Origin: Candidatus Eisenbacteria bacterium
GTDB taxonomy: Bacteria; Eisenbacteria; RBG-16-71-46; JAFGJU01
DNA length: 64,000 bases
Assembly (NCBI GenBank): GCA_026388185.1
Contig: JAPLKG010000006.1
Location: 3,625-67,624 of the forward strand
Direction: 5' to 3'
Positions 1 through 64,000 of the stretch are shown here, in pieces. Positions within the stretch are counted from its first letter, which is position 1, and every line of letters starts with the position of its first letter. The notes beneath the pieces are model-generated. The model saw only the letters and a program-made list of their open reading frames with translations, ran no database searches and was not told the DNA's origin. Position numbers and translations under genes: made by a program.

Positions 1-102
1 AGGTAGAGTTTGGCCACGATCGGGCTCCTCAAGCCCTTACGTGTCCAGTTCCATTTGACGGGCAACAGCAAAACGGCCAAAACCTCGCCAATCTAAGACT
101 CC

Positions 103-194
103 AGCACAAAAATGTAAGTCCCCGAAACTTGTTAAGTCTCAGGGACTTACCCGTTGGTAGCGGAGGCTGGATTTGAACCAGCGACCTTTGGGTT
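103..194. repeat. left att-like direct repeat (displaced tRNA 3' half plus terminator)
   Basis: This copy matches 4223-4314 at 88 of 92 positions. Read on the minus strand it contains a T-arm, an acceptor 3' strand, CCA, and a terminator hairpin (9-bp arms at 114-122 and 142-150) followed by a T-run. The tRNA 5' half is missing: beyond position 195 the sequence diverges and no matching acceptor strand is present. It therefore reads as the tRNA fragment left at the far end of an insertion. Confidence 0.8.
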
Positions 195-248
195 GTGAAA
201 ACCCAAGAGCGGCACATAATCGATTGTATGATAACGAGTTATTTATGG

Positions 249-268
249 CTGCTAACAGTCTGCTAACA
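249..268. repeat. short direct repeat near the left element end
   Basis: The 9-mer CTGCTAACA occurs at 249-257 and again at 260-268, a spacing of 11 bases, just inside the left att-like repeat. Helically phased short repeats here could be arm-type or accessory protein sites for recombination. The sequence shows only the repeat; the role is a guess. Confidence 0.3.
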
Positions 269-328
269 TTGCTTCTGGGAGCGATGCAAGACGTAAGGTG
301 AGGCCTTGTGTTTGTTTCAAATAGAATG

Positions 329-357
329 TTGACAAAATCATTTGTGTCTAATATAGT
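329..357 (+). promoter_or_regulatory. sigma-70-type promoter of the Fic gene
   Basis: TTGACA at 329-334 and TATAGT at 352-357 are separated by 17 bases. Transcription would start near 364, about 50 bases before the Fic ATG. This means the cargo gene carries its own promoter. Confidence 0.7.
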
Positions 358-413
358 TCGCGTTGTTAGATACAAAAATTGTCGCCTCAACTAGAATCCG
401 ACGGGAGGTAACT

Positions 414-1526
414 ATGGCTACTCCCTTTGTTCCGAAACGGCTACCTCTGAAAGACATCGACTGGGAATATCTTGTCTCAACAGTAGCTGAGGCAAACTCT
501 GCTCTAGCTCGTTACGATGGACTTCTAGAGGGTATGCCCAACCCTCGATTGCTCCTGTCACCGATGATGACACAAGAGGCAGTGTTGTCGTCCAAGATTG
601 AGGGAACGCAGGCAACCCTGGAGGAGGTGCTCCGGTTCGAAGCGAAACCGAATGCTACTGAACGACAAGAGGACATTCGTGAGATCCTGAACTATCGAAG
701 AGCGATGTCGTTCGCCGAGGGGGAGCTCAAGACTCGGCCGTTGTGTTTGAATCTCATCAAAGGCATGCATGAAGTGCTACTCGACGGAGTCCGTGGTCGA
801 GACAAGAGCAGAGGGGAGTTTAGGACGATCCAAAACTGGGTGGGGAAGCCAAGCACACCGATGAGCGAGGCATCATATGTGCCTCCGGAGCCGAACAAGG
901 TCCTCGAGTACATGTCAAACTTGGAAAAGTATTGCCATTACCACGAAAAAGACAGGCTCGTTCAGGCATCTATCATTCATGCCCAGTTTGAACTGATTCA
1001 TCCTTTCTTGGATGGTAATGGGAGAATTGGCCGGATTCTTATTCCAGTCTTTCTATGCGAGAAGGGAGTCCTGAAGAGTCCGACGTTTTACATCAGCGCT
1101 TTTCTCGAGTCCACGCGTGAAGAGTACTACACAAGACTACTAGCGATTTCTCATAAGGGCGACTGGAAGAGCTGGATTGAGTACTTCTTGCGTGCAGTAG
1201 CAGTTCAGGCAAAAGCTGACAGTCAGAAAGCCAGTGACATAATGTCACTGTACAACAACATGAAAACGACCATTGCCGAAGCGACACGTTCGCGTTTTGC
1301 TATTCAAGCGTTGGACTTCCTGTTCGACCGGCCGATATTCAACGGCAGCTTCTTTGCATCCAAGTCTCTGATTCCAAGAGGCAGCGCGGCCATAGTGCTG
1401 AACAAACTACTTCGAGCGAAGGTGATCGAACGGCTTGAGGAGTGGAAGGGGCGAACTCCCGCCGTGTACATTTTCCCGAGCCTACTCGACATCGTCAAGA
1501 TCCGAGAGGGGTCCGCTGACAAGTAA
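414..1526 (+). CDS. Fic family protein (class II, likely AMP-transferase)
   Basis: This 370-residue protein carries the complete Fic core HPFLDGNGRIGR at residues 196-207, with the catalytic histidine and the phosphate-binding DGNGR loop intact. An inhibitory helix of the type SxxxEG lies at residues 59-64 (SSKIEG), ahead of the core, which makes it class II. Fic enzymes of this class typically transfer AMP from ATP to hydroxyl side chains of target proteins and are held off by the glutamate. The C-terminal 100 residues look like a winged-helix region (gene-regulatory in many Fic proteins). The start is ATG 414 behind GGGAGGT at 402-408; the frame itself is open from 363. It is the first cargo gene of the island. 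Target and physiological role cannot be read from the sequence; toxin, defence or regulation are all possible. Confidence 0.9.
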   Translation: MATPFVPKRLPLKDIDWEYLVSTVAEANSALARYDGLLEGMPNPRLLLSPMMTQEAVLSSKIEGTQATLEEVLRFEAKPNATERQEDIREILNYRRAMSFAEGELKTRPLCLNLIKGMHEVLLDGVRGRDKSRGEFRTIQNWVGKPSTPMSEASYVPPEPNKVLEYMSNLEKYCHYHEKDRLVQASIIHAQFELIHPFLDGNGRIGRILIPVFLCEKGVLKSPTFYISAFLESTREEYYTRLLAISHKGDWKSWIEYFLRAVAVQAKADSQKASDIMSLYNNMKTTIAEATRSRFAIQALDFLFDRPIFNGSFFASKSLIPRGSAAIVLNKLLRAKVIERLEEWKGRTPAVYIFPSLLDIVKIREGSADK

Positions 1527-1920
1527 GCAAGTAAAAGATGATCGGACAAGAAAAGTCTACTTTATTAACGTGTGCTGCAACTGCAGCAAAGAGTGCCGTG
1601 CCTGCGCTGGCGGTTTGCTTTCGTTACTTGCTAGTTTCTATTATCTCTCATACATTTGTTCGAGATATTCCAGTAGGTTACAAGTGCTGGCTTGGTATGA
1701 ACTCGTGAATCTCGCATGAAGCCCTGATAGTTGTGAGCCCGCCCTATGAATTAAGCACTTGTAATTCAATGCGTTCTGATGCTTTGCTGACATTTTGCCA
1801 ATTCATTCTTTGCCAATAGGGGCTCATCTCCTCGTACAAGGAGCACGCTGTATTGGCCGCATGGATGTTCTCGCGTGGATTCTAGCCAATGTTCGAAAAA
1901 GGAAGGGACAGTCGGCCCAC
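1527..1920. other. intergenic stretch with no convincing gene
   Basis: An open frame crosses part of this region (1435-1719), but it overlaps the Fic gene in another frame and resembles no family. TTTGCCAAT occurs twice around 1793-1819. No terminator or RNA structure stood out. Confidence 0.5.
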
Positions 1921-1949
1921 TTGACACCTGTTTCGATATATGCTATAGT
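1921..1949 (+). promoter_or_regulatory. sigma-70-type promoter of the AbiEi/AbiEii-like pair
   Basis: A consensus TTGACA at 1921-1926 and TATAGT at 1944-1949 are separated by 17 bases, giving a start near 1956. The -10 box is overlapped by the palindromic operator described separately. The consensus quality with an overlapping palindrome points to strong but repressible expression. Confidence 0.75.
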
Positions 1950-2052
1950 TTCATCGGAACGGTGAAACAGCAAATTGGTCGAAACAGTGCGTTGTTCCAC
2001 TCCATTTGGAGGTTTATCGGAATGGTAAGACAGTCCAATTCGACGAAACCAG
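1928..2052. promoter_or_regulatory. nested palindromes and duplicated operator-like block
   Basis: CTGTTTCGA (1928-1936) is mirrored exactly by TCGAAACAG (1979-1987), and GTTTCA (1948-1953) by TGAAAC (1963-1968). In addition the block at 1948-1987 recurs in imperfect form at 2012-2052, so one copy covers the -10 and start point and the other covers the ribosome site and start codon. AbiEi-type antitoxins are known to repress their own promoters through inverted repeats, so these are likely binding sites of the adjacent winged-helix protein. The symmetry is seen; the binding is inferred. Confidence 0.6.
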
Positions 2053-3137
2053 AGAGTGACCTGGTAGCAGAAATATCCCAACGCCTTCAGGAAGCGCTTG
2101 AGGCAGTGCCGGTTCTCGAGATCGTGCGAATCGATCCACAAATTCCTCTCGCCTACGGGCAGAGGCCTGATCTAGTCGTCGACATTCGCACCCCTAGAGG
2201 ACCACAACGTCTCTTAGTGGAGATCAAGTCAGACGGGATTCCGAGAACGTTGAGGAGGGCGGCAGAGGCCCTTAAGGGGCGGCTCAGAAACGTGGAGGGC
2301 GCGTACGGGCTCTTGGCAGCACCGTATATCTCAGATCGTGGTCGTCGTGTATGCCGGGAGAATGGGATCGGGTGCTTTGATCTTGCTGGTAACATTTTCC
2401 TTTCTTTTGATCAGGTGTTCATCGAGAGAAGTGGTAAGCAAAATCCCACGCCTGCGCGGCGACTACAGAGATCTCTGTTCGCACCCCGCTCGTCGCGGGC
2501 GCTGCGAGTTCTTCTTAATAACCCTAATCAACGATGGTACGTGAGAGACCTGGCTGCCGAAGCTGGGATCAGTCTAGCACTAGCATCGAGAGTAAAGCAG
2601 CTTCTGCGCGACCAGGACCTTCTGGGCGAGGACCTTCGTTCCTTCTGGCTCTCGAAACCCGAAGACCTTCTTATGGACTGGTCAAAGGCTTACAGTTACG
2701 AGAAGAACGAGGTGTACTACTTCTACTCAATGCTACCCATTCCGGAGTTGGAAGAACGCCTGGCTACGGAGTGCGAGCGGACGACTATTCTGTATGGTCT
2801 GGCTCTGTTCTCCGGTGCGAACCGGGTTGCCCCCTTTGTGCGTTACAACCGTGCCTTTGCGTTCGTTGAGGGCAGACTCGGAGAGATTGTGGAGGCGCTG
2901 GACCTGAAGCAAGTTTCTTCGGGAGCCAACGTAGTGCTGCTGCGTCCGTATGACGAAGGGGTCTTCTATGGAGTACGGGAAGTCGGAGGCGCGAAGGTTG
3001 TGTCGGACTTCCAACTCTATCTTGACTTGAAGAGTTACAAAACCAGTGGTGCAGAGGCAGCGAACTTCCTCTTCGAAAGGTGGATAAAACCGCGATGGAA
3101 CCTAGGACCAAGTCAGACTACGCGACCAGAGCTGTAG
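2022..3137 (+). CDS. AbiEi-like winged-helix regulator/antitoxin with PD-(D/E)xK-like N-terminus
   Basis: The 371-residue protein has two recognisable parts. Residues about 12-135 resemble a restriction-endonuclease fold: RPD at 48-50 is followed by VEIKS at 66-70, the spacing of a PD-(D/E)xK centre, and then a conserved-looking GIGCFDLAGN at 115-124. Residues about 156-205 form a winged helix-turn-helix (YVRDLAAEAGISLALASRV). The rest is family-specific. This layout is typical of proteins annotated as type IV toxin-antitoxin AbiEi-family antitoxins paired with AbiEii nucleotidyltransferases. ATG 2022 is chosen because GGAGG lies at 2008-2012; the frame is open from 1875 but the upstream part covers the promoter. 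The next gene overlaps its 3' end. Whether the nuclease-like fold is active is unknown. Confidence 0.7.
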   Translation: MVRQSNSTKPESDLVAEISQRLQEALEAVPVLEIVRIDPQIPLAYGQRPDLVVDIRTPRGPQRLLVEIKSDGIPRTLRRAAEALKGRLRNVEGAYGLLAAPYISDRGRRVCRENGIGCFDLAGNIFLSFDQVFIERSGKQNPTPARRLQRSLFAPRSSRALRVLLNNPNQRWYVRDLAAEAGISLALASRVKQLLRDQDLLGEDLRSFWLSKPEDLLMDWSKAYSYEKNEVYYFYSMLPIPELEERLATECERTTILYGLALFSGANRVAPFVRYNRAFAFVEGRLGEIVEALDLKQVSSGANVVLLRPYDEGVFYGVREVGGAKVVSDFQLYLDLKSYKTSGAEAANFLFERWIKPRWNLGPSQTTRPEL

Positions 3138-3943
3138 AGGCGGCCTTCTCGGTGCTCCTCGAACTGTTCGGAATCCTCGGTGAGTTTCGAGAGTACGTCG
3201 CAGTGGTTGGAGGTTGGGTAACGCCTCTGATCTTCAGAAATGCAGAGACGGCGCCGGTAGGTACTCTTGATATCGACATCGCGATAGACTTCGCACGCGT
3301 CTCTCAAGATACCTATAAGACATTTCTCGAGACCCTTGGGTCACGAGATTACAGACAGCATCCTGAGCAACCATTCCGTTTTTTCAAGACCGTCACGCTT
3401 GGAAACGATCCACCCGTTGAAGTAGAAGTGGATCTTCTGGCGGGAGAGTATGGGGGGACGGGTAGCGGACACCGCACGCAGCAGGTCCAGGACGCGAGAG
3501 CCCGCAAGGCTCGCGGTGCTGATCTCGTGTTCGACCACTACGTGGAGGTCTCCGTCGAGGGGCGTCTGCCTAATGGTGCAGTCGACAGAGTAAGTATCAG
3601 AGTTGCCGATGTGGTGGCCTTTCTCGTAATGAAGGGGATGACCCTCCATGGGCGACGCAAAGACAAAGATTGTTATGATATCTTCTATTGTGCAGCCAAC
3701 TACCCCGGTGGCATCGAAGCACTCGCCAAAGTTTTTAGGCCTTTCATGGAAAACTCCCTGGTTGCAGAGGGACTGGCAAAGATACGCTCGAGATTTCTGT
3801 CACCGCTGCATGTAGGATCAGTTGCCGTTGCCGACTTCCTAGAGATCTCTGATCCTGAGGAGTGCGATATCGTCACGCGCGACGCGTACGAGCGTGTAAA
3901 TGCCCTGCTTGATCGCCTCAACATAGAGCCGTGGCAAGGCTGA
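3095..3943 (+). CDS. AbiEii-like nucleotidyltransferase (putative type IV toxin)
   Basis: This 282-residue protein has the polymerase-beta-type nucleotidyltransferase signature: a VVGGW turn followed by LDIDIAIDF with the metal-binding Asp pair, then a third acidic strand VEVEVDLLAG. Such DUF1814/AbiEii proteins act as toxins that nucleotidylate RNA or other targets and are neutralised by the partner AbiEi protein. The reading frame overlaps the upstream gene, so the two are translationally coupled. ATG 3095 has AAGGTGG (3078-3084) at a good distance; GTG 3080 in the same frame is an alternative that would add five residues. The C-terminal half contains GRRKDKDCYDIFY, a motif common in these enzymes. 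Toxicity and target are inferred from family only. Confidence 0.75.
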   Translation: MEPRTKSDYATRAVEAAFSVLLELFGILGEFREYVAVVGGWVTPLIFRNAETAPVGTLDIDIAIDFARVSQDTYKTFLETLGSRDYRQHPEQPFRFFKTVTLGNDPPVEVEVDLLAGEYGGTGSGHRTQQVQDARARKARGADLVFDHYVEVSVEGRLPNGAVDRVSIRVADVVAFLVMKGMTLHGRRKDKDCYDIFYCAANYPGGIEALAKVFRPFMENSLVAEGLAKIRSRFLSPLHVGSVAVADFLEISDPEECDIVTRDAYERVNALLDRLNIEPWQG

Positions 3944-4102
3944 TGCGAAGCAAGCTTTGTTTATAGCAGAATAGTAGCAAGATTAGTTGCGTCTAATAAT
4001 TGGGCAAATCCTAGATACAAACTGCCTGGTTGGCGATCTGACTGACGTTGCTACTGTAGCGTTGTCCAAGCGCCAGTCCAGGGATGGAAGGAGGTGAGAA
4101 AA

Positions 4103-4222
4103 ATGGCACAAGGCTCAATTGTGAAGCGAGGGGAAGTGTACTACATCGTCTATCGCGTCGGAGGAAAGGCAGAAGTGGAAGAGGATCAGATCGGGCAGGA
4201 GGGACGCGGAAGAGGTTCTTGT

Positions 4223-4234
<12 letters not shown>
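4103..4234 (+). pseudogene. tyrosine integrase N-terminal fragment, frameshifted and truncated
   Basis: A strong ribosome site (GGAGGTG at 4090-4096) precedes ATG 4103. The first 23 codons read MAQGSIVKRGEVYYIVYRVG and onward, an arm-type DNA-binding start seen in phage-type integrases. After GGK the family pattern continues only in another frame (QKWKRIRSGRRDAEEVLVAQ), implying a one-base insertion near 4169. The second frame runs straight into the att-like repeat and stops at the tRNA end, so the core-binding and catalytic domains are absent. No other integrase part is visible in the window. Confidence 0.7.
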
Positions 4235-4351
<117 letters not shown>

Positions 4352-4391
4352 ATATTCTTGTCAACCTCTTATTGCCGACCTAAAGATACAT

Positions 4392-4775
4392 TCAATTTGT
4401 GGCGTTGTCAAGACGATTCGGTGCGTCTTCCTGCACGTCGTTGAATCTGTAGACGAGCTCGCCTTTTCTCACCATGCCGAGTTCGTCGCGCAGGGCTTTC
4501 TCCAGAAGAAATGGGTTATTCTGATACAGCTTTGCGGTTTCGCTCAGCTTGGCCTTTTCTTTGAGAAGCAAAGCGGTCTCGGTGTCGAGTCGTCTGAGTT
4601 CGCTTTTCGTTTGCCCCATTTTTATGAGGCCGTGTTCGCTCGCGACTACCTGGTATGCGAGCCAGACGCTTAGAGCCGCCAGGGCAATACGTATGAGCGC
4701 CTTTCTGCCTTTTGGCTCCGGCTTTCGGTATCTCTCGAGTCTGTGTCGCTTGAGTCTGCTTGCTACGTCATCCAT
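4392..4775 (-). CDS. FtsB/DivIC-type septum formation initiator
   Basis: A 127-residue small bitopic protein. A basic N-terminus (residues 1-27) is followed by one membrane span (about 28-45) and a coiled coil (about 52-85) ending in a short NPFLLEKALRDELGMVRKGE segment typical of this family. FtsB links FtsL and FtsQ in the divisome and helps trigger septal peptidoglycan synthesis. The gene starts 12 bases after the enolase stop; eno-ftsB adjacency is a widely conserved arrangement and supports the call. The two genes probably share a transcript. Confidence 0.85.
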   Translation of the reverse strand: MDDVASRLKRHRLERYRKPEPKGRKALIRIALAALSVWLAYQVVASEHGLIKMGQTKSELRRLDTETALLLKEKAKLSETAKLYQNNPFLLEKALRDELGMVRKGELVYRFNDVQEDAPNRLDNATN

Positions 4776-4787
4776 ATTGTGATTCGT

Positions 4788-6149
<1,362 letters not shown>

Positions 6150-6249
6150 TCACGTATCTGGCGCATCTAATCGGTGGTTCTGTCTGCACACCACAGTATG
6201 CGCGTGCGGCATTGGAGTCGGAAGAGCCGGCGCCTTTGCGCTACCCGCA

Positions 6250-6278
6250 AAGCTATGGGAGGAAGGCTCAAGTGTCAA
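6250..6278 (-). promoter_or_regulatory. promoter of eno-ftsB
   Basis: On the minus strand TTGACA (6273-6278) and TAGCTT (6250-6255) are spaced by 17 bases. The -35 is perfect, the -10 moderate. Confidence 0.5.
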
Positions 6279-6298
6279 GGTCAAAAACCTCTGCCAGC

Positions 6299-6327
6299 TT
6301 GACCTTGCGCTCTCTTGGCAGTATTGT
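6299..6327 (+). promoter_or_regulatory. promoter upstream of the ECF sigma gene
   Basis: TTGACC (6299-6304) and TATTGT (6322-6327) are spaced by 17 bases, with the expected start about 17 bases before GTG 6351. Confidence 0.45.
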
Positions 6328-6350
6328 GCTAAAGGGAAGCATCCAACACA

Positions 6351-7160
6351 GTGAAACCCAGAGGAGCCATGCGGCAGCCGCCGAAAGACCGACGTAATCT
6401 GAAAGATCGCTCCAGACCAATGGACCGGCTTGGGCAGAAGGATCGCCCCAGAGGGGCAAAGCGCTCCAAGCCCGAAGACGCGTTTCGCGAAGCACGATGT
6501 GGGTCTGGTCTCGATCCGAGGACTCGTTCCAACGGCGGGCGCATCGCCAACCTCGAGCCGACCGCGAACCTCAAGCGCACCCCCGAGTCCGAAAACAGTC
6601 TCAAAGAAGACGCGGAGCTTATCTGGAGTGCCCTGAGGGGCAAGGAAAGCGCGTTCGCCAAGCTCCTCAAGAAATACAGGCGACCGGTCTATTCGCTGGC
6701 GCTCAAGATGCTCGGCCAGGAAGAGGACGCGGAAGACACCGCCCAGGAGGCCTTCATAAGGGCCTTCCAATCGCTCGACACTTGCGATCCCGAGAGACCG
6801 TTCCAGCGGTGGATCTACAGGATTACGTACAACCTGTGCGTTGACAGGTACAGACGAAAAAAGCCGTTCGCGATCTCGCTCGATCAGACCGTGGGCGAAG
6901 ACGAGCTGCAGATGGAACTTGTGGATTCCGCGCCCGCACCCGACGAGGTGCTCGGGATGCGGGACGAACACAGGAAGGTGGTCGAGCTTCTCTACTCTCT
7001 GCCGCCCCGTTACAGGGTGGTCGTGGTGCTGCGACACCAGGAAGAGCTTTCGTATGAAGCGATCGCCGAGATTCTCGGCCTCCCGCTCGGGACGGTCAAG
7101 GCGAGGATGCACAGGGCTCACAACATGCTGAGGAAGAAGCTGAAGCGGAGGGAGACATGA
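6351..7160 (+). CDS. ECF-type RNA polymerase sigma factor
   Basis: The protein has the two ECF domains. Region 2 spans about residues 90-155 (ESAFAKLLKKYRRPVYSLAL, then EEDAEDTAQEAFIRAF), and region 4 about 205-265 with the helix-turn-helix ELSYEAIAEILGLPLGTVKA. About 85 basic, low-complexity residues precede region 2, unusual for ECF factors; the true start is uncertain (GTG 6351, ATG 6369 or ATG 6420). It is followed by a zinc anti-sigma gene and a bactofilin-like membrane gene, so it most likely answers an envelope signal. Confidence 0.88.
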   Translation: MKPRGAMRQPPKDRRNLKDRSRPMDRLGQKDRPRGAKRSKPEDAFREARCGSGLDPRTRSNGGRIANLEPTANLKRTPESENSLKEDAELIWSALRGKESAFAKLLKKYRRPVYSLALKMLGQEEDAEDTAQEAFIRAFQSLDTCDPERPFQRWIYRITYNLCVDRYRRKKPFAISLDQTVGEDELQMELVDSAPAPDEVLGMRDEHRKVVELLYSLPPRYRVVVVLRHQEELSYEAIAEILGLPLGTVKARMHRAHNMLRKKLKRRET

Positions 7161-7267
7161 GAGCGGGGGGTAATGTCCCCAGGCATTTGCCGGGCCGAAG
7201 GACCTCACCGGCTTCCCTGAACTTGTTGAAACTTTTGGGGCTATGTACTACGTATTAGCAATTGGAT

Positions 7268-7329
7268 GGTGTCCTGGAATCCCGGCGGTCCGGCATGGCC
7301 GTTCGGCTTGCTGCCAGGTTCCAGGCACC
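7268..7329 (+). other. stem-loop between sigma and anti-sigma genes
   Basis: GGTGTCCTGGAA (7268-7279) pairs with TTCCAGGCACC (7319-7329) with one bulged base, enclosing a G+C-rich inner region that can fold further. No T-run follows, so it is not an ordinary terminator. It could tune anti-sigma expression or mRNA stability. Confidence 0.4.
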
Positions 7330-7411
7330 GGCAGAATTCGATGATATTGAAGGAGTTAGAGGCCGGGGCCTCTTCCAACTGGAGCCCGTTCCAATTTGAG
7401 GTGAGGGAGCG

Positions 7412-8128
7412 ATGAAGAAGGACAGACATAACAAATCCTGTGAGGAGATGTCCCGCCTCTACGCTGCCCGCGAGATGAGTCCGGCGGAGGCGTTGGACTT
7501 CGAAGCGCATCTCACTGAATGCGAAAGCTGCAAGAACCTTCTCACAGAATGGAAGGGGCTCTTCTCACTTCTTTTCGAACCAATCCACGACGTCAGACAT
7601 CTTGAACCGAGCCGCGCTTTTGACAGACCCATCATGGCGTTTGTGAAAGGGCTTGTCAGAGAGCGCGAGCAGACTCTACGCGAGCGCGCATCGGTGGACG
7701 ATCGCGCCGCACTTGCCCACCAACACGCGGACGCCGTCGTGCGCCGCCGCGCAATTTGGGTTGGCGTGGCTGCGATGGCGGCAGTGCTCGCCATCTTCTC
7801 CGACATGTTGAGCACCTTCGCGCCGGTTGGTCCGCAACCGGCAAGGCCTTACGTTCTGGCAATTGCATGGCTCGTTGATGTATTCCACACGAGTTTTGAT
7901 TGGCTTGTGTTTTCCTTCATGAGAGGTATCAAGATCGGTGAGATCTTCGTTCGAGTATTGGAGGCGCTACGGCCGATTTGGAATTGTCTGGGTGTTGCGG
8001 CAAGGCAAGTTGACCCGCAACTAGTTGTCGCGGAGATTCTGCTGTTCATGCTGAGCCTGGTGCTCTTGAAGGGGCTTCTGGGCACGGCGCCGAAAGGAAG
8101 ATGTACAAATGTCGGGATCATTCTCTAA
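7412..8128 (+). CDS. zinc-binding anti-sigma factor (ZAS type, membrane-bound)
   Basis: The N-terminal 45 residues hold the anti-sigma zinc motif: an upstream Cys (KSCEEM) followed by HLTECESC, i.e. HxxxCxxC. A cytoplasmic linker leads to hydrophobic spans at about residues 113-132, 143-160 and 203-224, so the sensor part is in or across the inner membrane. Such proteins sequester the ECF sigma factor encoded just upstream until a signal releases it. The stop overlaps the next start by 20 bases, indicating coupled translation with the bactofilin-like gene. Good ribosome site GTGAGGGAG ahead of ATG 7412. Confidence 0.85.
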   Translation: MKKDRHNKSCEEMSRLYAAREMSPAEALDFEAHLTECESCKNLLTEWKGLFSLLFEPIHDVRHLEPSRAFDRPIMAFVKGLVREREQTLRERASVDDRAALAHQHADAVVRRRAIWVGVAAMAAVLAIFSDMLSTFAPVGPQPARPYVLAIAWLVDVFHTSFDWLVFSFMRGIKIGEIFVRVLEALRPIWNCLGVAARQVDPQLVVAEILLFMLSLVLLKGLLGTAPKGRCTNVGIIL

Positions 8129-9623
8129 CATCGTAGGATTCGTGAAGGCTGCGGGGGCCTCGCGCGCGACGAAGGTCACGCTGGCCGCCGTTACAGTGCT
8201 TGCCGCGTCCATTCTGCTTTTGTCCTCTCCGGTGCAGGCGCTGAATGGAGGGCAATCTCTTTCTTTCGATGCAAGGATTGCCATCGATGCCGGGGCCGCG
8301 CTTCGCGCAGTTCCCACGCTTCACGCAATGTGGTCGTTCGGCGCGAAGCTCGGTATCGACGACGGAGTCGCGCACGCTGGAGGCGTGTCCATCGACGTAT
8401 CTGCTTCCACAGACGCGGGGGCCGCAGTCGAATTGAGGCTTTCGGCGGACACCGATTCCGGGGCAGAGGTCCTCAAGATTGCCGCGGGCGAAGACACCGT
8501 CAACCTCGGAGAGAAGGCGGTTCCCCTCGGTGAGCTCAAAGATAAGCCCGAGCTGACCAAGGACGCGTCCGAGGCAGACCGCGAGTCGAAGGACGAGGGT
8601 AGCCTGGGTCTCAAGATCGAGAAGCGCAAATCCCCCAACATCAATATCACTATCGGTGACGAGAATTACGGAGACGGCAAAGACATCGTCAAGTTCGGTG
8701 AGGATATCGAGGTAGCCGAGGGTGACACGATAGACGGCGACGTTGTTGCCATCGGAGGCGGCATCAACGTTGACGGCACCGTCACGGGTGACTGTGTATC
8801 CGTCGGCGGGTCCATCAATCTCGGGTCCAAAGGTGTGATCGAGGGAGACGGGGTGAGCGTTGGAGGAAGCATCAACCGAGAGCCAGGTTCGGTGCTCCAG
8901 GGTGACGAGGTCGTTACCGGCGGCCACATCCCGAAATGGTTGTTCAGAGGAGGATGGCCCAAGTACGGGAAGGCCGGGCTCAAGTTTGCCGAACTTGCGT
9001 TTGCAGTGGGCAAGGCCCTGCTCATACTTTTCATCGTCTGGCTTATCGCTCTCATCGCTCGCAACCGAGTCAAGGTGACTTCCGAACGGGCGAAGTCCAG
9101 CTTGTTGAAGTCGTTCGGGATCGGGTTACTCGTCGTCATACTCTTGCCGATTGCGATGGTCTTGCTTTGCATAACTATCATAGGGATTCCTGTGGCAATA
9201 CTGTTGCCCTTTGTGATTGTCCTGGCGGGTTTCTTCGGCTATACGGCAGTCGGGCTGGCCCTCGGATACAGGATTTTTGGGGGGGAATCACGCGGGAGGT
9301 CTGTGGTTACCGCCGCTGTCTTGGGCGTGCTGCTCATGGAGGCGATTCCGCTCGCTGGAAAGCTGATTGGCCTGCCTGGAGGGATTCTCTGGGGTCTCTC
9401 GATTCCTGTCAGGATCATAGGATATGCGATCATGGTTTGTGCATTCCTGATAGGACTCGGGGCGACTCTGCTCTCGAAGTTCGGTCAGGTGCCGAAGGCC
9501 CCGACTCAGGCCGCAGTGGTGCCTCCGGGTCCTGGTGCATCGATCGTGGGCACGGCCGGCCCTGTGCCGCAGGCTCCGAGTGTGCCAGGCTACGGTGCGC
9601 CGCCCAGCGGTTCAGCGGGCTAG
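8109..9623 (+). CDS. bactofilin-like polymer-forming membrane protein
   Basis: The 504-residue protein starts with a hydrophobic span or signal (about 22-45). Residues about 190-270 contain a repeating beta-type pattern (GDTIDGDVVAIGGGINVDG, GTVTGDCVSVGGSINLG, GVIEGDGVSVGGSINREPG), the right-handed beta-helix repeat of bactofilin-type polymer-forming proteins. Four or more membrane spans follow (about 290-315, 330-375, 395-420, 430-455), then a Pro/Gly/Ala-rich tail. The fusion of a short bactofilin-like block to a membrane domain is typical of proteins co-encoded with ECF sigma/anti-sigma pairs. It may scaffold at the membrane; the exact role is unknown. It ends ahead of a strong terminator. 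Confidence 0.75.
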   Translation: MSGSFSNIVGFVKAAGASRATKVTLAAVTVLAASILLLSSPVQALNGGQSLSFDARIAIDAGAALRAVPTLHAMWSFGAKLGIDDGVAHAGGVSIDVSASTDAGAAVELRLSADTDSGAEVLKIAAGEDTVNLGEKAVPLGELKDKPELTKDASEADRESKDEGSLGLKIEKRKSPNINITIGDENYGDGKDIVKFGEDIEVAEGDTIDGDVVAIGGGINVDGTVTGDCVSVGGSINLGSKGVIEGDGVSVGGSINREPGSVLQGDEVVTGGHIPKWLFRGGWPKYGKAGLKFAELAFAVGKALLILFIVWLIALIARNRVKVTSERAKSSLLKSFGIGLLVVILLPIAMVLLCITIIGIPVAILLPFVIVLAGFFGYTAVGLALGYRIFGGESRGRSVVTAAVLGVLLMEAIPLAGKLIGLPGGILWGLSIPVRIIGYAIMVCAFLIGLGATLLSKFGQVPKAPTQAAVVPPGPGASIVGTAGPVPQAPSVPGYGAPPSGSAG

Positions 9624-9650
9624 GAGTAGTGCGGCCCGCTCGGTTACAGT

Positions 9651-9687
9651 AGAGAAAACCCGCTCCATTGCGGGTTTTCTCTATTTT
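9651..9687 (+). terminator. Rho-independent terminator of the ECF operon
   Basis: A perfect 13-bp hairpin (AGAGAAAACCCGC at 9651-9663 and its complement at 9670-9682, six-base loop) is followed by ATTTTGG. The A-run on the left arm may let it work in both directions. Confidence 0.9.
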
Positions 9688-9916
9688 GGCGCGTCCATGT
9701 CTTTCTACGTGCTAACGGCTTGTCTTTGAAGCAGTTCACGCCAAGCCCGCCGGCGTAAACGGCCATCCACCGCTGGGGCAAATTTCCCGGAGCCCTCAAC
9801 TTGCCCTTTGGCGTCGTCTTCGATCGACACTCTCTGTTAGCCTCAAATCCCTCGATTCGAGTCTGCACAGCTCTCTAATCTTCTGAGTTTCAGCGCGTTA
9901 CGGTGGCGACCTTCGT

Positions 9917-9943
9917 GGGTGATTTTCCGCGGGTGATTTTTCC
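9917..9943. repeat. tandem repeat upstream of the sigma-54 promoter
   Basis: GGGTGATTTTCC (9917-9928) recurs as GGGTGATTTTTCC (9931-9943). The pair lies about 25 bases upstream of the -24 element. It could be an activator or IHF/HU-type site; the function is inferred only from position. Confidence 0.35.
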
Positions 9944-9968
9944 CACACGCTCCTTCCGGCCCGGAACG

Positions 9969-9983
9969 TGGCACGTGGCTTGC
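9969..9983 (+). promoter_or_regulatory. sigma-54 (-24/-12) promoter
   Basis: TGGCACGTGGCTTGC matches the RpoN consensus: GG and GC are exactly 10 bases apart, and both TGGCACG and TTGC are intact. The start would be near 9995. It fires toward the exported metallopeptidase gene. The window encodes two sigma-54-dependent activators (13566-15026 and 27533-30625) that could act here. Confidence 0.75.
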
Positions 9984-10321
9984 GACAGCTAGTGGGTGAG
10001 GAATCGCAGAACCCTTTGGTTGTCTCTTGGTTTTGTTTCAGTATTGTCGGGCAGGGTTGATTTGAGATGATAAGAGAAGACAGAAATAGATTCACAGGAT
10101 TCGCAGCCAGTCCGATCAATTGGAGATCCCACCAGAGCACAGGCGGCAATTGGCCGAGCCGTTTGTCAGATCGACGAGGCCTTCAGGGCGCAAGCGCCGT
10201 GAGCGAGGACCAGCACTGTTTGGGAGTCCGACACGCAGGAAGCCTTTCACACTTCCTCAGCCGTGCACCAGTTGTGTGCCGGGCTCTCCCCGCAGTGCGA
10301 TTGGGCTGCCGCCCGCGCGCA

Positions 10322-11416
10322 ATGGCTTTCCTTTTGCCCTCGCTCCTCTCGTTGCCCTTCGCGTTTGTTCTTTGCCTCGCGTTGATGCTCGGCTCTTGTC
10401 CTTCGCTTGTCGCGTCCGCCGAGGCGTCGCCGGTTCTCCACGACGTCCAGGATGTTCTCGCACACTACACCGGGCAGCTCGACGGCAAGCTTTATTTCAG
10501 CTCGCCTCAGGGTCAGAGCTGGGAGTTCATCACTGACATCAGCGATTCTGAAATAACGAACAAGGGTGACGGTTCGTTTCACCCTTTCAGCAGCGATTTG
10601 GTCGAGAAGGCCCTCGCTCAAGTTTCGTACTCGCTGGACGAGATTCCGTTCGACGTTTTCATCCTGCCTTATCCGAGAAGGGGAGTCGTTGAGTCTTCGG
10701 CAAGCTCGGGTGCAATGTTTCTTTCTCCGGGCGTCCTCAATTGCTCTGCGGAGCTCGTCCATTTTACGGTCACCCACGAGATGGGTCACATAGTTCACAG
10801 ACACTTCATGCCTGACGAAAGCGGTGAACTGTGGCAAGAATATCGCGATCTCCGCCGGATTAACGATGCGTCTGTCTACAATGCAGACGCGATTCACAAG
10901 AATCGTCCGCACGAGATCTTTGCAGAGGACTTCCGTTTCCTGTTTGGAAGCGCCCTCGCGAATTACAGTGGAACCATAGAGAACGGCAACCTTCCTCTTC
11001 CGACAGAGGTTGCCGGCTTGAGAGACTTCATGCTTTCGTTGGTTGGTGGAAACGTCGGGACTGGTGGGGGAGTCGCCTCCCTCGCTCTCAATAGTTTTCC
11101 GAATCCCTTCAATCCCGTCCTCAACGTGAGTTTCAGCGTCGGCCTTCCGTCTACTGAACTGCCGCAGAGTCTGGCGGGGGTGGCGACGTCTTCCGCGGGG
11201 TCGAGCGCGTCACCGCAGCGCCTGATCTTGAGGATATATGACGTGGGCGGCAGGCTCGTACGAACGCTTCTGGACGAGGGACTCTCGCCGGGAAGCTATT
11301 CCGCATTCTGGGCCGGCACCGATGAGCAAGGGAATTCAGTTTCGTCTGGAGTCTATTTCCTGAGGCTCGAGGCCGGTCAGCAGGCCGTCACGAAGAAAGT
11401 CATCCTCTCGCGCTAG
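10322..11416 (+). CDS. exported zinc metallopeptidase with FlgD-like C-terminal domain
   Basis: The 364-residue product begins with a long hydrophobic signal sequence (residues 1-33); LMLGSC could also be a lipobox. The zinc site HEMGH lies at 152-156 in THEMGHIVHRH, and HEIFAEDF downstream may supply the third ligand. Residues about 275-364 form a FlgD-type Ig-like domain starting at NSFPNPFNP and ending GVYFLRLEAGQQAVTKKVIL, a C-terminal module common in secreted proteins of FCB-type candidate phyla, where it is linked to surface sorting. The frame is open from 10067, but the signal sequence favours ATG 10322 although no clear ribosome site precedes it. A sigma-54 promoter lies upstream. 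Substrate unknown. Confidence 0.75.
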   Translation: MAFLLPSLLSLPFAFVLCLALMLGSCPSLVASAEASPVLHDVQDVLAHYTGQLDGKLYFSSPQGQSWEFITDISDSEITNKGDGSFHPFSSDLVEKALAQVSYSLDEIPFDVFILPYPRRGVVESSASSGAMFLSPGVLNCSAELVHFTVTHEMGHIVHRHFMPDESGELWQEYRDLRRINDASVYNADAIHKNRPHEIFAEDFRFLFGSALANYSGTIENGNLPLPTEVAGLRDFMLSLVGGNVGTGGGVASLALNSFPNPFNPVLNVSFSVGLPSTELPQSLAGVATSSAGSSASPQRLILRIYDVGGRLVRTLLDEGLSPGSYSAFWAGTDEQGNSVSSGVYFLRLEAGQQAVTKKVILSR

Positions 11417-12078
11417 TCAGCGAGCTTTTCAGCCGAAGTGAGATCGGCCAGCAGGAAAGGCTGGCTTCTTGCGGAGACCGCTTCGTCACCGAACCCCGAG
11501 AGTCCCACGATCACGTCGAAAAGATAGCCGGGCACCGCGGTGATTCCTCTTCTTCCCTCGGGCTTTCCGTCGCTCAACCACGACTCAACCTGATCAATGT
11601 CCTCGGCCGAGACCGGTCTCATGGTTGCCTTGATTACGACGTAGTGAGTGGCAGTCGGGTCGATCGCATCGACGCTTCCGGCCTTCGCCATGGCATGAAC
11701 GCAGAGGGAGCGTTCCACGTGCCCGATGTCAAGAAGGGAGGCGCTGCTGCCGTTCTTGGTCTGTATGCGGTAGCCGTCCTCCCACGGATCGTATCTTATC
11801 TTGTAGGAGAGAGTGTTGACTTGCGTGAGTTTGTCCATCCACAGTCTTCTCTTTTTCCAGAGCTGAATTTCGTAGGTCAGTGTTGCCGGCAGGCCGCGCG
11901 TCAGGGTCTCCACCATCCGTGTCGAGAAAAAACCTTGGGCGTTGAAAGTCACCGTGAGAAATCCGGAGTCTTTCTGGAGTTTCTCTACGACCAGAGTCGG
12001 TCCGGGCGCAGAGAAACAGATCGAGCCGGCGAAGCTTAGCGCGAGGGCGAGAAAAATAGAGAGTCTCATAGAAGTCAC
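11413..12078 (-). CDS. DUF4390 domain-containing exported protein
   Basis: The product of about 221 residues has a signal peptide (MRLSIFLALALSFAGSICFS) and then a beta-rich domain (LVVEKLQKDSGFLTVTFNAQ, TLTYEIQLWKKRRLWMDK) characteristic of DUF4390. GTG 12078 has a GAAGG ribosome site; ATG 12069 three codons in is an alternative. It is the last gene of a minus-strand operon with an NtrY/NtrX-like pair; DUF4390 genes beside ntrYX are also known in Betaproteobacteria, so the link is conserved. Its stop overlaps the convergent metallopeptidase stop by four bases. Biochemical role is unknown. Confidence 0.7.
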   Translation of the reverse strand: MTSMRLSIFLALALSFAGSICFSAPGPTLVVEKLQKDSGFLTVTFNAQGFFSTRMVETLTRGLPATLTYEIQLWKKRRLWMDKLTQVNTLSYKIRYDPWEDGYRIQTKNGSSASLLDIGHVERSLCVHAMAKAGSVDAIDPTATHYVVIKATMRPVSAEDIDQVESWLSDGKPEGRRGITAVPGYLFDVIVGLSGFGDEAVSARSQPFLLADLTSAEKLAD

Positions 12079-12173
12079 GGCGCTGCCTTCTTGTTCGCGA
12101 TCCGCTAGAACGTTCGCAGGTCTCCACGTCCCAGAGACCCTGGAACGCTCGTTGCCCACTCCTTCGGGCCGCG

Positions 12174-13526
12174 CTAGAACGTTCGTTCCAACCTGAGCGT
12201 CCAGACCACGTCGGAGCCTTCCTCTCGCGGGCTCTTGGCCGCAAACACCCTCACTCCCTCGCCCAGGCCGACCCCTATTCCGACGTCCAGGTCGAGGCTC
12301 TGGTCCTTCAGGGCGTCGCGGCCGAGCCAGGCCTTGCCGACGTCCGTAATCATAATGAACTGAAATCTCTTCACCACGTCTATCGCATATTCTGCGTTGA
12401 AGAGAATCATGTGATCGCCACGGAACTCTTTGTAGTCGTGAGCGGCCAGCGTGCCGATTCCACCCACGCAGAATTCTTTCTGGAAGGGAAGGGTGCCCGA
12501 CGGCGTGGCGCCGAGCTTCAGTCTGCACGACAGGTATTGACCAGGGTTCAGGTTGAGATAAGTCCTCAGGTCGGCGGCGAGCCTCGTGTATTCCATGCAC
12601 GGTTCGTCCTGGTGACGCCCGCTCTCGTACTCGAGTCTGTGCCAGTGTTCGGTCGGCCCCGCCTGTTCGTCTTGTCTCGAGTCAAGTTCGTATTGCGCGG
12701 CGACGGTCGCCCATTTACCTTCGTCTACGGCCGGATTCTCCCTGAACTGCCTCGAGTGTCTGTAGAAGAGGCCCTTTGATATCGCGTCAACCGAGCCGTA
12801 GGTGTCCTCGGCGTACTGAACCTTGACACTGTTCCAGCGTGAGAATCTCTGCTTGACGAAGACCGCGGCTCCCTCCCGCTCGAAGTAATCTCTGTAGTCC
12901 TTCTTCAAGAACAGGGACGAGAGGGAATTCTCGACGTCTCCCGTCAGCTCTTTGTCGAAGCTGTCGGTGACGAGATAAACTGACGCGCCGAAGGAGAAGC
13001 TCTTCGGCGAAAAGAGCGGTTGTTCGAAATCGAGTTTGTATCGCCACTTCTTGCTTGCAAATGCGTAGCCTTCGAGCAAGTGGATTCGCGGGTAGAGTCT
13101 TTCCGGATCGCTGAATTCCTCGTTCATGAAGAGCGACAGACCGTCCACCCTGTCGTAGGACAGCGATGGGCTCACGGAGAACTCTCCTTCAGTGTCTTTC
13201 TTGTCCAAGGATAATTCTTTGAGGTTCTTGCCGAAGCGAATCTCGATGTTGGGTCCTTCCTTGAGTTGAACTTCCTCTTCCGCTTTCTGTTCGGCCTCCG
13301 GCGCTACAAGGTCGGGAACGTATATTGTGTCGATCCCGGCGGCCTCCGAGGGAACTTCTGTGTCAGCCGCGACAGCGATGGCAGACAGCGCGTCGGCCCC
13401 GCCCCGTGATTGGAGGGCTGACTCAGAACGATCAGCCGCGACAGCGATGGTGCCGGCACTCATCGCAATTGCAAACGTGACGGCGGCCACAATTGCAGAA
13501 GCAGGGCAACGTAGCAATTGCTTCAT
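12174..13526 (-). CDS. outer-membrane surface antigen (Omp85/BamA-like barrel)
   Basis: The 450-residue protein has a signal peptide (residues about 1-31), an acidic Ala/Glu-rich linker, and then alternating beta strands that end in the C-terminal pattern VVWTLRLERTF, with a terminal Phe as recognised by the BAM machinery. CVGGIGTLAAHDYKEFRGDH resembles the barrel-lining loop region of bacterial surface antigen (Omp85) proteins. No POTRA domains are evident, so it is a reduced form. ATG 13526 follows GGAGGTG; GTG 13535 is an alternative. It lies 40 bases after the response regulator gene in the same operon. Transport or structural role is inferred from fold only. Confidence 0.65.
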   Translation of the reverse strand: MKQLLRCPASAIVAAVTFAIAMSAGTIAVAADRSESALQSRGGADALSAIAVAADTEVPSEAAGIDTIYVPDLVAPEAEQKAEEEVQLKEGPNIEIRFGKNLKELSLDKKDTEGEFSVSPSLSYDRVDGLSLFMNEEFSDPERLYPRIHLLEGYAFASKKWRYKLDFEQPLFSPKSFSFGASVYLVTDSFDKELTGDVENSLSSLFLKKDYRDYFEREGAAVFVKQRFSRWNSVKVQYAEDTYGSVDAISKGLFYRHSRQFRENPAVDEGKWATVAAQYELDSRQDEQAGPTEHWHRLEYESGRHQDEPCMEYTRLAADLRTYLNLNPGQYLSCRLKLGATPSGTLPFQKEFCVGGIGTLAAHDYKEFRGDHMILFNAEYAIDVVKRFQFIMITDVGKAWLGRDALKDQSLDLDVGIGVGLGEGVRVFAAKSPREEGSDVVWTLRLERTF

Positions 13527-13565
13527 GTGTTTCACCTCCGCGCGGCAAAGCTAAGGACGGTCGCT

Positions 13566-15026
13566 TCAGTCGTCTGCGATCCTCTTTTCTATGCCCAGTC
13601 TCTTCATCTTCTTGTGGAGCGTGACTCTGTCTATTCCGAGCGTTCTTGCAGCTTCGCTCACGTTCCACGAGGTTCGTTTGAGGGCGCTTCGTATTGCCTG
13701 TTCCTCGGCAGTCGCGAGAGACGCCCTCAAGTCCCGCTGTTCCCCAGCCGCGTGCAAATCCGCAAGCGACCCGCTCGCACGCGGCGCGGCCGGGCTCGCG
13801 GGGTGAGTTCGCGCGCTCGCATTCCGCCCCAGGTTCTCCGTCAAGTCGGGGCAACGTGCGAGGAATTCCTCCCGCGTGATGAGGGACTGGTCGCTCATGA
13901 TGACTATTCTTTCCATGAGGTTCTTGAGCTGCCTCACGTTTCCCGGCCAGGGGTACTCCTTGAGAAGTTCAAGGGCGTCCGGCGCGAGCTTCTTCTCTTC
14001 CTTTGTGTTCTCGAGCGAGGACTTGCGGAGAAAGTGCTGCGCAAGAAGCAGTACGTCGTTTCCTCTTTCCCTGAGCGCAGGGACTTCGAGCATCAAGACG
14101 TTGAGTCTGTGGTAGAGATCTTCCCTGAAGCTGCCACGCCGGATTTCCTCTTTCAAGTCGCGATTCGTGGCCGCGATTATCCTCACGTCGAACTTGATCG
14201 TCTTTGTGCCGCCGACTCTCTCGAACTCGGCGAATTCGGCCGCCCTCAAGAACTTGGCTTGAGCCTCCAGCGACATGTCGGCCACTTCGTCCATGAAGAG
14301 CGTGCCGCCGTCCGCGAGTTCGAGCTTTCCCTTCTTCGACTGCATCGCGCCGGTGAAGGCCCCCTTCTCGAAACCGAAAAGCTCGCTCTCGACCAGGTCC
14401 TTCGGAATGGCGGCGCAGTTGATCTTGACGAAAGGAAAATCCCTCCTCGCACTCAACTCGTGTATGGCTCTCGCCACGAGTTCCTTGCCGGAGCCGTTTT
14501 CGCCCGTGACGAGCACCTTGCTCTCCGAAGCGGCGACCTTGCGGAGTTCTTGCCCGAGTCTCTGCATCGGCTCGCTCTCGCCGATCATCGTGAAGTCTTC
14601 GCGCTCCGCCCTCAGCAGTTCGTCGCGATGCGCTCTTATTCTGGCGGCTTCCAGGGCGTTCCTGATGGAGACGATGAGTCTCTCCGGCGCGAGAGGTTTC
14701 TCGAAGAAGTCGTAGGCGCCGAGCTTGAGCGCGGTGAAGGCGGTTTCGTAGCTTCCCTGGCCGGTCATTACGATTGCGGGTAGTTCAGGAAATTCTGGCC
14801 CCACGGTTTTCAAGAATTCGAGTCCGCTCATGCCGGGTAGGAAGACGTCGACGATCGCGAGGTTCACGTTGTTTTGCCGGAGCGAACGGAGGCCGGCCTC
14901 GGCGCTCGATTCCGTGAGGACGGCGAAACCTTCGTCCTCGAGCATCCCTCGAAGCGAGCGTAGAATTTCCGCCTCGTCATCCACTATGAGAATCACGTCT
15001 TTTCTTTTGTCTTGGTGCTTGTCCAC
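13566..15026 (-). CDS. sigma-54-dependent response regulator (NtrC/NtrX family)
   Basis: The 486-residue protein has a receiver domain (residues about 10-125; phospho-acceptor Asp in LAIVDVFLPG), a sigma-54 AAA+ domain (about 150-385) with Walker A GENGSGKE, an intact GAFTGA loop and Walker B GGTLFMDEV, and a Fis-type helix-turn-helix at the C-terminus (WNVSEAARTLGIDRVTLHKK). All parts needed to open sigma-54 promoters are present. A flexible Ala/Ser/Arg-rich linker joins AAA+ and DNA-binding parts. The kinase two genes upstream in the same operon is its likely partner. The outer-membrane and DUF4390 genes follow directly, suggesting envelope-related output. Confidence 0.95.
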   Translation of the reverse strand: MDKHQDKRKDVILIVDDEAEILRSLRGMLEDEGFAVLTESSAEAGLRSLRQNNVNLAIVDVFLPGMSGLEFLKTVGPEFPELPAIVMTGQGSYETAFTALKLGAYDFFEKPLAPERLIVSIRNALEAARIRAHRDELLRAEREDFTMIGESEPMQRLGQELRKVAASESKVLVTGENGSGKELVARAIHELSARRDFPFVKINCAAIPKDLVESELFGFEKGAFTGAMQSKKGKLELADGGTLFMDEVADMSLEAQAKFLRAAEFAEFERVGGTKTIKFDVRIIAATNRDLKEEIRRGSFREDLYHRLNVLMLEVPALRERGNDVLLLAQHFLRKSSLENTKEEKKLAPDALELLKEYPWPGNVRQLKNLMERIVIMSDQSLITREEFLARCPDLTENLGRNASARTHPASPAAPRASGSLADLHAAGEQRDLRASLATAEEQAIRSALKRTSWNVSEAARTLGIDRVTLHKKMKRLGIEKRIADD

Positions 15027-15198
15027 CTTCAGAGCCTCAGTTCTCTGCCGGGCAGGTGAAGTTGAGTTTCCTGCCCGCGCCGGACCACGCGTAGTGCTTC
15101 AAACGGGCATCGACTGCCGCCCGTTCTGCCAACGACCAGTGACGGAGAAAACCACAAAGTGCCGCGTCTTGGCTATTGTACCGAAAGTAGAGCAGCCG

Positions 15199-16302
15199 TC
15201 AAGGGGTGGAGTCTGATACCACGGCTGGCGAGGCGGAGGTCGCGCCGGGCCTGTCAATGATCTTGTCGGAGAGAGACTCGTCGCAGACCCTGCGGACGTA
15301 GACCGTCCGGACTTCGGGGTAAGCAAAGAACACCTGGTCGGCAAGAAACAGATTCTCTCTTTCCATGAGGCTCGTCACGCGCGGTTCTTTGCACCTCGAA
15401 GCAAGCGCCACTCCATCGATTTGTTTCCCGGTGGCAGTGGCGTACTCCAGATAGACGAGAGGACCGTCTTTCTCCATTCCGACTACTCTCGAGAGGAGTC
15501 CTGGTGACGAGTTCTCGGTCGCCGCGAGCCGAGGGACGAGCATCATTTTCATGGAAGAATCCAGTATTTGCTTCAGCGAGCCCGTTATCGACAAGGCCGT
15601 GAGGTCGAGAGTTTTTCTCAGCACTTCCGGGCCTTCAGGCCAAGTGTTGGCGCCGAGCGCGAGGTAGAAGACTTTCATCCTGTGGTTAATTCCCAGTAGA
15701 AGAGAAGGTCCCTCGTCACCCAGGATGCTCACGTCCTCCATGCTTCCTTGCCAGGCGGAAGGGCAAAGCCAGAGCTTGTAGAACGGATGGTAGTCAAAGC
15801 CGTTGGGATGATGGACGACCACCGAGCCGTCTTCGATTCTTATCAGGACTGCCTCCGACGGACCCGTCCATTTTCGGGGGACCTGTCTGCGCTTTATGCT
15901 TGCCACGCTCCATGTCTGCGGAAGAACCTTCTCGAGCGAAGCCACTATCTCCTCGAGTCCGAAGTCGATTGCAGATAGTTGGGACACTCGAGGCGATTGG
16001 CCTGAGGCTAGAGGAGGGGCAGAGGCAGAGGTAACGAGGAGAGGGGCGTCGGAGTCTTCAACAATGGAACTAGGGTCGGGAGCCGCGGTCGGGCTCGAGA
16101 CGGAACTAGGGTCGGGAGAAGGCGCGACCTCAGCCGGAAGCTCATTCGCGAGAGCCCAGGCGACAAGCGAAAGCACCAGGATTGACGAACCTGTCAGAAG
16201 GAGGCAGAGTTTCTTGAGGCCCATTCTACGATGCAACTCCATTGGTCCGAATTGTCTCGGGCCGTCCGCCGCCCGATGTCGTCTGGAAGAGTCCGACGTC
16301 AT
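15199..16302 (-). CDS. uncharacterised exported protein between kinase and regulator
   Basis: I do not recognise a family. The 367-residue frame has a hydrophobic signal or anchor at about residues 29-52 (start may be Met 21 or Met 27 rather than residue 1), a Pro/Ser/Asp-rich linker to about 110, and a globular domain to the end. Its ATG overlaps the kinase stop by four bases (ATGA), so the two are translated together. The position between a membrane kinase and its regulator suggests a periplasmic accessory that senses or modulates the signal; this is inference from context only. Confidence 0.6.
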   Translation of the reverse strand: MTSDSSRRHRAADGPRQFGPMELHRRMGLKKLCLLLTGSSILVLSLVAWALANELPAEVAPSPDPSSVSSPTAAPDPSSIVEDSDAPLLVTSASAPPLASGQSPRVSQLSAIDFGLEEIVASLEKVLPQTWSVASIKRRQVPRKWTGPSEAVLIRIEDGSVVVHHPNGFDYHPFYKLWLCPSAWQGSMEDVSILGDEGPSLLLGINHRMKVFYLALGANTWPEGPEVLRKTLDLTALSITGSLKQILDSSMKMMLVPRLAATENSSPGLLSRVVGMEKDGPLVYLEYATATGKQIDGVALASRCKEPRVTSLMERENLFLADQVFFAYPEVRTVYVRRVCDESLSDKIIDRPGATSASPAVVSDSTP

Positions 16303-17981
16303 GCCGAGCTCAGTCGCGGAATCTTGCGCTGCGCCGGCAAGACGATTCTCACAAGCGTGCCCCTTGTTTCCTGGCTTTGAATGAAGACCTTTCCGCCGTG
16401 CTGCGAGACGATCTTGCTCACCACTGCAAGGCCCAGGCCCGTTCCTCCCTTCTTAGTCGTGAAGTGAGGCGTCATGACCTTGCCGATGATGGTTTCTGGA
16501 ATCCCGGGACCCGTGTCTCTGAATGCAATCTCTATATATTCTTTGGCTCCCGCGTTTGATGACGCTCCACCATTTGGCGACGCGCAGGAGTTCGAATTTA
16601 CCTCAGACTCGTTTGCCCGTTTGGACGAGATCCAGAGGGTGCCGCCTTCAGGCATTGCCTCCGCCGCGTTCTTGACCACGTTGAGGACAGCCATTCTTAT
16701 CTGCTGAGCGTCGGCAGGAACGGCCGGCAGGGAAGCGTCGAGCGACAAGTCTATCCTGAGAAAAGATGTTCCCTCCTGCGTCGATCGGTAGAGTTCCGCG
16801 ACTTCACTGATGATCCCGTTGACGTCTATCGGAGCGAATACAGGGTCGGGCAGCTTCGCAAAGTCCGAGAACGCCGTCGCGAGTCTCTCCAAAGAACTCA
16901 CCTCTCCGAGTATCGAATCCAGACTGTCTGAAAATCTTCGCCTGTTTTCTTCGTTCAACTGCTCCAGACACGTGTGCAGGCGATGGAGAGAGAGTTTGAT
17001 GGGCGTCAGAGGATTTCTTATTTCGTGCGCTGCGTAGCGGGCGACGTCCTGCCACGCCGCTATTCTCTCCGCGCGGGCAAGTTGTTCCTTGTACGCCCTC
17101 AGATCCCGAGTCATCTGGTTGAAGGAATCCACGAGATACCCTATTTCTCCCCCGGCCTTCACGACCACTTTCTCGTCGAGATCCCCGGCTGCGACCCGTT
17201 TCATTCCTTCGGTGAGCCCGAGGATGGGCTTACTGAGCTGTCGAGCCAGGAACGCGGCGGTAATGAGAGACACGATTGCGGCCACGGCGAAGAGGATCGC
17301 CGCGGTCACCCACACGTACTCCTTCTCCACGCGTCTGTAAATCTCGAGCTGCCCGTAGTGCACCAGTCCGTCCGTCACTTCGCTGACGTTTGCGAAGAAA
17401 TCTTCGCCGAGCCAGTAGCCGATGACGAGGACGACGCCGTCGCTTTTCTCTCCCGCCGTCGCGGTCTGCGCGCTCCCCGCGTCTACGCTGGTCCTGCGCG
17501 CTCCCGCCGCACCAGCCGCGTCCGGGATCCTGACCGGGAGGGCCACGTAGCCGGCTTCGCTGCGCATGGCGTCGTTGCTTTCGACAGCCCGCCTCACGAG
17601 CTCATCCGAGAAAGCTCCCGGCGAGGGCACGGCAGTGTCGGCCACCTGTGCTCTCAGGCGCCACGAGTTGTCCTCTTCTTCGTACACTTGCAGAAAATCA
17701 ACCGCAAGGGGCTCGAGCTCGCCGGCCAGAAGGCGCTCCGCTTCGTTCCATCGTCGAGCCCTGAGAAGCAGCACAAGGCGCGTGTCGCCGGTCAACCGAG
17801 GCGAGAGCGAGCGCAAGTCCGCCTCGTACTTGCTCAAGGATTTCCTCGCAAGCACAAGAGAACTCTCTAGAGCTCTCTTCATACCCGGGCTCTGCCGAGC
17901 GTCTATGCTCTGACTGAGCCTTCTCGAGGCAACGATAGTAAGCCCGAGAAAGGGTAACAGCGAAGTGAGAATGAAGAGCAA
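16299..17981 (-). CDS. sensor histidine kinase (NtrY-like)
   Basis: The 560-residue kinase has an N-terminal membrane span (about 1-18), a large periplasmic sensor region (about 20-240), a second span (about 243-266), a HAMP domain (RQLSKPILGLTEGMKRVAAG), the phospho-accepting His in RYAAHEIRNPLTPIKLSLHR, and an HATPase domain with N-box NVVKNAAEA, DTGPGIP and GGTGLGLAVV. The architecture and the LTPIKLS H-box fit NtrY. The start is uncommon: the frame opens only at TTG 17981, with a stop a short way upstream. It heads the operon; a promoter lies about 130 bases before it. Confidence 0.93.
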   Translation of the reverse strand: MLFILTSLLPFLGLTIVASRRLSQSIDARQSPGMKRALESSLVLARKSLSKYEADLRSLSPRLTGDTRLVLLLRARRWNEAERLLAGELEPLAVDFLQVYEEEDNSWRLRAQVADTAVPSPGAFSDELVRRAVESNDAMRSEAGYVALPVRIPDAAGAAGARRTSVDAGSAQTATAGEKSDGVVLVIGYWLGEDFFANVSEVTDGLVHYGQLEIYRRVEKEYVWVTAAILFAVAAIVSLITAAFLARQLSKPILGLTEGMKRVAAGDLDEKVVVKAGGEIGYLVDSFNQMTRDLRAYKEQLARAERIAAWQDVARYAAHEIRNPLTPIKLSLHRLHTCLEQLNEENRRRFSDSLDSILGEVSSLERLATAFSDFAKLPDPVFAPIDVNGIISEVAELYRSTQEGTSFLRIDLSLDASLPAVPADAQQIRMAVLNVVKNAAEAMPEGGTLWISSKRANESEVNSNSCASPNGGASSNAGAKEYIEIAFRDTGPGIPETIIGKVMTPHFTTKKGGTGLGLAVVSKIVSQHGGKVFIQSQETRGTLVRIVLPAQRKIPRLSSA

Positions 17982-18112
17982 CGTGAGTCTTTCACGAAAA
18001 CTTGGGGGACGTCCGAAGATAGTAGTCTACCTCTCTGAAATCAGAGCCCGGCCTAGGGCAGGCACAAGGCTCTTGGCCCCCGGAATGGTAACCCCTACCC
18101 CGGCGCACTATA

Positions 18113-18142
18113 ATTATACCGCAAGATCGGGGGGTAGTTCAA
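18113..18142 (-). promoter_or_regulatory. promoter of the NtrY/NtrX-like operon
   Basis: On the minus strand TTGAAC (18137-18142) and TATAAT (18113-18118) are 18 bases apart. The leader of about 125 bases contains GGGGTAGGGGTTACCATTCC (18081-18100 region), a partly symmetric block that could bind a regulator. Confidence 0.55.
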
Positions 18143-18212
18143 GAAAAAGATGAAACGGCAGCCTAACTCGTGCCCCAAGGCCGATGTGCGCGGCGGCCGC
18201 GCGTGTGAGGCG

Positions 18213-19271
18213 CTACTTACCGGCCTGCGCGCCTAACTGCCCACAGGCGGCCATGATGTCGCTTCCCTTGCTCTTCCTCAAGGTGACCGCAGGCGCACGC
18301 GGGTAGAGTATCTGCATGAAATTCCGAACGGCTTCCTCTGAGGGCTTGACGAATCTGGCGCCCGGCGAGTCGTTGAATTCAATGAGATTGATCTTCGATG
18401 GTAGCGAGGATGCGATGGCGGCGAGACGCTTGGCGTCGGCGGGTTTGTCGTTCACACCTCCGATGAGAACGTATTCGAGTGTGACGCGCCTGCCTGACTT
18501 TTGAGCAAAGTACTCCACGGCGGCGAGTACGTCTTTCATTCGATAGGCCGTTGCCGCCGGTACAAGCTTGGCCCTGAGTTCGTCGGTCGTGGCGTTGAGA
18601 GACAGGGCCAGCCCCACTCCCAGCTCTTCTTTCGCGAGCCTCCTTATTCGGTCCGGAATTCCGCAAGTGGAAACGGTGATCCGCCTGCCGCCGACGGCCA
18701 GCCCGTCCGGGTGTTCCATTATTCGAATTGCCTTCACCGTGCCGTCGTAGTTGTCGAGCGGCTCTCCCATTCCCATGAAGACGACGTTGAAGGCGTGCGG
18801 GGCCGACTCGGCCACGGAGCGGAGGAAGAGGATCTGTCCGAGGATTTCGGAGGCGCTCAGGTCTCTCTTCAGTCCCATTCTGCCCGTCACGCAGAAAGCG
18901 CAGTGAAAACGGCACCCCACTTGAGAGGAGATGCAGAAAGTGTCTTTGTTTCGCATGCCGATGAGCACGCACTCGATTTTCATGCGGTCGGCAAGTGAGA
19001 GGAGGTACTTAAACACCTTGGCCTTCTCCGAGGAGATGCACTTGACAAGCCGAGGCATTTCTATGACAAACTCGGCGGCTAGGGCCTTGCGAAGGTCTCT
19101 TGAGAGATTGTGCATGGAATCGAACTCGAAGGCGCCCTTTGCGTAGACCCACCCGAAAATCTGCCTCGCCCTATACCTCTGTTCTCCCACGACGGGTTCG
19201 ACGAGCTTCGTCAATTCATCGAGTTGGAGCCCGAGAACGTTCGGGCGACGGTCGGCTTTGCTCACTGGCAT
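18213..19271 (-). CDS. rlmN: 23S rRNA (adenine-C2) methyltransferase RlmN
   Basis: The 352-residue radical-SAM enzyme methylates A2503 in 23S rRNA and A37 in some tRNAs. The [4Fe-4S] motif CRFHCAFC is intact, the methyl-carrying Cys is in DIMAACGQL near the C-terminus, and FCISSQVGC, FMGMGEPLDNYD and the substrate segment are typical. ATG 19271 follows GGAGG at a standard distance; the frame is open further upstream, but those 70 residues do not fit the family. Confidence 0.95.
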   Translation of the reverse strand: MPVSKADRRPNVLGLQLDELTKLVEPVVGEQRYRARQIFGWVYAKGAFEFDSMHNLSRDLRKALAAEFVIEMPRLVKCISSEKAKVFKYLLSLADRMKIECVLIGMRNKDTFCISSQVGCRFHCAFCVTGRMGLKRDLSASEILGQILFLRSVAESAPHAFNVVFMGMGEPLDNYDGTVKAIRIMEHPDGLAVGGRRITVSTCGIPDRIRRLAKEELGVGLALSLNATTDELRAKLVPAATAYRMKDVLAAVEYFAQKSGRRVTLEYVLIGGVNDKPADAKRLAAIASSLPSKINLIEFNDSPGARFVKPSEEAVRNFMQILYPRAPAVTLRKSKGSDIMAACGQLGAQAGK

Positions 19272-19345
19272 GATCGAAATCCTCCAAGATTGCACTGCAT
19301 GATAACTTGTTGAAGCTCGGGCGTCAAGAGGAGCTTCATATTCCA

Positions 19346-19400
19346 CATATGCGGATATATGCATATTCTTGTTGACAAGTTGCGTCGCCGGTGACATACA
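19346..19400 (+). promoter_or_regulatory. operator-like AT-rich palindrome and promoter of the ArsR gene
   Basis: CATATGCGG at 19346-19354 is followed by the perfect palindrome ATATGCATAT at 19357-19366. Directly after it come TTGACA (19372-19377) and a weaker -10 CATACA (19395-19400), 17 bases apart. ArsR/SmtB proteins bind AT-rich inverted repeats at their own promoters, so this is a good autoregulation site. Confidence 0.5.
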
Positions 19401-19501
19401 GGATCTGTGGGGTGAAACAGTAGTGCGGCAGCTTCGCTGCGCGCGACGGGGGTCGGCTCCGGGGCCGACAAATTCCCACAACGGCGGAAAGGGAGGAGCA
19501 G

Positions 19502-20050
19502 TTGAAGGTTTCCTCGCGAGACGCGGTCAGGGTTTTCAGGGCCCTTTCGGACGTCACCAGGGTGGAAATAGTCCAACTCCTTGGAAAGGCGCCGAAGAAT
19601 GTGACCGAGTTGACGTCCCTTGTCGGAGTCTCTCAACCCAAGGTCTCGAGGCATCTGAAAATCTTGAGAGACGCAGGGCTTCTGAAAGATCTGCGACGGG
19701 GAAAGTGGGTCTGGTATGAGCTTGCCGCGCCTGGAAGCGGCGACGCGGCGAATGCCGCCTTTTCCATCATCGACTCGCTTCTCTCCGGCAAGGAGCCCGC
19801 AAGCTCACGGCCGGGAGCCCGAGCGCCGGAAGCCCGAAGACCGGGACTACAAGCAGCAGGACCGCAAGTCCGGCCTCGAGCGCGGGAGACAGCTCGTGCG
19901 GCGACGGCAAGAGTATCCGGAGGTCGCGTAACTGGTGAGCCTGGTTCGAGAACGCCGGCGCGTCGTGAGCCCAAACCTTCTCGAAAGGCTGGGCCGCATG
20001 TCGAGAAGGGGAGCCCGCAACAGAAAGAGATGGAGGATTTTCTCCTATGA
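19502..20050 (+). CDS. ArsR-family transcriptional regulator with long basic tail
   Basis: Residues 1-78 form a typical ArsR winged helix (VFRALSDVTRVEIVQLLGKA, then VSQPKVSRHLKILRDAGLLK). No obvious metal-binding Cys pair is present in the recognition region. The remaining 100 residues are Pro/Arg/Ala-rich and probably disordered, which is not usual for the family. TTG 19502 is the start, behind GGGAGGAG. It is divergent from rlmN and 92 bases ahead of a Ppx/GppA gene on the same strand. Confidence 0.8.
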   Translation: MKVSSRDAVRVFRALSDVTRVEIVQLLGKAPKNVTELTSLVGVSQPKVSRHLKILRDAGLLKDLRRGKWVWYELAAPGSGDAANAAFSIIDSLLSGKEPASSRPGARAPEARRPGLQAAGPQVRPRARETARAATARVSGGRVTGEPGSRTPARREPKPSRKAGPHVEKGSPQQKEMEDFLL

Positions 20051-20142
20051 GCGACGGCTGAGATGCCGGGGGGGATGCAGGCCGCGAGAGTCGGGCCTCG
20101 CTGACCGCCTGAGTTTGGCCTAGACAACACGATTGGAGTCCG

Positions 20143-21192
20143 ATGGAGGAAACGGTGGGTTCAATCCAGCGAGTGGGAGGTTTCGACATAGGCACCAACT
20201 CAGTGCGCATTCTTGTTGCCGACATTGACAGTTTCAGCCGAGTAGTGGCCAGTTTCAGGCTGGGTTTCGCGGTGCGGCTTGGAGAGGGGCTCTCTTCAAC
20301 GGGCAGAGTGTCCGAGGTCGCGCTCGAAAGAACCTGCAGAGTGCTTGGCAAGTCTACACTTCTTGCACGAAGGCTCGGCACTTCGAGAATCCTGACCGGA
20401 GCCACGCACGCCCTGCGCGTTGCCGCGAACTCCGCCGACGTTGTCGGCGCCCTCGAAGAAGCCGGCGGCCTGCCCATAAACGTCCTCACGCCTGAAGAAG
20501 AAGCGTACTACGTCTACACGGGCGCTCTTTCCGACAGTTTCTCCTACAAGTCTCCAAGCGCGATGGCGGGCAGAGCGTCTGAAGTCGGTGGCGCCGCGGG
20601 CGGCTCGTTCTCCCTTCGTCGTGAAGATCGCGCCGAAGAGGTGAGTGGGTGTGGTTTCGTGATTGACGTCGGCGGGGGGAGCACTGCTCTCATCAAGGGG
20701 ACCGACACCGGTACGATTCGCTCCTCCACGCTGCCTCTCGGCTGCGTGACACTGACCGAGGAATTCCTCAAGCATGACCCACCTACGCCGGATGAGCTCC
20801 AGGCTCTCGAAGACCACGTGGTGACCGAGCTATCGAAGGCCCGGCCGTCCGTGCTTCCCGAGGCAGAAGACTGCGTCACCGGAGTCGGCGGAGCAGCGAC
20901 GTCGATCGCCGCGATCTCACTCGGGCTCCCGTACTACGACTCAAGGCGGGTCGAGGGGCACATCCTCGCCGGAGAAGAGATCGAGCGCTGCGCTCAAAGA
21001 CTCTCCAAGTTGACACTCGAGGAGAGGGAAGAGATCGAAGCGCTCGGAAGCGGAAGAGCGGAAATCGCCGTGGCCGGGGCCTTCGTTCTTTCCCTCGTCG
21101 CTCGTCATCTCAACGTGAAACGCCTCACGATTTCCACTAGGGGACTTCGCTACGGCCTGGCGTTGGAGGCCGCAGCCCATCCTGCAGGCTGA
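20143..21192 (+). CDS. Ppx/GppA-family exopolyphosphatase
   Basis: The 349-residue protein belongs to the ASKHA ATPase-fold phosphatases. The phosphate 1 loop GGFDIGTNSVRILVADID is near the N-terminus, FVIDVGGGSTALI is the phosphate 2 motif, and ITGVGG-type GVGGAATSIAAISLG follows. Members remove terminal phosphate from polyphosphate or convert pppGpp to ppGpp. It is the short form, lacking the C-terminal HD-type extension. An insertion of about 40 residues (about 130-165, Ser/Gly/Glu-rich) separates the two phosphate loops. Confidence 0.9.
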   Translation: MEETVGSIQRVGGFDIGTNSVRILVADIDSFSRVVASFRLGFAVRLGEGLSSTGRVSEVALERTCRVLGKSTLLARRLGTSRILTGATHALRVAANSADVVGALEEAGGLPINVLTPEEEAYYVYTGALSDSFSYKSPSAMAGRASEVGGAAGGSFSLRREDRAEEVSGCGFVIDVGGGSTALIKGTDTGTIRSSTLPLGCVTLTEEFLKHDPPTPDELQALEDHVVTELSKARPSVLPEAEDCVTGVGGAATSIAAISLGLPYYDSRRVEGHILAGEEIERCAQRLSKLTLEEREEIEALGSGRAEIAVAGAFVLSLVARHLNVKRLTISTRGLRYGLALEAAAHPAG

Positions 21193-21245
21193 GCCGCATC
21201 ACGAAAGCCTGCCAGCCTCTACGAGAGATCTGGACGCAATTTAGT

Positions 21246-21273
21246 TTGCAGACATTCGCCCTCTTGTTATAGA
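21246..21273 (+). promoter_or_regulatory. promoter of the kbl gene
   Basis: TTGCAG (21246-21251) and TATAGA (21268-21273) are 16 bases apart, about 85 bases before the start codon. Confidence 0.4.
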
Positions 21274-21358
21274 ATCTTATGGCCTTTTCCGTGAGACGAC
21301 GTTCCGAGAATCACACGACTGAGTCGAATTTCCTGTCGGTCAGGAGGGAGGAGTAACC

Positions 21359-22546
<1,188 letters not shown>

Positions 22547-22563
22547 TGCCGTGGAGGTAGACA

Positions 22564-24120
22564 ATGAGAAAAACGCTTTTCAAGAATGAGCCTCTTACCG
22601 ATTTCTCGGTTCCTGCGAACAAGAAAAAGATGCAAGAGGCCGTTGAGAGCGTTAAGGCTCATCTGGGCAAAGAGTATCCTTCGATTGTCGGCAACCAGAA
22701 GCTCTTTCTGACCGGAAAGTTCACTTCGTTCAACCCCTCTCAGAAAGACCAGGTAGTCGGCGTATTTCAGAAGGCAGACGAAACGCACGCCGACATGGCA
22801 GTGAAGGTGGCCGCGGAGACGTTCGGGGGGTGGAGTCTGGTGCAGCCTGCCAAGAGGGCAGACTACCTGTTCAAGGCCGCTTCGATAATGCGAAAGAGGC
22901 GACTCGAGCTGGCCGCATGGATGGTGTTTGAGGTGGGTAAGTCGTGGGTCGAGGCGGACGGGGACGTTGCCGAGGCAATCGACTTCCTGGAGTTCTATGG
23001 GAGAGAGATGCTTCGCTACGCAGGGCGCCAGCCTCTCACGAAGTACCCCGGCGAGAAGAACGACCTGAAGTACATACCGCTCGGAGTGGGCATCGTGATC
23101 CCGCCCTGGAATTTCCCGCTCGCAATCCTTGTGGGTATGACGTCGGCCGCCATCGTGTGCGGAAACACGGTCGTCCTGAAACCCTCCAGCGATTCGCCGA
23201 CCATTGCGGCTAAGTTTGTCGAGATAATGGAGGAAGTGAAGCTTCCCCACGGAGTCCTCAATTTTCTTCCCGGCAGCGGCGGCATAATCGGCAATGCGCT
23301 CGTGGGACATCGAAAGACCAGGTTCATCGCGTTTACCGGATCCAAGGAAGTCGGGCTTGGCATAGTGGAACTCGCGGCTCACCATCAGCGAGGTCAGATA
23401 TGGATAAAAAGGGTCATCGCCGAGATGGGCGGCAAGGATTCCATAGTCGTTGACTCGGGCTGCGACCTGGAAGCTGCGGCTGCGGGCGTGGCGGCTGCGG
23501 CGTTCGGTTTCCAGGGCCAGAAGTGCTCTGCCTGCTCGAGAGCAATCGTGGTGAAGAGCGTCTACCAGAAGTTCATCGACAAGCTCGTGCCCAAGGTGAA
23601 GGCCTTCAAAGTGGGCCCTGTCGCCAACCATGAGAACACGATGGGACCGGTCATAAACCAGGCCGCCATGGATTCCATCATGAAGTACATCGAGATAGGA
23701 AGCAGCGAAGGGCGGCTTGTCACCGGCGGTTCTTCTCTGGGTGGCAATGGGTTCTTCATCGAGCCGACGGTCATCAAGGACGTGCACCCGAAGGCCAGGA
23801 TTTCGCAGGAAGAAATTTTCGGGCCGGTGCTCGCCATAATCAAGGCCGACGACTATGATGACGCCATCGCCATAGCGAATGACACCGAATATGGTCTCAC
23901 CGGCGCAGTGTACACGAAGAGCAAAGGCAGAATAGAGAAGGCAAAGGACTTTTTCCACGTAGGGAATCTTTACATCAACAGGAAGTGCACCGGAGCGTTA
24001 GTGGGTGTCCACCCCTTCGGAGGTTTCAACATGAGTGGGACCGATTCGAAGGCAGGTGGAAGGGATTACTTGATGCTCTTCACGCAGGCGAAGGCGATCA
24101 GCGAGAAGATAATAAAGTAG
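22564..24120 (+). CDS. aldehyde dehydrogenase, L-glutamate gamma-semialdehyde dehydrogenase type (PruA/RocA-like)
   Basis: The 518-residue NAD(P)-dependent enzyme has the catalytic Cys in GFQGQKCSACSRAIV, the glutamate in AEMGGKDSIVVD, and the Rossmann loop FTGSKEVGLGI. Length and these motifs match 1-pyrroline-5-carboxylate dehydrogenases, which oxidise glutamate semialdehyde to glutamate in proline and arginine breakdown. No proline dehydrogenase gene is adjacent. Here the partner is kbl, upstream on the same transcript. A strong terminator follows. Confidence 0.88.
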   Translation: MRKTLFKNEPLTDFSVPANKKKMQEAVESVKAHLGKEYPSIVGNQKLFLTGKFTSFNPSQKDQVVGVFQKADETHADMAVKVAAETFGGWSLVQPAKRADYLFKAASIMRKRRLELAAWMVFEVGKSWVEADGDVAEAIDFLEFYGREMLRYAGRQPLTKYPGEKNDLKYIPLGVGIVIPPWNFPLAILVGMTSAAIVCGNTVVLKPSSDSPTIAAKFVEIMEEVKLPHGVLNFLPGSGGIIGNALVGHRKTRFIAFTGSKEVGLGIVELAAHHQRGQIWIKRVIAEMGGKDSIVVDSGCDLEAAAAGVAAAAFGFQGQKCSACSRAIVVKSVYQKFIDKLVPKVKAFKVGPVANHENTMGPVINQAAMDSIMKYIEIGSSEGRLVTGGSSLGGNGFFIEPTVIKDVHPKARISQEEIFGPVLAIIKADDYDDAIAIANDTEYGLTGAVYTKSKGRIEKAKDFFHVGNLYINRKCTGALVGVHPFGGFNMSGTDSKAGGRDYLMLFTQAKAISEKIIK

Positions 24121-24162
24121 CCCCCGGGCTGTAAGGCAGAACAGGCACCTACTTGGCAGGAC

Positions 24163-24208
24163 GTTGGGCACGGCGCGAAAATGAAGTCACGCCGTGCCCA
24201 ACTATTTT
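24163..24208 (+). terminator. Rho-independent terminator after the aldehyde dehydrogenase gene
   Basis: A perfect 13-bp stem (GTTGGGCACGGCG at 24163-24175, complement at 24190-24202) with a 14-base loop is followed by TATTTT. Confidence 0.88.
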
Positions 24209-24259
24209 GCAGACGTCACGTGTCCAGGAATCGCCCGCGCTGCGGCGCAGGTCACAACG

Positions 24260-26734
24260 TCAAGGCTCCACCTCAGTTACTTCGGGCAGATCGTCCATTA
24301 TCAGCATCGGCCCGTCGCAAGACCTGAGGAGCGAGAGGCCCTGTGTTTCTTCGCCCGCCGAGAGCCCCAACAGGGTCTGGAAAATCGACTTCCTCGGTCT
24401 GTTGACGTACACGACTTCCACGTCGCCCTTGAGGCCGGCGAGCTTCTTCGCTTCCTGGATCGCTTCCTCGACGCCGCCCAGCTTGTCCACCAGGCCGATT
24501 GAGAGAGCCCTCCTTCCGGTGTAGACGTGGCCTCCTCCGATCTTGCGCACGTCCTCTGGCTTGAGCCCTCTGCCGGAGGCCACTTTCTCGACGAAGTAAT
24601 CGTAGAATCGATCCACCATGTTTAACATCATGCTCATTTCTTCATCGCTCATGTGCCTTGACGTAGAGTACATGTCGATGTGCTCGCCGCGCTTGAAGGT
24701 CTCCAGGTTTATGCCGAGTTTCTCGTACGTGCCGCTCAGTATGGGCTTGAGGCCGGTAGCGCCTATGCTCCCCGTCAGTGTGAGCGGGTCGGCGATTATC
24801 TTGTTGGAGTTCATCGCAATCCAATATCCACCCGAACCGGCCACGTAACCCATCGAGGAAACGACGGGTTTCTTCTTCTTGGTCTTCTCTATCGCGTTCC
24901 AGATCGCGTCCGAGGCATAACCGTCACCGCCGGGGCTATCTATACGCCAGACTACGGCTTTGATGCTCTTGTCCTTCTCGACTCTCGAGAGCATCTTGGT
25001 CATTGTCTCGTGACCCATGAAGTTGCCCTCCATGAAGTCGCTTCCGTTCTTGCCTGGCAGAATGGCTCCCATCGCGAACACGACGGCCACCTTCTTCGGC
25101 TGGCCCCAATCGTATCTCCGATGCGTGAGCTTGGAGAGCTTCAAGTGTTGGTCCACCTTCGCGTCCGCCATCTTGGACACGAGGCTGTCGGCGGCATCAT
25201 AGAAGCCGATTTCGTCGACGAGCCCCTCCGCCTTCGCGTCCACCGGCATGATGATACTCCCGTCAGCAAGCGCCCTCAGCTTCTCCTTGTCCATGCCTCG
25301 GTCTTCGGAGACGGCGGAGAGCCACTCGTTGTAGACGTCGTCCATTATCTCGTCGATCTGCTGTTTGTATCCCTCGGGCAGCTTGTCCTCGGTAAAGTTG
25401 GCGTAGGCGCTCTTGTACGCGCACTCTCTGCAGGGGAATCGTTCAAACTCTATGCCGAGCTTCGCCAGGAAGTTCTTGTAGAGAAGCATGGTCCTGCCGA
25501 AGCCGAACGGCCCTATCGTTCCGGCAAAGGGGGTGACGATCTTGTCGGCGGAGGCCGCGAGGTAGTAATCGCTGAAGTCTCCGTTTCCGTCAAGGAATGC
25601 GACGACCGTCTTGCCTTCGTCCCTGCAACGCTTGACCTCGTCCCTCATCTCCTCGATCACCGCAAAATTGCTGATTCCTCTTATGTTGAGAAGAATCCCC
25701 TTGACCCACTTCTCTTTTCTGGCTCGTCTGAGCTCCTCGAGTACGGGGAACGCGTTGCTGTACTTCGCGCCCAGCGTGAATAGCCCCTCGCTCGATTGAT
25801 CCCTCAGGTTTCCCTGGACGTTCAGCTTGATGACCTTGGAAGCGGGCTTGACCACCGAGCGCTGTAGCTCGGTCGAGCTGGAGACGTAGTAACTTGACCT
25901 GTCCGGACCGTCCTCCTCACTCTGCCCCGAGTAACCCAGGGAGTTACGGAGGAAGTTGAATCCGACGCCGAATCTCACGTCTCCGCGGCCGTCTACGTCC
26001 CTATAGCCGGCGTTCAGGATCAGGCCGTCGATGGGTTCCAGTTCCACGCCGTAGCGAAGGGCGAGATCTGCAACGTCCGTGTGTTCGTCGAATTCCGTAT
26101 CCAGCGTGAAGGTGAGCCTGTTTCCTAGAGATCCCATTCCGGGTAGGGGTCTTATCCCCGCGCCGACTTCATAGAATCGTGAGAGAACATCGTCTCCGTA
26201 GTGAGGCTGATTGATGTTGCTGAGCTTTGCCCCCAACGAGAAGTGCCCGCACGGCCTCACAAGTAGAGCCGTACCATAAGAAAACGCCTTCGAATTCCTC
26301 TCGTCCTCCATCCTCTGCCAGTTCCCGAAGAAACCCAGTCTCGCAAAGGACGATACTGAAAATCCCACGCCCGTCAAGAACGCTTCTTGCTTCGGCTTTG
26401 TGTCCCAGTCGCCGGAGTGTACGTATCCGAAGGAGAGAGCCTTGAGCTGAATTGAGAAGCTACTCAGCCTTTGCCGGCTGTTCTCCAACGTGCCGCCGTA
26501 AAATGTCCCGACGCCGCTGCGTAGCCCAATGGCAGCCGGGTTGGTAAAGACGGACTGAGGCCCGTCGCTTGTGGCCATACTTGCGCCGTCGGGAGTCCAG
26601 GCGAGGACACTCCAGACCGGCGACAGGTCCGACGGTGTCGGAGACGCTGCCGACGAGCTGCCGGGGCCGAAGAGCAGGGCGGCCAGCAGAACAGCCCCCG
26701 GTAGCAGTTTCAGAGAAGACCGTAACGACTTCAT
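24260..26734 (-). CDS. signal peptide peptidase SppA fused to an outer-membrane-barrel-like domain
   Basis: The 824-residue protein has a signal peptide (about 1-30), then about 240 residues of alternating beta strands resembling PorV-type barrels (QSVFTNPAAIGLRSGVGTFYG, LGAKLSNINQPHYGDD, DVRFGVGFNFLRNS). From about residue 310 it is a tandem SppA: the catalytic-dyad Lys is expected in CAYKSAYANF and the Ser in YVAGSGGYWIAM, with TGSIGATGLKPILSG after it. SppA normally degrades cleaved signal peptides at the inner membrane; the barrel-like front end would place this one at the outer membrane or hold it at the envelope. ATG 26734 follows AAGGAGG. Barrel assignment is from pattern only. Confidence 0.85.
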   Translation of the reverse strand: MKSLRSSLKLLPGAVLLAALLFGPGSSSAASPTPSDLSPVWSVLAWTPDGASMATSDGPQSVFTNPAAIGLRSGVGTFYGGTLENSRQRLSSFSIQLKALSFGYVHSGDWDTKPKQEAFLTGVGFSVSSFARLGFFGNWQRMEDERNSKAFSYGTALLVRPCGHFSLGAKLSNINQPHYGDDVLSRFYEVGAGIRPLPGMGSLGNRLTFTLDTEFDEHTDVADLALRYGVELEPIDGLILNAGYRDVDGRGDVRFGVGFNFLRNSLGYSGQSEEDGPDRSSYYVSSSTELQRSVVKPASKVIKLNVQGNLRDQSSEGLFTLGAKYSNAFPVLEELRRARKEKWVKGILLNIRGISNFAVIEEMRDEVKRCRDEGKTVVAFLDGNGDFSDYYLAASADKIVTPFAGTIGPFGFGRTMLLYKNFLAKLGIEFERFPCRECAYKSAYANFTEDKLPEGYKQQIDEIMDDVYNEWLSAVSEDRGMDKEKLRALADGSIIMPVDAKAEGLVDEIGFYDAADSLVSKMADAKVDQHLKLSKLTHRRYDWGQPKKVAVVFAMGAILPGKNGSDFMEGNFMGHETMTKMLSRVEKDKSIKAVVWRIDSPGGDGYASDAIWNAIEKTKKKKPVVSSMGYVAGSGGYWIAMNSNKIIADPLTLTGSIGATGLKPILSGTYEKLGINLETFKRGEHIDMYSTSRHMSDEEMSMMLNMVDRFYDYFVEKVASGRGLKPEDVRKIGGGHVYTGRRALSIGLVDKLGGVEEAIQEAKKLAGLKGDVEVVYVNRPRKSIFQTLLGLSAGEETQGLSLLRSCDGPMLIMDDLPEVTEVEP

Positions 26735-27128
26735 CGAACCCTCCTTCTGGGATACGTTTGTGACCAGTCCCATAACGTGGCCGGTCCTACGATCTGTTCC
26801 GTTGATCTATTCCGTCGTGCGTCCAATCGTCTGTCTTGGCGTACGTTCTATGATACGCTACTGGAGTGCGACGGGGTGCAAATTCTTGAGCAACCGGGCG
26901 GTTTTGCGTTGACTTTGGCCTGTTTGTGCCTTATAATGTCTGTGGACGAGCAACGGGGTTGGCACTTTGTCTTCAGGTCGGCCTCCTTGCTTTCAAATCA
27001 TGTTCGTGCCTTGGAACATTCTGGGGTAGGGGTTGGATCCTATCCAAAGGTTTTCTGTGTCCTGCAGATCACCTAGAGGCGGTTCTCTCTTTCCTTAGAG
27101 CGTCCGTGGAAAAAGGAGCTGGTCACTG
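26735..27128. other. intergenic region before the lipoprotein gene
   Basis: The region contains the promoter at 26909-26937 and a leader of about 185 bases before ATG 27129. Several short frames cross it but none has a ribosome site and a plausible sequence. No clear promoter for the minus-strand sppA gene was found. Confidence 0.5.
26909..26937 (+). promoter_or_regulatory. strong sigma-70-type promoter
   Basis: TTGACT (26909-26914) and a perfect TATAAT (26932-26937) are 17 bases apart. It would drive the small lipoprotein gene and possibly the large sigma-54 activator gene. Confidence 0.7.
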
Positions 27129-27473
27129 ATGATTCATCGCAGAACGGGTGTGGCGGTGTTGGCTTTCCTGGCTCTCATCTTCATGATCACTTCTTGTGCC
27201 GATTCCGTGGCGGCGTCTTCGTTCGTAAGGCATGAGTCTTGGGCCAAGCACGAGCTGACTTCACCTCACCGTTTCAGCGGGTTAGTATTCTCTCCCACCG
27301 GCGACCCGGACGAGATCGCCACTGCCATCTGTCCCGGCGGGAAAGGGCTGACCGGAGAGACCGGCGATCTGATTGATGCGCAGCCCGCCGAGAATGGCTG
27401 GCTGAGCGGCCGTGTCGCGGTGCGCAGTGCGATATTGCGCTACCTTGTGCGCTGCTTTCAGGTCGTGAGGTAA
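27129..27473 (+). CDS. small putative lipoprotein
   Basis: No family recognised. The first 20 residues are a hydrophobic signal ending in ITSC, a plausible lipobox with Cys 23 (MITSCADS). The mature part of about 90 residues has no repeats or obvious motif. A ribosome site AAGGAG lies 11 bases before ATG. It is 60 bases upstream of the TPR/sigma-54 activator gene. Confidence 0.5.
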   Translation: MIHRRTGVAVLAFLALIFMITSCADSVAASSFVRHESWAKHELTSPHRFSGLVFSPTGDPDEIATAICPGGKGLTGETGDLIDAQPAENGWLSGRVAVRSAILRYLVRCFQVVR

Positions 27474-27532
27474 AGGATCACTGATACGTCCTTTTGAATT
27501 GGAGAGCGTTCTTCATTCGGAGGCCCATTTAG

Positions 27533-30500
27533 ATGGAAAACGACTCTCGCAGTGATAAGGGCTTATGTCCTGACGAACTGCACCCGATCTCGATTGTAGA
27601 GAAGGATGAAGAGATCGGAAATATACATTTCGACGCGTCTAACTTCTCGGGCGCTCTTGACTACTTTGCCAAGGCGAGGGGGTCCGCGCTCGAGCTTTCT
27701 CTCAATACAAAAGCAGCCTACCTAGACCTCAAGATTGCTTCCTGCTACAAGGCGAAAGGTGATCACGGCCGCGCGATCGAGTACGCGGTGCTCGCCAAGG
27801 AGACTTTCCGCAAGGAGAATGACCTGCTTGGTTTGGGCAGAGCATACTGCTTGGACGGGATGCTTCACGCCGAGATTGGCCGCTACGGGAAGGGGCGGAG
27901 GCTTTGTGAGACCGGTCAGAGATTGTTGAAAGGGACCGGTGAGTTCCTCGAGCTGGGCAAGGTCCAGAACTGGCTCGGCTTCATTCATACCCGGCTCGGA
28001 AACATTCCCAAAGCAAGAGAGTATTTTGAAGGGGCGCTCGTTGCCTTCCGTAGCGTTCAGAACGACGACGGGATTTCCCAGGCCTTGAACAATCTCGGCA
28101 TCCTGCACAAGAATCTGTCCGAATGGCGCGAGGCAGCAGGATTTTTTGAAAAAGCTCTGGCAATAAGCGTAAAAAGCGGCAATTTCGCGCGCATGGCCAC
28201 CTATTCTCTGAACCTGGGCATTGTGCATTTCAGGCTCGGCGAGTGGGGACTTGCGCTGCGGGAGTTCTCCAGAAGCCTTGAGATCTGCACGCAGATCGGA
28301 AACAGGGCAGGAGCCGCGCGAACCAGACTGGCCGCGGCGAACGTCAGCCTGCGCAAGAGAGAATGGGCCGGCGCCGAGGCCTCGTACCGTGACGTACTTG
28401 CGACAAGCCGAGAGCTTGGGTGCAAACGCGAAGAGGTCCTCGCGCTGGAATTCCTGGGAGAACTGGAACTCACCAAGGGCAATTCGGATAACGCTCTCGA
28501 ACTCTTGAAGGAAGCCGAGGCCCTGGCACTCGAGATTGCACCGAGGGGAGACCTCGTCATGGAGGTGGCCAGGCGTGCCGCGGAAGCCCACCTTTCCCGC
28601 GGTGAGATTGATGACGCACTCGCTGCTGCTGAGAGGGCCGCTGACATCGCTCGCTCCGTGGGTGATCGTTGCGAGGAAGCTCTAGCAAGGCGAGTGACCG
28701 GAGTCGCACTGTGGCATAAGGGCGAGTGGGAAAAGGGACGGCAGATCATAGAAGACGTTCTCTCGACGCTCACGAGCGTTGGTGAGAGGTTTGAAGTCGC
28801 AAGAACTCTTCTCATTTCAGGAAAGGCGATTGTCTCTGAACTCCCCGGTGGCGGTGTGAGCGGAGAGCTGTCCGACAAGGCGGTCTCATTCCTGCGGCAG
28901 GCCATGGGAGTTTTCTTGAGTTTTGAAGTGAAGGGTTGGGCGGCCCTCGCGATAGTTGAATTGGCTCGATTTTATCTCACGAAGGCCGTGCCCGACGAAT
29001 CGCTCAATCACATAGACGAGGCCGAGAGGCTCTTGAGCGACGTGGAGGAGCCCGAAATCCACGCTGCTCTCGCCGGTGTGAGGGCGGCGCTTGAACAAGC
29101 TTTCGTCAGTTCCACTCTTTCGTCCTCCAGCGAATTCAAGATACTCGAAGAGCTGGGCAAGCTCCTCGGTGGCGACGAGGACCCCGAAAGAACGCTGGAC
29201 GAACTCATGCAGTTGATCCTGGCGCGTTCCGACGCCGACCGGGGTCTCATTGCTTTTGTAGCGGACGGAGCGGAGCCTCATATCTGGGCGGTCAAGAGGC
29301 TGTCCTCGAAGGAAGCTCTCGGCATCATCGGCTCTCTGAGGGAGGCTCTACCGGCTGAAATGGCCGGTTCGCCTCGCGTCGTCACAAGCATCCGCTCGGA
29401 CAAGATACTGTCACAGCTTCCGGCGCTCGAGCGCGTTCAGAGCTTTGCGCTCGTGCCCCTCAACCTGCCCTCGGGCCAGAAGGGAATCGTCTACGCGGAT
29501 AGACTCGTGGGCAATCGCCTTGGTGCCTTCAAGCAGAGGGAGCTAAATCTCCTCGCCGTCATGTCCGGCATCGCCACGCTTGCTGCGGTCGAGGCCGAAA
29601 GGGTCGTGCGGATGAGGGAAAGCGCGGCTCGGAGGCAAAGGCTCGATTTCACGCGCTCCTTCGACGGAATAGTGACGCAGAACAAAGAGATGCTCGAGAT
29701 ACTCAGCCTCGTCGAGAAAGTCGGATCGAGCTCCGCCACCATTCTTATACTGGGAGAGACAGGGACGGGGAAGGCCCTGGTCGCCGAAGCCATACATAGC
29801 TGTAGCCCACGGAAGGACAAGCCGTTCGTTCCGATAAGCTGCTCCTCAATACCCGACTCGCTCCTTGAAAGCGAGCTTTTCGGCCACGTGCAGGGTGCCT
29901 TCACGGGCGCCATTCGCGACAAGAGAGGGCTTTTTGAAGAAGCTGAAACGGGCACCGTATTTCTGGATGAGGTCGCCAAGACGACGAAGAGCATACAGGC
30001 CAAGCTCCTTCATTTCCTGGACAAGAAGGAAATCCGGGCCGTGGGCTCGACGAAGTGGAAGCGTGTGGACGGCCGCATCATATGTGCCACAAACACCGAC
30101 CTCAAGGTGATGATAAGAGAGGGCGAATTCCTCGAGGATCTCTACTACCGCCTCAGTGACATCACGATTTCGGTGCCGTCTTTGAGGGAAAGAAGAGATG
30201 ACATCCCTCTCCTTATCGAGCATTTCCTCAAAGCTTCCGGCGCGCAAGACAACAAGCCCGTGCGAAGCGTCACCAGGGGAGCGATGCAGCTACTCATGGA
30301 CTACGATTGGCCCGGCAACGTGCGGGAACTTGAAAAAACGGTGAAGAGAATGCTCGTTCTGGCTCCTCCGGTTGGCGAGCTTGGTTCCGAGTTGCTACCC
30401 CCCGAAATCAGGGAGCAAAAGATTGACGCGGTCGGGACCGGGGCGCTCAAGACCGAGGTGGAGAGAACGGAGCGCAGAGTCATTTCGGAAGCCCTCGAGA

Positions 30501-30625
30501 AACACGGTTGGAACAAGGCGCGCGCTGCAAAGTTCCTCAACATCAGCTATCCGACCCTCCTCAAGAAAATCGTAGAGCTCGACCTTGACCGCAGACATCA
30601 CTCGAAGACTACCAACAGGGGCTAA
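27533..30625 (+). CDS. sigma-54-dependent activator with TPR and GAF-like sensor domains
   Basis: The 1030-residue protein has an N-terminal superhelix of about ten TPR-type repeats (residues about 30-500; e.g. ALNNLGILHKNLSEWREAAG, YSLNLGIVHFRLGEWGLALR), a GAF-like domain (about 530-690), a sigma-54 AAA+ domain (about 700-935) with Walker A GETGTGKA, intact GAFTGA and Walker B GTVFLDEV, and a Fis-type helix-turn-helix at the end (WNKARAAKFLNISYPTLLKK). The Walker A motif ends in Ala where most relatives have Glu. It has no receiver domain, so it senses a ligand or protein rather than a kinase. Sigma-54-like promoters lie just downstream (30848 and 31402), so it probably controls the neighbouring region. 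Confidence 0.93.
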   Translation: MENDSRSDKGLCPDELHPISIVEKDEEIGNIHFDASNFSGALDYFAKARGSALELSLNTKAAYLDLKIASCYKAKGDHGRAIEYAVLAKETFRKENDLLGLGRAYCLDGMLHAEIGRYGKGRRLCETGQRLLKGTGEFLELGKVQNWLGFIHTRLGNIPKAREYFEGALVAFRSVQNDDGISQALNNLGILHKNLSEWREAAGFFEKALAISVKSGNFARMATYSLNLGIVHFRLGEWGLALREFSRSLEICTQIGNRAGAARTRLAAANVSLRKREWAGAEASYRDVLATSRELGCKREEVLALEFLGELELTKGNSDNALELLKEAEALALEIAPRGDLVMEVARRAAEAHLSRGEIDDALAAAERAADIARSVGDRCEEALARRVTGVALWHKGEWEKGRQIIEDVLSTLTSVGERFEVARTLLISGKAIVSELPGGGVSGELSDKAVSFLRQAMGVFLSFEVKGWAALAIVELARFYLTKAVPDESLNHIDEAERLLSDVEEPEIHAALAGVRAALEQAFVSSTLSSSSEFKILEELGKLLGGDEDPERTLDELMQLILARSDADRGLIAFVADGAEPHIWAVKRLSSKEALGIIGSLREALPAEMAGSPRVVTSIRSDKILSQLPALERVQSFALVPLNLPSGQKGIVYADRLVGNRLGAFKQRELNLLAVMSGIATLAAVEAERVVRMRESAARRQRLDFTRSFDGIVTQNKEMLEILSLVEKVGSSSATILILGETGTGKALVAEAIHSCSPRKDKPFVPISCSSIPDSLLESELFGHVQGAFTGAIRDKRGLFEEAETGTVFLDEVAKTTKSIQAKLLHFLDKKEIRAVGSTKWKRVDGRIICATNTDLKVMIREGEFLEDLYYRLSDITISVPSLRERRDDIPLLIEHFLKASGAQDNKPVRSVTRGAMQLLMDYDWPGNVRELEKTVKRMLVLAPPVGELGSELLPPEIREQKIDAVGTGALKTEVERTERRVISEALEKHGWNKARAAKFLNISYPTLLKKIVELDLDRRHHSKTTNRG

Positions 30626-30847
30626 ACAACCTTTCTCAATTGCCTTTTTCCGTGTAAAGAAGATTTATACTCGTAATTGATTGCCGGTTAAGGCATTAGA
30701 GACGCTCCGGTGGAGACTATAAAGTCTCTTTACATTGAGCCGATCTTCACTTCGCTGCGAGCCTGGCGACCAAGTTTCCAGAGTCGGCTAACCGATTCCA
30801 TTACAACTGATTACCCATGGTAACTTAATGCTCCATTTGTTGAGAAC

Positions 30848-30863
30848 TTGGCACATTCAGTGC
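30848..30863 (+). promoter_or_regulatory. sigma-54-like promoter, overlapping a sigma-70 -10 box
   Basis: TTGGCAC-N5-GTGC: GG (30850-30851) and GC (30862-30863) are 10 bases apart; only one core base of the -12 element deviates. The predicted start near 30875 coincides with the first base of the folded RNA at 30876. TATAAT at 30867-30872 directly follows and could serve another sigma factor, though no good -35 is seen. Confidence 0.5.
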
Positions 30864-30875
30864 TCTTATAATGGA

Positions 30876-31027
30876 GCGTGGGGCTTCCGAAAGTGCGCCT
30901 GGGTTGGTCGGTGTCGGCCTGCGGAACCTGTAGACTTGAGCCCCGGCCTCAATAAATGACAGTGTGAAGCAAGGCTACCGGCTAACCCGGGGCACGCACT
31001 GAAGGCAGAGAGTCCAGAGCCCTCTGC
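30876..31027 (+). ncRNA. candidate structured non-coding RNA
   Basis: Nested pairing: GCGTGGGGCT (30876-30885) with AGCCCTCTGC (31018-31027, one mismatch); GTGCG (30893-30897) with CGCAC (30995-30999); GGGTTGGTCGG (30901-30911) with CCGGCTAACCC (30978-30988). The closing stem, a wide bubble and a long apical arm give a rod-like shape as in 6S-type RNAs, but I could not match a family. An alternative hairpin at 31005-31027 could terminate it weakly. No open reading frame fits the region. Confidence 0.45.
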
Positions 31028-31034
31028 AAATTTC

Positions 31035-31062
31035 TTGACAATTGGGCTGGGTGTGCTATCAT
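31035..31062 (+). promoter_or_regulatory. sigma-70-type promoter ahead of a long hairpin
   Basis: TTGACA (31035-31040) and TATCAT (31057-31062) are 16 bases apart, with a start near 31069. Confidence 0.5.
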
Positions 31063-31068
31063 AGAGTC

Positions 31069-31180
31069 AGATCTAAAATATCGTGAGTACTGGGAAGCGG
31101 CTCCCTTCTAATAGCAAGTGACCTCGTTCAAATGCCTGCTGGTGATTGCTTCCACAAAAGCCGCTTCCCATCTTCTTTTC
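31069..31180 (+). ncRNA. candidate small RNA or leader with long closing stem
   Basis: A perfect 12-bp inverted repeat, TGGGAAGCGGCT (31091-31102) and AGCCGCTTCCCA (31159-31170), encloses 56 bases and is followed by TCTTCTTTTC. Together with the promoter just upstream this looks like an independent transcript of about 110 bases. No family recognised. Confidence 0.4.
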
Positions 31181-31401
31181 CCCCCGGTTTTTTGATCCCC
31201 TCGCTTGACACGGCTCTGCTGCGAGCGTAGCGCGGCCTCGGCGTGTGGCGTTACAGCCACAGTTGTACCCTGTAGCAGCGTTGCATCGCCGTCGGAGGCC
31301 GGATCGATCTTGCCGAATCAACGACCCCCCTTTGGGCCGCCGCAGATAAGCGAGCGCGCAACTGGTTTTGTCTTGTCCTGTTATGCGGCGCCGGCGTGTG
31401 G

Positions 31402-31417
31402 TGGCATCGGTTGTGCA
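31402..31417 (+). promoter_or_regulatory. sigma-54-like promoter upstream of the lipoprotein operon
   Basis: TGGCAT-N6-GTGCA with GG (31403-31404) and GC (31415-31416) 10 bases apart. The start would be near 31428, about 60 bases before ATG 31487. The -12 element has one deviation. Confidence 0.4.
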
Positions 31418-31486
31418 AACAGCTCCCGCGACCAAGCCCGTTAGTGGCACACCGCTTGCATAGGTGTGCTGATGGAGGTGAAAGAG

Positions 31487-32365
31487 ATGAGAAGTAGCGC
31501 GCGTTGCCTGGCATTCAAGATGAGCTACGTGACACTCATGGTGGCTGCTCTTGCCGTTCTCTTCGCGGCGGGATGTATGGACGAAGACAACGATGTCTAC
31601 GTGGATCGCACTCCTCCGAGGGCGCCGCAAGGAGTGTTCACCGTCACCGGAGATGGACAGGTGGACATCTATTGGCTGGCGAACCGCGAGTCCGACCTCG
31701 GCGGCTATAGGATCTACTGGAACGACGAGGCAGCAGGTTACTACGAATACGTGACCACCACTTCCGGCACGCATTTTACCGACACGGACGTGACAAACGG
31801 CAACACCTACTACTACGCCGTATCGGCGTTCGACAGGGACGGGAACGAGAGCGATCTCAGCTACGAGACTGTCTCGGACACGCCGAGACCGGAAGGGTTT
31901 GATCTTGCTCTGTATGATTTTTCGGGACCCAATGCCGCGTTGAGCGGATACGTCTTCAGCGACGAGACAAGACAGTTGTATTCCCTGGCCGCGACACCCG
32001 CAACGGACATTTACTACGGCTACGTTGGCGAAGAGTGCGTGATGTTCACGTGGAATCCCGACCCCGAGTGGCCTCTGACCGACATACAGGACGGTGGCTA
32101 CAGACCGCTCGCCGAACTTGATGACGCGCCTCCGGGGGGGTGGGCAGAGAGTGGTTGGGTCGTGCTCACCGAGGGACACAGCTACTTTGTGTGGACCAGA
32201 GACAACCACTACGCCAAGTTCTACGTGAAGAGTGTTCGGCCGGAATATGTCATCATGGACTGGGCCTACCAAGTGGACGCCGGAAATCCTGAACTTGCGA
32301 AAGAGAAACTGGCCAGACGCAGTGGCGACCTGGAACCCGGCACTCCGATTGAGCCGGTCGAATGA
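31487..32365 (+). CDS. lipoprotein with fibronectin type III domain
   Basis: The 292-residue protein has a signal ending in the lipobox LFAAGC, so it is likely membrane-anchored at the Cys. Residues about 45-130 form a fibronectin type III domain (PPRAPQGVFTVTGDGQVDIYW, YRIYWNDE, YYYAVSAFDRDGNESDLS). The second half (about 140-292) is a beta-rich domain I do not recognise. ATG 31487 follows GGAGGTG. The stop overlaps the ribosome site of the next gene, so the pair is co-translated. Confidence 0.75.
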   Translation: MRSSARCLAFKMSYVTLMVAALAVLFAAGCMDEDNDVYVDRTPPRAPQGVFTVTGDGQVDIYWLANRESDLGGYRIYWNDEAAGYYEYVTTTSGTHFTDTDVTNGNTYYYAVSAFDRDGNESDLSYETVSDTPRPEGFDLALYDFSGPNAALSGYVFSDETRQLYSLAATPATDIYYGYVGEECVMFTWNPDPEWPLTDIQDGGYRPLAELDDAPPGGWAESGWVVLTEGHSYFVWTRDNHYAKFYVKSVRPEYVIMDWAYQVDAGNPELAKEKLARRSGDLEPGTPIEPVE

Positions 32366-32379
32366 GGAGGTGTAGCGAA

Positions 32380-32967
32380 ATGAGGGATCGCACCAGCAAA
32401 GACGGGACGAGTCTCACCGACCGCGTGGTACCGGGGCGCAAACTCGGGGACCTGTCGTTGTTCTCACTCTTGATTGCCGTCGCCGCGCTACCATTTCTTG
32501 CGGGTTGCATCGCCTACCTGCACACGAGCCTTCCCATCGTCATAGAGACGGGAGGGCACCACGGATACTACGGCGACCGCGGGTACAGTGCGAGGCCTCA
32601 CCCGCAATACTATTGCTACGATTGTCACGGCTACACGTACTTTGATCCCTACTACGACTATTGTGTCCAGTATGGTTTTAGATTCAGATGGAGTGATTAT
32701 CCGTCTGCCGGGAGATACTACAGACAACACTATCCGGTCATCGTGCAGAAGACGCCTCACTTCGGTGAGTACAAGTACAAGCCTGATTACAGGACGAGTT
32801 CGAAGTACGAGAGGCCTCCCGACTACGAGGCCTTGAAGAAATCGGAAGGGAGGACTTTCTACGAGGGAAGAAAGACTGCCGGCGAGAAGTCTATTGGCGG
32901 GAAGTCTTCTGCCTCGAAGGCGACGCAGGGAAAGAAGTCGTCAGGGAAGTCGTCCGTCGGAAAATAG
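32380..32967 (+). CDS. putative lipoprotein with CxxCH module
   Basis: The 195-residue protein has a signal ending FLAGC (lipobox). A Tyr-rich segment contains YYCYDCHGYTYFDPYYDYC, with CYDCH matching the c-type heme attachment motif CxxCH, though a zinc or structural site is equally possible. The C-terminal third is a Lys/Ser/Gly-rich low-complexity tail (GKKSSGKSSVGK). The same CYDCH-FDPY-C block occurs in the next gene, so the two proteins share a module. ATG 32380 is chosen because of GAGGAGGTG at 32363-32371. Confidence 0.6.
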   Translation: MRDRTSKDGTSLTDRVVPGRKLGDLSLFSLLIAVAALPFLAGCIAYLHTSLPIVIETGGHHGYYGDRGYSARPHPQYYCYDCHGYTYFDPYYDYCVQYGFRFRWSDYPSAGRYYRQHYPVIVQKTPHFGEYKYKPDYRTSSKYERPPDYEALKKSEGRTFYEGRKTAGEKSIGGKSSASKATQGKKSSGKSSVGK

Positions 32968-33039
32968 CGGTTGCAGTTCCGTGAAGATCGGAACGCACAA
33001 AAGTGCACTGTACGCTCGCATCGAGAGGAGTGATCGGGA

Positions 33040-34323
33040 ATGAAGCTGAAGATGTCGATGTTGCTCGCGAGTGTCCTCGCAGTGGTGAGCATGACTTCCT
33101 CGAGCCTTGCCATACAGCCGGCGGGCAGCCATGACGAGAGGGGTGGGGAGAGCGAGACCTACATGGAGAGGGAGTCTTATCGGCAATCTCCGCTCGTGAT
33201 AGACGTCTGGACCGACCGGGGAGAAGGCGGGGTCTACTACGCGGGTGAGAGAATCCGGGTCTTTTTCAGGGCGTCGAGGGACTGCTACGTCACCATCTAC
33301 AACGTCGATACGCAGGGCTACGTTCACCTGCTCTATCCGGCCGGATCCTTTGACGAGCATTTCGCGGCGGCCGGGGTGACCTACAGGGTGCCTTCTCGTC
33401 GCTCACCGTACGACCTCGTGATAGACGGACCGACCGGGATCGAGTACGTTGAGGCCGTTGCCTCCGTCGAACCGTTTCGCGCCAGGCCGCCGTGGTATCT
33501 GGATCCCGAATACGGTGAATGGCAGGACAGCCCTTGGAGCCTTTATGGGTCGGATTACGAAGACCACGCAGAGGACTACGACTACTACGTTGAGAGAGGT
33601 ATCGTGCGGGGAGACCCGTTCCTTGCCATACAGAGCATAAATCGGCAAATGATCCCCGCGGACTATCCGTCGTCGTACTACGCCACCACTTACACTTCGT
33701 TCTACGTGGACAGAAGGGTTCAGTACCCTCGATACCTTTGCTACGACTGCCACCAGGGCCATTCTGGATTCGATCCTTACAGGGCGGGATGTGTGGTCTT
33801 TGACATTCGAGTCGACAGGACCTGGGTCTATTCTCCCAGAATCGTGCTTAGAGATTACAGACCCAAGTACTACTACGGGTTGAGAGAGACGGCCCCCGTG
33901 AGATACAAAGGTGAGCGCCACTTCTGGTCTTCCAAGGATGGGCTAATGACACTGAGGCGGCAGTTCTCCATTTCGAAGCCGAAGTTTGAGTCGGGTACGG
34001 CGGGGTCCGCGCCGCGCGCGGAGGAACGCTGGAAGGAACTGCCGGGTCCCTCGGCTCTAAAGAAGTGGAAGGCAGGCAAAGAACCCTCCGTTTCCGGCAA
34101 GACGGTAGAACTCAAGAAGCGGCTTGAATCCGAAGGCTTGTCGAGACCAAAGCAGGTCGAGGAAAAACAGAAGGAATATCAGCAATCACGCGGAACGAAG
34201 CAAGTACAGAAGCAAGTACAGAAGCAAGGACAAAAGCAAGAGCAGGGGCAAAGACAGGAGCAAGAACAGAAGCAAAAACAGAGACAGGAACAGGAGCAGG
34301 GACAGAGCAAGAAGCGAAAGTGA
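33040..34323 (+). CDS. exported DUF4384-type protein with CxxCH module and Gln/Lys-rich tail
   Basis: The 427-residue product has a signal peptide (1-25). Residues about 50-150 resemble a DUF4384 domain (YYAGERIRVFFRASRDCYVT, then VDTQGYVHLLYP). Residues about 230-250 carry YLCYDCHQGHSGFDPYRAGC, the same CxxCH-FDPY-C block as in the upstream lipoprotein. The last 50 residues are almost only Gln, Lys, Glu, Arg and Gly in a short repeating pattern. It lies 72 bases after the upstream gene with GAGGAG before ATG. Envelope localisation is likely; the function is not known. Confidence 0.65.
   Translation: MKLKMSMLLASVLAVVSMTSSSLAIQPAGSHDERGGESETYMERESYRQSPLVIDVWTDRGEGGVYYAGERIRVFFRASRDCYVTIYNVDTQGYVHLLYPAGSFDEHFAAAGVTYRVPSRRSPYDLVIDGPTGIEYVEAVASVEPFRARPPWYLDPEYGEWQDSPWSLYGSDYEDHAEDYDYYVERGIVRGDPFLAIQSINRQMIPADYPSSYYATTYTSFYVDRRVQYPRYLCYDCHQGHSGFDPYRAGCVVFDIRVDRTWVYSPRIVLRDYRPKYYYGLRETAPVRYKGERHFWSSKDGLMTLRRQFSISKPKFESGTAGSAPRAEERWKELPGPSALKKWKAGKEPSVSGKTVELKKRLESEGLSRPKQVEEKQKEYQQSRGTKQVQKQVQKQGQKQEQGQRQEQEQKQKQRQEQEQGQSKKRK
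34199..34320 (+). repeat. short tandem repeats encoding a Gln/Lys/Glu-rich tail
   Basis: Units such as CAAGTACAGAAG and CAAGGACAAAAG recur with drift, always in frame, giving KQVQKQVQKQGQKQEQ and similar. This is a slippage-prone tract likely to vary in length between strains. Confidence 0.7.
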
Positions 34324-34496
34324 AGATAGAGGGCAGCAGTCCAGAGCCGTCCCGGCAGGGACAGAGTCGTTACACGAAAGGATTGCTGCCCTTGTTTCTT
34401 ATGGAATTTGCCTGGGTTCAGAGTGTAGAATATCGTGTCGATATAGAGATTGCGGCCTGAAGGGCATCGAACCTCGGCAACCAAAACGGAGATTGC

Positions 34497-37400
34497 TTGA
34501 CGGAGTCCTATTCTTCTTCCAACCGGTTAACCTGCGCCTGCCTCCTCGGACTTGTGCTGCTGGCTCACTTTCTGTTTGTGCCCGAGAGCGCCGCTTCGTC
34601 GAGTCGGGCCTCCGGGCCTCAGATTGCCGTTCCAACACCCGCATTTGTGCCCGGCTATCCCTTCAAGAAGGGGCCGGTCAACGTTCCCGAAAGACACAGA
34701 TTCGAGCCTAGATCGCTTCTGCGGGAACACGGTCTGGAGGGCGCTAATCTTTTCAGTGTGAACGCGATTCCCGCCTCTCCGGACACGATCACGAAGAAGG
34801 TCCTCGCAATACTGGTCGATTTTTCGGATCAACCGTTCATTCACGAGAGACTCTTCGTGGAGAGGCACCTTTTCTTCTTCAAGCAATACTACTCAATCGT
34901 TTCCGGCGGCAGGCTACAACTCGAGCCCGTTGCCTCGGACAGCGTTTTCACGATGCCGTCACCCATGACCGAGTACGGCGCGGATGACGACCTGGGCCTG
35001 AGGCTTGTTCAGCTCGCACAAGACGCAGTGGAAGCCGCGGACAGTCTGATAGACTTCACCCTCTACGACGAGGTAATGATCATCCACGCCGGCCTGGCAC
35101 AAGAGGCTGACATTCTGGGCGACAGCCCCGAGCTCATATGGTCCGCCAGTCTGGGGCCGGCCGAATTCGAGTACTACCTCCCTGACTCTCTGGGTCGCGT
35201 CGGCATCGCCACTAACGATACGCTGCCCGACGGTCGGCACAAGTACATACAAAACATAGCCGTGCTCCCGGAGGACGAATCTCAGGACGGCTACATGTTC
35301 AGCCCACTCGGGGTCTATGTTCACGAGTTCGGTCACTGCCTGGGCTTGCCGGACCTTTATGACACGGGGCCGTCCGGCAGTTCCGCTTCACAGGGAATAG
35401 GAAACTGGGGTGTGATGGGCACGGGCCTGTGGAATGCGAACGGCTATTCTCCTGCCGAACCTTGCGCGTGGAGCAAAGCCATACTCGGTTGGCGGCCCGT
35501 GCGTATCGTGTCTCGCTGCGACACGTGCGAGCTGTCCTATTCTGAAGGTGCCAATCAGTCGGGCGAGCTTGTCCTTGTTCCCATCGGCGGGAGGGAATAC
35601 TTCCTCATAGAAAACAGGCTTCAAGATCCCAACGGCAACGGCACGTTCGACTTTGACGACACGGACCACGACATGGTCTTTGACACGTATGAAGATTCCT
35701 ATTCGGGCGCCGAGTTTGACTATTTCCTGCCGGGCCTGGGCACTGGTTCCGGTCTTCTGATATGGCACGTCGACGAGCAGCAAATCGAGGCAGGGATGCC
35801 TTACAACACGGTCAATGCCGACAGGTTCCACAAGGGAGTCAGCCTGGAGGAGGCGGACGGAGTGGAGGACTTGAGCCAGCCACTCTACTCTGCTGAGAGT
35901 TACGGCAGCGCGTTCGACAGCTTCAGGGAAGGGAACAACACGAGCTTCACACCTTCCAGTCTTCCCAACAGCGACGGGAATTACGGCGGGAAGAGCTGGG
36001 TTTTCATCGAGGATATCGGTGCCGCCGGTCAGTCGATGAGCTTCAGTGTGGAGATCGGCAAGAGACAGAGCAACTGGCCCGTCTCCACACTCGCCGCATT
36101 CGGAGCCAATCATCCGAACGCGGCCGATCTTGACGGCGACGGCAGTCCCGAACTCGTGGCTTGCGATGAGGACGGCAATCTTTACGTGCTTAGAGGAGAC
36201 GGCACGACATATCTCGGTTCGGGGTCCGGTCCCTTGAAGACACTGGGAGAGAGAGTCCTTTCGTCTCCCGTCTTGGGCGACATAGACGGTGATGGACTCA
36301 ATGAAATCGTTGTCGTCGCGGCGAGCGGAACCGTCTTTGCGTGGAACGGCGAGGACGGGAGTGAAGTCAGGGATGGTGACGATAACCCGGCGACGGACGG
36401 AGTGCTGGCACAGGTTACGCCGGTCGGCCGGACGGACGCAATCCTGAGCCGATGGAATGATGAGGGCCGGGACGCGCTCATTTTCGGTGGTTGCTTCGCG
36501 GACACGGCATTCGAACCTCCCCTTGCGGATTCCCTGTATCCGCTCCACGTCGTACTTGCGAAACCCGACTCCGTCGAGACCTTCACCTGGCTTTTCCCTG
36601 GCCCCACCTTCAGAGCACCCGTTGCCTGCGACCTTGACGGAGACGGAACGGAAGAGATTCTTGTCACGACGGGGTCCGGCGACGGCCGAGGGAGGTTAAA
36701 TCTGATCGACGACCCCGGCGTCGTCTCGAGTGACCCACAGTTATGTGACTGCGAGCTCGGCGGAGACTCGGTCGAGTTCGTAGAGATAGTCGCGGGCGAC
36801 CTCGACCTCGACACAACAATGGACATCGCGGGTGCCGACACGAGAGGTAGACTCCATCTGATGCACGTCTCGGTTCCGTCCGGGGAGTGGACCGAGCTCG
36901 CAGGTTGGCCCGTGGATCTCGTCGCCCGTGATTCGCTGGATCTCGTCGGCGAAGACACCAGCAGGGCCGCCTCAATATCGATAGGGGAAATCGACAACGA
37001 CGGTCGCCTCGAAGTGCTTGCCACCTTCGGCAGCAGAGCATACGCGGTCAACTACAACGGGACCGTGCTTACCGGCTGGCCCCCGCTTCTTCCGGTCAGG
37101 GAAATCGGCGAAGGGAAACCGCATGGGCCGTTGTGCGCGGACGTTACTCAGGATCACAGGGCCGACTACGTGGGCGCGCTCTCCGACGGGAGACTCGCTT
37201 GCGTGCAGGCCGACGCCACGATTCCGGCTGGCTGGCCCCTCATGGCAGGTTCCTCGTTCGGCGCCTCACCTCTCCTGGCGGACGTGGATGGGGACGGGCT
37301 CGTGGAGCTCGTCTGCGTGCGGGACCTGGGTGTCGAGACGTTCGCCTCGGGACAGGAGGGCGGAGCGCTTTCATACCAGGTCGCATCGGCTGCTTCTATT

Positions 37401-37859
37401 CGAGCGGACGCGACCGGTTCGGATCAGGTGAACGGGACTCTCTCAGGTCAGATCGATGTGTGGGAGCTCGGGGTGCCGTTTGAACAGGCGCTCGCATTCT
37501 GGCCCTCTTACAGGAGGGACGGGGCTCACAGCGGTGTAGTTCCGAATTCTCTTTCACTGCCCCCCGCAGCGGCACGGACCGTAAGCAAACTGTTCGCCGC
37601 GCCCAATCCCGCGAGGGGAGCGTCGGTCACACTCCACTACACGCTCTCCGAAGCAGTTGACAGATTGAGAGTTGGAATCTATGATTTGGCAGGACGGTGC
37701 GTGTATTCAGCCTCTCCCGGCGCCTTTGCCGCAAGCGACAACTGGCATACCGTGCAGATCGGCGGTTTCCCGCCCGGTGTGTACTTATGTTGCGTGGAAG
37801 CAACCAAGCGGAACGGAGCGAACGAGAGGGTTTTTGCGAAACTGGCTGTCTTGAGGTGA
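34497..37859 (+). CDS. large secreted M6-type metalloprotease with FG-GAP-like repeats and sorting domain
   Basis: The 1120-residue protein has a signal sequence (about 1-33). The zinc site HEFGH at 276-280 is followed by CLGLPDLYD and GNWGVMGTG, as in the M6 (immune inhibitor A) family. From about residue 520 come seven FG-GAP/integrin-like calcium-binding repeats (e.g. DLDGDGSPELVACDEDGNL, GDIDGDGLNEIVV, DVDGDGLVELVCV). The last 85 residues form a FlgD/T9SS-like Ig domain (APNPARGASVTLHYTLSE to GVYLCCVEA). The start is TTG 34497 with GGAG nearby; no ATG fits better. Likely secreted to the surface or outside, degrading protein substrates. Confidence 0.88.
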   Translation: MTESYSSSNRLTCACLLGLVLLAHFLFVPESAASSSRASGPQIAVPTPAFVPGYPFKKGPVNVPERHRFEPRSLLREHGLEGANLFSVNAIPASPDTITKKVLAILVDFSDQPFIHERLFVERHLFFFKQYYSIVSGGRLQLEPVASDSVFTMPSPMTEYGADDDLGLRLVQLAQDAVEAADSLIDFTLYDEVMIIHAGLAQEADILGDSPELIWSASLGPAEFEYYLPDSLGRVGIATNDTLPDGRHKYIQNIAVLPEDESQDGYMFSPLGVYVHEFGHCLGLPDLYDTGPSGSSASQGIGNWGVMGTGLWNANGYSPAEPCAWSKAILGWRPVRIVSRCDTCELSYSEGANQSGELVLVPIGGREYFLIENRLQDPNGNGTFDFDDTDHDMVFDTYEDSYSGAEFDYFLPGLGTGSGLLIWHVDEQQIEAGMPYNTVNADRFHKGVSLEEADGVEDLSQPLYSAESYGSAFDSFREGNNTSFTPSSLPNSDGNYGGKSWVFIEDIGAAGQSMSFSVEIGKRQSNWPVSTLAAFGANHPNAADLDGDGSPELVACDEDGNLYVLRGDGTTYLGSGSGPLKTLGERVLSSPVLGDIDGDGLNEIVVVAASGTVFAWNGEDGSEVRDGDDNPATDGVLAQVTPVGRTDAILSRWNDEGRDALIFGGCFADTAFEPPLADSLYPLHVVLAKPDSVETFTWLFPGPTFRAPVACDLDGDGTEEILVTTGSGDGRGRLNLIDDPGVVSSDPQLCDCELGGDSVEFVEIVAGDLDLDTTMDIAGADTRGRLHLMHVSVPSGEWTELAGWPVDLVARDSLDLVGEDTSRAASISIGEIDNDGRLEVLATFGSRAYAVNYNGTVLTGWPPLLPVREIGEGKPHGPLCADVTQDHRADYVGALSDGRLACVQADATIPAGWPLMAGSSFGASPLLADVDGDGLVELVCVRDLGVETFASGQEGGALSYQVASAASIRADATGSDQVNGTLSGQIDVWELGVPFEQALAFWPSYRRDGAHSGVVPNSLSLPPAAARTVSKLFAAPNPARGASVTLHYTLSEAVDRLRVGIYDLAGRCVYSASPGAFAASDNWHTVQIGGFPPGVYLCCVEATKRNGANERVFAKLAVLR

Positions 37860-37934
37860 CACGGAATGTGAGCGCCTCTGAAGGACCACGGTCGCGGGTG
37901 GTCACGTTGACGTAGATTACGGGAGGTTAAGCCA

Positions 37935-38870
37935 ATGCTAACGACAAGAAGTTGCTCGAGGCTGTTGATTACTGCCATCATGCTTCTCGCGATCGGGAGC
38001 ACAACGTGGCTCGTTTCAACCGCGGACTGCGACGAGGTCACGGGGCTTAGCTTCCTGAAGATCGGCGTCGGGGCACGAGCCGCCGCCATGGGTTCCGCGC
38101 AGGTTGCCGTTGCGGCTGACGCCACGTCGCTCTACTGGAATCCTGCCGGTCTCGCATTTGTCGACGGTTGGAACTTGCACGTAAGCCACAACGAATGGCT
38201 CCAGGACATGAGGTACGAGTATCTGGCCGCCGCAAAGAGGTGGGGACGCCACGGGCTCGGGCTCAGTTTTTCCGGCCTCTACATGGATGAACTCGACCGA
38301 TACGACGAGACCGGCCGCTACCTCGGAGGTTTTGGTTTCTACGACATCGCCGTGACCGGGGGATGGGGAATGACCGTGAAACCTGGAGTCTACGTCGGCT
38401 CTTCGGTCAGAATGCTGGTTGAGCAGATCGACGACGTGACCGCGAGGGGTTTCGCAATGGACTTCGGGGCAAGATACGAGACACCCGTCCCGAACCTTTC
38501 GCTCGGTGCAGGGATATTCAACGTCGGCCCGAAGATGAAATTCGACGTCGAGGAGTTCGACATTCCTCGGACCATCAGCTGCGGTGCGGCATACACTCTT
38601 CCGCTGGCACAGTGGAGCGGCAGCCTGCTCATGGCAGCCGATCTCGTTTCGTACAGAGGGGAAGACGTCAAGACGCACGTGGGCGCAGAATATAATTTCA
38701 GAAATCTTGCCTCGGTGGCGGTTGGGTACAAGTTCGGTTACGACGTTGAAGGATTCTCTGCTGGGGTAGGCGTGTCGAGGGGTTCACTCTCTCTGGGCTA
38801 CGCTTACTCGGCCGTGGGATCCGAGCTCGGCGACGCGCACAGAGTCTCGCTGAGCTACACTCTGCGTTGA
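37935..38870 (+). CDS. PorV/PorQ-family outer-membrane protein
   Basis: The 311-residue protein has a signal peptide (about 1-33) and the family start LSFLKIGVGARAAAMGSAQVAVA followed by SLYWNPAGLA, then antiparallel beta strands to the end (VSLSYTLR). In Bacteroidota PorV is part of the type IX secretion machinery that shuttles cargo carrying C-terminal sorting domains; PorV-like proteins without the full system are common in other FCB lineages. Its position right after a protease with such a domain suggests a role in delivering it. GGGAGG precedes ATG. Confidence 0.85.
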   Translation: MLTTRSCSRLLITAIMLLAIGSTTWLVSTADCDEVTGLSFLKIGVGARAAAMGSAQVAVAADATSLYWNPAGLAFVDGWNLHVSHNEWLQDMRYEYLAAAKRWGRHGLGLSFSGLYMDELDRYDETGRYLGGFGFYDIAVTGGWGMTVKPGVYVGSSVRMLVEQIDDVTARGFAMDFGARYETPVPNLSLGAGIFNVGPKMKFDVEEFDIPRTISCGAAYTLPLAQWSGSLLMAADLVSYRGEDVKTHVGAEYNFRNLASVAVGYKFGYDVEGFSAGVGVSRGSLSLGYAYSAVGSELGDAHRVSLSYTLR

Positions 38871-38961
38871 CGCTCGGCGCACCCGCGGACGGTTCCGCCG
38901 GCGAATCCACGCGCAGACGGGGCAGATGACGCAGAAGACGGGTAAGCGATCCGAGCTTCCG

Positions 38962-39696
38962 CTACCATCGCAGCGGCCACGCCATTCTTCTGACCTGTCC
39001 TCCCTCCATCACAAGGTAGGAAAGGCTCTCTATCCAATCGCCCACGATGAAGAACTTTCTTCCTCCGTGTTCTCTTTCGTACGGCAGGTGCACGTGACCC
39101 ATCACCACCAGGTCGAGTCCCCTCTCAAATTTCTTCAGTGCGACCTCGCGAAAGAGTTTTTCGGCGATGAGCTTCATCTCGGCCACGGAGGTCTTCCTCC
39201 CGAGACGCGAACACGCCAGGGCGAAGGGGACGGCGACGTCCGGATGGATCAGTCTGTACAGAGCCACGTTGATCTTGGATCTGAGAATCTTCTTGAGAAT
39301 CTTGTATCCTACGTCGCCGGTCGCCAGCCCGTCGCCGTGAGACAGAAACACGCGTTTGCCCTGGATTTCGCACTCGATAGAATCGGCGCAGACAGTCGCG
39401 CCGAGTTCTCTCTCCAGAAAGTTCCCCATCCAGAAGTCGTGGTTTCCTGCGAGGAAGACGATCGGACACCCGGCGCCTTTGAGCTCGTAGAGCTTTGCAA
39501 GGACTTCGATGTGAATCTTGGGCACACCGTGTTTGAACTCGAACCAGAAGTCGAAGAGATCACCCAGGACATACAGCGACGCCCCGTCGCGCGCCACTTC
39601 GTCAAGCAGGCAGAGCAGAGCAGGGACCGTGCGCTTCTCGAGTTCTTCGTTCGCCCCGAGATGTGCGTCGGCAACGAAGTATACTTTGTTCGTCAT
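38962..39696 (-). CDS. LpxH-like UDP-2,3-diacylglucosamine diphosphatase
   Basis: The 244-residue metallophosphoesterase carries every metal-binding motif: DAHLG, GDLFDFW, GNHDFW, SHGDG and GHVHLP. The GDLFDFWFE and AGNHDFWMG segments are typical of LpxH, which cleaves UDP from the lipid A precursor at the inner membrane; this points to a lipid-A-making, two-membrane cell. ATG 39696 is favoured because the promoter predicts a transcript start at about 39721, leaving a 25-base leader; ATG 39720 would be almost leaderless. Confidence 0.85.
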   Translation of the reverse strand: MTNKVYFVADAHLGANEELEKRTVPALLCLLDEVARDGASLYVLGDLFDFWFEFKHGVPKIHIEVLAKLYELKGAGCPIVFLAGNHDFWMGNFLERELGATVCADSIECEIQGKRVFLSHGDGLATGDVGYKILKKILRSKINVALYRLIHPDVAVPFALACSRLGRKTSVAEMKLIAEKLFREVALKKFERGLDLVVMGHVHLPYEREHGGRKFFIVGDWIESLSYLVMEGGQVRRMAWPLRW

Positions 39697-39727
39697 TGCT
39701 GCAGCACTTGCGGTCGTCATCGGCGGT

Positions 39728-39756
39728 AGTATAGCAGAGTGTGGAGACGTTGACAA
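39728..39756 (-). promoter_or_regulatory. promoter of the LpxH-like gene
   Basis: On the minus strand TTGTCA (39751-39756) and TATACT (39728-39733) are 17 bases apart. Confidence 0.65.
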
Positions 39757-39883
39757 ACAGAGGAGTTCTTCCGTCGGGCGCGGGTTCGACGCTTGTGGCG
39801 CCGTTTCAGTGCTTGACACGTACCCGCAGAGCATCTAAGCTCCAAAATGGTTGATCCCGTCTCTTGGGGAAGGAGGGTCACAA

Positions 39884-40210
39884 ATGTCTTCACTCTGGGA
39901 GAGAATCAGAAAAGGCGTCACAGAATTCTATACGTCGACCGCAGAAAAGACCGACGAACTGGCGAAGGTGAGTGTAAGGCAGCTCGACATAGTCGGTGTG
40001 AGAAGAAACATCGGCCACGAGATGGCAGATCTGGGTGGCCGGGTCTATCACATGATTGTTGAGGAAAACAACAACGACATCGCCCAGGATCCCGAGGTCA
40101 AGCAGCACATCGATTCCGTAAAAAGACTCGATGTGTTCCTGAAAGAAAAAGAGCAGGAAATAGAAAGCATCAAGAAGGCCGCCCGCGAGAAGAGGAGAGG
40201 TTCCTGTTGA
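39884..40210 (+). CDS. small hypothetical coiled-coil protein
   Basis: This 108-residue protein has no signal or membrane span. It is mostly helical with heptad-like stretches (VKRLDVFLKEKEQEIESIKKAAREKRRG). Its ribosome site AAGGAGGG is strong. The stop overlaps the TTG start of the M23 peptidase gene (TTGA), so the two are coupled; it may be a cytoplasmic partner of that envelope enzyme. No family recognised. Confidence 0.7.
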   Translation: MSSLWERIRKGVTEFYTSTAEKTDELAKVSVRQLDIVGVRRNIGHEMADLGGRVYHMIVEENNNDIAQDPEVKQHIDSVKRLDVFLKEKEQEIESIKKAAREKRRGSC

Positions 40211-41136
40211 AGAGACGGGACATTACGGTACTCGTCGTGCCTCACGGAAACTCCAAGATCAGGAGCTACAGGATTCCCGTTGTCTGGGTCAAGCCCCTCC
40301 TGATACTCGTTCCCGCGGCGCTCATATTTTGCTTTTTCCTGGTGGGAAGCTCGCTCAATTTGATGTCCGTCGGGCATTCGTTGCGCGGTTCACGAAACGA
40401 AAGCCTCACTCTCCGCGGCAAACTCGAGGCGATTTCGAGCGCCGTTGAAGAGCTGCGCGGCACGTTGTCGAGGAACCTCGAGTTCGAAAAGAGAGCGCGC
40501 GTGCTCGCGGATCTCGGACCCATCGACGAAGACGTGCGTCTGATGGGCGTGGGCGGCCCCGAGCCGGCCGTTCTCGAGCCGTCTTCCGCGTCTGACCGCG
40601 TTCTTGCAGAGGACGTTAAGACGACAGAAATGGAGCTCGACGAGCTCATCAGGCAGACCCGGCTCCAGACCGAAAGCCTCACCGAGGTGGTCACGAAGTT
40701 TGAAGAACGCCGGGACCTCTGGAATCACACTCCCTCCATCTGTCCCGTGCCCGGCGGTTTCATGTCCAGCGGGTTCGGTGCGAGGATCGACCCGTTTACG
40801 GGCTCGAGATCCTTTCACGAGGGGGTGGACATTTGTGCGCCGAGAGGCACGCAGGTTCTTGCGACCGCGGACGGAACAGTCAGATTCGCGAGCAGGCACG
40901 CCGGCTACGGGCTGATGCTCGGTATTGATCACGGTAATGGAATCACTACGTGGTACGCGCACGTCGACGGCATCAACGTGGCGAACGGTCAGTCGGTGAG
41001 AAGAAATCAGATCGTCGCCACGGTCGGAACTTCAGGACGCGTAACGGCCCCACACGTTCATTACGAAGTGCACACCAATCTGAAGCCGGTGGACCCATTG
41101 CGGTACATATTGCCGGCAAACGCGGTGGTGGACTAG
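40207..41136 (+). CDS. M23-family (LytM-type) peptidoglycan endopeptidase
   Basis: The 309-residue protein has one N-terminal membrane span (about 27-50), a coiled-coil region (about 60-170) and a LytM domain at about 180-300. Zinc ligands are visible in SFHEGVDI (HxxxD) and APHVHYEVH (HxH). It would cleave peptide cross-links in the periplasm, or act as a LytM-type activator if the ligands are non-catalytic, but here they are complete. TTG start, overlapping the upstream stop. Confidence 0.9.
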   Translation: MKRRDITVLVVPHGNSKIRSYRIPVVWVKPLLILVPAALIFCFFLVGSSLNLMSVGHSLRGSRNESLTLRGKLEAISSAVEELRGTLSRNLEFEKRARVLADLGPIDEDVRLMGVGGPEPAVLEPSSASDRVLAEDVKTTEMELDELIRQTRLQTESLTEVVTKFEERRDLWNHTPSICPVPGGFMSSGFGARIDPFTGSRSFHEGVDICAPRGTQVLATADGTVRFASRHAGYGLMLGIDHGNGITTWYAHVDGINVANGQSVRRNQIVATVGTSGRVTAPHVHYEVHTNLKPVDPLRYILPANAVVD

Positions 41137-41226
41137 GGGCGTGACACACCCGGTCGCCGCTCGCCTGCTTTCCGCGGAATCGTCCGCCGCTCATCTTGCC
41201 GTAACGCGCGGGAGGGCTCGCCCCCT

Positions 41227-41652
41227 GTGATAATCGTGAGTGCGTGTCTCGCCGGTGTTGCCTGTAGATACGATGGGAAGAGCTGCCCGGACGAGGGCGT
41301 GATTTCTCTCGTGAAGGCGGGCCGGGCGCTGCCGGTCTGCCCGGAGCAGCTTGGCGGCCTGTGTACTCCGAGGGAACCCGCCGAAATACAACACGGGGAT
41401 GGAGCGGACGTTCTCGCGGGGAGGACGATCGTGCTTGACAGAGCCGGTCGAGATGTCACCGGTCATTTCATGAAGGGCGCGACCGAGGTGTTGCGGCTTG
41501 CGAAACTGGTTGCGGCCACCGAAGCAATCGTGAGGGCCGAGAGCCCGTCTTGCGGCAGCGGGAAGATAAGCTCGCGAGGAGAGCTGGTGCCCGGAGACGG
41601 GGTGACGGTTTCCCTCTTGAAACAACATGGCATCAACGTAAGTGCGAGATGA
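41227..41652 (+). CDS. DUF523 family protein
   Basis: The 141-residue protein matches DUF523: conserved Cys in VSACLAGVACRYDG, PVCPEQLGGL with PREPAEI, and SPSCGSGKI. The repeated Cys suggest a bound metal or iron-sulfur cluster. No established function. GTG start; its end overlaps the amidase gene. Confidence 0.85.
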   Translation: MIIVSACLAGVACRYDGKSCPDEGVISLVKAGRALPVCPEQLGGLCTPREPAEIQHGDGADVLAGRTIVLDRAGRDVTGHFMKGATEVLRLAKLVAATEAIVRAESPSCGSGKISSRGELVPGDGVTVSLLKQHGINVSAR

Positions 41653-41662
41653 GGGTGAAGTA

Positions 41663-42868
41663 GTGAAGATCCGTCGTTCGACATCTCGGCGTCCCGTGCG
41701 ATTCGAATTCCGGTTTGTCTTGTTTCTCGCGGCGATCCTTTTCTTTCTCTTTCCGGCCGAGGCTCACTCCGGTCTCACGGTGAGCAGCATCAGGCATTGG
41801 ATCGCTCCGGACCACACTCGGATAGTGATCGACCTCTCTGGAAAGCCGAAGTTCAGGTACGGACGTCTCTCGAATCCTGCCAGAATTGTGATTGACCTGG
41901 CGGACACCAAGTTTGCCTCCTCGGTTCGGGAGCTCCAAGTTTCGAACGGCCTTGTCGAGAAAGTCAGAATCAACCCTCTTCCCAAGCGTACGGCCCAGAT
42001 TGTGGTTGATCTGGTCAAGGAGACCGAGTTCAGCGTCTTCTATCTGAAGAAGGCCGCGGGCAGGCCGCATCGCATCGTCGTCGACGTCAAGAACCCGGTC
42101 GAGGTCCAAGTGAAGACGGAGGCGAAAGAGACGCTCGGGAAGCTCAAGGAAAAGACTGTCCGCATCGTGGTCATTGATCCCGGCCACGGAGGCGAAGATC
42201 CGGGAGCCGTCGGGCCGCGCGGCATTAAGGAGAAGGACGTCTGTCTCAAGATTGCGCGCGACTTGAAGACGAACATCGACCAGATGGACGGTATGAAGGC
42301 GTTTCTTACGCGGACGGGCGATTACTTTGTTCCCCTGAGAAAACGTACTCAGATTGCAAAGGGGCTTGGCGCCGACGTCTTCATCAGTCTTCACGCAAAC
42401 GCTTCTCGCAGCAAGCGAGCCTACGGAACCGAGGTCTTCTTTCTTTCCGCCTCCGGTGCCACCGATGAAGCCGCGAGAGAGGTGGCGATTCGGGAAAACG
42501 AGGCGGACCTGGCCGGCGGCATCGCGCCCGAAGCCGAAGACGACATTGTCTCGATCCTGACGGACCTGAAGCAGTCGAACACGCTTGTGAGAAGCTCAGA
42601 GCTGGCCGAGAAGATCATGGACTCTCTGGGACGCCATCACAAACTAGTGACACGAGGAGTGAAACAGGCCCGATTCACGGTCCTGAAGTCCGCCGACTTT
42701 CCGTCTGTTCTTGCGGAGATCGCCTTCATTTCGAATGCCAGCGAGGCGACGCTCCTGAAGTCGGACGAGTTCCACGACGACGTTGCCACTTTGCTTGCGG
42801 GCGCCCTCAGAGACTACTGCATGGTGTACGCCTCTCTGGGTTCGCCGTCCGGTACGGTGACGGAGTAA
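41663..42868 (+). CDS. N-acetylmuramoyl-L-alanine amidase with AMIN domain (AmiC-type)
   Basis: The 401-residue protein has a signal sequence (about 10-37), an AMIN domain (about 40-145) that targets cell-wall or division sites, and an amidase-3 domain (about 160-385). Zinc ligands appear in VIDPGHGGEDPGA, in the SLHANA motif, and E in VLAEIAFISN is the catalytic-type glutamate. It cuts the amide bond between MurNAc and the stem peptide and helps daughter cells separate. GTG 41663 with GAGGGTG nearby is preferred to GTG 41642. Confidence 0.92.
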   Translation: MKIRRSTSRRPVRFEFRFVLFLAAILFFLFPAEAHSGLTVSSIRHWIAPDHTRIVIDLSGKPKFRYGRLSNPARIVIDLADTKFASSVRELQVSNGLVEKVRINPLPKRTAQIVVDLVKETEFSVFYLKKAAGRPHRIVVDVKNPVEVQVKTEAKETLGKLKEKTVRIVVIDPGHGGEDPGAVGPRGIKEKDVCLKIARDLKTNIDQMDGMKAFLTRTGDYFVPLRKRTQIAKGLGADVFISLHANASRSKRAYGTEVFFLSASGATDEAAREVAIRENEADLAGGIAPEAEDDIVSILTDLKQSNTLVRSSELAEKIMDSLGRHHKLVTRGVKQARFTVLKSADFPSVLAEIAFISNASEATLLKSDEFHDDVATLLAGALRDYCMVYASLGSPSGTVTE

Positions 42869-42909
42869 ACTCCCTGCGAACGTGAGAGAGTGCGCACCAT
42901 CGTGGAAGG

Positions 42910-43476
42910 GTGACGGCACTCCGCGAGGATGACTTGAGCAGTTTGGCAGCGTTCGACAGATGGCTTTTCCACCTGATCAATCAAAGGACCGCCAACCCCA
43001 TTTGTGATGTTGTGATGCCGGTCATCACGAACGGGGCATTCTTAATCGTCCCGCTCGCGGTGCTGTGGCCTTTTCTCTTTTGGAAGGCCGGGAGGAGAGG
43101 CCGGATAGTCGCGCTTCTGACTCTCGTTGTCATTGCGGCCAGTGACCAGCTTTCCGCGCACGTCTTGAAACCGATTTTCTCGAGAACGAGGCCTCCCTAC
43201 GCACTCGAATCGTTCAGGCTTCTCGTTGACACGACGCGTTCGTTTTCTTTTCCCTCGGCGCATGCCTCCAACGTCTTCGGCGTGGCTTCCTTCGTGTCCA
43301 GTTTCTACCCGCGAACGAAGATCGCACTTTATGTCGCTGCCGCTCTGGTGGCCTACTCGAGAGTGTACGTGGGCGTGCATTTTCCTTCCGACGTTATTGG
43401 TGGAGCCGCACTGGGGCTGGTGCTCGGGCTTTGCGGCGCCCTCGCTGCCAGGCGTCTTCTTCGTCTGGAGCGATGA
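42910..43476 (+). CDS. PAP2-family phosphatase
   Basis: The 188-residue integral membrane protein has the three-part phosphatase signature: KPIFSRTRPP, SFPSAHASN and SRVYVGVHFPSDVIGG, on five or six membrane spans. Such enzymes dephosphorylate lipids such as undecaprenyl pyrophosphate or phosphatidic acid. Which one cannot be told from sequence, but the neighbouring cell-wall genes suggest carrier-lipid recycling. GTG 42910 sits very close to its GGAAGG; TTG 42934 with GAGG is possible. Confidence 0.88.
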   Translation: MTALREDDLSSLAAFDRWLFHLINQRTANPICDVVMPVITNGAFLIVPLAVLWPFLFWKAGRRGRIVALLTLVVIAASDQLSAHVLKPIFSRTRPPYALESFRLLVDTTRSFSFPSAHASNVFGVASFVSSFYPRTKIALYVAAALVAYSRVYVGVHFPSDVIGGAALGLVLGLCGALAARRLLRLER

Positions 43477-43628
43477 TTCGAGTCGGGTCGATCGCCCGTC
43501 CGGCGGGCTTTCTCCATCCGAGCGTCTCCGCTCCTCGCGGTGCGTCCTCGTATCGCATGAGCGGCTTTTCCTTGCGCCTCCCGGCTCAAGCTGCTATATT
43601 TCCGCCACACGCTGGAACTTGCTCCGGT

Positions 43629-43667
43629 AGCCTGGGTATCTATCCCAAAGAAAAACTATACCCGGCT
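43629..43667 (+). other. stem-loop in the ccdA leader
   Basis: AGCC-T-GGGTAT (43629-43639) pairs with ATACCC-GGCT (43658-43667) with one bulge, 53 bases before the ccdA start. No T-run follows, so a leader regulatory or stability role is more likely than termination. Confidence 0.35.
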
Positions 43668-43720
43668 GGGTGGCCGATGTCGGACGGAGTCACTTTCTGT
43701 TCCTGTAAGAAGGGGGAGCC

Positions 43721-44434
43721 GTGGAAAAAGTCAGCCTCATAGCAGCTTTCGGTGCCGGTCTTGTCTCTTTCGTCTCTCCCTGTGTCCTTCCTCTTGTTCC
43801 CGGCTACATATCCTTTGTCTCGGGAGTCTCGCTCGAAACCTTGCGCGAAGAAGGGCGCGCGGCGGGAGCGCTGCGAAGGGTCGTTCTCAACTGTCTTTTG
43901 TTCATACTCGGATTCTCCGTGGTTTTCGTGGGCCTCGGCGCCTCGGCAACCCTCGTCGGGCAGTTCCTGATCGACAAGGCCGCCGTCCTGTCCAAAGTGG
44001 CGGGTGTGGTCGTGATCGTCTTCGGTCTCTTCATCGCGGGCGTGTTGAAGATACCCTTTCTACAATTCGAGAAGCGATTCCACGCGCGGACGAAACCGCT
44101 CGGACTGTCCGGCTCGTTTCTGATCGGCCTGGCATTCGCGTTCGGCTGGACACCGTGCATAGGACCGATTCTGGGTGCAATACTTGCCTACGCCGGCACC
44201 CAGGAAACCGTGAGAGAAGGCATATATCTGCTCTCGGCCTATTCGCTGGGACTGGGTCTTCCGTTTCTTGTGACCGGACTTGCGATGAACACGTTTCTAG
44301 GTTTCTCGAAGCGCGTCAGGCCATACTTCAAGACAATCGAAGTTGTGAGTGGGATTCTGTTGGTCGTTGTGGGCATTTTGATTCTGACCGGCAGCCTGCA
44401 AAGACTGGCGATGCTGTTTTCGTTCGGCGAGTGA
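43721..44434 (+). CDS. ccdA: CcdA-type thiol-disulfide transmembrane protein
   Basis: The 237-residue protein has six membrane spans and the paired Cys of CcdA: one in VSFVSPCVLPLVPGY in the first span and one in FGWTPCIGPILG in the fourth. CcdA passes electrons from cytoplasmic thioredoxin to periplasmic thioredoxin-like proteins, often for cytochrome c maturation. The next gene encodes just such a thioredoxin-like partner. GTG start behind AAGGGGGAG. Confidence 0.92.
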   Translation: MEKVSLIAAFGAGLVSFVSPCVLPLVPGYISFVSGVSLETLREEGRAAGALRRVVLNCLLFILGFSVVFVGLGASATLVGQFLIDKAAVLSKVAGVVVIVFGLFIAGVLKIPFLQFEKRFHARTKPLGLSGSFLIGLAFAFGWTPCIGPILGAILAYAGTQETVREGIYLLSAYSLGLGLPFLVTGLAMNTFLGFSKRVRPYFKTIEVVSGILLVVVGILILTGSLQRLAMLFSFGE

Positions 44435-44494
44435 GCGGAGGGTGGGGCGGCGAACTGAATGAGGGGCACCGTTATAGACGGGAGACTTGCGGTC

Positions 44495-44989
44495 ATGACA
44501 AAGATCTTGGTGATGGTCTCTTCATTGCTTCTTTTTCTTTCCTGCTCGGTGGGAAACGCTCCGAGAGAAGGAAGGGTTGCGCCGGACTTCGAGCTTTCCT
44601 CACTCGAAGGTCAGAAGATCAGCCTGTCGCAGTTTCGGGGCAAGATCGTGATACTCGACTTCTGGGCGACGTGGTGCAAGCCCTGCAGGTTGGAGCTGCC
44701 ACACTTCGTGGCGCTGTACGAGGAGTTCGGAAACGACGCGCTTCAGATAATAGGGGTGTCGCTCGACCAGGTGGGAAGTGACGAAGTGGCCTCCTTCGTG
44801 AAGGAATGGAAGATTCCCTACGTCATCGTCATGGGAAACGGCGAAGTGACCAAGAGCTACGGGGGCATAAAGGGTATTCCCACCACCTTTGTGATTGACA
44901 AGCGGGGCAACGTCTACCGAAAATACGTCGGTTACAGAGACAAGGAAGTATTCGAACGGGACATACGCGCTCTCTTGGACAAAGCGTAG
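44495..44989 (+). CDS. TlpA/ResA-like membrane-anchored thioredoxin
   Basis: The 164-residue protein has a signal with a lipobox-like LFLSC, then an AhpC/TSA-type thioredoxin fold with the redox motif WATWCKPC and the cis-Pro GIPTTFVID. It would reduce disulfides in the periplasm, with electrons from the CcdA encoded 60 bases upstream; in c-type cytochrome assembly such a protein keeps CxxCH cysteines reduced. ATG 44459 in the same frame is an alternative start. Confidence 0.9.
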   Translation: MTKILVMVSSLLLFLSCSVGNAPREGRVAPDFELSSLEGQKISLSQFRGKIVILDFWATWCKPCRLELPHFVALYEEFGNDALQIIGVSLDQVGSDEVASFVKEWKIPYVIVMGNGEVTKSYGGIKGIPTTFVIDKRGNVYRKYVGYRDKEVFERDIRALLDKA

Positions 44990-45027
44990 AACCGGATTCG
45001 ATCACACACAACTGGCGGGGGTAGAAC

Positions 45028-45357
45028 ATGAAACTCCAACTCAAGCGAATCGCAAAGAATATAAAGGAGCCGTGGGCGCCGCAGGAGGTTGCGACGGTCG
45101 ACGGCCACCACGCGTACCTCTGTCTGTTCAAAGGTGACTTCATCATGCACAGGCATCCGGGCGACGAACTGTTTCTGTGTATCGACGGAGAATTCGAAAT
45201 AGAGACTCCCGACGGCACGTTCGTGGTGAAAGAAGGAGAGAGTTTCTTGGTAAAGAAAGGTATGCCTCACAAGACGAGGGCACGGAAGAAGGCGCTCCTT
45301 CTCATGTTTGAACGGGTCGGTCTTCAGAAGCAGCCCGTCCGGCCTCCCACCAAGTAG
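45028..45357 (+). CDS. cupin domain protein
   Basis: The 109-residue single-domain cupin has the metal-type motif MHRHPGDELFLCIDGEFE (HxH...E) and a second half ending GMPHKTRA. Small cupins of this sort bind metal or small molecules; the substrate is unknown. It has GCGGGGG as weak ribosome site. Confidence 0.85.
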   Translation: MKLQLKRIAKNIKEPWAPQEVATVDGHHAYLCLFKGDFIMHRHPGDELFLCIDGEFEIETPDGTFVVKEGESFLVKKGMPHKTRARKKALLLMFERVGLQKQPVRPPTK

Positions 45358-45408
45358 TACATGCAGGCTCACTCGACGGAGATGCCGCGCCGAGAGGGGA
45401 CAAAAACC

Positions 45409-45438
45409 TTGACACGCTTGTCGAGCGGTTTGTATACT
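45409..45438 (+). promoter_or_regulatory. promoter of the LpdA gene
   Basis: TTGACA (45409-45414) and TATACT (45433-45438) are 18 bases apart, about 120 bases before the start codon. Confidence 0.65.
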
Positions 45439-45561
45439 CCGCAGGTCTTTTGACTTTCAATTCCCTGTCACAGCGAGACGTGAGCCAGAGAATTTCTGCT
45501 TTTCCCTGAGTTTGATGAAAAGAGAGACTGAGTTTTCTCATTCCCACCGCGGGATTCACTC

Positions 45562-46950
45562 GTGAACGATTTTGACCTTCTGGTCATCGGCGCCGGCCCC
45601 GCAGGCTACGTCGGGGCGATACGCGCCGCACAACTCGGGGCAAAAGTCTGTCTCGTCGAACGAGCGGACGTGGGCGGAGTCTGTCTCAACAGGGGCTGCA
45701 TTCCGACCAAGACGCTCACGGGTCTTGCCGAGCTCCTCGAAAAGACCAGGACGTTCCAGAAGCTCGGGATACGAATCGAGGGAAACGTTGTCCCCGACCT
45801 GGCTCGTGCCGTGCAGAGGAAGCGAGAGATTGTCTCATCACTGGTGAGAGGAATCCGAACGCTGCTGGCGGCGAACGGCGTGACGCTCGTGAGCGGGGAG
45901 GCCAGCTTCGCCGACCAGAGAACAGTCGAGGTGAGACAAGCCGGTGCCACGCGGGAGCTCAGCGCAAACAAGATCCTCATCGCGACCGGTTCGGAGGCAA
46001 GCGAGCTTCCGAATCTTCCTTTCGACGGTTCCGCGATCATCTCGAGCAGCGAGGCGCTGGAACTGGAGGAAGTCCCTCGGAGCGTGCTTGTCGTAGGAGC
46101 CGGTGCGATAGGCTGCGAGTTCGCCTTCATCTTTAGCGCGCTGGGTAGCGCCGTGACGGTCGTTGAGATCATGGACAGGGTTCTTCCCCTCGAAGATTGC
46201 GATGTTTCCGCCGTCATCGAAAGGGAATTCAAGAAACGAAGAGTGACTTTGGTGACATCTGACAGCGTGGCGTCATCTTTCAAGAGCGACTCGGGTGTCA
46301 GATGCACTTTCAAGAATGGCAAGGAGATCGAGGTAGCAAAGGTGCTGGTCTCCGTCGGCCGCCGTCTCAACACCGGCGGATTGCGTCTCGAGAACGCCGG
46401 CGTCGGGCGTGGAGAGAAAAACGAAGTGGCGGTCAATGAGGCCATGGAGACGAACGTTGCCGGCATCTATGCGGCAGGTGACGTTGCCGGGAGGAAGATG
46501 TACGCTCATTCCGCCTCCAGGGAGGCAATAGTCGCTGTCTCCAATGCCGCGGGGCAGAAAAAGGCCATGGATTATTCCGCCGTGCCTTCCTGCGTTTTCA
46601 CCAGGCCTCAGGTGGCGAGCGTGGGGATGACGGAGAAGGGAGCAACCGACAAGGGACTTGAGGTCAAGGTGGGGGTTTTCAATCTGAGAGGGCTGGGCAT
46701 GGCGCACGTTCTTGACGAAACAAGCGGTATGGTGAAAATTGTGGCAGACGCCAAGACTGACGAGGTGCTTGGGGTACACATCGTGGGGGCGCACGCCTGC
46801 GAACTCATCCACGAGGGTGTCGTGGCAGTCGCCAACAAGCTCACCGCAACTGCGCTCGGCGAGACGATTCACGCTCATCCGACTCTCTCCGAAGCTGTGA
46901 TGGAGGCAGCCGAAGCCGTGCACGGGCTCTCGATTCATTCCTCGGGGTGA
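45562..46950 (+). CDS. lpdA: dihydrolipoyl dehydrogenase
   Basis: The 462-residue flavoprotein has the FAD loop VIGAGPAGYVGAIRAAQLG, the redox disulfide GGVCLNRGCIPTKTL, the NAD loop VVGAGAIGCEFAFIFSALG, and the C-terminal HAHPTLSEAVMEA that carries the catalytic His-Glu. It reoxidises lipoamide in 2-oxoacid dehydrogenase or glycine cleavage complexes. Their other subunits are not in this window. GTG start. The stop overlaps a possible GTG of the next gene. Confidence 0.95.
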   Translation: MNDFDLLVIGAGPAGYVGAIRAAQLGAKVCLVERADVGGVCLNRGCIPTKTLTGLAELLEKTRTFQKLGIRIEGNVVPDLARAVQRKREIVSSLVRGIRTLLAANGVTLVSGEASFADQRTVEVRQAGATRELSANKILIATGSEASELPNLPFDGSAIISSSEALELEEVPRSVLVVGAGAIGCEFAFIFSALGSAVTVVEIMDRVLPLEDCDVSAVIEREFKKRRVTLVTSDSVASSFKSDSGVRCTFKNGKEIEVAKVLVSVGRRLNTGGLRLENAGVGRGEKNEVAVNEAMETNVAGIYAAGDVAGRKMYAHSASREAIVAVSNAAGQKKAMDYSAVPSCVFTRPQVASVGMTEKGATDKGLEVKVGVFNLRGLGMAHVLDETSGMVKIVADAKTDEVLGVHIVGAHACELIHEGVVAVANKLTATALGETIHAHPTLSEAVMEAAEAVHGLSIHSSG

Positions 46951-46991
46951 TACGCGGCACGAGCGGCTGCGCGAGCAAGCGAGCGTTTGAC

Positions 46992-47699
46992 ATGAGTATG
47001 TTTGCAAGGATTTTTCGGGAAAATGTCGGCATCAAGATTGCCGCGATAGTGCTTTCACTCCTCGTATTTTCCTACGTGAGAGCGCAGAAGGAAGGCGAGC
47101 TGACCTCCAGAGTGTCCGTCGAGCTGAAGGGCATTCCTGACTCGCTCGCGTGGACCGGAGAGGTGCCGAGCCAGGTGTCAGTCACGTTCAGCGGGAAGTT
47201 GAGAAACCTGATCGAGCTGAGGATTGCTCCACTTCGCATTCCCGTTGACCTTTCCCAGGCGGGGCCGGGGCGTTTTCAGCGCACGCTGTCCGCCGCCGAC
47301 GTGCCGCTGCCCGAAGTTTCAGGCGTCGTCGTGACACACTTCGCCGGGCCTGAGCGAATAGACATAGTGATAGAAAAGAGAATTTCGAAGGCGGTGCGCG
47401 TGATTCCCGTTCTGGTCGGGGACCTTGCGGAGGGTCTTGGTCTGACGGCGCAGCCCGTTGCACTTCCTGAGAGCGTGTCCGTGAACGGTGCAGCAAGCGT
47501 GGTGGCTTCTACTGACTCTCTTCTCACCGCGCCGATCGACGTCTCTCAGAAAAGACAGTCTTTCTCTACCAAGGTGAGGCTCGACCTTCAAGGCAAGGCT
47601 CTCAAGTGTGACGCGCAGGTGGTGGAGGTCTACGTCGAAGTCGGCGCCGAGAGCCTCGGTGTGGTTGGAGAGGTTCCAGAACCCGGTTCGCAGCGTTGA
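46992..47699 (+). CDS. YbbR-domain protein
   Basis: The 235-residue product has one N-terminal membrane anchor (about 11-29) and two or three YbbR repeats (e.g. LTSRVSVELKGIPDSLAW, PSQVSVTFSGKLRNLIELR). YbbR (CdaR) proteins regulate c-di-AMP cyclase DacA in Firmicutes; no cyclase gene is visible here. The frame is open from GTG 46947, which overlaps the lpdA stop (GTGA), but ATG 46992 gives the normal family N-terminus. Confidence 0.8.
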   Translation: MSMFARIFRENVGIKIAAIVLSLLVFSYVRAQKEGELTSRVSVELKGIPDSLAWTGEVPSQVSVTFSGKLRNLIELRIAPLRIPVDLSQAGPGRFQRTLSAADVPLPEVSGVVVTHFAGPERIDIVIEKRISKAVRVIPVLVGDLAEGLGLTAQPVALPESVSVNGAASVVASTDSLLTAPIDVSQKRQSFSTKVRLDLQGKALKCDAQVVEVYVEVGAESLGVVGEVPEPGSQR

Positions 47700-47827
47700 C
47701 GACGAAGAAGTGTCGTGGCCGGAAGTGTGTGATGAGAGTGCACGCGAAAAAAGTCCTTGACCACAGTTGCACGTGTAAGACAATGCCATCGGGGAAAAGT
47801 TGGAGGGCCGTCGCAGACAAAAGAATC

Positions 47828-47959
47828 GAGAGGAGCCCCACCAAGATCGTTCTACCTTCTGCCTCTGCTCTTCATTAAGGGCACGCCCGCGCGCGAACAA
47901 GGCTGAGCGTGAGGGAAGGAAAGTAACGAAGCAGGCAGGGACCTAACTCCGCTCCTCTC
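47828..47959 (-). ncRNA. structured RNA with 6S-like architecture
   Basis: On the minus strand a well-defined promoter is followed by four nested helices (plus-strand coordinates): 47951-47959 with 47828-47836 (9 perfect pairs), 47933-47938 with 47859-47864, 47924-47931 with 47870-47877, and 47905-47911 with 47882-47888. The closing stem begins exactly at the predicted transcript start. A large unpaired bubble (12 and 22 bases) separates it from the apical arm, as in 6S RNA, which mimics open promoter DNA and binds RNA polymerase. GATTCTTTTGTC follows the closing stem as a terminator tail. At about 132 bases it is short for 6S. The folding is seen; the family is inferred. The rest of the 47700-48074 gap holds only this RNA and its promoter. 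Confidence 0.55.
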
Positions 47960-47965
47960 ACATAC

Positions 47966-47995
47966 ATTATACCATGCCGTAAGGCCCGGAGTCAA
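47966..47995 (-). promoter_or_regulatory. strong minus-strand promoter of the structured RNA
   Basis: Minus-strand TTGACT (47990-47995) and TATAAT (47966-47971) are 18 bases apart. No minus-strand coding gene follows; the folded RNA does. Confidence 0.65.
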
Positions 47996-48074
47996 CGCTA
48001 TTAGCCGGGGGGCGTGAAGCCCGGACCGAGTCGTCAACAGAAGTTGCAGCATCGTAAAGGAGGACAGGGCAGAA

Positions 48075-48764
48075 ATGGAGATGAAGGACAACAACTCGAA
48101 GCCTTCTTCTATCGGCAATGCCGTTATCGGCAGTGCCGGAGCCAGGACGTTGACAGACTCACCAGCCATCAGCGCAATGCCGGAACCTCAAGTCGTCGAG
48201 ATTCCGGACAAGAGAGCGAGAATGGCTGTCGTTCCCTCGCGCATTTTCTTCACGAAGGGAGTAGGAACGCACCGTGAGGAACTTCAGTCGTTCGAGCTGG
48301 CCCTCAGGGACGCCGGCATTGAGAAACTGAACCTCGTGCGCGTTTCCAGCATCTATCCACCCAATTGCAGGATAGTCCCAAGGAACGAGGGTCTCAAGGA
48401 GATAGTCCCGGGCATGATTGCGTATTGCGTCATGAGCAGCCTGAGCAGCAACGAGCCCCACAGGCTTATTGCGTCATCCATAGGTTGCGCCGTTCCCGCC
48501 GACAAGAGCGCCTACGGTTATCTCAGCGAACATCATGCCTTCGGACAAACCGACGAAGTGGCCGGAGAGTACGCCGAAGACCTCGCTGCCTCCATGCTCG
48601 CCACCACACTCGGAATAGAGTTCGACGAAAACAAGAACTGGGACGAGAAAAAGGAAGTGTTCAAGATAAGCGACCTTATCGTTAAGACGACGCACATTGC
48701 CCAATCCACAATCATTACCAAGTGTTGTTCAACAGTCATTGCGGCCGCAGTGTTCCTAGATTAG
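48075..48764 (+). CDS. pyruvoyl-dependent arginine decarboxylase
   Basis: The 229-residue proenzyme self-cleaves at a serine to create the pyruvoyl cofactor; the site is in [50 protein letters not shown] and the C-terminal Ala-rich strand also fit. It makes agmatine for polyamines. The core starts near residue 50, and the first 45 residues are an extension of low complexity; the start at ATG 48075 is well supported by AAGGAGG, so the extension is probably real. Confidence 0.92.
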
Positions 48765-48798
48765 TAAGTTGATACTTGCCGTAACCGGGGGTGAGTTC

Positions 48799-49002
48799 AT
48801 GCCAAAAGCCAAGACCTTGTGGTGCCCGTTCTACAGAGGGCTGTGCGAAGATGGTTGGGTGGAGGTGCCGACGCCGGAAGGCGATTCGACGCGGGTGGTC
48901 TGCGCCTGCTATCACGAAGCCGAGAAAAGGTGCAAGCTGGTAATGATGGAATACGACCTGTTCAACATCGCGAGGGCACTCGACGTGATGACAAACAAGT
49001 GA
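48799..49002 (+). CDS. small Cys-rich protein
   Basis: The 67-residue protein has Cys 9, 15, 34, 36 and 44 in WCPFYRGLC and VCACYHEAEKRC, suggesting a zinc or iron-sulfur site. No family recognised. Strong GGGGGTGA ribosome site. It lies 34 bases after the arginine decarboxylase gene, so it may be co-transcribed. Confidence 0.65.
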   Translation: MPKAKTLWCPFYRGLCEDGWVEVPTPEGDSTRVVCACYHEAEKRCKLVMMEYDLFNIARALDVMTNK

Positions 49003-49018
49003 GGAGATCGTTAGGCGG

Positions 49019-49681
49019 CTAACGAGTGTAGTTCCCCACGAAGTCTGAATATCCGAAGCCTGCCCAAATGGTCGGTTCAAAGTCTATGTTGTCAAAATCA
49101 TAGTGGTGGAGACCCCTGTGCTCGAAGGGGTCAGCTCGCCATGCACCATAAGCTGCCATGCCGGCCCCGAATTCCACGTGCCACTCCGGATTCACTCTCA
49201 CTCTGAGACCTGCCAAAACTCCGTCGTTGGCTTCCAGTATGAAACTCACTTTTTCGTCGATCTGAGCCTCATACCCGAGCAGCAGAAACAACGGAAATAT
49301 CTTCACTCCGACCGTGAGATCGCTGTTGTCGCCCGTCGGCAGGCCCCAGACGGCGTACGCGTACGCGAAGCTGAGCAGCGGGTCTACTCCCATCGCCATC
49401 GGATAGGAGTCGGAAGTGTCGAAGACGTACTTCAAACCGTGAAGTCCCACCTCGAGTTTTTCGGCGGGCGAGTATTCTATGTACGGAAGACCCACAATAA
49501 AGCTGGTTTGAGCGATGGTCCGAGGCTTGGGTACGGTGAAGTACCAACTCGGAGCACCTGTTGCGCTACCCAGGGCGAATGAATCGGCCGAAACGGCGAA
49601 GAGATGCGCAACGGCCAGGAACATCAAGCTCCCCATCGCGAAGAGCCTTCTCGCTGAAAATGGCTTCGCCGGCAACAACAT
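49019..49681 (-). CDS. uncharacterised exported beta-rich protein
   Basis: The 220-residue product has a signal peptide (about 1-36) followed by repeated amphipathic strands (SFIVGLPYIEYSPAEKLEVG, LRVRVNPEWHVEFGAGMAA), resembling a small outer-membrane barrel. No family recognised. ATG 49681 has GAGGAGG upstream; GTG 49684 is an equal alternative. It converges with the Cys-rich gene, 16 bases apart. Confidence 0.65.
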   Translation of the reverse strand: MLLPAKPFSARRLFAMGSLMFLAVAHLFAVSADSFALGSATGAPSWYFTVPKPRTIAQTSFIVGLPYIEYSPAEKLEVGLHGLKYVFDTSDSYPMAMGVDPLLSFAYAYAVWGLPTGDNSDLTVGVKIFPLFLLLGYEAQIDEKVSFILEANDGVLAGLRVRVNPEWHVEFGAGMAAYGAWRADPFEHRGLHHYDFDNIDFEPTIWAGFGYSDFVGNYTR

Positions 49682-49762
49682 CACGAGTAACCTCCTCTTC
49701 GATCGGTCGTAGAAAAAGCGCCCAGGCCTGCCGGAAGAATCTCGCCAACGGCGACCAGGCGC

Positions 49763-49791
49763 ATCCTATTCTGCACCAGCATGTTTGTCAA
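49763..49791 (-). promoter_or_regulatory. promoter of the exported beta-rich gene
   Basis: Minus-strand TTGACA (49786-49791) and TAGGAT (49763-49768) are 17 bases apart. Confidence 0.55.
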
Positions 49792-49807
49792 GGCAAAGAA
49801 ACGCAAC

Positions 49808-49831
49808 GGCCCCGGCCTTTCGACCGGGGCC
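49808..49831. other. GC-rich inverted repeat
   Basis: GGCCCCGG (49808-49815) and CCGGGGCC (49824-49831) can form an 8-bp hairpin with an 8-base loop. Only a weak T-rich tail follows on the minus strand, so terminator function is doubtful. The 740-base gap from 49682 to 50423 otherwise holds only the two promoters listed; I see nothing in 49850-50280. Confidence 0.4.
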
Positions 49832-50283
49832 TGGTTCATGCTTAGAGAAGAGGGGGTGGCCCAACGACTGGAGTGAGTTCCTAGGGTGTGGACGATGGCA
49901 CTTTGTCATCCGCTGCGCTGTAGTCAACTCCCCTCTTCCCAACCTCTATGTCTGGAGAGCCGTCCGCGACCCTCCGTGTATGTGCAATCGCAAGCGGCGT
50001 GCCAGAACGGCCCGGCGCGAGCAAACTCAAGAGACGCCATAACTTTTTCACAGTAACGACGTTACGCGGCTCGACGATGCCGACCCGGATGGAGGCATGC
50101 GACCGCAGCCTCTGGAGTTGGCGACTTGCACACCATCATCTTGCAGAATGGAAGACGCGCGGGGCACAGACGCCCGGAGCTTAAGGCATTCAGGTTGGGC
50201 AACGAGACCGCGGTTGCACTCCTGCACAGAGTGGGCCGAGGTCGGGTTCCAGGAAGCGCGGCCTTTCACCTGCAAAAAAAAGC

Positions 50284-50312
50284 TTGACAACAAGTTGCCA
50301 CGTGGATAAGTT
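50284..50312 (+). promoter_or_regulatory. promoter of the HU gene
   Basis: TTGACA (50284-50289) and TAAGTT (50307-50312) are 17 bases apart, preceded by an A-run (50274-50281) that may act as an UP element. Confidence 0.55.
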
Positions 50313-50423
50313 ACCCTCGCTCAGGCGTCCGAACTGTCAGTACTCTTCTTTGCCAGGGCCTGTTAACGCACGTATGTAGAATTTTTGATGGACAAGCCAC
50401 TCTCTCTGGAAGGAGGTTTCGAC

Positions 50424-50702
50424 GTGACAAAAGCGGAACTCGTTGACGAGATTGCCGAGAGGACAGGTCTTACAAAGAAAGACGTCGCCGACACCGTAGA
50501 TGAATTCCTCAATGCCGTGTCAAGGGCGCTCGCCGGTGGTAAGCACATTGAGATTCGTGGGTTCGGGACTTTCAAGGTGAAAGACAGGAAGGCCAGAATT
50601 GCGCGAAATCCAAGAACGGGTGACTCCGTGCCAGTTCCTCCGAGGAAGGTGCCGGTGTTCAAGGTGTCAAAGGAACTGAAGGATATGGTCGCTCAGGGTT
50701 AG
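50424..50702 (+). CDS. HU/IHF-family DNA-binding protein
   Basis: The 92-residue protein is full length for the family. TKAELVDEIAERTGLTKKDV is the dimerising helix pair, and GFGTFKVKDRKARIARNPRTG the DNA-binding beta-arm signature. It bends and compacts DNA, and IHF-type members assist sigma-54 promoters. GTG 50424 is chosen because of GGAAGGAGG; the frame is open from 50385. Confidence 0.95.
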   Translation: MTKAELVDEIAERTGLTKKDVADTVDEFLNAVSRALAGGKHIEIRGFGTFKVKDRKARIARNPRTGDSVPVPPRKVPVFKVSKELKDMVAQG

Positions 50703-50729
50703 CCCTCAAGCCCGGCTAGCCCTGCTGCT

Positions 50730-51410
50730 TCAGTCTCTACTGCCCCTCAGCACCAGCAGTCTCAATAGCTGTACCGCAGCCATTGCAGCAGCAGCAAGAT
50801 AGGTAAGGGCTGCTGCGTTCAGCACCTTCCTTCCGCCAGCCAGGTCACGCGGATCTACTATGCCCGCGTGCTCGAGTTCACCGAGTGCACGCTTGCTGGC
50901 GTTGAGCTCGACAGGAAGCGTCACTACCTGGAAGAGCACCGCCACGGAAAAGAAAAGGATGCCCACGTCCATCAGTCTCCCCGATCTGAAGATGAATCCT
51001 GCCAAGAAGAGCGGAAACGCCAGCATCGTTCCGACATTTGCAACGGGGAAGAGACCGTGCCTGATCCTGAGAGGGGCGTAGCCCGTTCCGTCCTGGATTG
51101 CGTGGCCCGCCTCGTGGGCGGCTATGCCGACTGCCGCAACTGAAGTTCCCCTGTAAACCGGCTCCGAGAGCCTGAGGACCCTCTTTCGCGGATCGTAGTG
51201 GTCCGAGAGCGTGCCGCTTCCCATCTCGACTTCGACGTCGTCCAGATTGTTGCGGGAAAGTATCGCGCGAGCGACCTCCAGTCCAGTTCGGCCCGAGGCA
51301 GAAGGAACGCGAAGGTATTGTTTGTACGTGGCACTGACCTTGTACTGAGCGTACAAGGCAAAAGCAAGAGCCGGTATGAGAAACACAAAAGTCGGATCCA
51401 AGAAGAACAT
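50730..51410 (-). CDS. YugP-type zinc metallopeptidase
   Basis: The 226-residue membrane protein carries HEAGHAIQ, with spans at about 6-24, 128-146, 152-172 and 205-222. It fits the neutral zinc metallopeptidase family typified by YugP; substrates are unknown. ATG 51410 has GGGGGT nearby. It converges with the HU gene. Confidence 0.88.
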   Translation of the reverse strand: MFFLDPTFVFLIPALAFALYAQYKVSATYKQYLRVPSASGRTGLEVARAILSRNNLDDVEVEMGSGTLSDHYDPRKRVLRLSEPVYRGTSVAAVGIAAHEAGHAIQDGTGYAPLRIRHGLFPVANVGTMLAFPLFLAGFIFRSGRLMDVGILFFSVAVLFQVVTLPVELNASKRALGELEHAGIVDPRDLAGGRKVLNAAALTYLAAAAMAAVQLLRLLVLRGSRD

Positions 51411-51585
51411 TGCCTTACCCCCTTGAGTAACCCCTTGCAGTCGAGTCCGGTAGCAGTAGCTCAATCAGAACGCGCAAGATTTCAGCTCTGCTTCCCTGAC
51501 TCTAGCAATCCGGTCTCTCCGTGTCAAGGAGGAGTGCCGCCTGCCCTCACGCGTGACCCTATCTTTTTGATTCTGCGGCTCTTAC

Positions 51586-51614
51586 TTGACAGGAACTCCC
51601 CACTGTTCTAACCT
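51586..51614 (+). promoter_or_regulatory. promoter of the eleven-gene run
   Basis: TTGACA (51586-51591) and TAACCT (51609-51614) are 17 bases apart, about 50 bases before rsmI. No other clear promoter or terminator interrupts the genes up to 62461. Confidence 0.55.
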
Positions 51615-51663
51615 GACACGCTGAACGGCTGAACGAGTATGCCAGGGAACGGAAGAGCCTTCG

Positions 51664-52404
51664 ATGGCAGGGGCTGGTCAAATGACGGAGACCAAGGGAA
51701 AGCTGTATCTTGTGGCGACCCCAATCGGCAACATGGAGGACATCTCCATCAGGGCGTTGCGGACGCTCCGCGGGGCGGCTTTCATCGCGGCCGAAGATAC
51801 GAGACACTCACGAAAGCTCCTAGCGCGCTACAAGATAAGGCGATCTCTCCTGAGCTACCACGATTTCAACAAGGCGAAGGTGGCTCCGCAGATAATAAAA
51901 AGAATCGCGTCGGGCGAGGACGTGGCGCTGGTATCTGATGCGGGCAGCCCGGGCATTTCCGATCCCGGGTTCCTGCTCGTCAAGCTCGCGATAGCTGAGG
52001 GCATCGACGTGGTCCCGATACCCGGCGCCTCATCTGTGATCTGTGCGCTTCAGATCTCCGGGCTTGCCACTCACAGCTTCGCCTTCGAAGGATTTCTCCC
52101 CAGAAAGAAGGGGAAGAGGCGGGCGAGGCTCGAGAGCCTCAAGCCTGAGGAGCGAACGATGATTTTCTTCGAATCGCCCAATCGGTTGCGTACGACCGTG
52201 CCAGAGATGCTCGAGGTTCTGGGTGACAGGAAAATCGCCATTTGTAGAGAACTAACCAAGCTTTTCGAAGAGGTTATCAGGACAACGCTTTTCCGAGCGA
52301 ACGAGCTGCTTGCGAAAAGAACGATCAAAGGTGAGGTCGTGCTTGTCGTGGAAGGTAACGCGGCCGCTGAGGCCAGAAGGGCCAGTGCCACTCCGGCAGA
52401 ATGA
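51664..52404 (+). CDS. rsmI: 16S rRNA (cytidine 1402-2'-O)-methyltransferase RsmI
   Basis: The 246-residue SAM enzyme has LYLVATPIGNMEDISIRAL, AEDTRHSRKLL, VSDAGSPGISDPGF and GASSVICALQISGL, all typical of RsmI. It 2'-O-methylates C1402 in the 16S decoding centre. ATG 51682 (MTETKGK) is an in-frame alternative start. Confidence 0.95.
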   Translation: MAGAGQMTETKGKLYLVATPIGNMEDISIRALRTLRGAAFIAAEDTRHSRKLLARYKIRRSLLSYHDFNKAKVAPQIIKRIASGEDVALVSDAGSPGISDPGFLLVKLAIAEGIDVVPIPGASSVICALQISGLATHSFAFEGFLPRKKGKRRARLESLKPEERTMIFFESPNRLRTTVPEMLEVLGDRKIAICRELTKLFEEVIRTTLFRANELLAKRTIKGEVVLVVEGNAAAEARRASATPAE

Positions 52405-52453
52405 GCGCGCCTCGATGAAAGTGTCCTGAAAACGGGAGGACATTGTCCACAAG

Positions 52454-53086
52454 ATGACTGGTCTTCTAAAGAAAAAAGGTAGACTCCTCATCGAGCCTAT
52501 CGCGAAGATGCTGATCAAATTGGGCCTCACCGCGACGGCGCTCACGTTGCTCGGGTTTGCGGCCGCAGCGATCGCCGGTCTGCTTTTCGCTCTCGGCCAC
52601 GTCCGCCTTGCTGCAATTGCGGTGTTGGTCTCGGGACTACTTGATAGCGCTGACGGAACCGTGGCAAGACTCTCGAGTCGAGTGACGCGGGCCGGCGCCT
52701 TTACGGACTCGGCAGTTGACAGATACTGCGAGGCTGTCATATTTTTCGGACTCCTGATACACTACCTGCGCAGGGACGTTTTTTCTTTGGTCCTCCTCAC
52801 GTTTGTGGCCATGAGCGGCGCCTTCATGGTGAGTTACATGAGGGCGAGGCTGGAAGGATTGGGGAAAGAATGCCGTGTGGGTTTGCTTGAGCGAGAGGAT
52901 CGTGTTATTGTACTTGCCGTCGGCGGGTTGGTGGGTGAGATCGGCATTCAGGTCGCACTGTGGGTGCTGGCAGTATTTTCTCACTACACCGCGCTCCAGA
53001 GAGTGAGGTACGCCACAAGGTCTCTCGGGGATTCGGAACCTCTTGCTACCGACTCTTCCGGGAAGGACGATTCGATTCGTGATTGA
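52454..53086 (+). CDS. CDP-alcohol phosphatidyltransferase (phosphatidylinositol-phosphate synthase-like)
   Basis: The 210-residue membrane enzyme carries the full active-site motif [14 protein letters not shown] then [12 protein letters not shown] (DxxDGxxAR...GxxxDxxxD), on about six spans. It joins a CDP-lipid to an alcohol. Direct coupling to the inositol-phosphate synthase gene 44 bases downstream makes inositol phosphate the likely acceptor, as in mycobacterial and archaeal inositol-lipid synthesis. A glycerophosphate or serine acceptor cannot be excluded from sequence alone. Confidence 0.88.
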
Positions 53087-53130
53087 GACACAGACCTCAA
53101 GGTCTGGTCACTGAGTTAACGGAGGCACAA

Positions 53131-54255
53131 ATGTCCAAAGTCAGAGTGGCCATCGTAGGTGTTGGGAATTGCGCTTCTTCCTTCATTCAGGGTGTTCACT
53201 ACTATCGGAACGCCAAGGAGAACGAACTGATTCCTGGAATCATGCACGCCAATCTTGGTGGCTACCACATAAGGGACATTGAATTCAGCGCCGCCATAGA
53301 CATTGACAAGAACAAGGTGGGGAAAGACCTGAGCGAGGCCATCTTCACCTGGCCCAACAATACTTACAAGTTCCAGGAAGTGCCGAAGGTAGGCGTGACT
53401 GTCCGGCGCGGCATGACGCACGACGGATTGGGCAAGTACCTTTCGAAGATAATTCAGAAAGCGCCTGGCTCGACCGCGGACATCGTGGCTCTTCTGAAGG
53501 ACACGAAGACCGACGTGGTCATCAACTATCTGCCCGTGGGCAGTGAAGAGGCCACAAAATGGTACGTGGAGCAGGTTCTCGAGGCCGGCTGCGGTTTCGT
53601 CAACGCGATACCCGTCTTCATCGCGAGGGAACGCTACTGGCAGAAGCGGTTCGAGAAGAGAGGGCTCCCCGTGATAGGCGACGACATAAAGTCGCAGGTC
53701 GGAGCAACAATAGTGCACAGGGTCCTCACCCGACTTTTTAGAGACAGAGGGGTCAAGCTTGACAGGACCCTGCAACTGAACGTCGGGGGCAACACGGATT
53801 TCCTCAACATGCTCGAACGTTCGAGGCTCGAGTCTAAGAAAATCTCAAAGACCGGTGCAGTGACCTCGATGCTGGACTACGACATTGGTGCCAAGAACGT
53901 CCACATTGGTCCCAGCGACTACGTCGAATGGCTCGACGACAGAAAGTGGGCTTACATCAGGCTCGAGGGCACAACGTTCGGGGACGTTCCTCTCAATCTG
54001 GAACTCAAGCTGGAGGTTTGGGACTCTCCAAACTCGGCCGGCGTCATGATAGACTCCGTGCGCTGCTGCAAGCTTGCCATGGACGCGGGGCTGTCGGGTG
54101 CCCTCATCGGCCCGTCGGCCTACTTCAAGAAATCCCCTCCTATCCAGTACACGGACGAAGAGGCCCGAAATATGGTCGAGGAGTTTATTCGGAAGTACGG
54201 TAAGAGGAGAGCTTCCAAGGGCAAAGGCAGGACCACTCGCAAGACTTCCCGCTAA
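53131..54255 (+). CDS. inositol-3-phosphate synthase
   Basis: The 374-residue NAD enzyme makes inositol phosphate from glucose 6-phosphate. [20 protein letters not shown] is the dinucleotide loop, [17 protein letters not shown] and [12 protein letters not shown] the conserved core, and [22 protein letters not shown] the C-terminal signature of the short prokaryotic type. ATG 53131 follows GGAGG. The C-terminus has a basic Arg/Lys/Thr tail. It forms a lipid head-group module with the upstream phosphatidyltransferase. Confidence 0.93.
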
Positions 54256-54307
54256 TTACCTGTTCCTCATAGCGATTTCCTGATGAGAGGCTATAAGGAG
54301 GAATTGA

Positions 54308-54946
54308 ATGGCAGGGCTCTTTGTGACCCTTGAGGGTATAGAGGGCTGCGGCAAGACCACCCAAGCCGAGCTGCTCAAATTAAACCTGGAGAAAGAAGGC
54401 CACCGCGTGGTATTCACAAGAGAGCCGGGGGGCACCCGAGTGGGCGAGAGGATAAGAGAGATTCTCTTGGACAACAGGATGAAGGGCATGGAACCTCTTA
54501 CCGAACTCTTTCTCTATCTTGCCTCCAGGGCTCAGCACGTCCGGGAATTGATTCGACCGGCGCTTGACGAAGGTGCTATAGTCGTCTGTGACAGATTCTC
54601 TGATGCGAGCGTGGCTTATCAGGGTGGCGGCAGAAGAATAGGCACATCGCGCGTACTTGCGCTCAACGATGCTGCCACTTCAGGCCTTGTGCCAGACTAC
54701 ACCGTGCTGCTTGACCTGCCGGTGGAACTGGGTTTGGACAGGATGTCGGCCAGAGTGGGGGGCAAGGGCCGACAAGACAGGATCGAACGGGAAGAGTTGG
54801 AATTCCACGTGAGAGTGAGAGACGCTTATCTTGCCCTCGCGCAGGAGTCCTCGGGCAGAATCGAAGTCTTTGACGGAATGCGCGACAGAGAAGAGCTTGC
54901 GCACGAAATACTGGGTCGCATCAAAGGCATCCTGAACCGACGCTAG
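54308..54946 (+). CDS. tmk: thymidylate kinase
   Basis: The 212-residue kinase has P-loop EGIEGCGKTTQAELL, the DRFSDASVAYQGGGR substrate segment and TREPGGT. It phosphorylates dTMP to dTDP. Strong AAGGAGG precedes ATG. Confidence 0.95.
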   Translation: MAGLFVTLEGIEGCGKTTQAELLKLNLEKEGHRVVFTREPGGTRVGERIREILLDNRMKGMEPLTELFLYLASRAQHVRELIRPALDEGAIVVCDRFSDASVAYQGGGRRIGTSRVLALNDAATSGLVPDYTVLLDLPVELGLDRMSARVGGKGRQDRIEREELEFHVRVRDAYLALAQESSGRIEVFDGMRDREELAHEILGRIKGILNRR

Positions 54947-55015
54947 CCGGGAGACGATCCCGCGGAAAGACACCATATCGGGTCCCCGGCGACCGATGGA
55001 AAGTGAGGCAATTTC

Positions 55016-56635
55016 ATGTCGAGGGTGAAGAGATATTCTCTCATCGCATTTCTGGTCGTTCTTGTGATTCTGGCCGCGACTTGGTTTGCAGGGAGGGTGC
55101 AGGCCAAGAGCGACAACACGTTCAAGTCGTTCAGCGAATTCATGGACGTGGTCGCCAAAGTTCGAGACGACTACGTCGATGAAGTCGAAGTGGATGCACT
55201 TGTAGAAGACGCCATAAGAGGCATGCTCTATTCCCTCGACCCGCACTCTCAGTACTTGACCGCCTCAGACTACACGACCCTCAAGATTGACACGCACGGC
55301 AGCTACGGCGGCCTTGGCATTGTGATCGGCGTGAGGGACGGGTACCTTACCGTCGTGTCGCCCATGGAGGGCACACCCGCCAGCAGGATGGGAATCAGGA
55401 GCCTCGACAGGGTGGCCGCGATTGACGGCGAGACCACCGACGGCATGACTCTCGACGGCGCAGTCTCGAAGATGCGCGGACCCAAGGGATCGCAAGTGAC
55501 GCTGAGCATTGTTAGAGAGGGTGTGGACAAGCCTCTCGATTTCACGCTCACCCGGGAAGTGATCGCAGTGAAGAGCATCCCTTACGCCTTCGTAACGCCG
55601 GACAGCATAGGGTTCGTCAGAATATCGGGCTTTTCTGAGACGACCCCCGACAGTCTGGAGAGCAAGCTCAAGTACATCGAGTCCAAGCACATCAAGGGTC
55701 TGGTCATAGATTTGAGACGCAATCCGGGTGGTCTCTTGACTGAGGCCATCTCGGTCTCCGAGAGTTTTGTGCCGAAGGGCGACCTGATCGTCTCCACGAG
55801 GGGCCGCGTTACCGTTCAAAACGTGAACTACTATTCCAGCGCCGAGAGAATTCACGACGCTTACCCCGTAGTCGTGCTTGTGGACGGCGGAAGCGCCAGC
55901 GCGTCTGAAATAGTGGCGGGCGCCATACAGGATCTTGATTTGGGGGTGCTGGTCGGAGAAAGAACGTTCGGCAAAGGCACCGTGCAGAGCGTGTTTCCCA
56001 TGAAGGACGGATCCGCCCTCAAGCTCACCACGGCCAAATACTTCACTCCGAGCGGGCGATGCATTCACGCGGAGCCCAAGCGTTCGCGGATCAGGAGCGC
56101 CGGAGACATCAAGATAGGAAAGGAAACAGAGGAGAAGAGACCCGAATTCAAAACGATGATGGGGAGAATCGTCTACGGCGGGGGTGGAATCACACCCGAC
56201 GTAGTGGTCGCGTTGCCCCAGCTTTCCGCCATTTCCGAGAAGCTGGAAAGAAACCTGATGTTTTACAAGTTCACCGGCGAGTATCTCGAGAAACACAAGG
56301 GACTCAAGGCCGAGAACTTCAAAGTAACTCCGCTCCTTGTCAGTGATTTCAAGAAATATCTGAAAGACAAGAGCTTCGAGTATCAAGAGAAGGATTTCGA
56401 GGCCGACCACGCGTACATCGAGAGAGCGATGACACGAGAGATTGTCAGCCAACTGGCGGGTGAAGAGGCCGCATTCGAGATATATATTCAGGGTGACCCT
56501 CAGGTGCAAGAGGGATTCGAACTGCTTCGTAAGGCTCACTCGCGGCAGGATCTTTTCAGATTGGCCGAAGCTATTCCTTCTCCCAAAGAGAAGTCGACCG
56601 CATCGCCGTCGCGCGCCGAGGCTGCCGACGAGTGA
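55016..56635 (+). CDS. S41-family C-terminal processing protease (CtpA-like)
   Basis: The 539-residue protein has a membrane anchor or signal (about 8-30), a PDZ domain (about 100-180) and the S41 catalytic domain with Ser in GGSASASEIVAGA and Lys in ERTFGKGTVQ. It processes exported proteins in the periplasm. A helical C-terminal extension of about 120 residues and a Ser/Ala/Glu-rich tail follow. Confidence 0.93.
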   Translation: MSRVKRYSLIAFLVVLVILAATWFAGRVQAKSDNTFKSFSEFMDVVAKVRDDYVDEVEVDALVEDAIRGMLYSLDPHSQYLTASDYTTLKIDTHGSYGGLGIVIGVRDGYLTVVSPMEGTPASRMGIRSLDRVAAIDGETTDGMTLDGAVSKMRGPKGSQVTLSIVREGVDKPLDFTLTREVIAVKSIPYAFVTPDSIGFVRISGFSETTPDSLESKLKYIESKHIKGLVIDLRRNPGGLLTEAISVSESFVPKGDLIVSTRGRVTVQNVNYYSSAERIHDAYPVVVLVDGGSASASEIVAGAIQDLDLGVLVGERTFGKGTVQSVFPMKDGSALKLTTAKYFTPSGRCIHAEPKRSRIRSAGDIKIGKETEEKRPEFKTMMGRIVYGGGGITPDVVVALPQLSAISEKLERNLMFYKFTGEYLEKHKGLKAENFKVTPLLVSDFKKYLKDKSFEYQEKDFEADHAYIERAMTREIVSQLAGEEAAFEIYIQGDPQVQEGFELLRKAHSRQDLFRLAEAIPSPKEKSTASPSRAEAADE

Positions 56636-56725
56636 GATCTACGTGTTCTCTGCGAATCGCGTGGATGTTTCTGCTCGCAGTTCTCTCCGCTAACGCGTTT
56701 CGCGCGCAATGATCTGGACCGGCAA

Positions 56726-57412
56726 ATGGCTCGTCACATTACGACAAGACTGGCAGTGGTTTGCGACTTTGACGGCACTATCTCAAACGGTGACATAGGG
56801 AACAGTCTTTTCAGAGAATTCGCGGGTGGAAGCGAGTGGAAAGAGCTGATCGCGTCCTGGGAGAGAGGAGAAATCGGCTCCAGAGATTGCCTCACAAAGG
56901 AATGTAGCCTCGCACGAGCGACCCGTGAGGAGGTCGCCGCTTTTGCCGGGGCCTTCGAGATAGACCCACACTTTCCGGCGTTTGCCGCCTGGTGTTCGGA
57001 AAACGAGATACCTCTCGTCGTCGTCAGCGACGGCCTCGATTTCTACATAGAGATTGTTCTGAAGAAGTACGGGCTCTCGCGCCTGCCCGTCTACGCAAAT
57101 CATCTCACGTTCACGGAGGGAGGCATGACGCCCGAGTTTCCCTATTTCGAGCAGGGGTGTGGTAGGTGCGGAAACTGCAAGGGGTACCACGTGCGCAGGT
57201 ACAGGGAGCAATTCGGGAGAGTCGTGCTTGTTGGAGACGGATACTCGGACAGATGTGCCCTCGAAGAGGCCGACCTCGTTCTCGCAAAGAAAGGGCTGGC
57301 TGAACTCTGCCAATCGCTTGACGAGCCCTGCATCGAGGTTGGTGATTTCAAAGCCGTGAAGGCGGTCGTTGATGCTTTTGCCAGAGGACTCGACGTGAGG
57401 TCTATGCACTGA
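56726..57412 (+). CDS. HAD-family phosphatase (MtnX-like)
   Basis: The 228-residue protein has the HAD nucleophile motif VCDFDGTIS, motif II VVVSDG, and the Asp in LVGDGYSDRCA. Length and CGRCGNCKGYH are close to MtnX-type 2-hydroxy-3-keto-5-methylthiopentenyl-1-phosphate phosphatases. No other methionine salvage gene is adjacent, so the substrate is not certain. The stop overlaps the next start by one base. Confidence 0.82.
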   Translation: MARHITTRLAVVCDFDGTISNGDIGNSLFREFAGGSEWKELIASWERGEIGSRDCLTKECSLARATREEVAAFAGAFEIDPHFPAFAAWCSENEIPLVVVSDGLDFYIEIVLKKYGLSRLPVYANHLTFTEGGMTPEFPYFEQGCGRCGNCKGYHVRRYREQFGRVVLVGDGYSDRCALEEADLVLAKKGLAELCQSLDEPCIEVGDFKAVKAVVDAFARGLDVRSMH

Positions 57413-58593
57413 TGAAGGCTTCAGAACGGCGGAGCGCGCAGGGGCGTCCGAATCTTTCGCAGCAATCAAGTATTCAGGGGCGTCCAAGCGGGAGGCCGGG
57501 TTCGAATGGCCCGACGATAGGAAGCCTCACACTGGATTCTCGTCTTGTCCTCGCTCCGCTTGCGGGCATCGCGGACAGCACGTTCAGGCTCCTCTGCAAA
57601 GAGAAGGGGGCGTCTCTGGTCTACACGGAGATGATCAGTGCGGACGGCCTCGTCAGAGAGAACGCTCAAACACTGGCCCTGCTCTCGTTTTCCGAGGCCG
57701 AGAGATACATCGCGATTCAGCTCTTCGGTGCGGACCCCGACGTCATGGCGAGAGCCGCCGAGAAAGCCATGAGGTTCAACCCCGACATGATCGACCTCAA
57801 CTTCGGCTGTCCCGCGAGAAAAATCGTCGGAAAGCAGGCCGGCTGCGCGTTGCTCAACAACCTCGCGCTCCTGCGGAAGATCGCTGCCGCCGTCGTTTCG
57901 GCAGTCGGAGTGCCGGTGACCGCCAAGATAAGGAGCGGCTGGGACGATAAGTCCATGAACGCTGACAGGGTCTCCGAGATGCTCGAGGACTGCGGCGTGA
58001 AGGCGGTGGCGGTACACGCGAGGTCGAGGGCCGACAAATTCAGCGGCAAAGCAGATTGGGAAGTGATCGCCCGCGTAAAGAGTTCGGTTAATATCCCGGT
58101 CATCGGAAACGGAGACGTGACGGCTCCCGAAGACGCGGCCAGGATGCTTGAAGAGACCGGGTGCGACGCCGTCATGATCGGCAGAGGGGCGCTCGGGAAT
58201 CCGTGGATTTTCTCCCGCACCAGACATTTTCTGGCGACGGGCGAGCTGCCTGCGCCTCCGTCAGAAAAGGAGAGGCTTGAGTTTCTCCTGAGGCACATCG
58301 CACTGGCGGAGGAGAAAGCCCGCTGCGCACCTTCTCGGGCGACGAATCAGGCGACGAAAATCACTCCAGCCGTCCTGGCGAAGAGAGCCGCGGGCGGCTA
58401 CACCGTGAACCGCGAGGTTGCCGACAACTGGTCCGCGCTTGCCATGAGAAAGCACGTAGGCTGGTACACCAGGGGTCTTCCTCAAAGCTGCAGGTTGAGG
58501 CAGGAGGCGAACCGCGCCACGTCTTTTGAGGAAACGCGCAAGCTTGTTGTCGCGTTTGCTTCCTCTCTCGGCGTGGAACTCAACGAGGCCTAG
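57412..58593 (+). CDS. tRNA-dihydrouridine synthase
   Basis: The 393-residue FMN enzyme has LVLAPLAGIADSTFRLLCKE, the catalytic Cys in LNFGCPARKIVGKQAG, ADWEVIARVK and IGNGDVTAPEDA, MIGRGALGNPW. It reduces uridine to dihydrouridine in tRNA D-loops (DusB-like). About 40 N-terminal residues precede the usual start and may not be translated. Confidence 0.92.
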   Translation: MKASERRSAQGRPNLSQQSSIQGRPSGRPGSNGPTIGSLTLDSRLVLAPLAGIADSTFRLLCKEKGASLVYTEMISADGLVRENAQTLALLSFSEAERYIAIQLFGADPDVMARAAEKAMRFNPDMIDLNFGCPARKIVGKQAGCALLNNLALLRKIAAAVVSAVGVPVTAKIRSGWDDKSMNADRVSEMLEDCGVKAVAVHARSRADKFSGKADWEVIARVKSSVNIPVIGNGDVTAPEDAARMLEETGCDAVMIGRGALGNPWIFSRTRHFLATGELPAPPSEKERLEFLLRHIALAEEKARCAPSRATNQATKITPAVLAKRAAGGYTVNREVADNWSALAMRKHVGWYTRGLPQSCRLRQEANRATSFEETRKLVVAFASSLGVELNEA

Positions 58594-58664
58594 ACGCATC
58601 GCCGTGCGCGTCTTCTTGCCGCGGGCAGCCTGTGCAACCAGGACGGCGGAGCGGAGCACAGATT

Positions 58665-59483
58665 ATGTACACTGACAGACTCAGAGAGATGATGAGAAGG
58701 GTCCGGAGCGGTGAGCTGAGCGTGGATGCCGCACTGGCTGAGCTCAGGCATCTTCCGTTCGAGTCGCTCGAGGAGGCGACAATCGATCACCACAGAAGCC
58801 TCAGATGCGGATTTCCCGAAGTCGTCTTTTGCGGTGGAAAAAGCGAGAGGCAGATAGTGGCCATCGTCGAGAAAATGGTGGAGAAGGGTGAACCCGTGCT
58901 TGCGACAAGGGTAAAGCCCGGCGTGGCAAGTCGGCTTGCCAGGAGATTTCCGCACGCCGAGCACAACTCGCTTGCGCACACCGTCTTCATCCTCCGCGGA
59001 AAGCGAGAGAAGAAAGAAGGCCTCGTGTTGGTGGTCTCCGCCGGCACTTCGGACATTCCGGTCGCGGAAGAGGCATGCGTGACCGCCGAGGCCATGGGAT
59101 GCAAGGTGGAGCGGCTTTTCGACGTGGGAATAGCGGGAATACACAGGATAATTTCGCACAGAAGGAAACTCTGGGATGCGGACGCGATTGTTGTCGCGGC
59201 AGGGATGGAAGGCGCGCTGGCCGGCGTCGTAGCCGGAATGACCGACAGACCAGTCGTGGCCGTGCCGACCAGCGTGGGCTACGGCGCGAGTTTCGGAGGC
59301 ATCGCTGCGCTCCTGGGCATGCTCAACAGTTGCGCAGCCGGTGTCACGGTTGTGAACATCGACAACGGCTTTGGAGCAGGTTACGCCGCCGCTCTCGTGG
59401 CGCGAAGACAGACGGCCACGGGCGTAAAGACCCGGAAGGAAACCGGAGCGAAAGGTACTGGGACCAGGAAGCGCAAGGGTTGA
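58665..59483 (+). CDS. larB: nickel-pincer cofactor biosynthesis protein LarB
   Basis: The 272-residue protein matches LarB: HHRSLRCGFPEVVFCGGKSE, VVSAGTSDIPVAEEA and GMEGALAGVVAGMTDRPVVA. LarB carboxylates nicotinic acid adenine dinucleotide, the first step to the nickel-pincer cofactor used by lactate racemase and related racemases. ATG 58665 fits the family start better than ATG 58632. A Lys/Arg-rich tail follows. larC is 59 bases downstream. Confidence 0.93.
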   Translation: MYTDRLREMMRRVRSGELSVDAALAELRHLPFESLEEATIDHHRSLRCGFPEVVFCGGKSERQIVAIVEKMVEKGEPVLATRVKPGVASRLARRFPHAEHNSLAHTVFILRGKREKKEGLVLVVSAGTSDIPVAEEACVTAEAMGCKVERLFDVGIAGIHRIISHRRKLWDADAIVVAAGMEGALAGVVAGMTDRPVVAVPTSVGYGASFGGIAALLGMLNSCAAGVTVVNIDNGFGAGYAAALVARRQTATGVKTRKETGAKGTGTRKRKG

Positions 59484-59542
59484 AGTGTACGGAACAAGCC
59501 AAGAGCGAGAGGCGCACTGCAAAGGGCGATGAGGTCGGACGT

Positions 59543-60715
59543 ATGAGACTTGCTTACCTCGATTGCTTTTCTGGAATAAGCGGAGACATGTTCGTGGCTG
59601 CGTTCCTCGATGCCGGAGTGGAGCTTGAGGAACTCAGGAGTTTCCTGGAATGTTTGCCCGTAGGAGGATGGAAGGTCTCCGCGACAAAGACAAAGAGAGG
59701 GCATTTCGCTGCCACGATGTTTCGAGTGAGCGTCGAGGAAGCCAAGAAAGAAAGGCGTCTCTCAGAGATTCTGGAGCTTATAGACAGAAGCTCTCTTCCG
59801 CCTCGTGTCAAAGAAAACAGTTCAAAGGTGTTTCTCAAACTGGCCGAGGCCGAATCGACTGTGCACGGCGTCCAGCCGGAGGAGGTGCACTTCCACGAGG
59901 TGGGGGCAATCGATTCCATCGTTGACATAGTCGGGGCTGCCTCCTGTCTTCACCTCGCGGGGATTGACCGGATGTACGTGTCGACTCTCTCTCTTGGAAA
60001 GGGCGGCACGAACGCACAACACGGGCTTATCCCACTTCCCGCCCCGGCCACCTCAGTTCTTCTTCTTGGCCACAGCGTTCGGATGATCGACATAGAGGCG
60101 GAGCTTGTCACGCCGACCGGCGCCGCGATCGTGAGTTCTCTTGGAGAGCAAGGCGACGTCCCCGTGCCTTTTAGACTCGAGTGCATCGGATGCGGAGCCG
60201 GTTCAAACGAGTTTGAAAGTCTGCCCAACGTGCTCAGGGTCTTTGTCGGAAGCTGCGAGGGCCTCTCGTTTGAGAGAGGATTCGTTCAAGTGCTTGAGAC
60301 CACGATCGACGACATGAACCCTCAGCTCTACGAGTTCCTCAGGGAGAGACTCCTGGAACTGGGTGCCCTCGACGTTTTTCTCACGGCGGTCCACATGAAG
60401 AAGGGTCGGCCCGGCGTGCTCGTCACCGTTCTGTGCGAGCCGGGTCTTTCCACGAAGTTGGGCGAGGAAATCCTCCGGCAGACCACGACGCTCGGGCTGC
60501 GCCTCTCCACGCAGACGAGGATGGAGCTTGCGAGAGACGTCGAAGAGGTCTCCACCGCCTACGGCACGATTCGCATGAAAGTCCCGGCCGCGTATCCTGA
60601 CAGGGCTTCCCCCGAGTACGACGACTGCTACAGGGCCGCCAGGACGCACGGCGTGCCGCTCATCGCAGTTCACGAAGCTGCAAAGACGGCGTGGAGCAGG
60701 AGATCTCCGGCTTGA
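59543..60715 (+). CDS. larC: nickel insertion protein LarC
   Basis: The 390-residue protein has the DUF111/LarC start LAYLDCFSGISGDMFVAAFLDAG, the HFHEVGAIDSIVDIVG motif and LETTIDDMNPQLYE. It inserts nickel into the pincer cofactor. Both halves are in one frame; no frameshift is needed, unlike Lactobacillus plantarum larC1/larC2. The frame is open from 59075 but the part before 59543 overlaps larB out of frame. larE and larA are not visible in this window. Confidence 0.93.
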   Translation: MRLAYLDCFSGISGDMFVAAFLDAGVELEELRSFLECLPVGGWKVSATKTKRGHFAATMFRVSVEEAKKERRLSEILELIDRSSLPPRVKENSSKVFLKLAEAESTVHGVQPEEVHFHEVGAIDSIVDIVGAASCLHLAGIDRMYVSTLSLGKGGTNAQHGLIPLPAPATSVLLLGHSVRMIDIEAELVTPTGAAIVSSLGEQGDVPVPFRLECIGCGAGSNEFESLPNVLRVFVGSCEGLSFERGFVQVLETTIDDMNPQLYEFLRERLLELGALDVFLTAVHMKKGRPGVLVTVLCEPGLSTKLGEEILRQTTTLGLRLSTQTRMELARDVEEVSTAYGTIRMKVPAAYPDRASPEYDDCYRAARTHGVPLIAVHEAAKTAWSRRSPA

Positions 60716-60775
60716 CCCGATGAGGGCGTCCAGATGATTGCGAACCGGTAATCGCGAATCGATGATAGTGAAGCG

Positions 60776-61588
60776 ATGATAGAGCTTTCTGCGGTTTCTT
60801 ATGCTTACCCGGGCCAGCCGTCCACGGCCTTGCGCGAAGTAAGTCTCACTGTGAGACAAGGTGAGACTCTTTGCGTCATAGGCAGGAACGCGAGCGGCAA
60901 GAGCACGCTCTGCAGGATCGCGGCAGGCATCCTCAAGGCCGGCGCCGGGTTCGTGAGGATTGACGGACTTCCCGCAGGCGAGGAAGGCACACGGCTGGAA
61001 ATCAGAAGGCGAGTCGGCTTCCTCCAGCAAGACCCAGAGAGTCAATTCGTCTCGGTGACCGTGGAGAGGGAAATAGCCTCCGGCCCCGAAAACCTTGGCC
61101 TTTCGGTAGCGGAGACACGAACAATTGTCGAGGAGCTTCTCAGTTTTTTTGGTCTCACCGAGTTGAGAAAACGTCCTCCACACGCGCTTTCGGGCGGACA
61201 AATGCAAAAGGTGCTCCTTGCGTCTCTTCTTGCGATGAGACCAAAACACCTCATACTGGACGAACCAACCTCGTACCTGGATCCCTTGGAAAGAATCTGT
61301 GTGGCGAAGGAACTGAAACGCGTCTCTGACGTAACGGGTACGTCAGTCGTTTGGGTGACACAGTTTCTCCGCGAGGCACTCGCCTCGCCAAGGGTGATCG
61401 CCATAGAGCGTGGCGGTGTCTGCTTTGATGGGTCTCCTTCGCAGTTTGTAGGTCGGCGTGACGTACACGCTACGCTGGGCATAAGGAACCTGGAAAGGTT
61501 CCTGCCGTCCGCCTCGCCCCCACCGTGGGTCGATTCCTCGCGAGTGCGCGCCACGCCACCCGTGCCGGGAGACGTGGATGCACAGTAG
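60776..61588 (+). CDS. ECF/CbiO-type transporter ATPase, first subunit
   Basis: The 270-residue ABC ATPase has Walker A IGRNASGKSTLC, Q-loop LQQDPESQFV, signature LSGGQMQK, Walker B LILDEPTSYLD. The QQDPESQ Q-loop is typical of energy-coupling-factor ATPases that power vitamin or metal (Ni/Co) uptake. Position after larC suggests nickel. No transmembrane EcfT/CbiQ or S component follows within the window. Confidence 0.9.
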   Translation: MIELSAVSYAYPGQPSTALREVSLTVRQGETLCVIGRNASGKSTLCRIAAGILKAGAGFVRIDGLPAGEEGTRLEIRRRVGFLQQDPESQFVSVTVEREIASGPENLGLSVAETRTIVEELLSFFGLTELRKRPPHALSGGQMQKVLLASLLAMRPKHLILDEPTSYLDPLERICVAKELKRVSDVTGTSVVWVTQFLREALASPRVIAIERGGVCFDGSPSQFVGRRDVHATLGIRNLERFLPSASPPPWVDSSRVRATPPVPGDVDAQ

Positions 61589-61597
61589 GGACTCTTG

Positions 61598-62461
61598 ATG
61601 AAACTCGTAATGGACAACGTTCAATTCAGCTACGACAGAGGCTCCCCCGCAGAAAGGATCGTGCTCGATTCGGTCTCTCTCGAAGTGAGGGAGCGAGAAC
61701 TCCTTTCCATCGTGGGGCGCACTGGTTCGGGTAAAACCACGCTCGGTCTCGTGATGGCGGGGTTACTGTCACCGGCGCGTGGGAGGATGACCATCGAAGA
61801 CGCATCTGTCGGCGGCTCTACGGTTGCCCGCGAAGGTATTACTGACGATGCGTCGATCGCGATCCCTGCGACAACGGGCGGGAGAAACACAAGAACGCCG
61901 AGACGCAAGCCGACCGCGAAACGTGGGGCAGAGGGTGTAGATGTAGTCATGGTCTTTCAATTCCCCGAGTCCCAGTTTTTCGAAGAGAGTGTCCTCGGCG
62001 AATTGGCCTTCGGCCCGTCGAGACTCGGTCTTACGGGCGAAGCGATTCAGAGGAGAGCAGTCTCGGCCATGCAAAAAGTGAGGTTGGACTTCCACGCGCT
62101 TTCAACGCGTTCGCCCCTGAGCCTCAGCGACGGGGAGAAAAGGAAAGTCGCAATAGCCTCTGCGCTGACATGCGGGCCACGCTTTCTCATATTGGATGAA
62201 CCCACCGTCTCGTTGGATTGGGAGGCAGCCGTTCACACGTTTGAGGTTCTCAGGGAGCTCACGCAGAGCGGGGTCTCCGTGATTGTGATGACGCATGAGG
62301 TGGAAGACGTTCTGGCTTACTCCGACAGAATCGCTGTCCTGACGGAGGGTAGGCTTGTCGCACTGGGTCGTCTCAGCAGGGACGAGATCTATCGTGTTCT
62401 CTCTCGGGACGAAGCTCCGACTTCGGGAGGAAGTCTCACGTCTCGAGGACGAAAGAGTTAA
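61598..62461 (+). CDS. ECF/CbiO-type transporter ATPase, second subunit
   Basis: The 287-residue ATPase has Walker A VGRTGSGKTTLG, Q-loop FQFPESQFFEESV, signature LSLSDGEKRK (LSDGE replaces LSGGQ) and Walker B FLILDEPTVSLD. An insertion of about 45 basic, low-complexity residues separates the Walker A helix from the Q-loop. Two different ATPases side by side form the usual EcfA1/A2 heterodimer. TTG 61595 gives three extra bases only; ATG 61598 is preferred. Confidence 0.88.
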   Translation: MKLVMDNVQFSYDRGSPAERIVLDSVSLEVRERELLSIVGRTGSGKTTLGLVMAGLLSPARGRMTIEDASVGGSTVAREGITDDASIAIPATTGGRNTRTPRRKPTAKRGAEGVDVVMVFQFPESQFFEESVLGELAFGPSRLGLTGEAIQRRAVSAMQKVRLDFHALSTRSPLSLSDGEKRKVAIASALTCGPRFLILDEPTVSLDWEAAVHTFEVLRELTQSGVSVIVMTHEVEDVLAYSDRIAVLTEGRLVALGRLSRDEIYRVLSRDEAPTSGGSLTSRGRKS

Positions 62462-62465
62462 CTTC

Positions 62466-62494
62466 TTGACACGGGCCAAGTAATCTGATATTAT
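62466..62494 (+). promoter_or_regulatory. promoter right after the ECF ATPase gene
   Basis: TTGACA (62466-62471) and TATTAT (62489-62494) are 17 bases apart; the start would be near 62501. It drives a GC-rich stretch of about 230 bases with several hairpins and no convincing gene. Confidence 0.6.
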
Positions 62495-62500
62495 TCGGGC

Positions 62501-62740
62501 GTGGTCGGGGTCGGTGTTCCACGGGCAGTGGCGAGTGCGACACCGGCTTATTTTGTTGTCTTCGCAGAAGTTAAGGGCCGCGGACTCGCGGATTGGGGGC
62601 CGGGGCCATCTCGCCCCCTGAAGTCGGCCCGGTGGCCGAGAGTGGGACGCGAGCAGTCGCCGGGACCGGCGCTCGGCTCGAGAATGGGTTGAAGGCAGAT
62701 ATTGCAGTGTGACGGAATGCGTTGTGGGCTGCCCGGTCGG
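62501..62740 (+). other. GC-rich transcribed leader or RNA, unassigned
   Basis: Hairpins are possible at GGGGGC/GCCCCC and CGGCC/GGCCG around 62598-62640 and GCCGG/CCGGC around 62660. A 63-codon frame starts with GTG exactly at the predicted transcript start, but it has a proline/arginine-rich product and no ribosome site. I cannot assign a function. Confidence 0.3.
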
Positions 62741-62752
62741 GGAAGAAAAACC

Positions 62753-62782
62753 TTGACATTGCCCGTTCGGTCATGTTATACT
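62753..62782 (+). promoter_or_regulatory. promoter of the terminal exported-protein gene
   Basis: TTGACA (62753-62758) and TATACT (62777-62782) are 18 bases apart. The leader before ATG 63086 would be about 295 bases, unusually long. Confidence 0.65.
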
Positions 62783-63085
62783 AGCTCCGTGAAGATACTG
62801 GTGCGCGGCACGTTGCCCCACTTTTTTGCGCATGTCACTAAATGAGTCTAAAGGGGGTGATAGGCGCTATTGCAGTTGTTTGCGATGGCTGTGCGTCACT
62901 TCACATCAAAGAAAGGGGGGATAAAGGCGAGAGGACATGGCTTCTATTACGATTCGCGACGCTGCTGGGAAGCCGCGTGTCGTTCTCTTCATTCCCGGCC
63001 AATTGCTTCATAACTGCTTTCAAAAGTCCTCGTTCGCAATTTAGGCAGTTACTTGTTTTTCGCTTGCGACGATGGAGGTATCGAA

Positions 63086-64000
63086 ATGAGAAGATTTCTG
63101 GCGATTTCACTAGTTCTGTTGGTTGCCATTATGATGACGGCGACCATTGCCAGAGCCAAGGAGATCGAGAGACGAGTCCCCATCATTGACGACGCAGCGC
63201 GCGGAGTCCCGATGGGTCAGGTGTACGGCGTGAACGCTGCCACACAGGGCACCGACACGTTCTACTATGGTGGAACGGTCGTAGGCGATACGATCACGGT
63301 GCGTGGCAGACCTTCCTTTCTGTACGCTGCCGAGCCTGCGTCTGCTGGTTGGGCGAACCGGAAGATGTGGAGTTTTAGCTCCGCCGGTTTTAACGGCACT
63401 CCGCACAGCGGTTACTTCATGGACGGCTGGAAGGGTGTCGACAACACTACAGAGGCAGAGGACTACATGCACGTGGCGAGCAGCACGAGCGCTGACCCGT
63501 ATCTAAACATCGGGTCGTGCGTGATTGACAGCAACAAATCGCTCTTCGCTGGTGTGACGAACCAGCAGGGTATCGATCTCTGCTACAATGACAATACTGG
63601 CACTGGTTACGGCAACAACATGTATCAGACGATAGTCACGAAGAGTTACACCTACGCTTCTGGCGATCAGATCACTCTCGCTTACGACTACAACGCCGAG
63701 AGTGAGGCTGGTTTTGATTTCAGCTATTCCATATTGCAGGTTTACGACACTGGCGCCAGTGAGTGGGTGAACTACGACACGATGGCTACGTACGATGTGG
63801 CGACGGGTAGCGAGAGCATAGACGTTGATTCATACCTGGCGTCGTTGACTCCTCCGGTTGATTTCCGCATCGCGTTCAACTTCGATTCTGACGGTGGGTA
63901 CTCCGACGAGGACGGTTACAACCCGACCGCGTGCGGTGGTGTTGAGTTCGACAACTACGTGCTTACCATCAACAGCACGCTTGACAGTGAGGACTTCGAG
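63086..64000 (+). CDS. exported protein, beta-rich (partial, runs off the window)
   Basis: ATG 63086 follows GGAGG and starts a signal peptide (about 1-24, MRRFLAISLVLLVAIMMTATIA). The 305 residues seen have no stop. Residues about 60-300 are rich in Gly, Asp, Tyr and Thr with repeated aromatic beta strands (FDFSYSILQVYDTGASEWVNY, GGVEFDNYVLTIN), like jelly-roll/MAM or choice-of-anchor-J domains of secreted peptidases or adhesins. The C-terminal part is missing, so catalytic domains or a FlgD-like sorting tail may lie beyond. Confidence 0.7.
   Translation, partial: MRRFLAISLVLLVAIMMTATIARAKEIERRVPIIDDAARGVPMGQVYGVNAATQGTDTFYYGGTVVGDTITVRGRPSFLYAAEPASAGWANRKMWSFSSAGFNGTPHSGYFMDGWKGVDNTTEAEDYMHVASSTSADPYLNIGSCVIDSNKSLFAGVTNQQGIDLCYNDNTGTGYGNNMYQTIVTKSYTYASGDQITLAYDYNAESEAGFDFSYSILQVYDTGASEWVNYDTMATYDVATGSESIDVDSYLASLTPPVDFRIAFNFDSDGGYSDEDGYNPTACGGVEFDNYVLTINSTLDSEDFE

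Follow-up and report, generated by a model that had tools for sequence, protein, structure and literature searches.

The closest described system is 6S RNA (SsrS, RF00013), which forms a rod by pairing of its 5′ and 3′ ends, and in which an open bubble is central to the mode of action. Few RNAs are known to bind RNA polymerase, namely 6S, Ms1 and a few recent RIP-seq finds (PMC11077062). Bacillus possesses two 6S RNAs of ~200 nt each, 6S-1 and 6S-2 (PMC7726162, PMC11077062). The 6S-1 RNA of B. subtilis functions in vitro when cut to 78–82 nt with its central bubble kept, and in other bacteria the far end stem has been reported not to be needed for binding of the polymerase (PMC8876501). In Actinobacteria, Ms1 is a diverged 6S-related RNA that has retained a connection with the polymerase and binds the core enzyme (PMC9130861). 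GlmY and GlmZ are two structured sRNAs acting via one protein, RapZ, and the glmY promoter is sigma54-dependent (PMC7073468, PMC6075780).

Here, we describe a small RNA gene located in a 64,000-nucleotide stretch of a Candidatus Eisenbacteria genome (hereafter the window), together with its relatives in the phylum, which, as judged from their sequences, form a so far undescribed family of short RNAs related to 6S, with four classes, A to D. No description of the family was found in Rfam or in the literature searched. Like 6S, these RNAs are rods made by end pairing, and they share with the 6S of this phylum the stem UCCCUGCC/GGYGGGGA with its U·G wobble, classes C and D also having CGUG/CACACGG-type ends. 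Unlike 6S, they measure about 125–141 nt as against ~183 nt, have a reduced terminal arm, occur in addition to a canonical 6S RNA and show three sigma promoter types across the classes, and no large bubble is supported in classes A and B. As in Bacillus, more than one 6S-type RNA is present per genome, but the Eisenbacteria extras are short and fall into promoter classes of different sigma types. Ms1 is from another phylum and binds core polymerase, and the parallel with GlmY/GlmZ is an analogy only.

The minus-strand RNA gene between ybbR and pdaD

The gene occupies the minus strand of the gap bordered by the end of ybbR (47699) and the start of pdaD (48075), the products of which match PF07949 and PF01862 (pyruvoyl-dependent arginine decarboxylase), respectively. 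Its features are as follows.

47990–47995, minus strand: -35 element TTGACT, from the promoter scan; TTGAC is retained in genomes G002, G003 and G004
47966–47971, minus strand: -10 element TATAAT, after an 18-nt spacer; TATAAT in G002, TAGAAT in G003
47819–47959, minus strand: class A RNA gene of ~141 nt, from the conserved block and covariance model matches, with ends inferred from promoter and terminator
47942–47959, minus strand: 5′ leader GAGAGGAGCGGAGUUAGG with conserved AGCGGAG, from sequence comparison
47934–47941, minus strand: 5′ strand of closing stem P1, UCCCUGCC, as in the 6S closing stem most frequent in the phylum
47926–47929, minus strand: 5′ strand of helix P1′, UCGU, pairing with ACGA at 47850–47847
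47901–47908, minus strand: class A motif GCUCAGCC, invariant in the four class A members
47847–47850, minus strand: 3′ strand of helix P1′, ACGA, the partner of UCGU
47836–47842, minus strand: 3′ strand of P1, GGUGGGG, containing the U·G wobble
47828–47836, minus strand: 3′ strand of the outer end stem, GCUCCUCUC, pairing with GAGAGGAGC
47819–47827, minus strand: terminator tail GATTCTTTT, T-rich in all class A members

The signal for an RNA at this position comes from conservation. The predicted fold, a long rod with small loops at -54 to -56 kcal/mol, is unremarkable in energy alone (z -1.3 to -1.8). A syntenic copy is present in G002 (CP070702.1), a Candidatus Eisenbacteria genome of the same family and another genus (BLAST E 3.8e-31). 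Identity between the two RNAs is 81–83% (83% over 47959–47828), as against 46% upstream and 36% downstream, and 68% and 61% for the genes on either side. The G002 copy retains TTGAC, TATAAT and the spacing to +1, and conservation stops at the tail. Indels relative to this copy are not multiples of three, and hence, the region is noncoding, in agreement with the initial annotation, which had placed no coding gene in the gap. In a third genome of the family (G001), a draft of 88% completeness, neither a class A RNA nor the decarboxylase gene was found.

A strong minus-strand promoter had also been proposed, and TTGACT-N18-TATAAT bears this out, with 11/12 promoter matches and the top score among 3 hits in 2 kb, compared with 0.4 in shuffles. 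The predicted +1 is G47959, 7 bases past TATAAT. Here the 9-bp outer end stem GAGAGGAGC/GCUCCUCUC opens, with GAUUCUUUUG directly downstream of its 3′ strand, so that the closing stem beginning at the predicted start and the T-rich tail are both found as first described. The first 9 nt of the leader pair with the 3′ end only in the genus of the window and in G002. Judged by conservation and promoter, the feature is a genuine standalone minus-strand RNA gene. Beyond pdaD, the window holds a 76-aa cysteine-containing ORF (48772–48999), which is conserved in G002 and has no Pfam match.

A family of short RNAs and its relation to 6S

The sample comprised 47 Candidatus Eisenbacteria genomes, that of the window being G000. 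A covariance model built on the window and G002 sequences (R1) found a copy in G003 (30.9 bits), beside ccdA and with its own promoter and T-run; a model of three sequences (R2) found a fourth copy in G004, beside ybbR (45.6 bits). These four constitute class A. R2 also detected second copies, both in G002 and in the genome of the window itself (G000:C11). The pattern TTCCCTRCC-N72..102-GGYRGGGAA yielded 13 members in the 47 genomes versus 2 for the reversed control, and the looser GTTCCCT-N70..100-GGGGAACTT yielded 33 matches versus 0. A model of 13 sequences in a structural alignment made by hand (R3) gave matches in 22/47 genomes at E <= 0.5, the weakest of them near noise. A scan of 84,980 species, run with the class B hallmark only, returned Candidatus Eisenbacteria only, plus two coding-like matches. 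Loci L048, L053, L055 and L097 were rejected as chance matches in a coding-like context. Another locus, L101 (G004:C315:14228-14320), is RNA-like and has the same closing stem, but falls outside all four promoter classes.

Members share a plan of unpaired leader (AGCGNAGCGGAG-like in A and B), closing helix P1 (UUCCCUGCC/GGYGGGGAA), P1′, a small bulge, and P2, P3 and P4, with a U-run immediately after P1; the closing stem common to A–D also serves as terminator. In the 13-sequence alignment, 93.7% of cells are paired, compared with 73.3% in shuffled and 38–56% in slid versions, and both sides have changed in 19/27 pairs, values which lean towards the structure because the sequences were fitted to it by hand, with loops padded or trimmed to equal length. 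Long rods are likewise obtained from plain MAFFT alignments made within classes, each having 1–5 double-change pairs and few pairs that are broken. The large central bubble attributed to the locus at the outset was not recovered: the predicted folds of the window RNA are rods with small loops and have no large single-stranded central bubble, and the would-be bubble region is taken up by the helices P1′ and P2, which covary in the hand-fitted alignment (double changes in 4/4 pairs of P1′).

Canonical 6S RNA was found in 38/47 genomes, including that of the window (72.7 bits, ~183 nt). One genome (G024; L138, L144) has two Rfam 6S matches, both above the cut-off, and G004 has a second one just under it (G004:C370, L143; 45.7 bits). 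Against Rfam 15 (4227 models), classes A, B and D match no family, and the sole match is a weak one between class C and 6S (26.3 and 34.1 bits in G008 and G028, versus a cut-off of 46.4); the covariance search against other RNA families proposed in the initial annotation gave no other family for this locus. The 6S-like reading itself stands in part. A standalone RNA gene does carry the 6S closing-stem signature of the phylum, formed as in RF00013 from the 5′ and 3′ ends, and the motif GCUCAGCC sits near the position of the 6S GAGCC motif. It is not a canonical 6S, however: positions 47600–48300 give no Rfam 6S match even at E<=10, the RNA scores below the RF00013 gathering cut-off, no open central bubble is supported, and its ~141 nt compare with ~183 nt for the bona fide 6S of the same genome and with the ~180–200 nt, including an apical arm, of 6S RNAs.

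The stem UCCCUGCC/GGCGGGGA is the most frequent one both among the closing stems of 6S and in class B, and the window has UCCCUGCC/GGUGGGG; the U·G wobble occurs in 24/27 of the 6S RNAs read and in 39/39 members of A–D. Stem identity in C and D is in part a product of selection, since most members were fetched by the stem pattern, whereas the copies of the window, G002 and G003 had been detected independently of this pattern. When the stem was set aside and the flanks were compared with the 6S of the phylum by anchored profile scoring, class C resembled 6S on both sides (mean z 4.1) and class D on the 3′ side (z 5.4), while A and B were no closer to 6S than shuffles (mean z 0.1 to 0.9). The A/B-based R3 misses canonical 6S loci (best 8.8 bits), and R2 has no useful hits there either. 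The case for kinship with 6S thus appears good for class C and fair for class D, and for A and B it would follow from the closing stem and the links within the A–D family.

Candidate modes of action

What the sequences establish is the conservation, the promoter, the structure, the family, the shared 6S-type stem and the presence of a canonical 6S in the same genome; a mode of action can be proposed more tentatively. The most economical reading, and a quite plausible one, is that the class A gene, which has a near-consensus housekeeping promoter and a self-terminating stem, encodes a short 6S relative that engages the partner of 6S. By keeping the 6S end helix, the RNA would engage this partner, most likely RNA polymerase, and because the apical arm is shortened and the bubble collapsed, it may be a modified form of polymerase-binding or competing RNA, perhaps a weaker or bubble-closed one. 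The activity of truncated 6S-1 in vitro speaks for this reading, and the dispensability reported for the far end stem (PMC8876501) speaks against it. Classical 6S action is disfavoured chiefly by the apparent collapse of the bubble in A and B.

Alternatively, the stem may be a stable scaffold from which the leader and class-specific loops pair with mRNAs in trans, the likeness to 6S being ancestral. This would suit the strong conservation of the inner sequences (GGGCUGAUCCCCCUAUCGCGAGCGAAGGAGUC hardly varies among six class C members from f8, nor does GCUCAGCC within A), the unpaired leader AGCGNAGCG of A and B, and the variety of sigma-type promoters, which is typical of regulatory RNAs; few bases, however, are accessible in long closed rods. 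Hfq (PF17209) and ProQ/FinO (PF04352) were each found in 0/47 genomes with control genomes positive, although short proteins can be missed, and as neither was detected, an sRNA of the usual chaperone-assisted kind is not favoured. On balance, we regard trans-acting regulation as rather unlikely, if deserving of attention. The near-invariant double-stranded sequence and the conserved U·G wobble common to 6S and A–D, as well as the several paralogues per genome with differing promoters (A, B, C and 6S in G000), might also be expected of a protein decoy comparable to GlmY for RapZ, in which the paralogues titrate a 6S-handling nuclease or an RNA-binding protein recognising the end stem. No candidate protein is known, though, and the wobble may reflect shared descent alone, which leaves the decoy an unlikely explanation.

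Since the RNA is directed towards ybbR, whose 3′ end it faces, and finishes in a terminator-like stem and tail, the locus might instead be a conserved terminator or antisense element curbing convergent read-through into ybbR. We consider this highly improbable, as the G003 copy adjoins ccdA and class B adjoins galE, and as an own promoter and a conserved 140-nt fold would be superfluous for a terminator. Several further candidates were rejected: a missing housekeeping RNA, 6S and SRP RNA sitting elsewhere in the genome; a riboswitch or leader, the genes downstream of class A and of most class B copies being convergent; a CsrA sponge, GGA being unconserved in class B leaders; and a phage origin, phages having given no match. 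A leader role is possible for class C only, owing to the co-directional OPT or BMC genes downstream.

Promoter types and gene neighbourhoods of the four classes

Promoter types were sought within 120 bases upstream, and the counts are not independent events, since the members of each class are related. A sigma70-type TTGAC-N16..19-TANNNT is predicted for 4/4 class A and 15/18 class B members, the remaining three class B members having TTGACA and a different -10; a sigma54-type YGGCAY-N5-TTGC is predicted for 10/11 members of class C, and an ECF-type GGAACTT-N-GTCTAA for 5/5 of class D, which comes from family f4. For class B, those loci outside f4 that were examined adjoin galE, and the RNA often faces a response-regulator gene together with an H1-like one. 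In f1, class C precedes a gene for an OPT transporter; in loci of f8 and f11, it precedes microcompartment genes.

Through classes C and D, with their sigma54- and ECF-type promoters, a similar RNA would come under other sigma factors. A doubtful extension is that short 6S-type RNAs serve the housekeeping, sigma54 and ECF systems, each of which would transcribe its own polymerase-binding RNA; if true, such per-sigma RNAs would constitute a new layer of sigma-factor competition. Having short 6S-related paralogues, varied sigma promoters and no detected Hfq or ProQ, the phylum offers a direct test of sigma-specialised 6S-type RNAs. The family, absent from Rfam, can now be annotated from its sequences.

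The genome of the window contains a class C copy (G000:C2:159325-159452; L090:1501-1628, minus strand) upstream of an OPT transporter gene, with a predicted sigma54-type promoter, TGGCATGCCAATTGC. In the class C members of family f8 (L103–L107, L076), the inner 30 bases are almost invariant, the sigma54-type site lies 50–100 bases upstream of the stem and, in L105 at the least, the downstream side has a gene for a BMC shell protein. In the class D loci L118–L121 and L115, the ECF-type site is accompanied by a conserved TTGAC-N-TATAAT promoter, which lies ~85 bases upstream of the stem, and tRNA genes lie near three of these loci.
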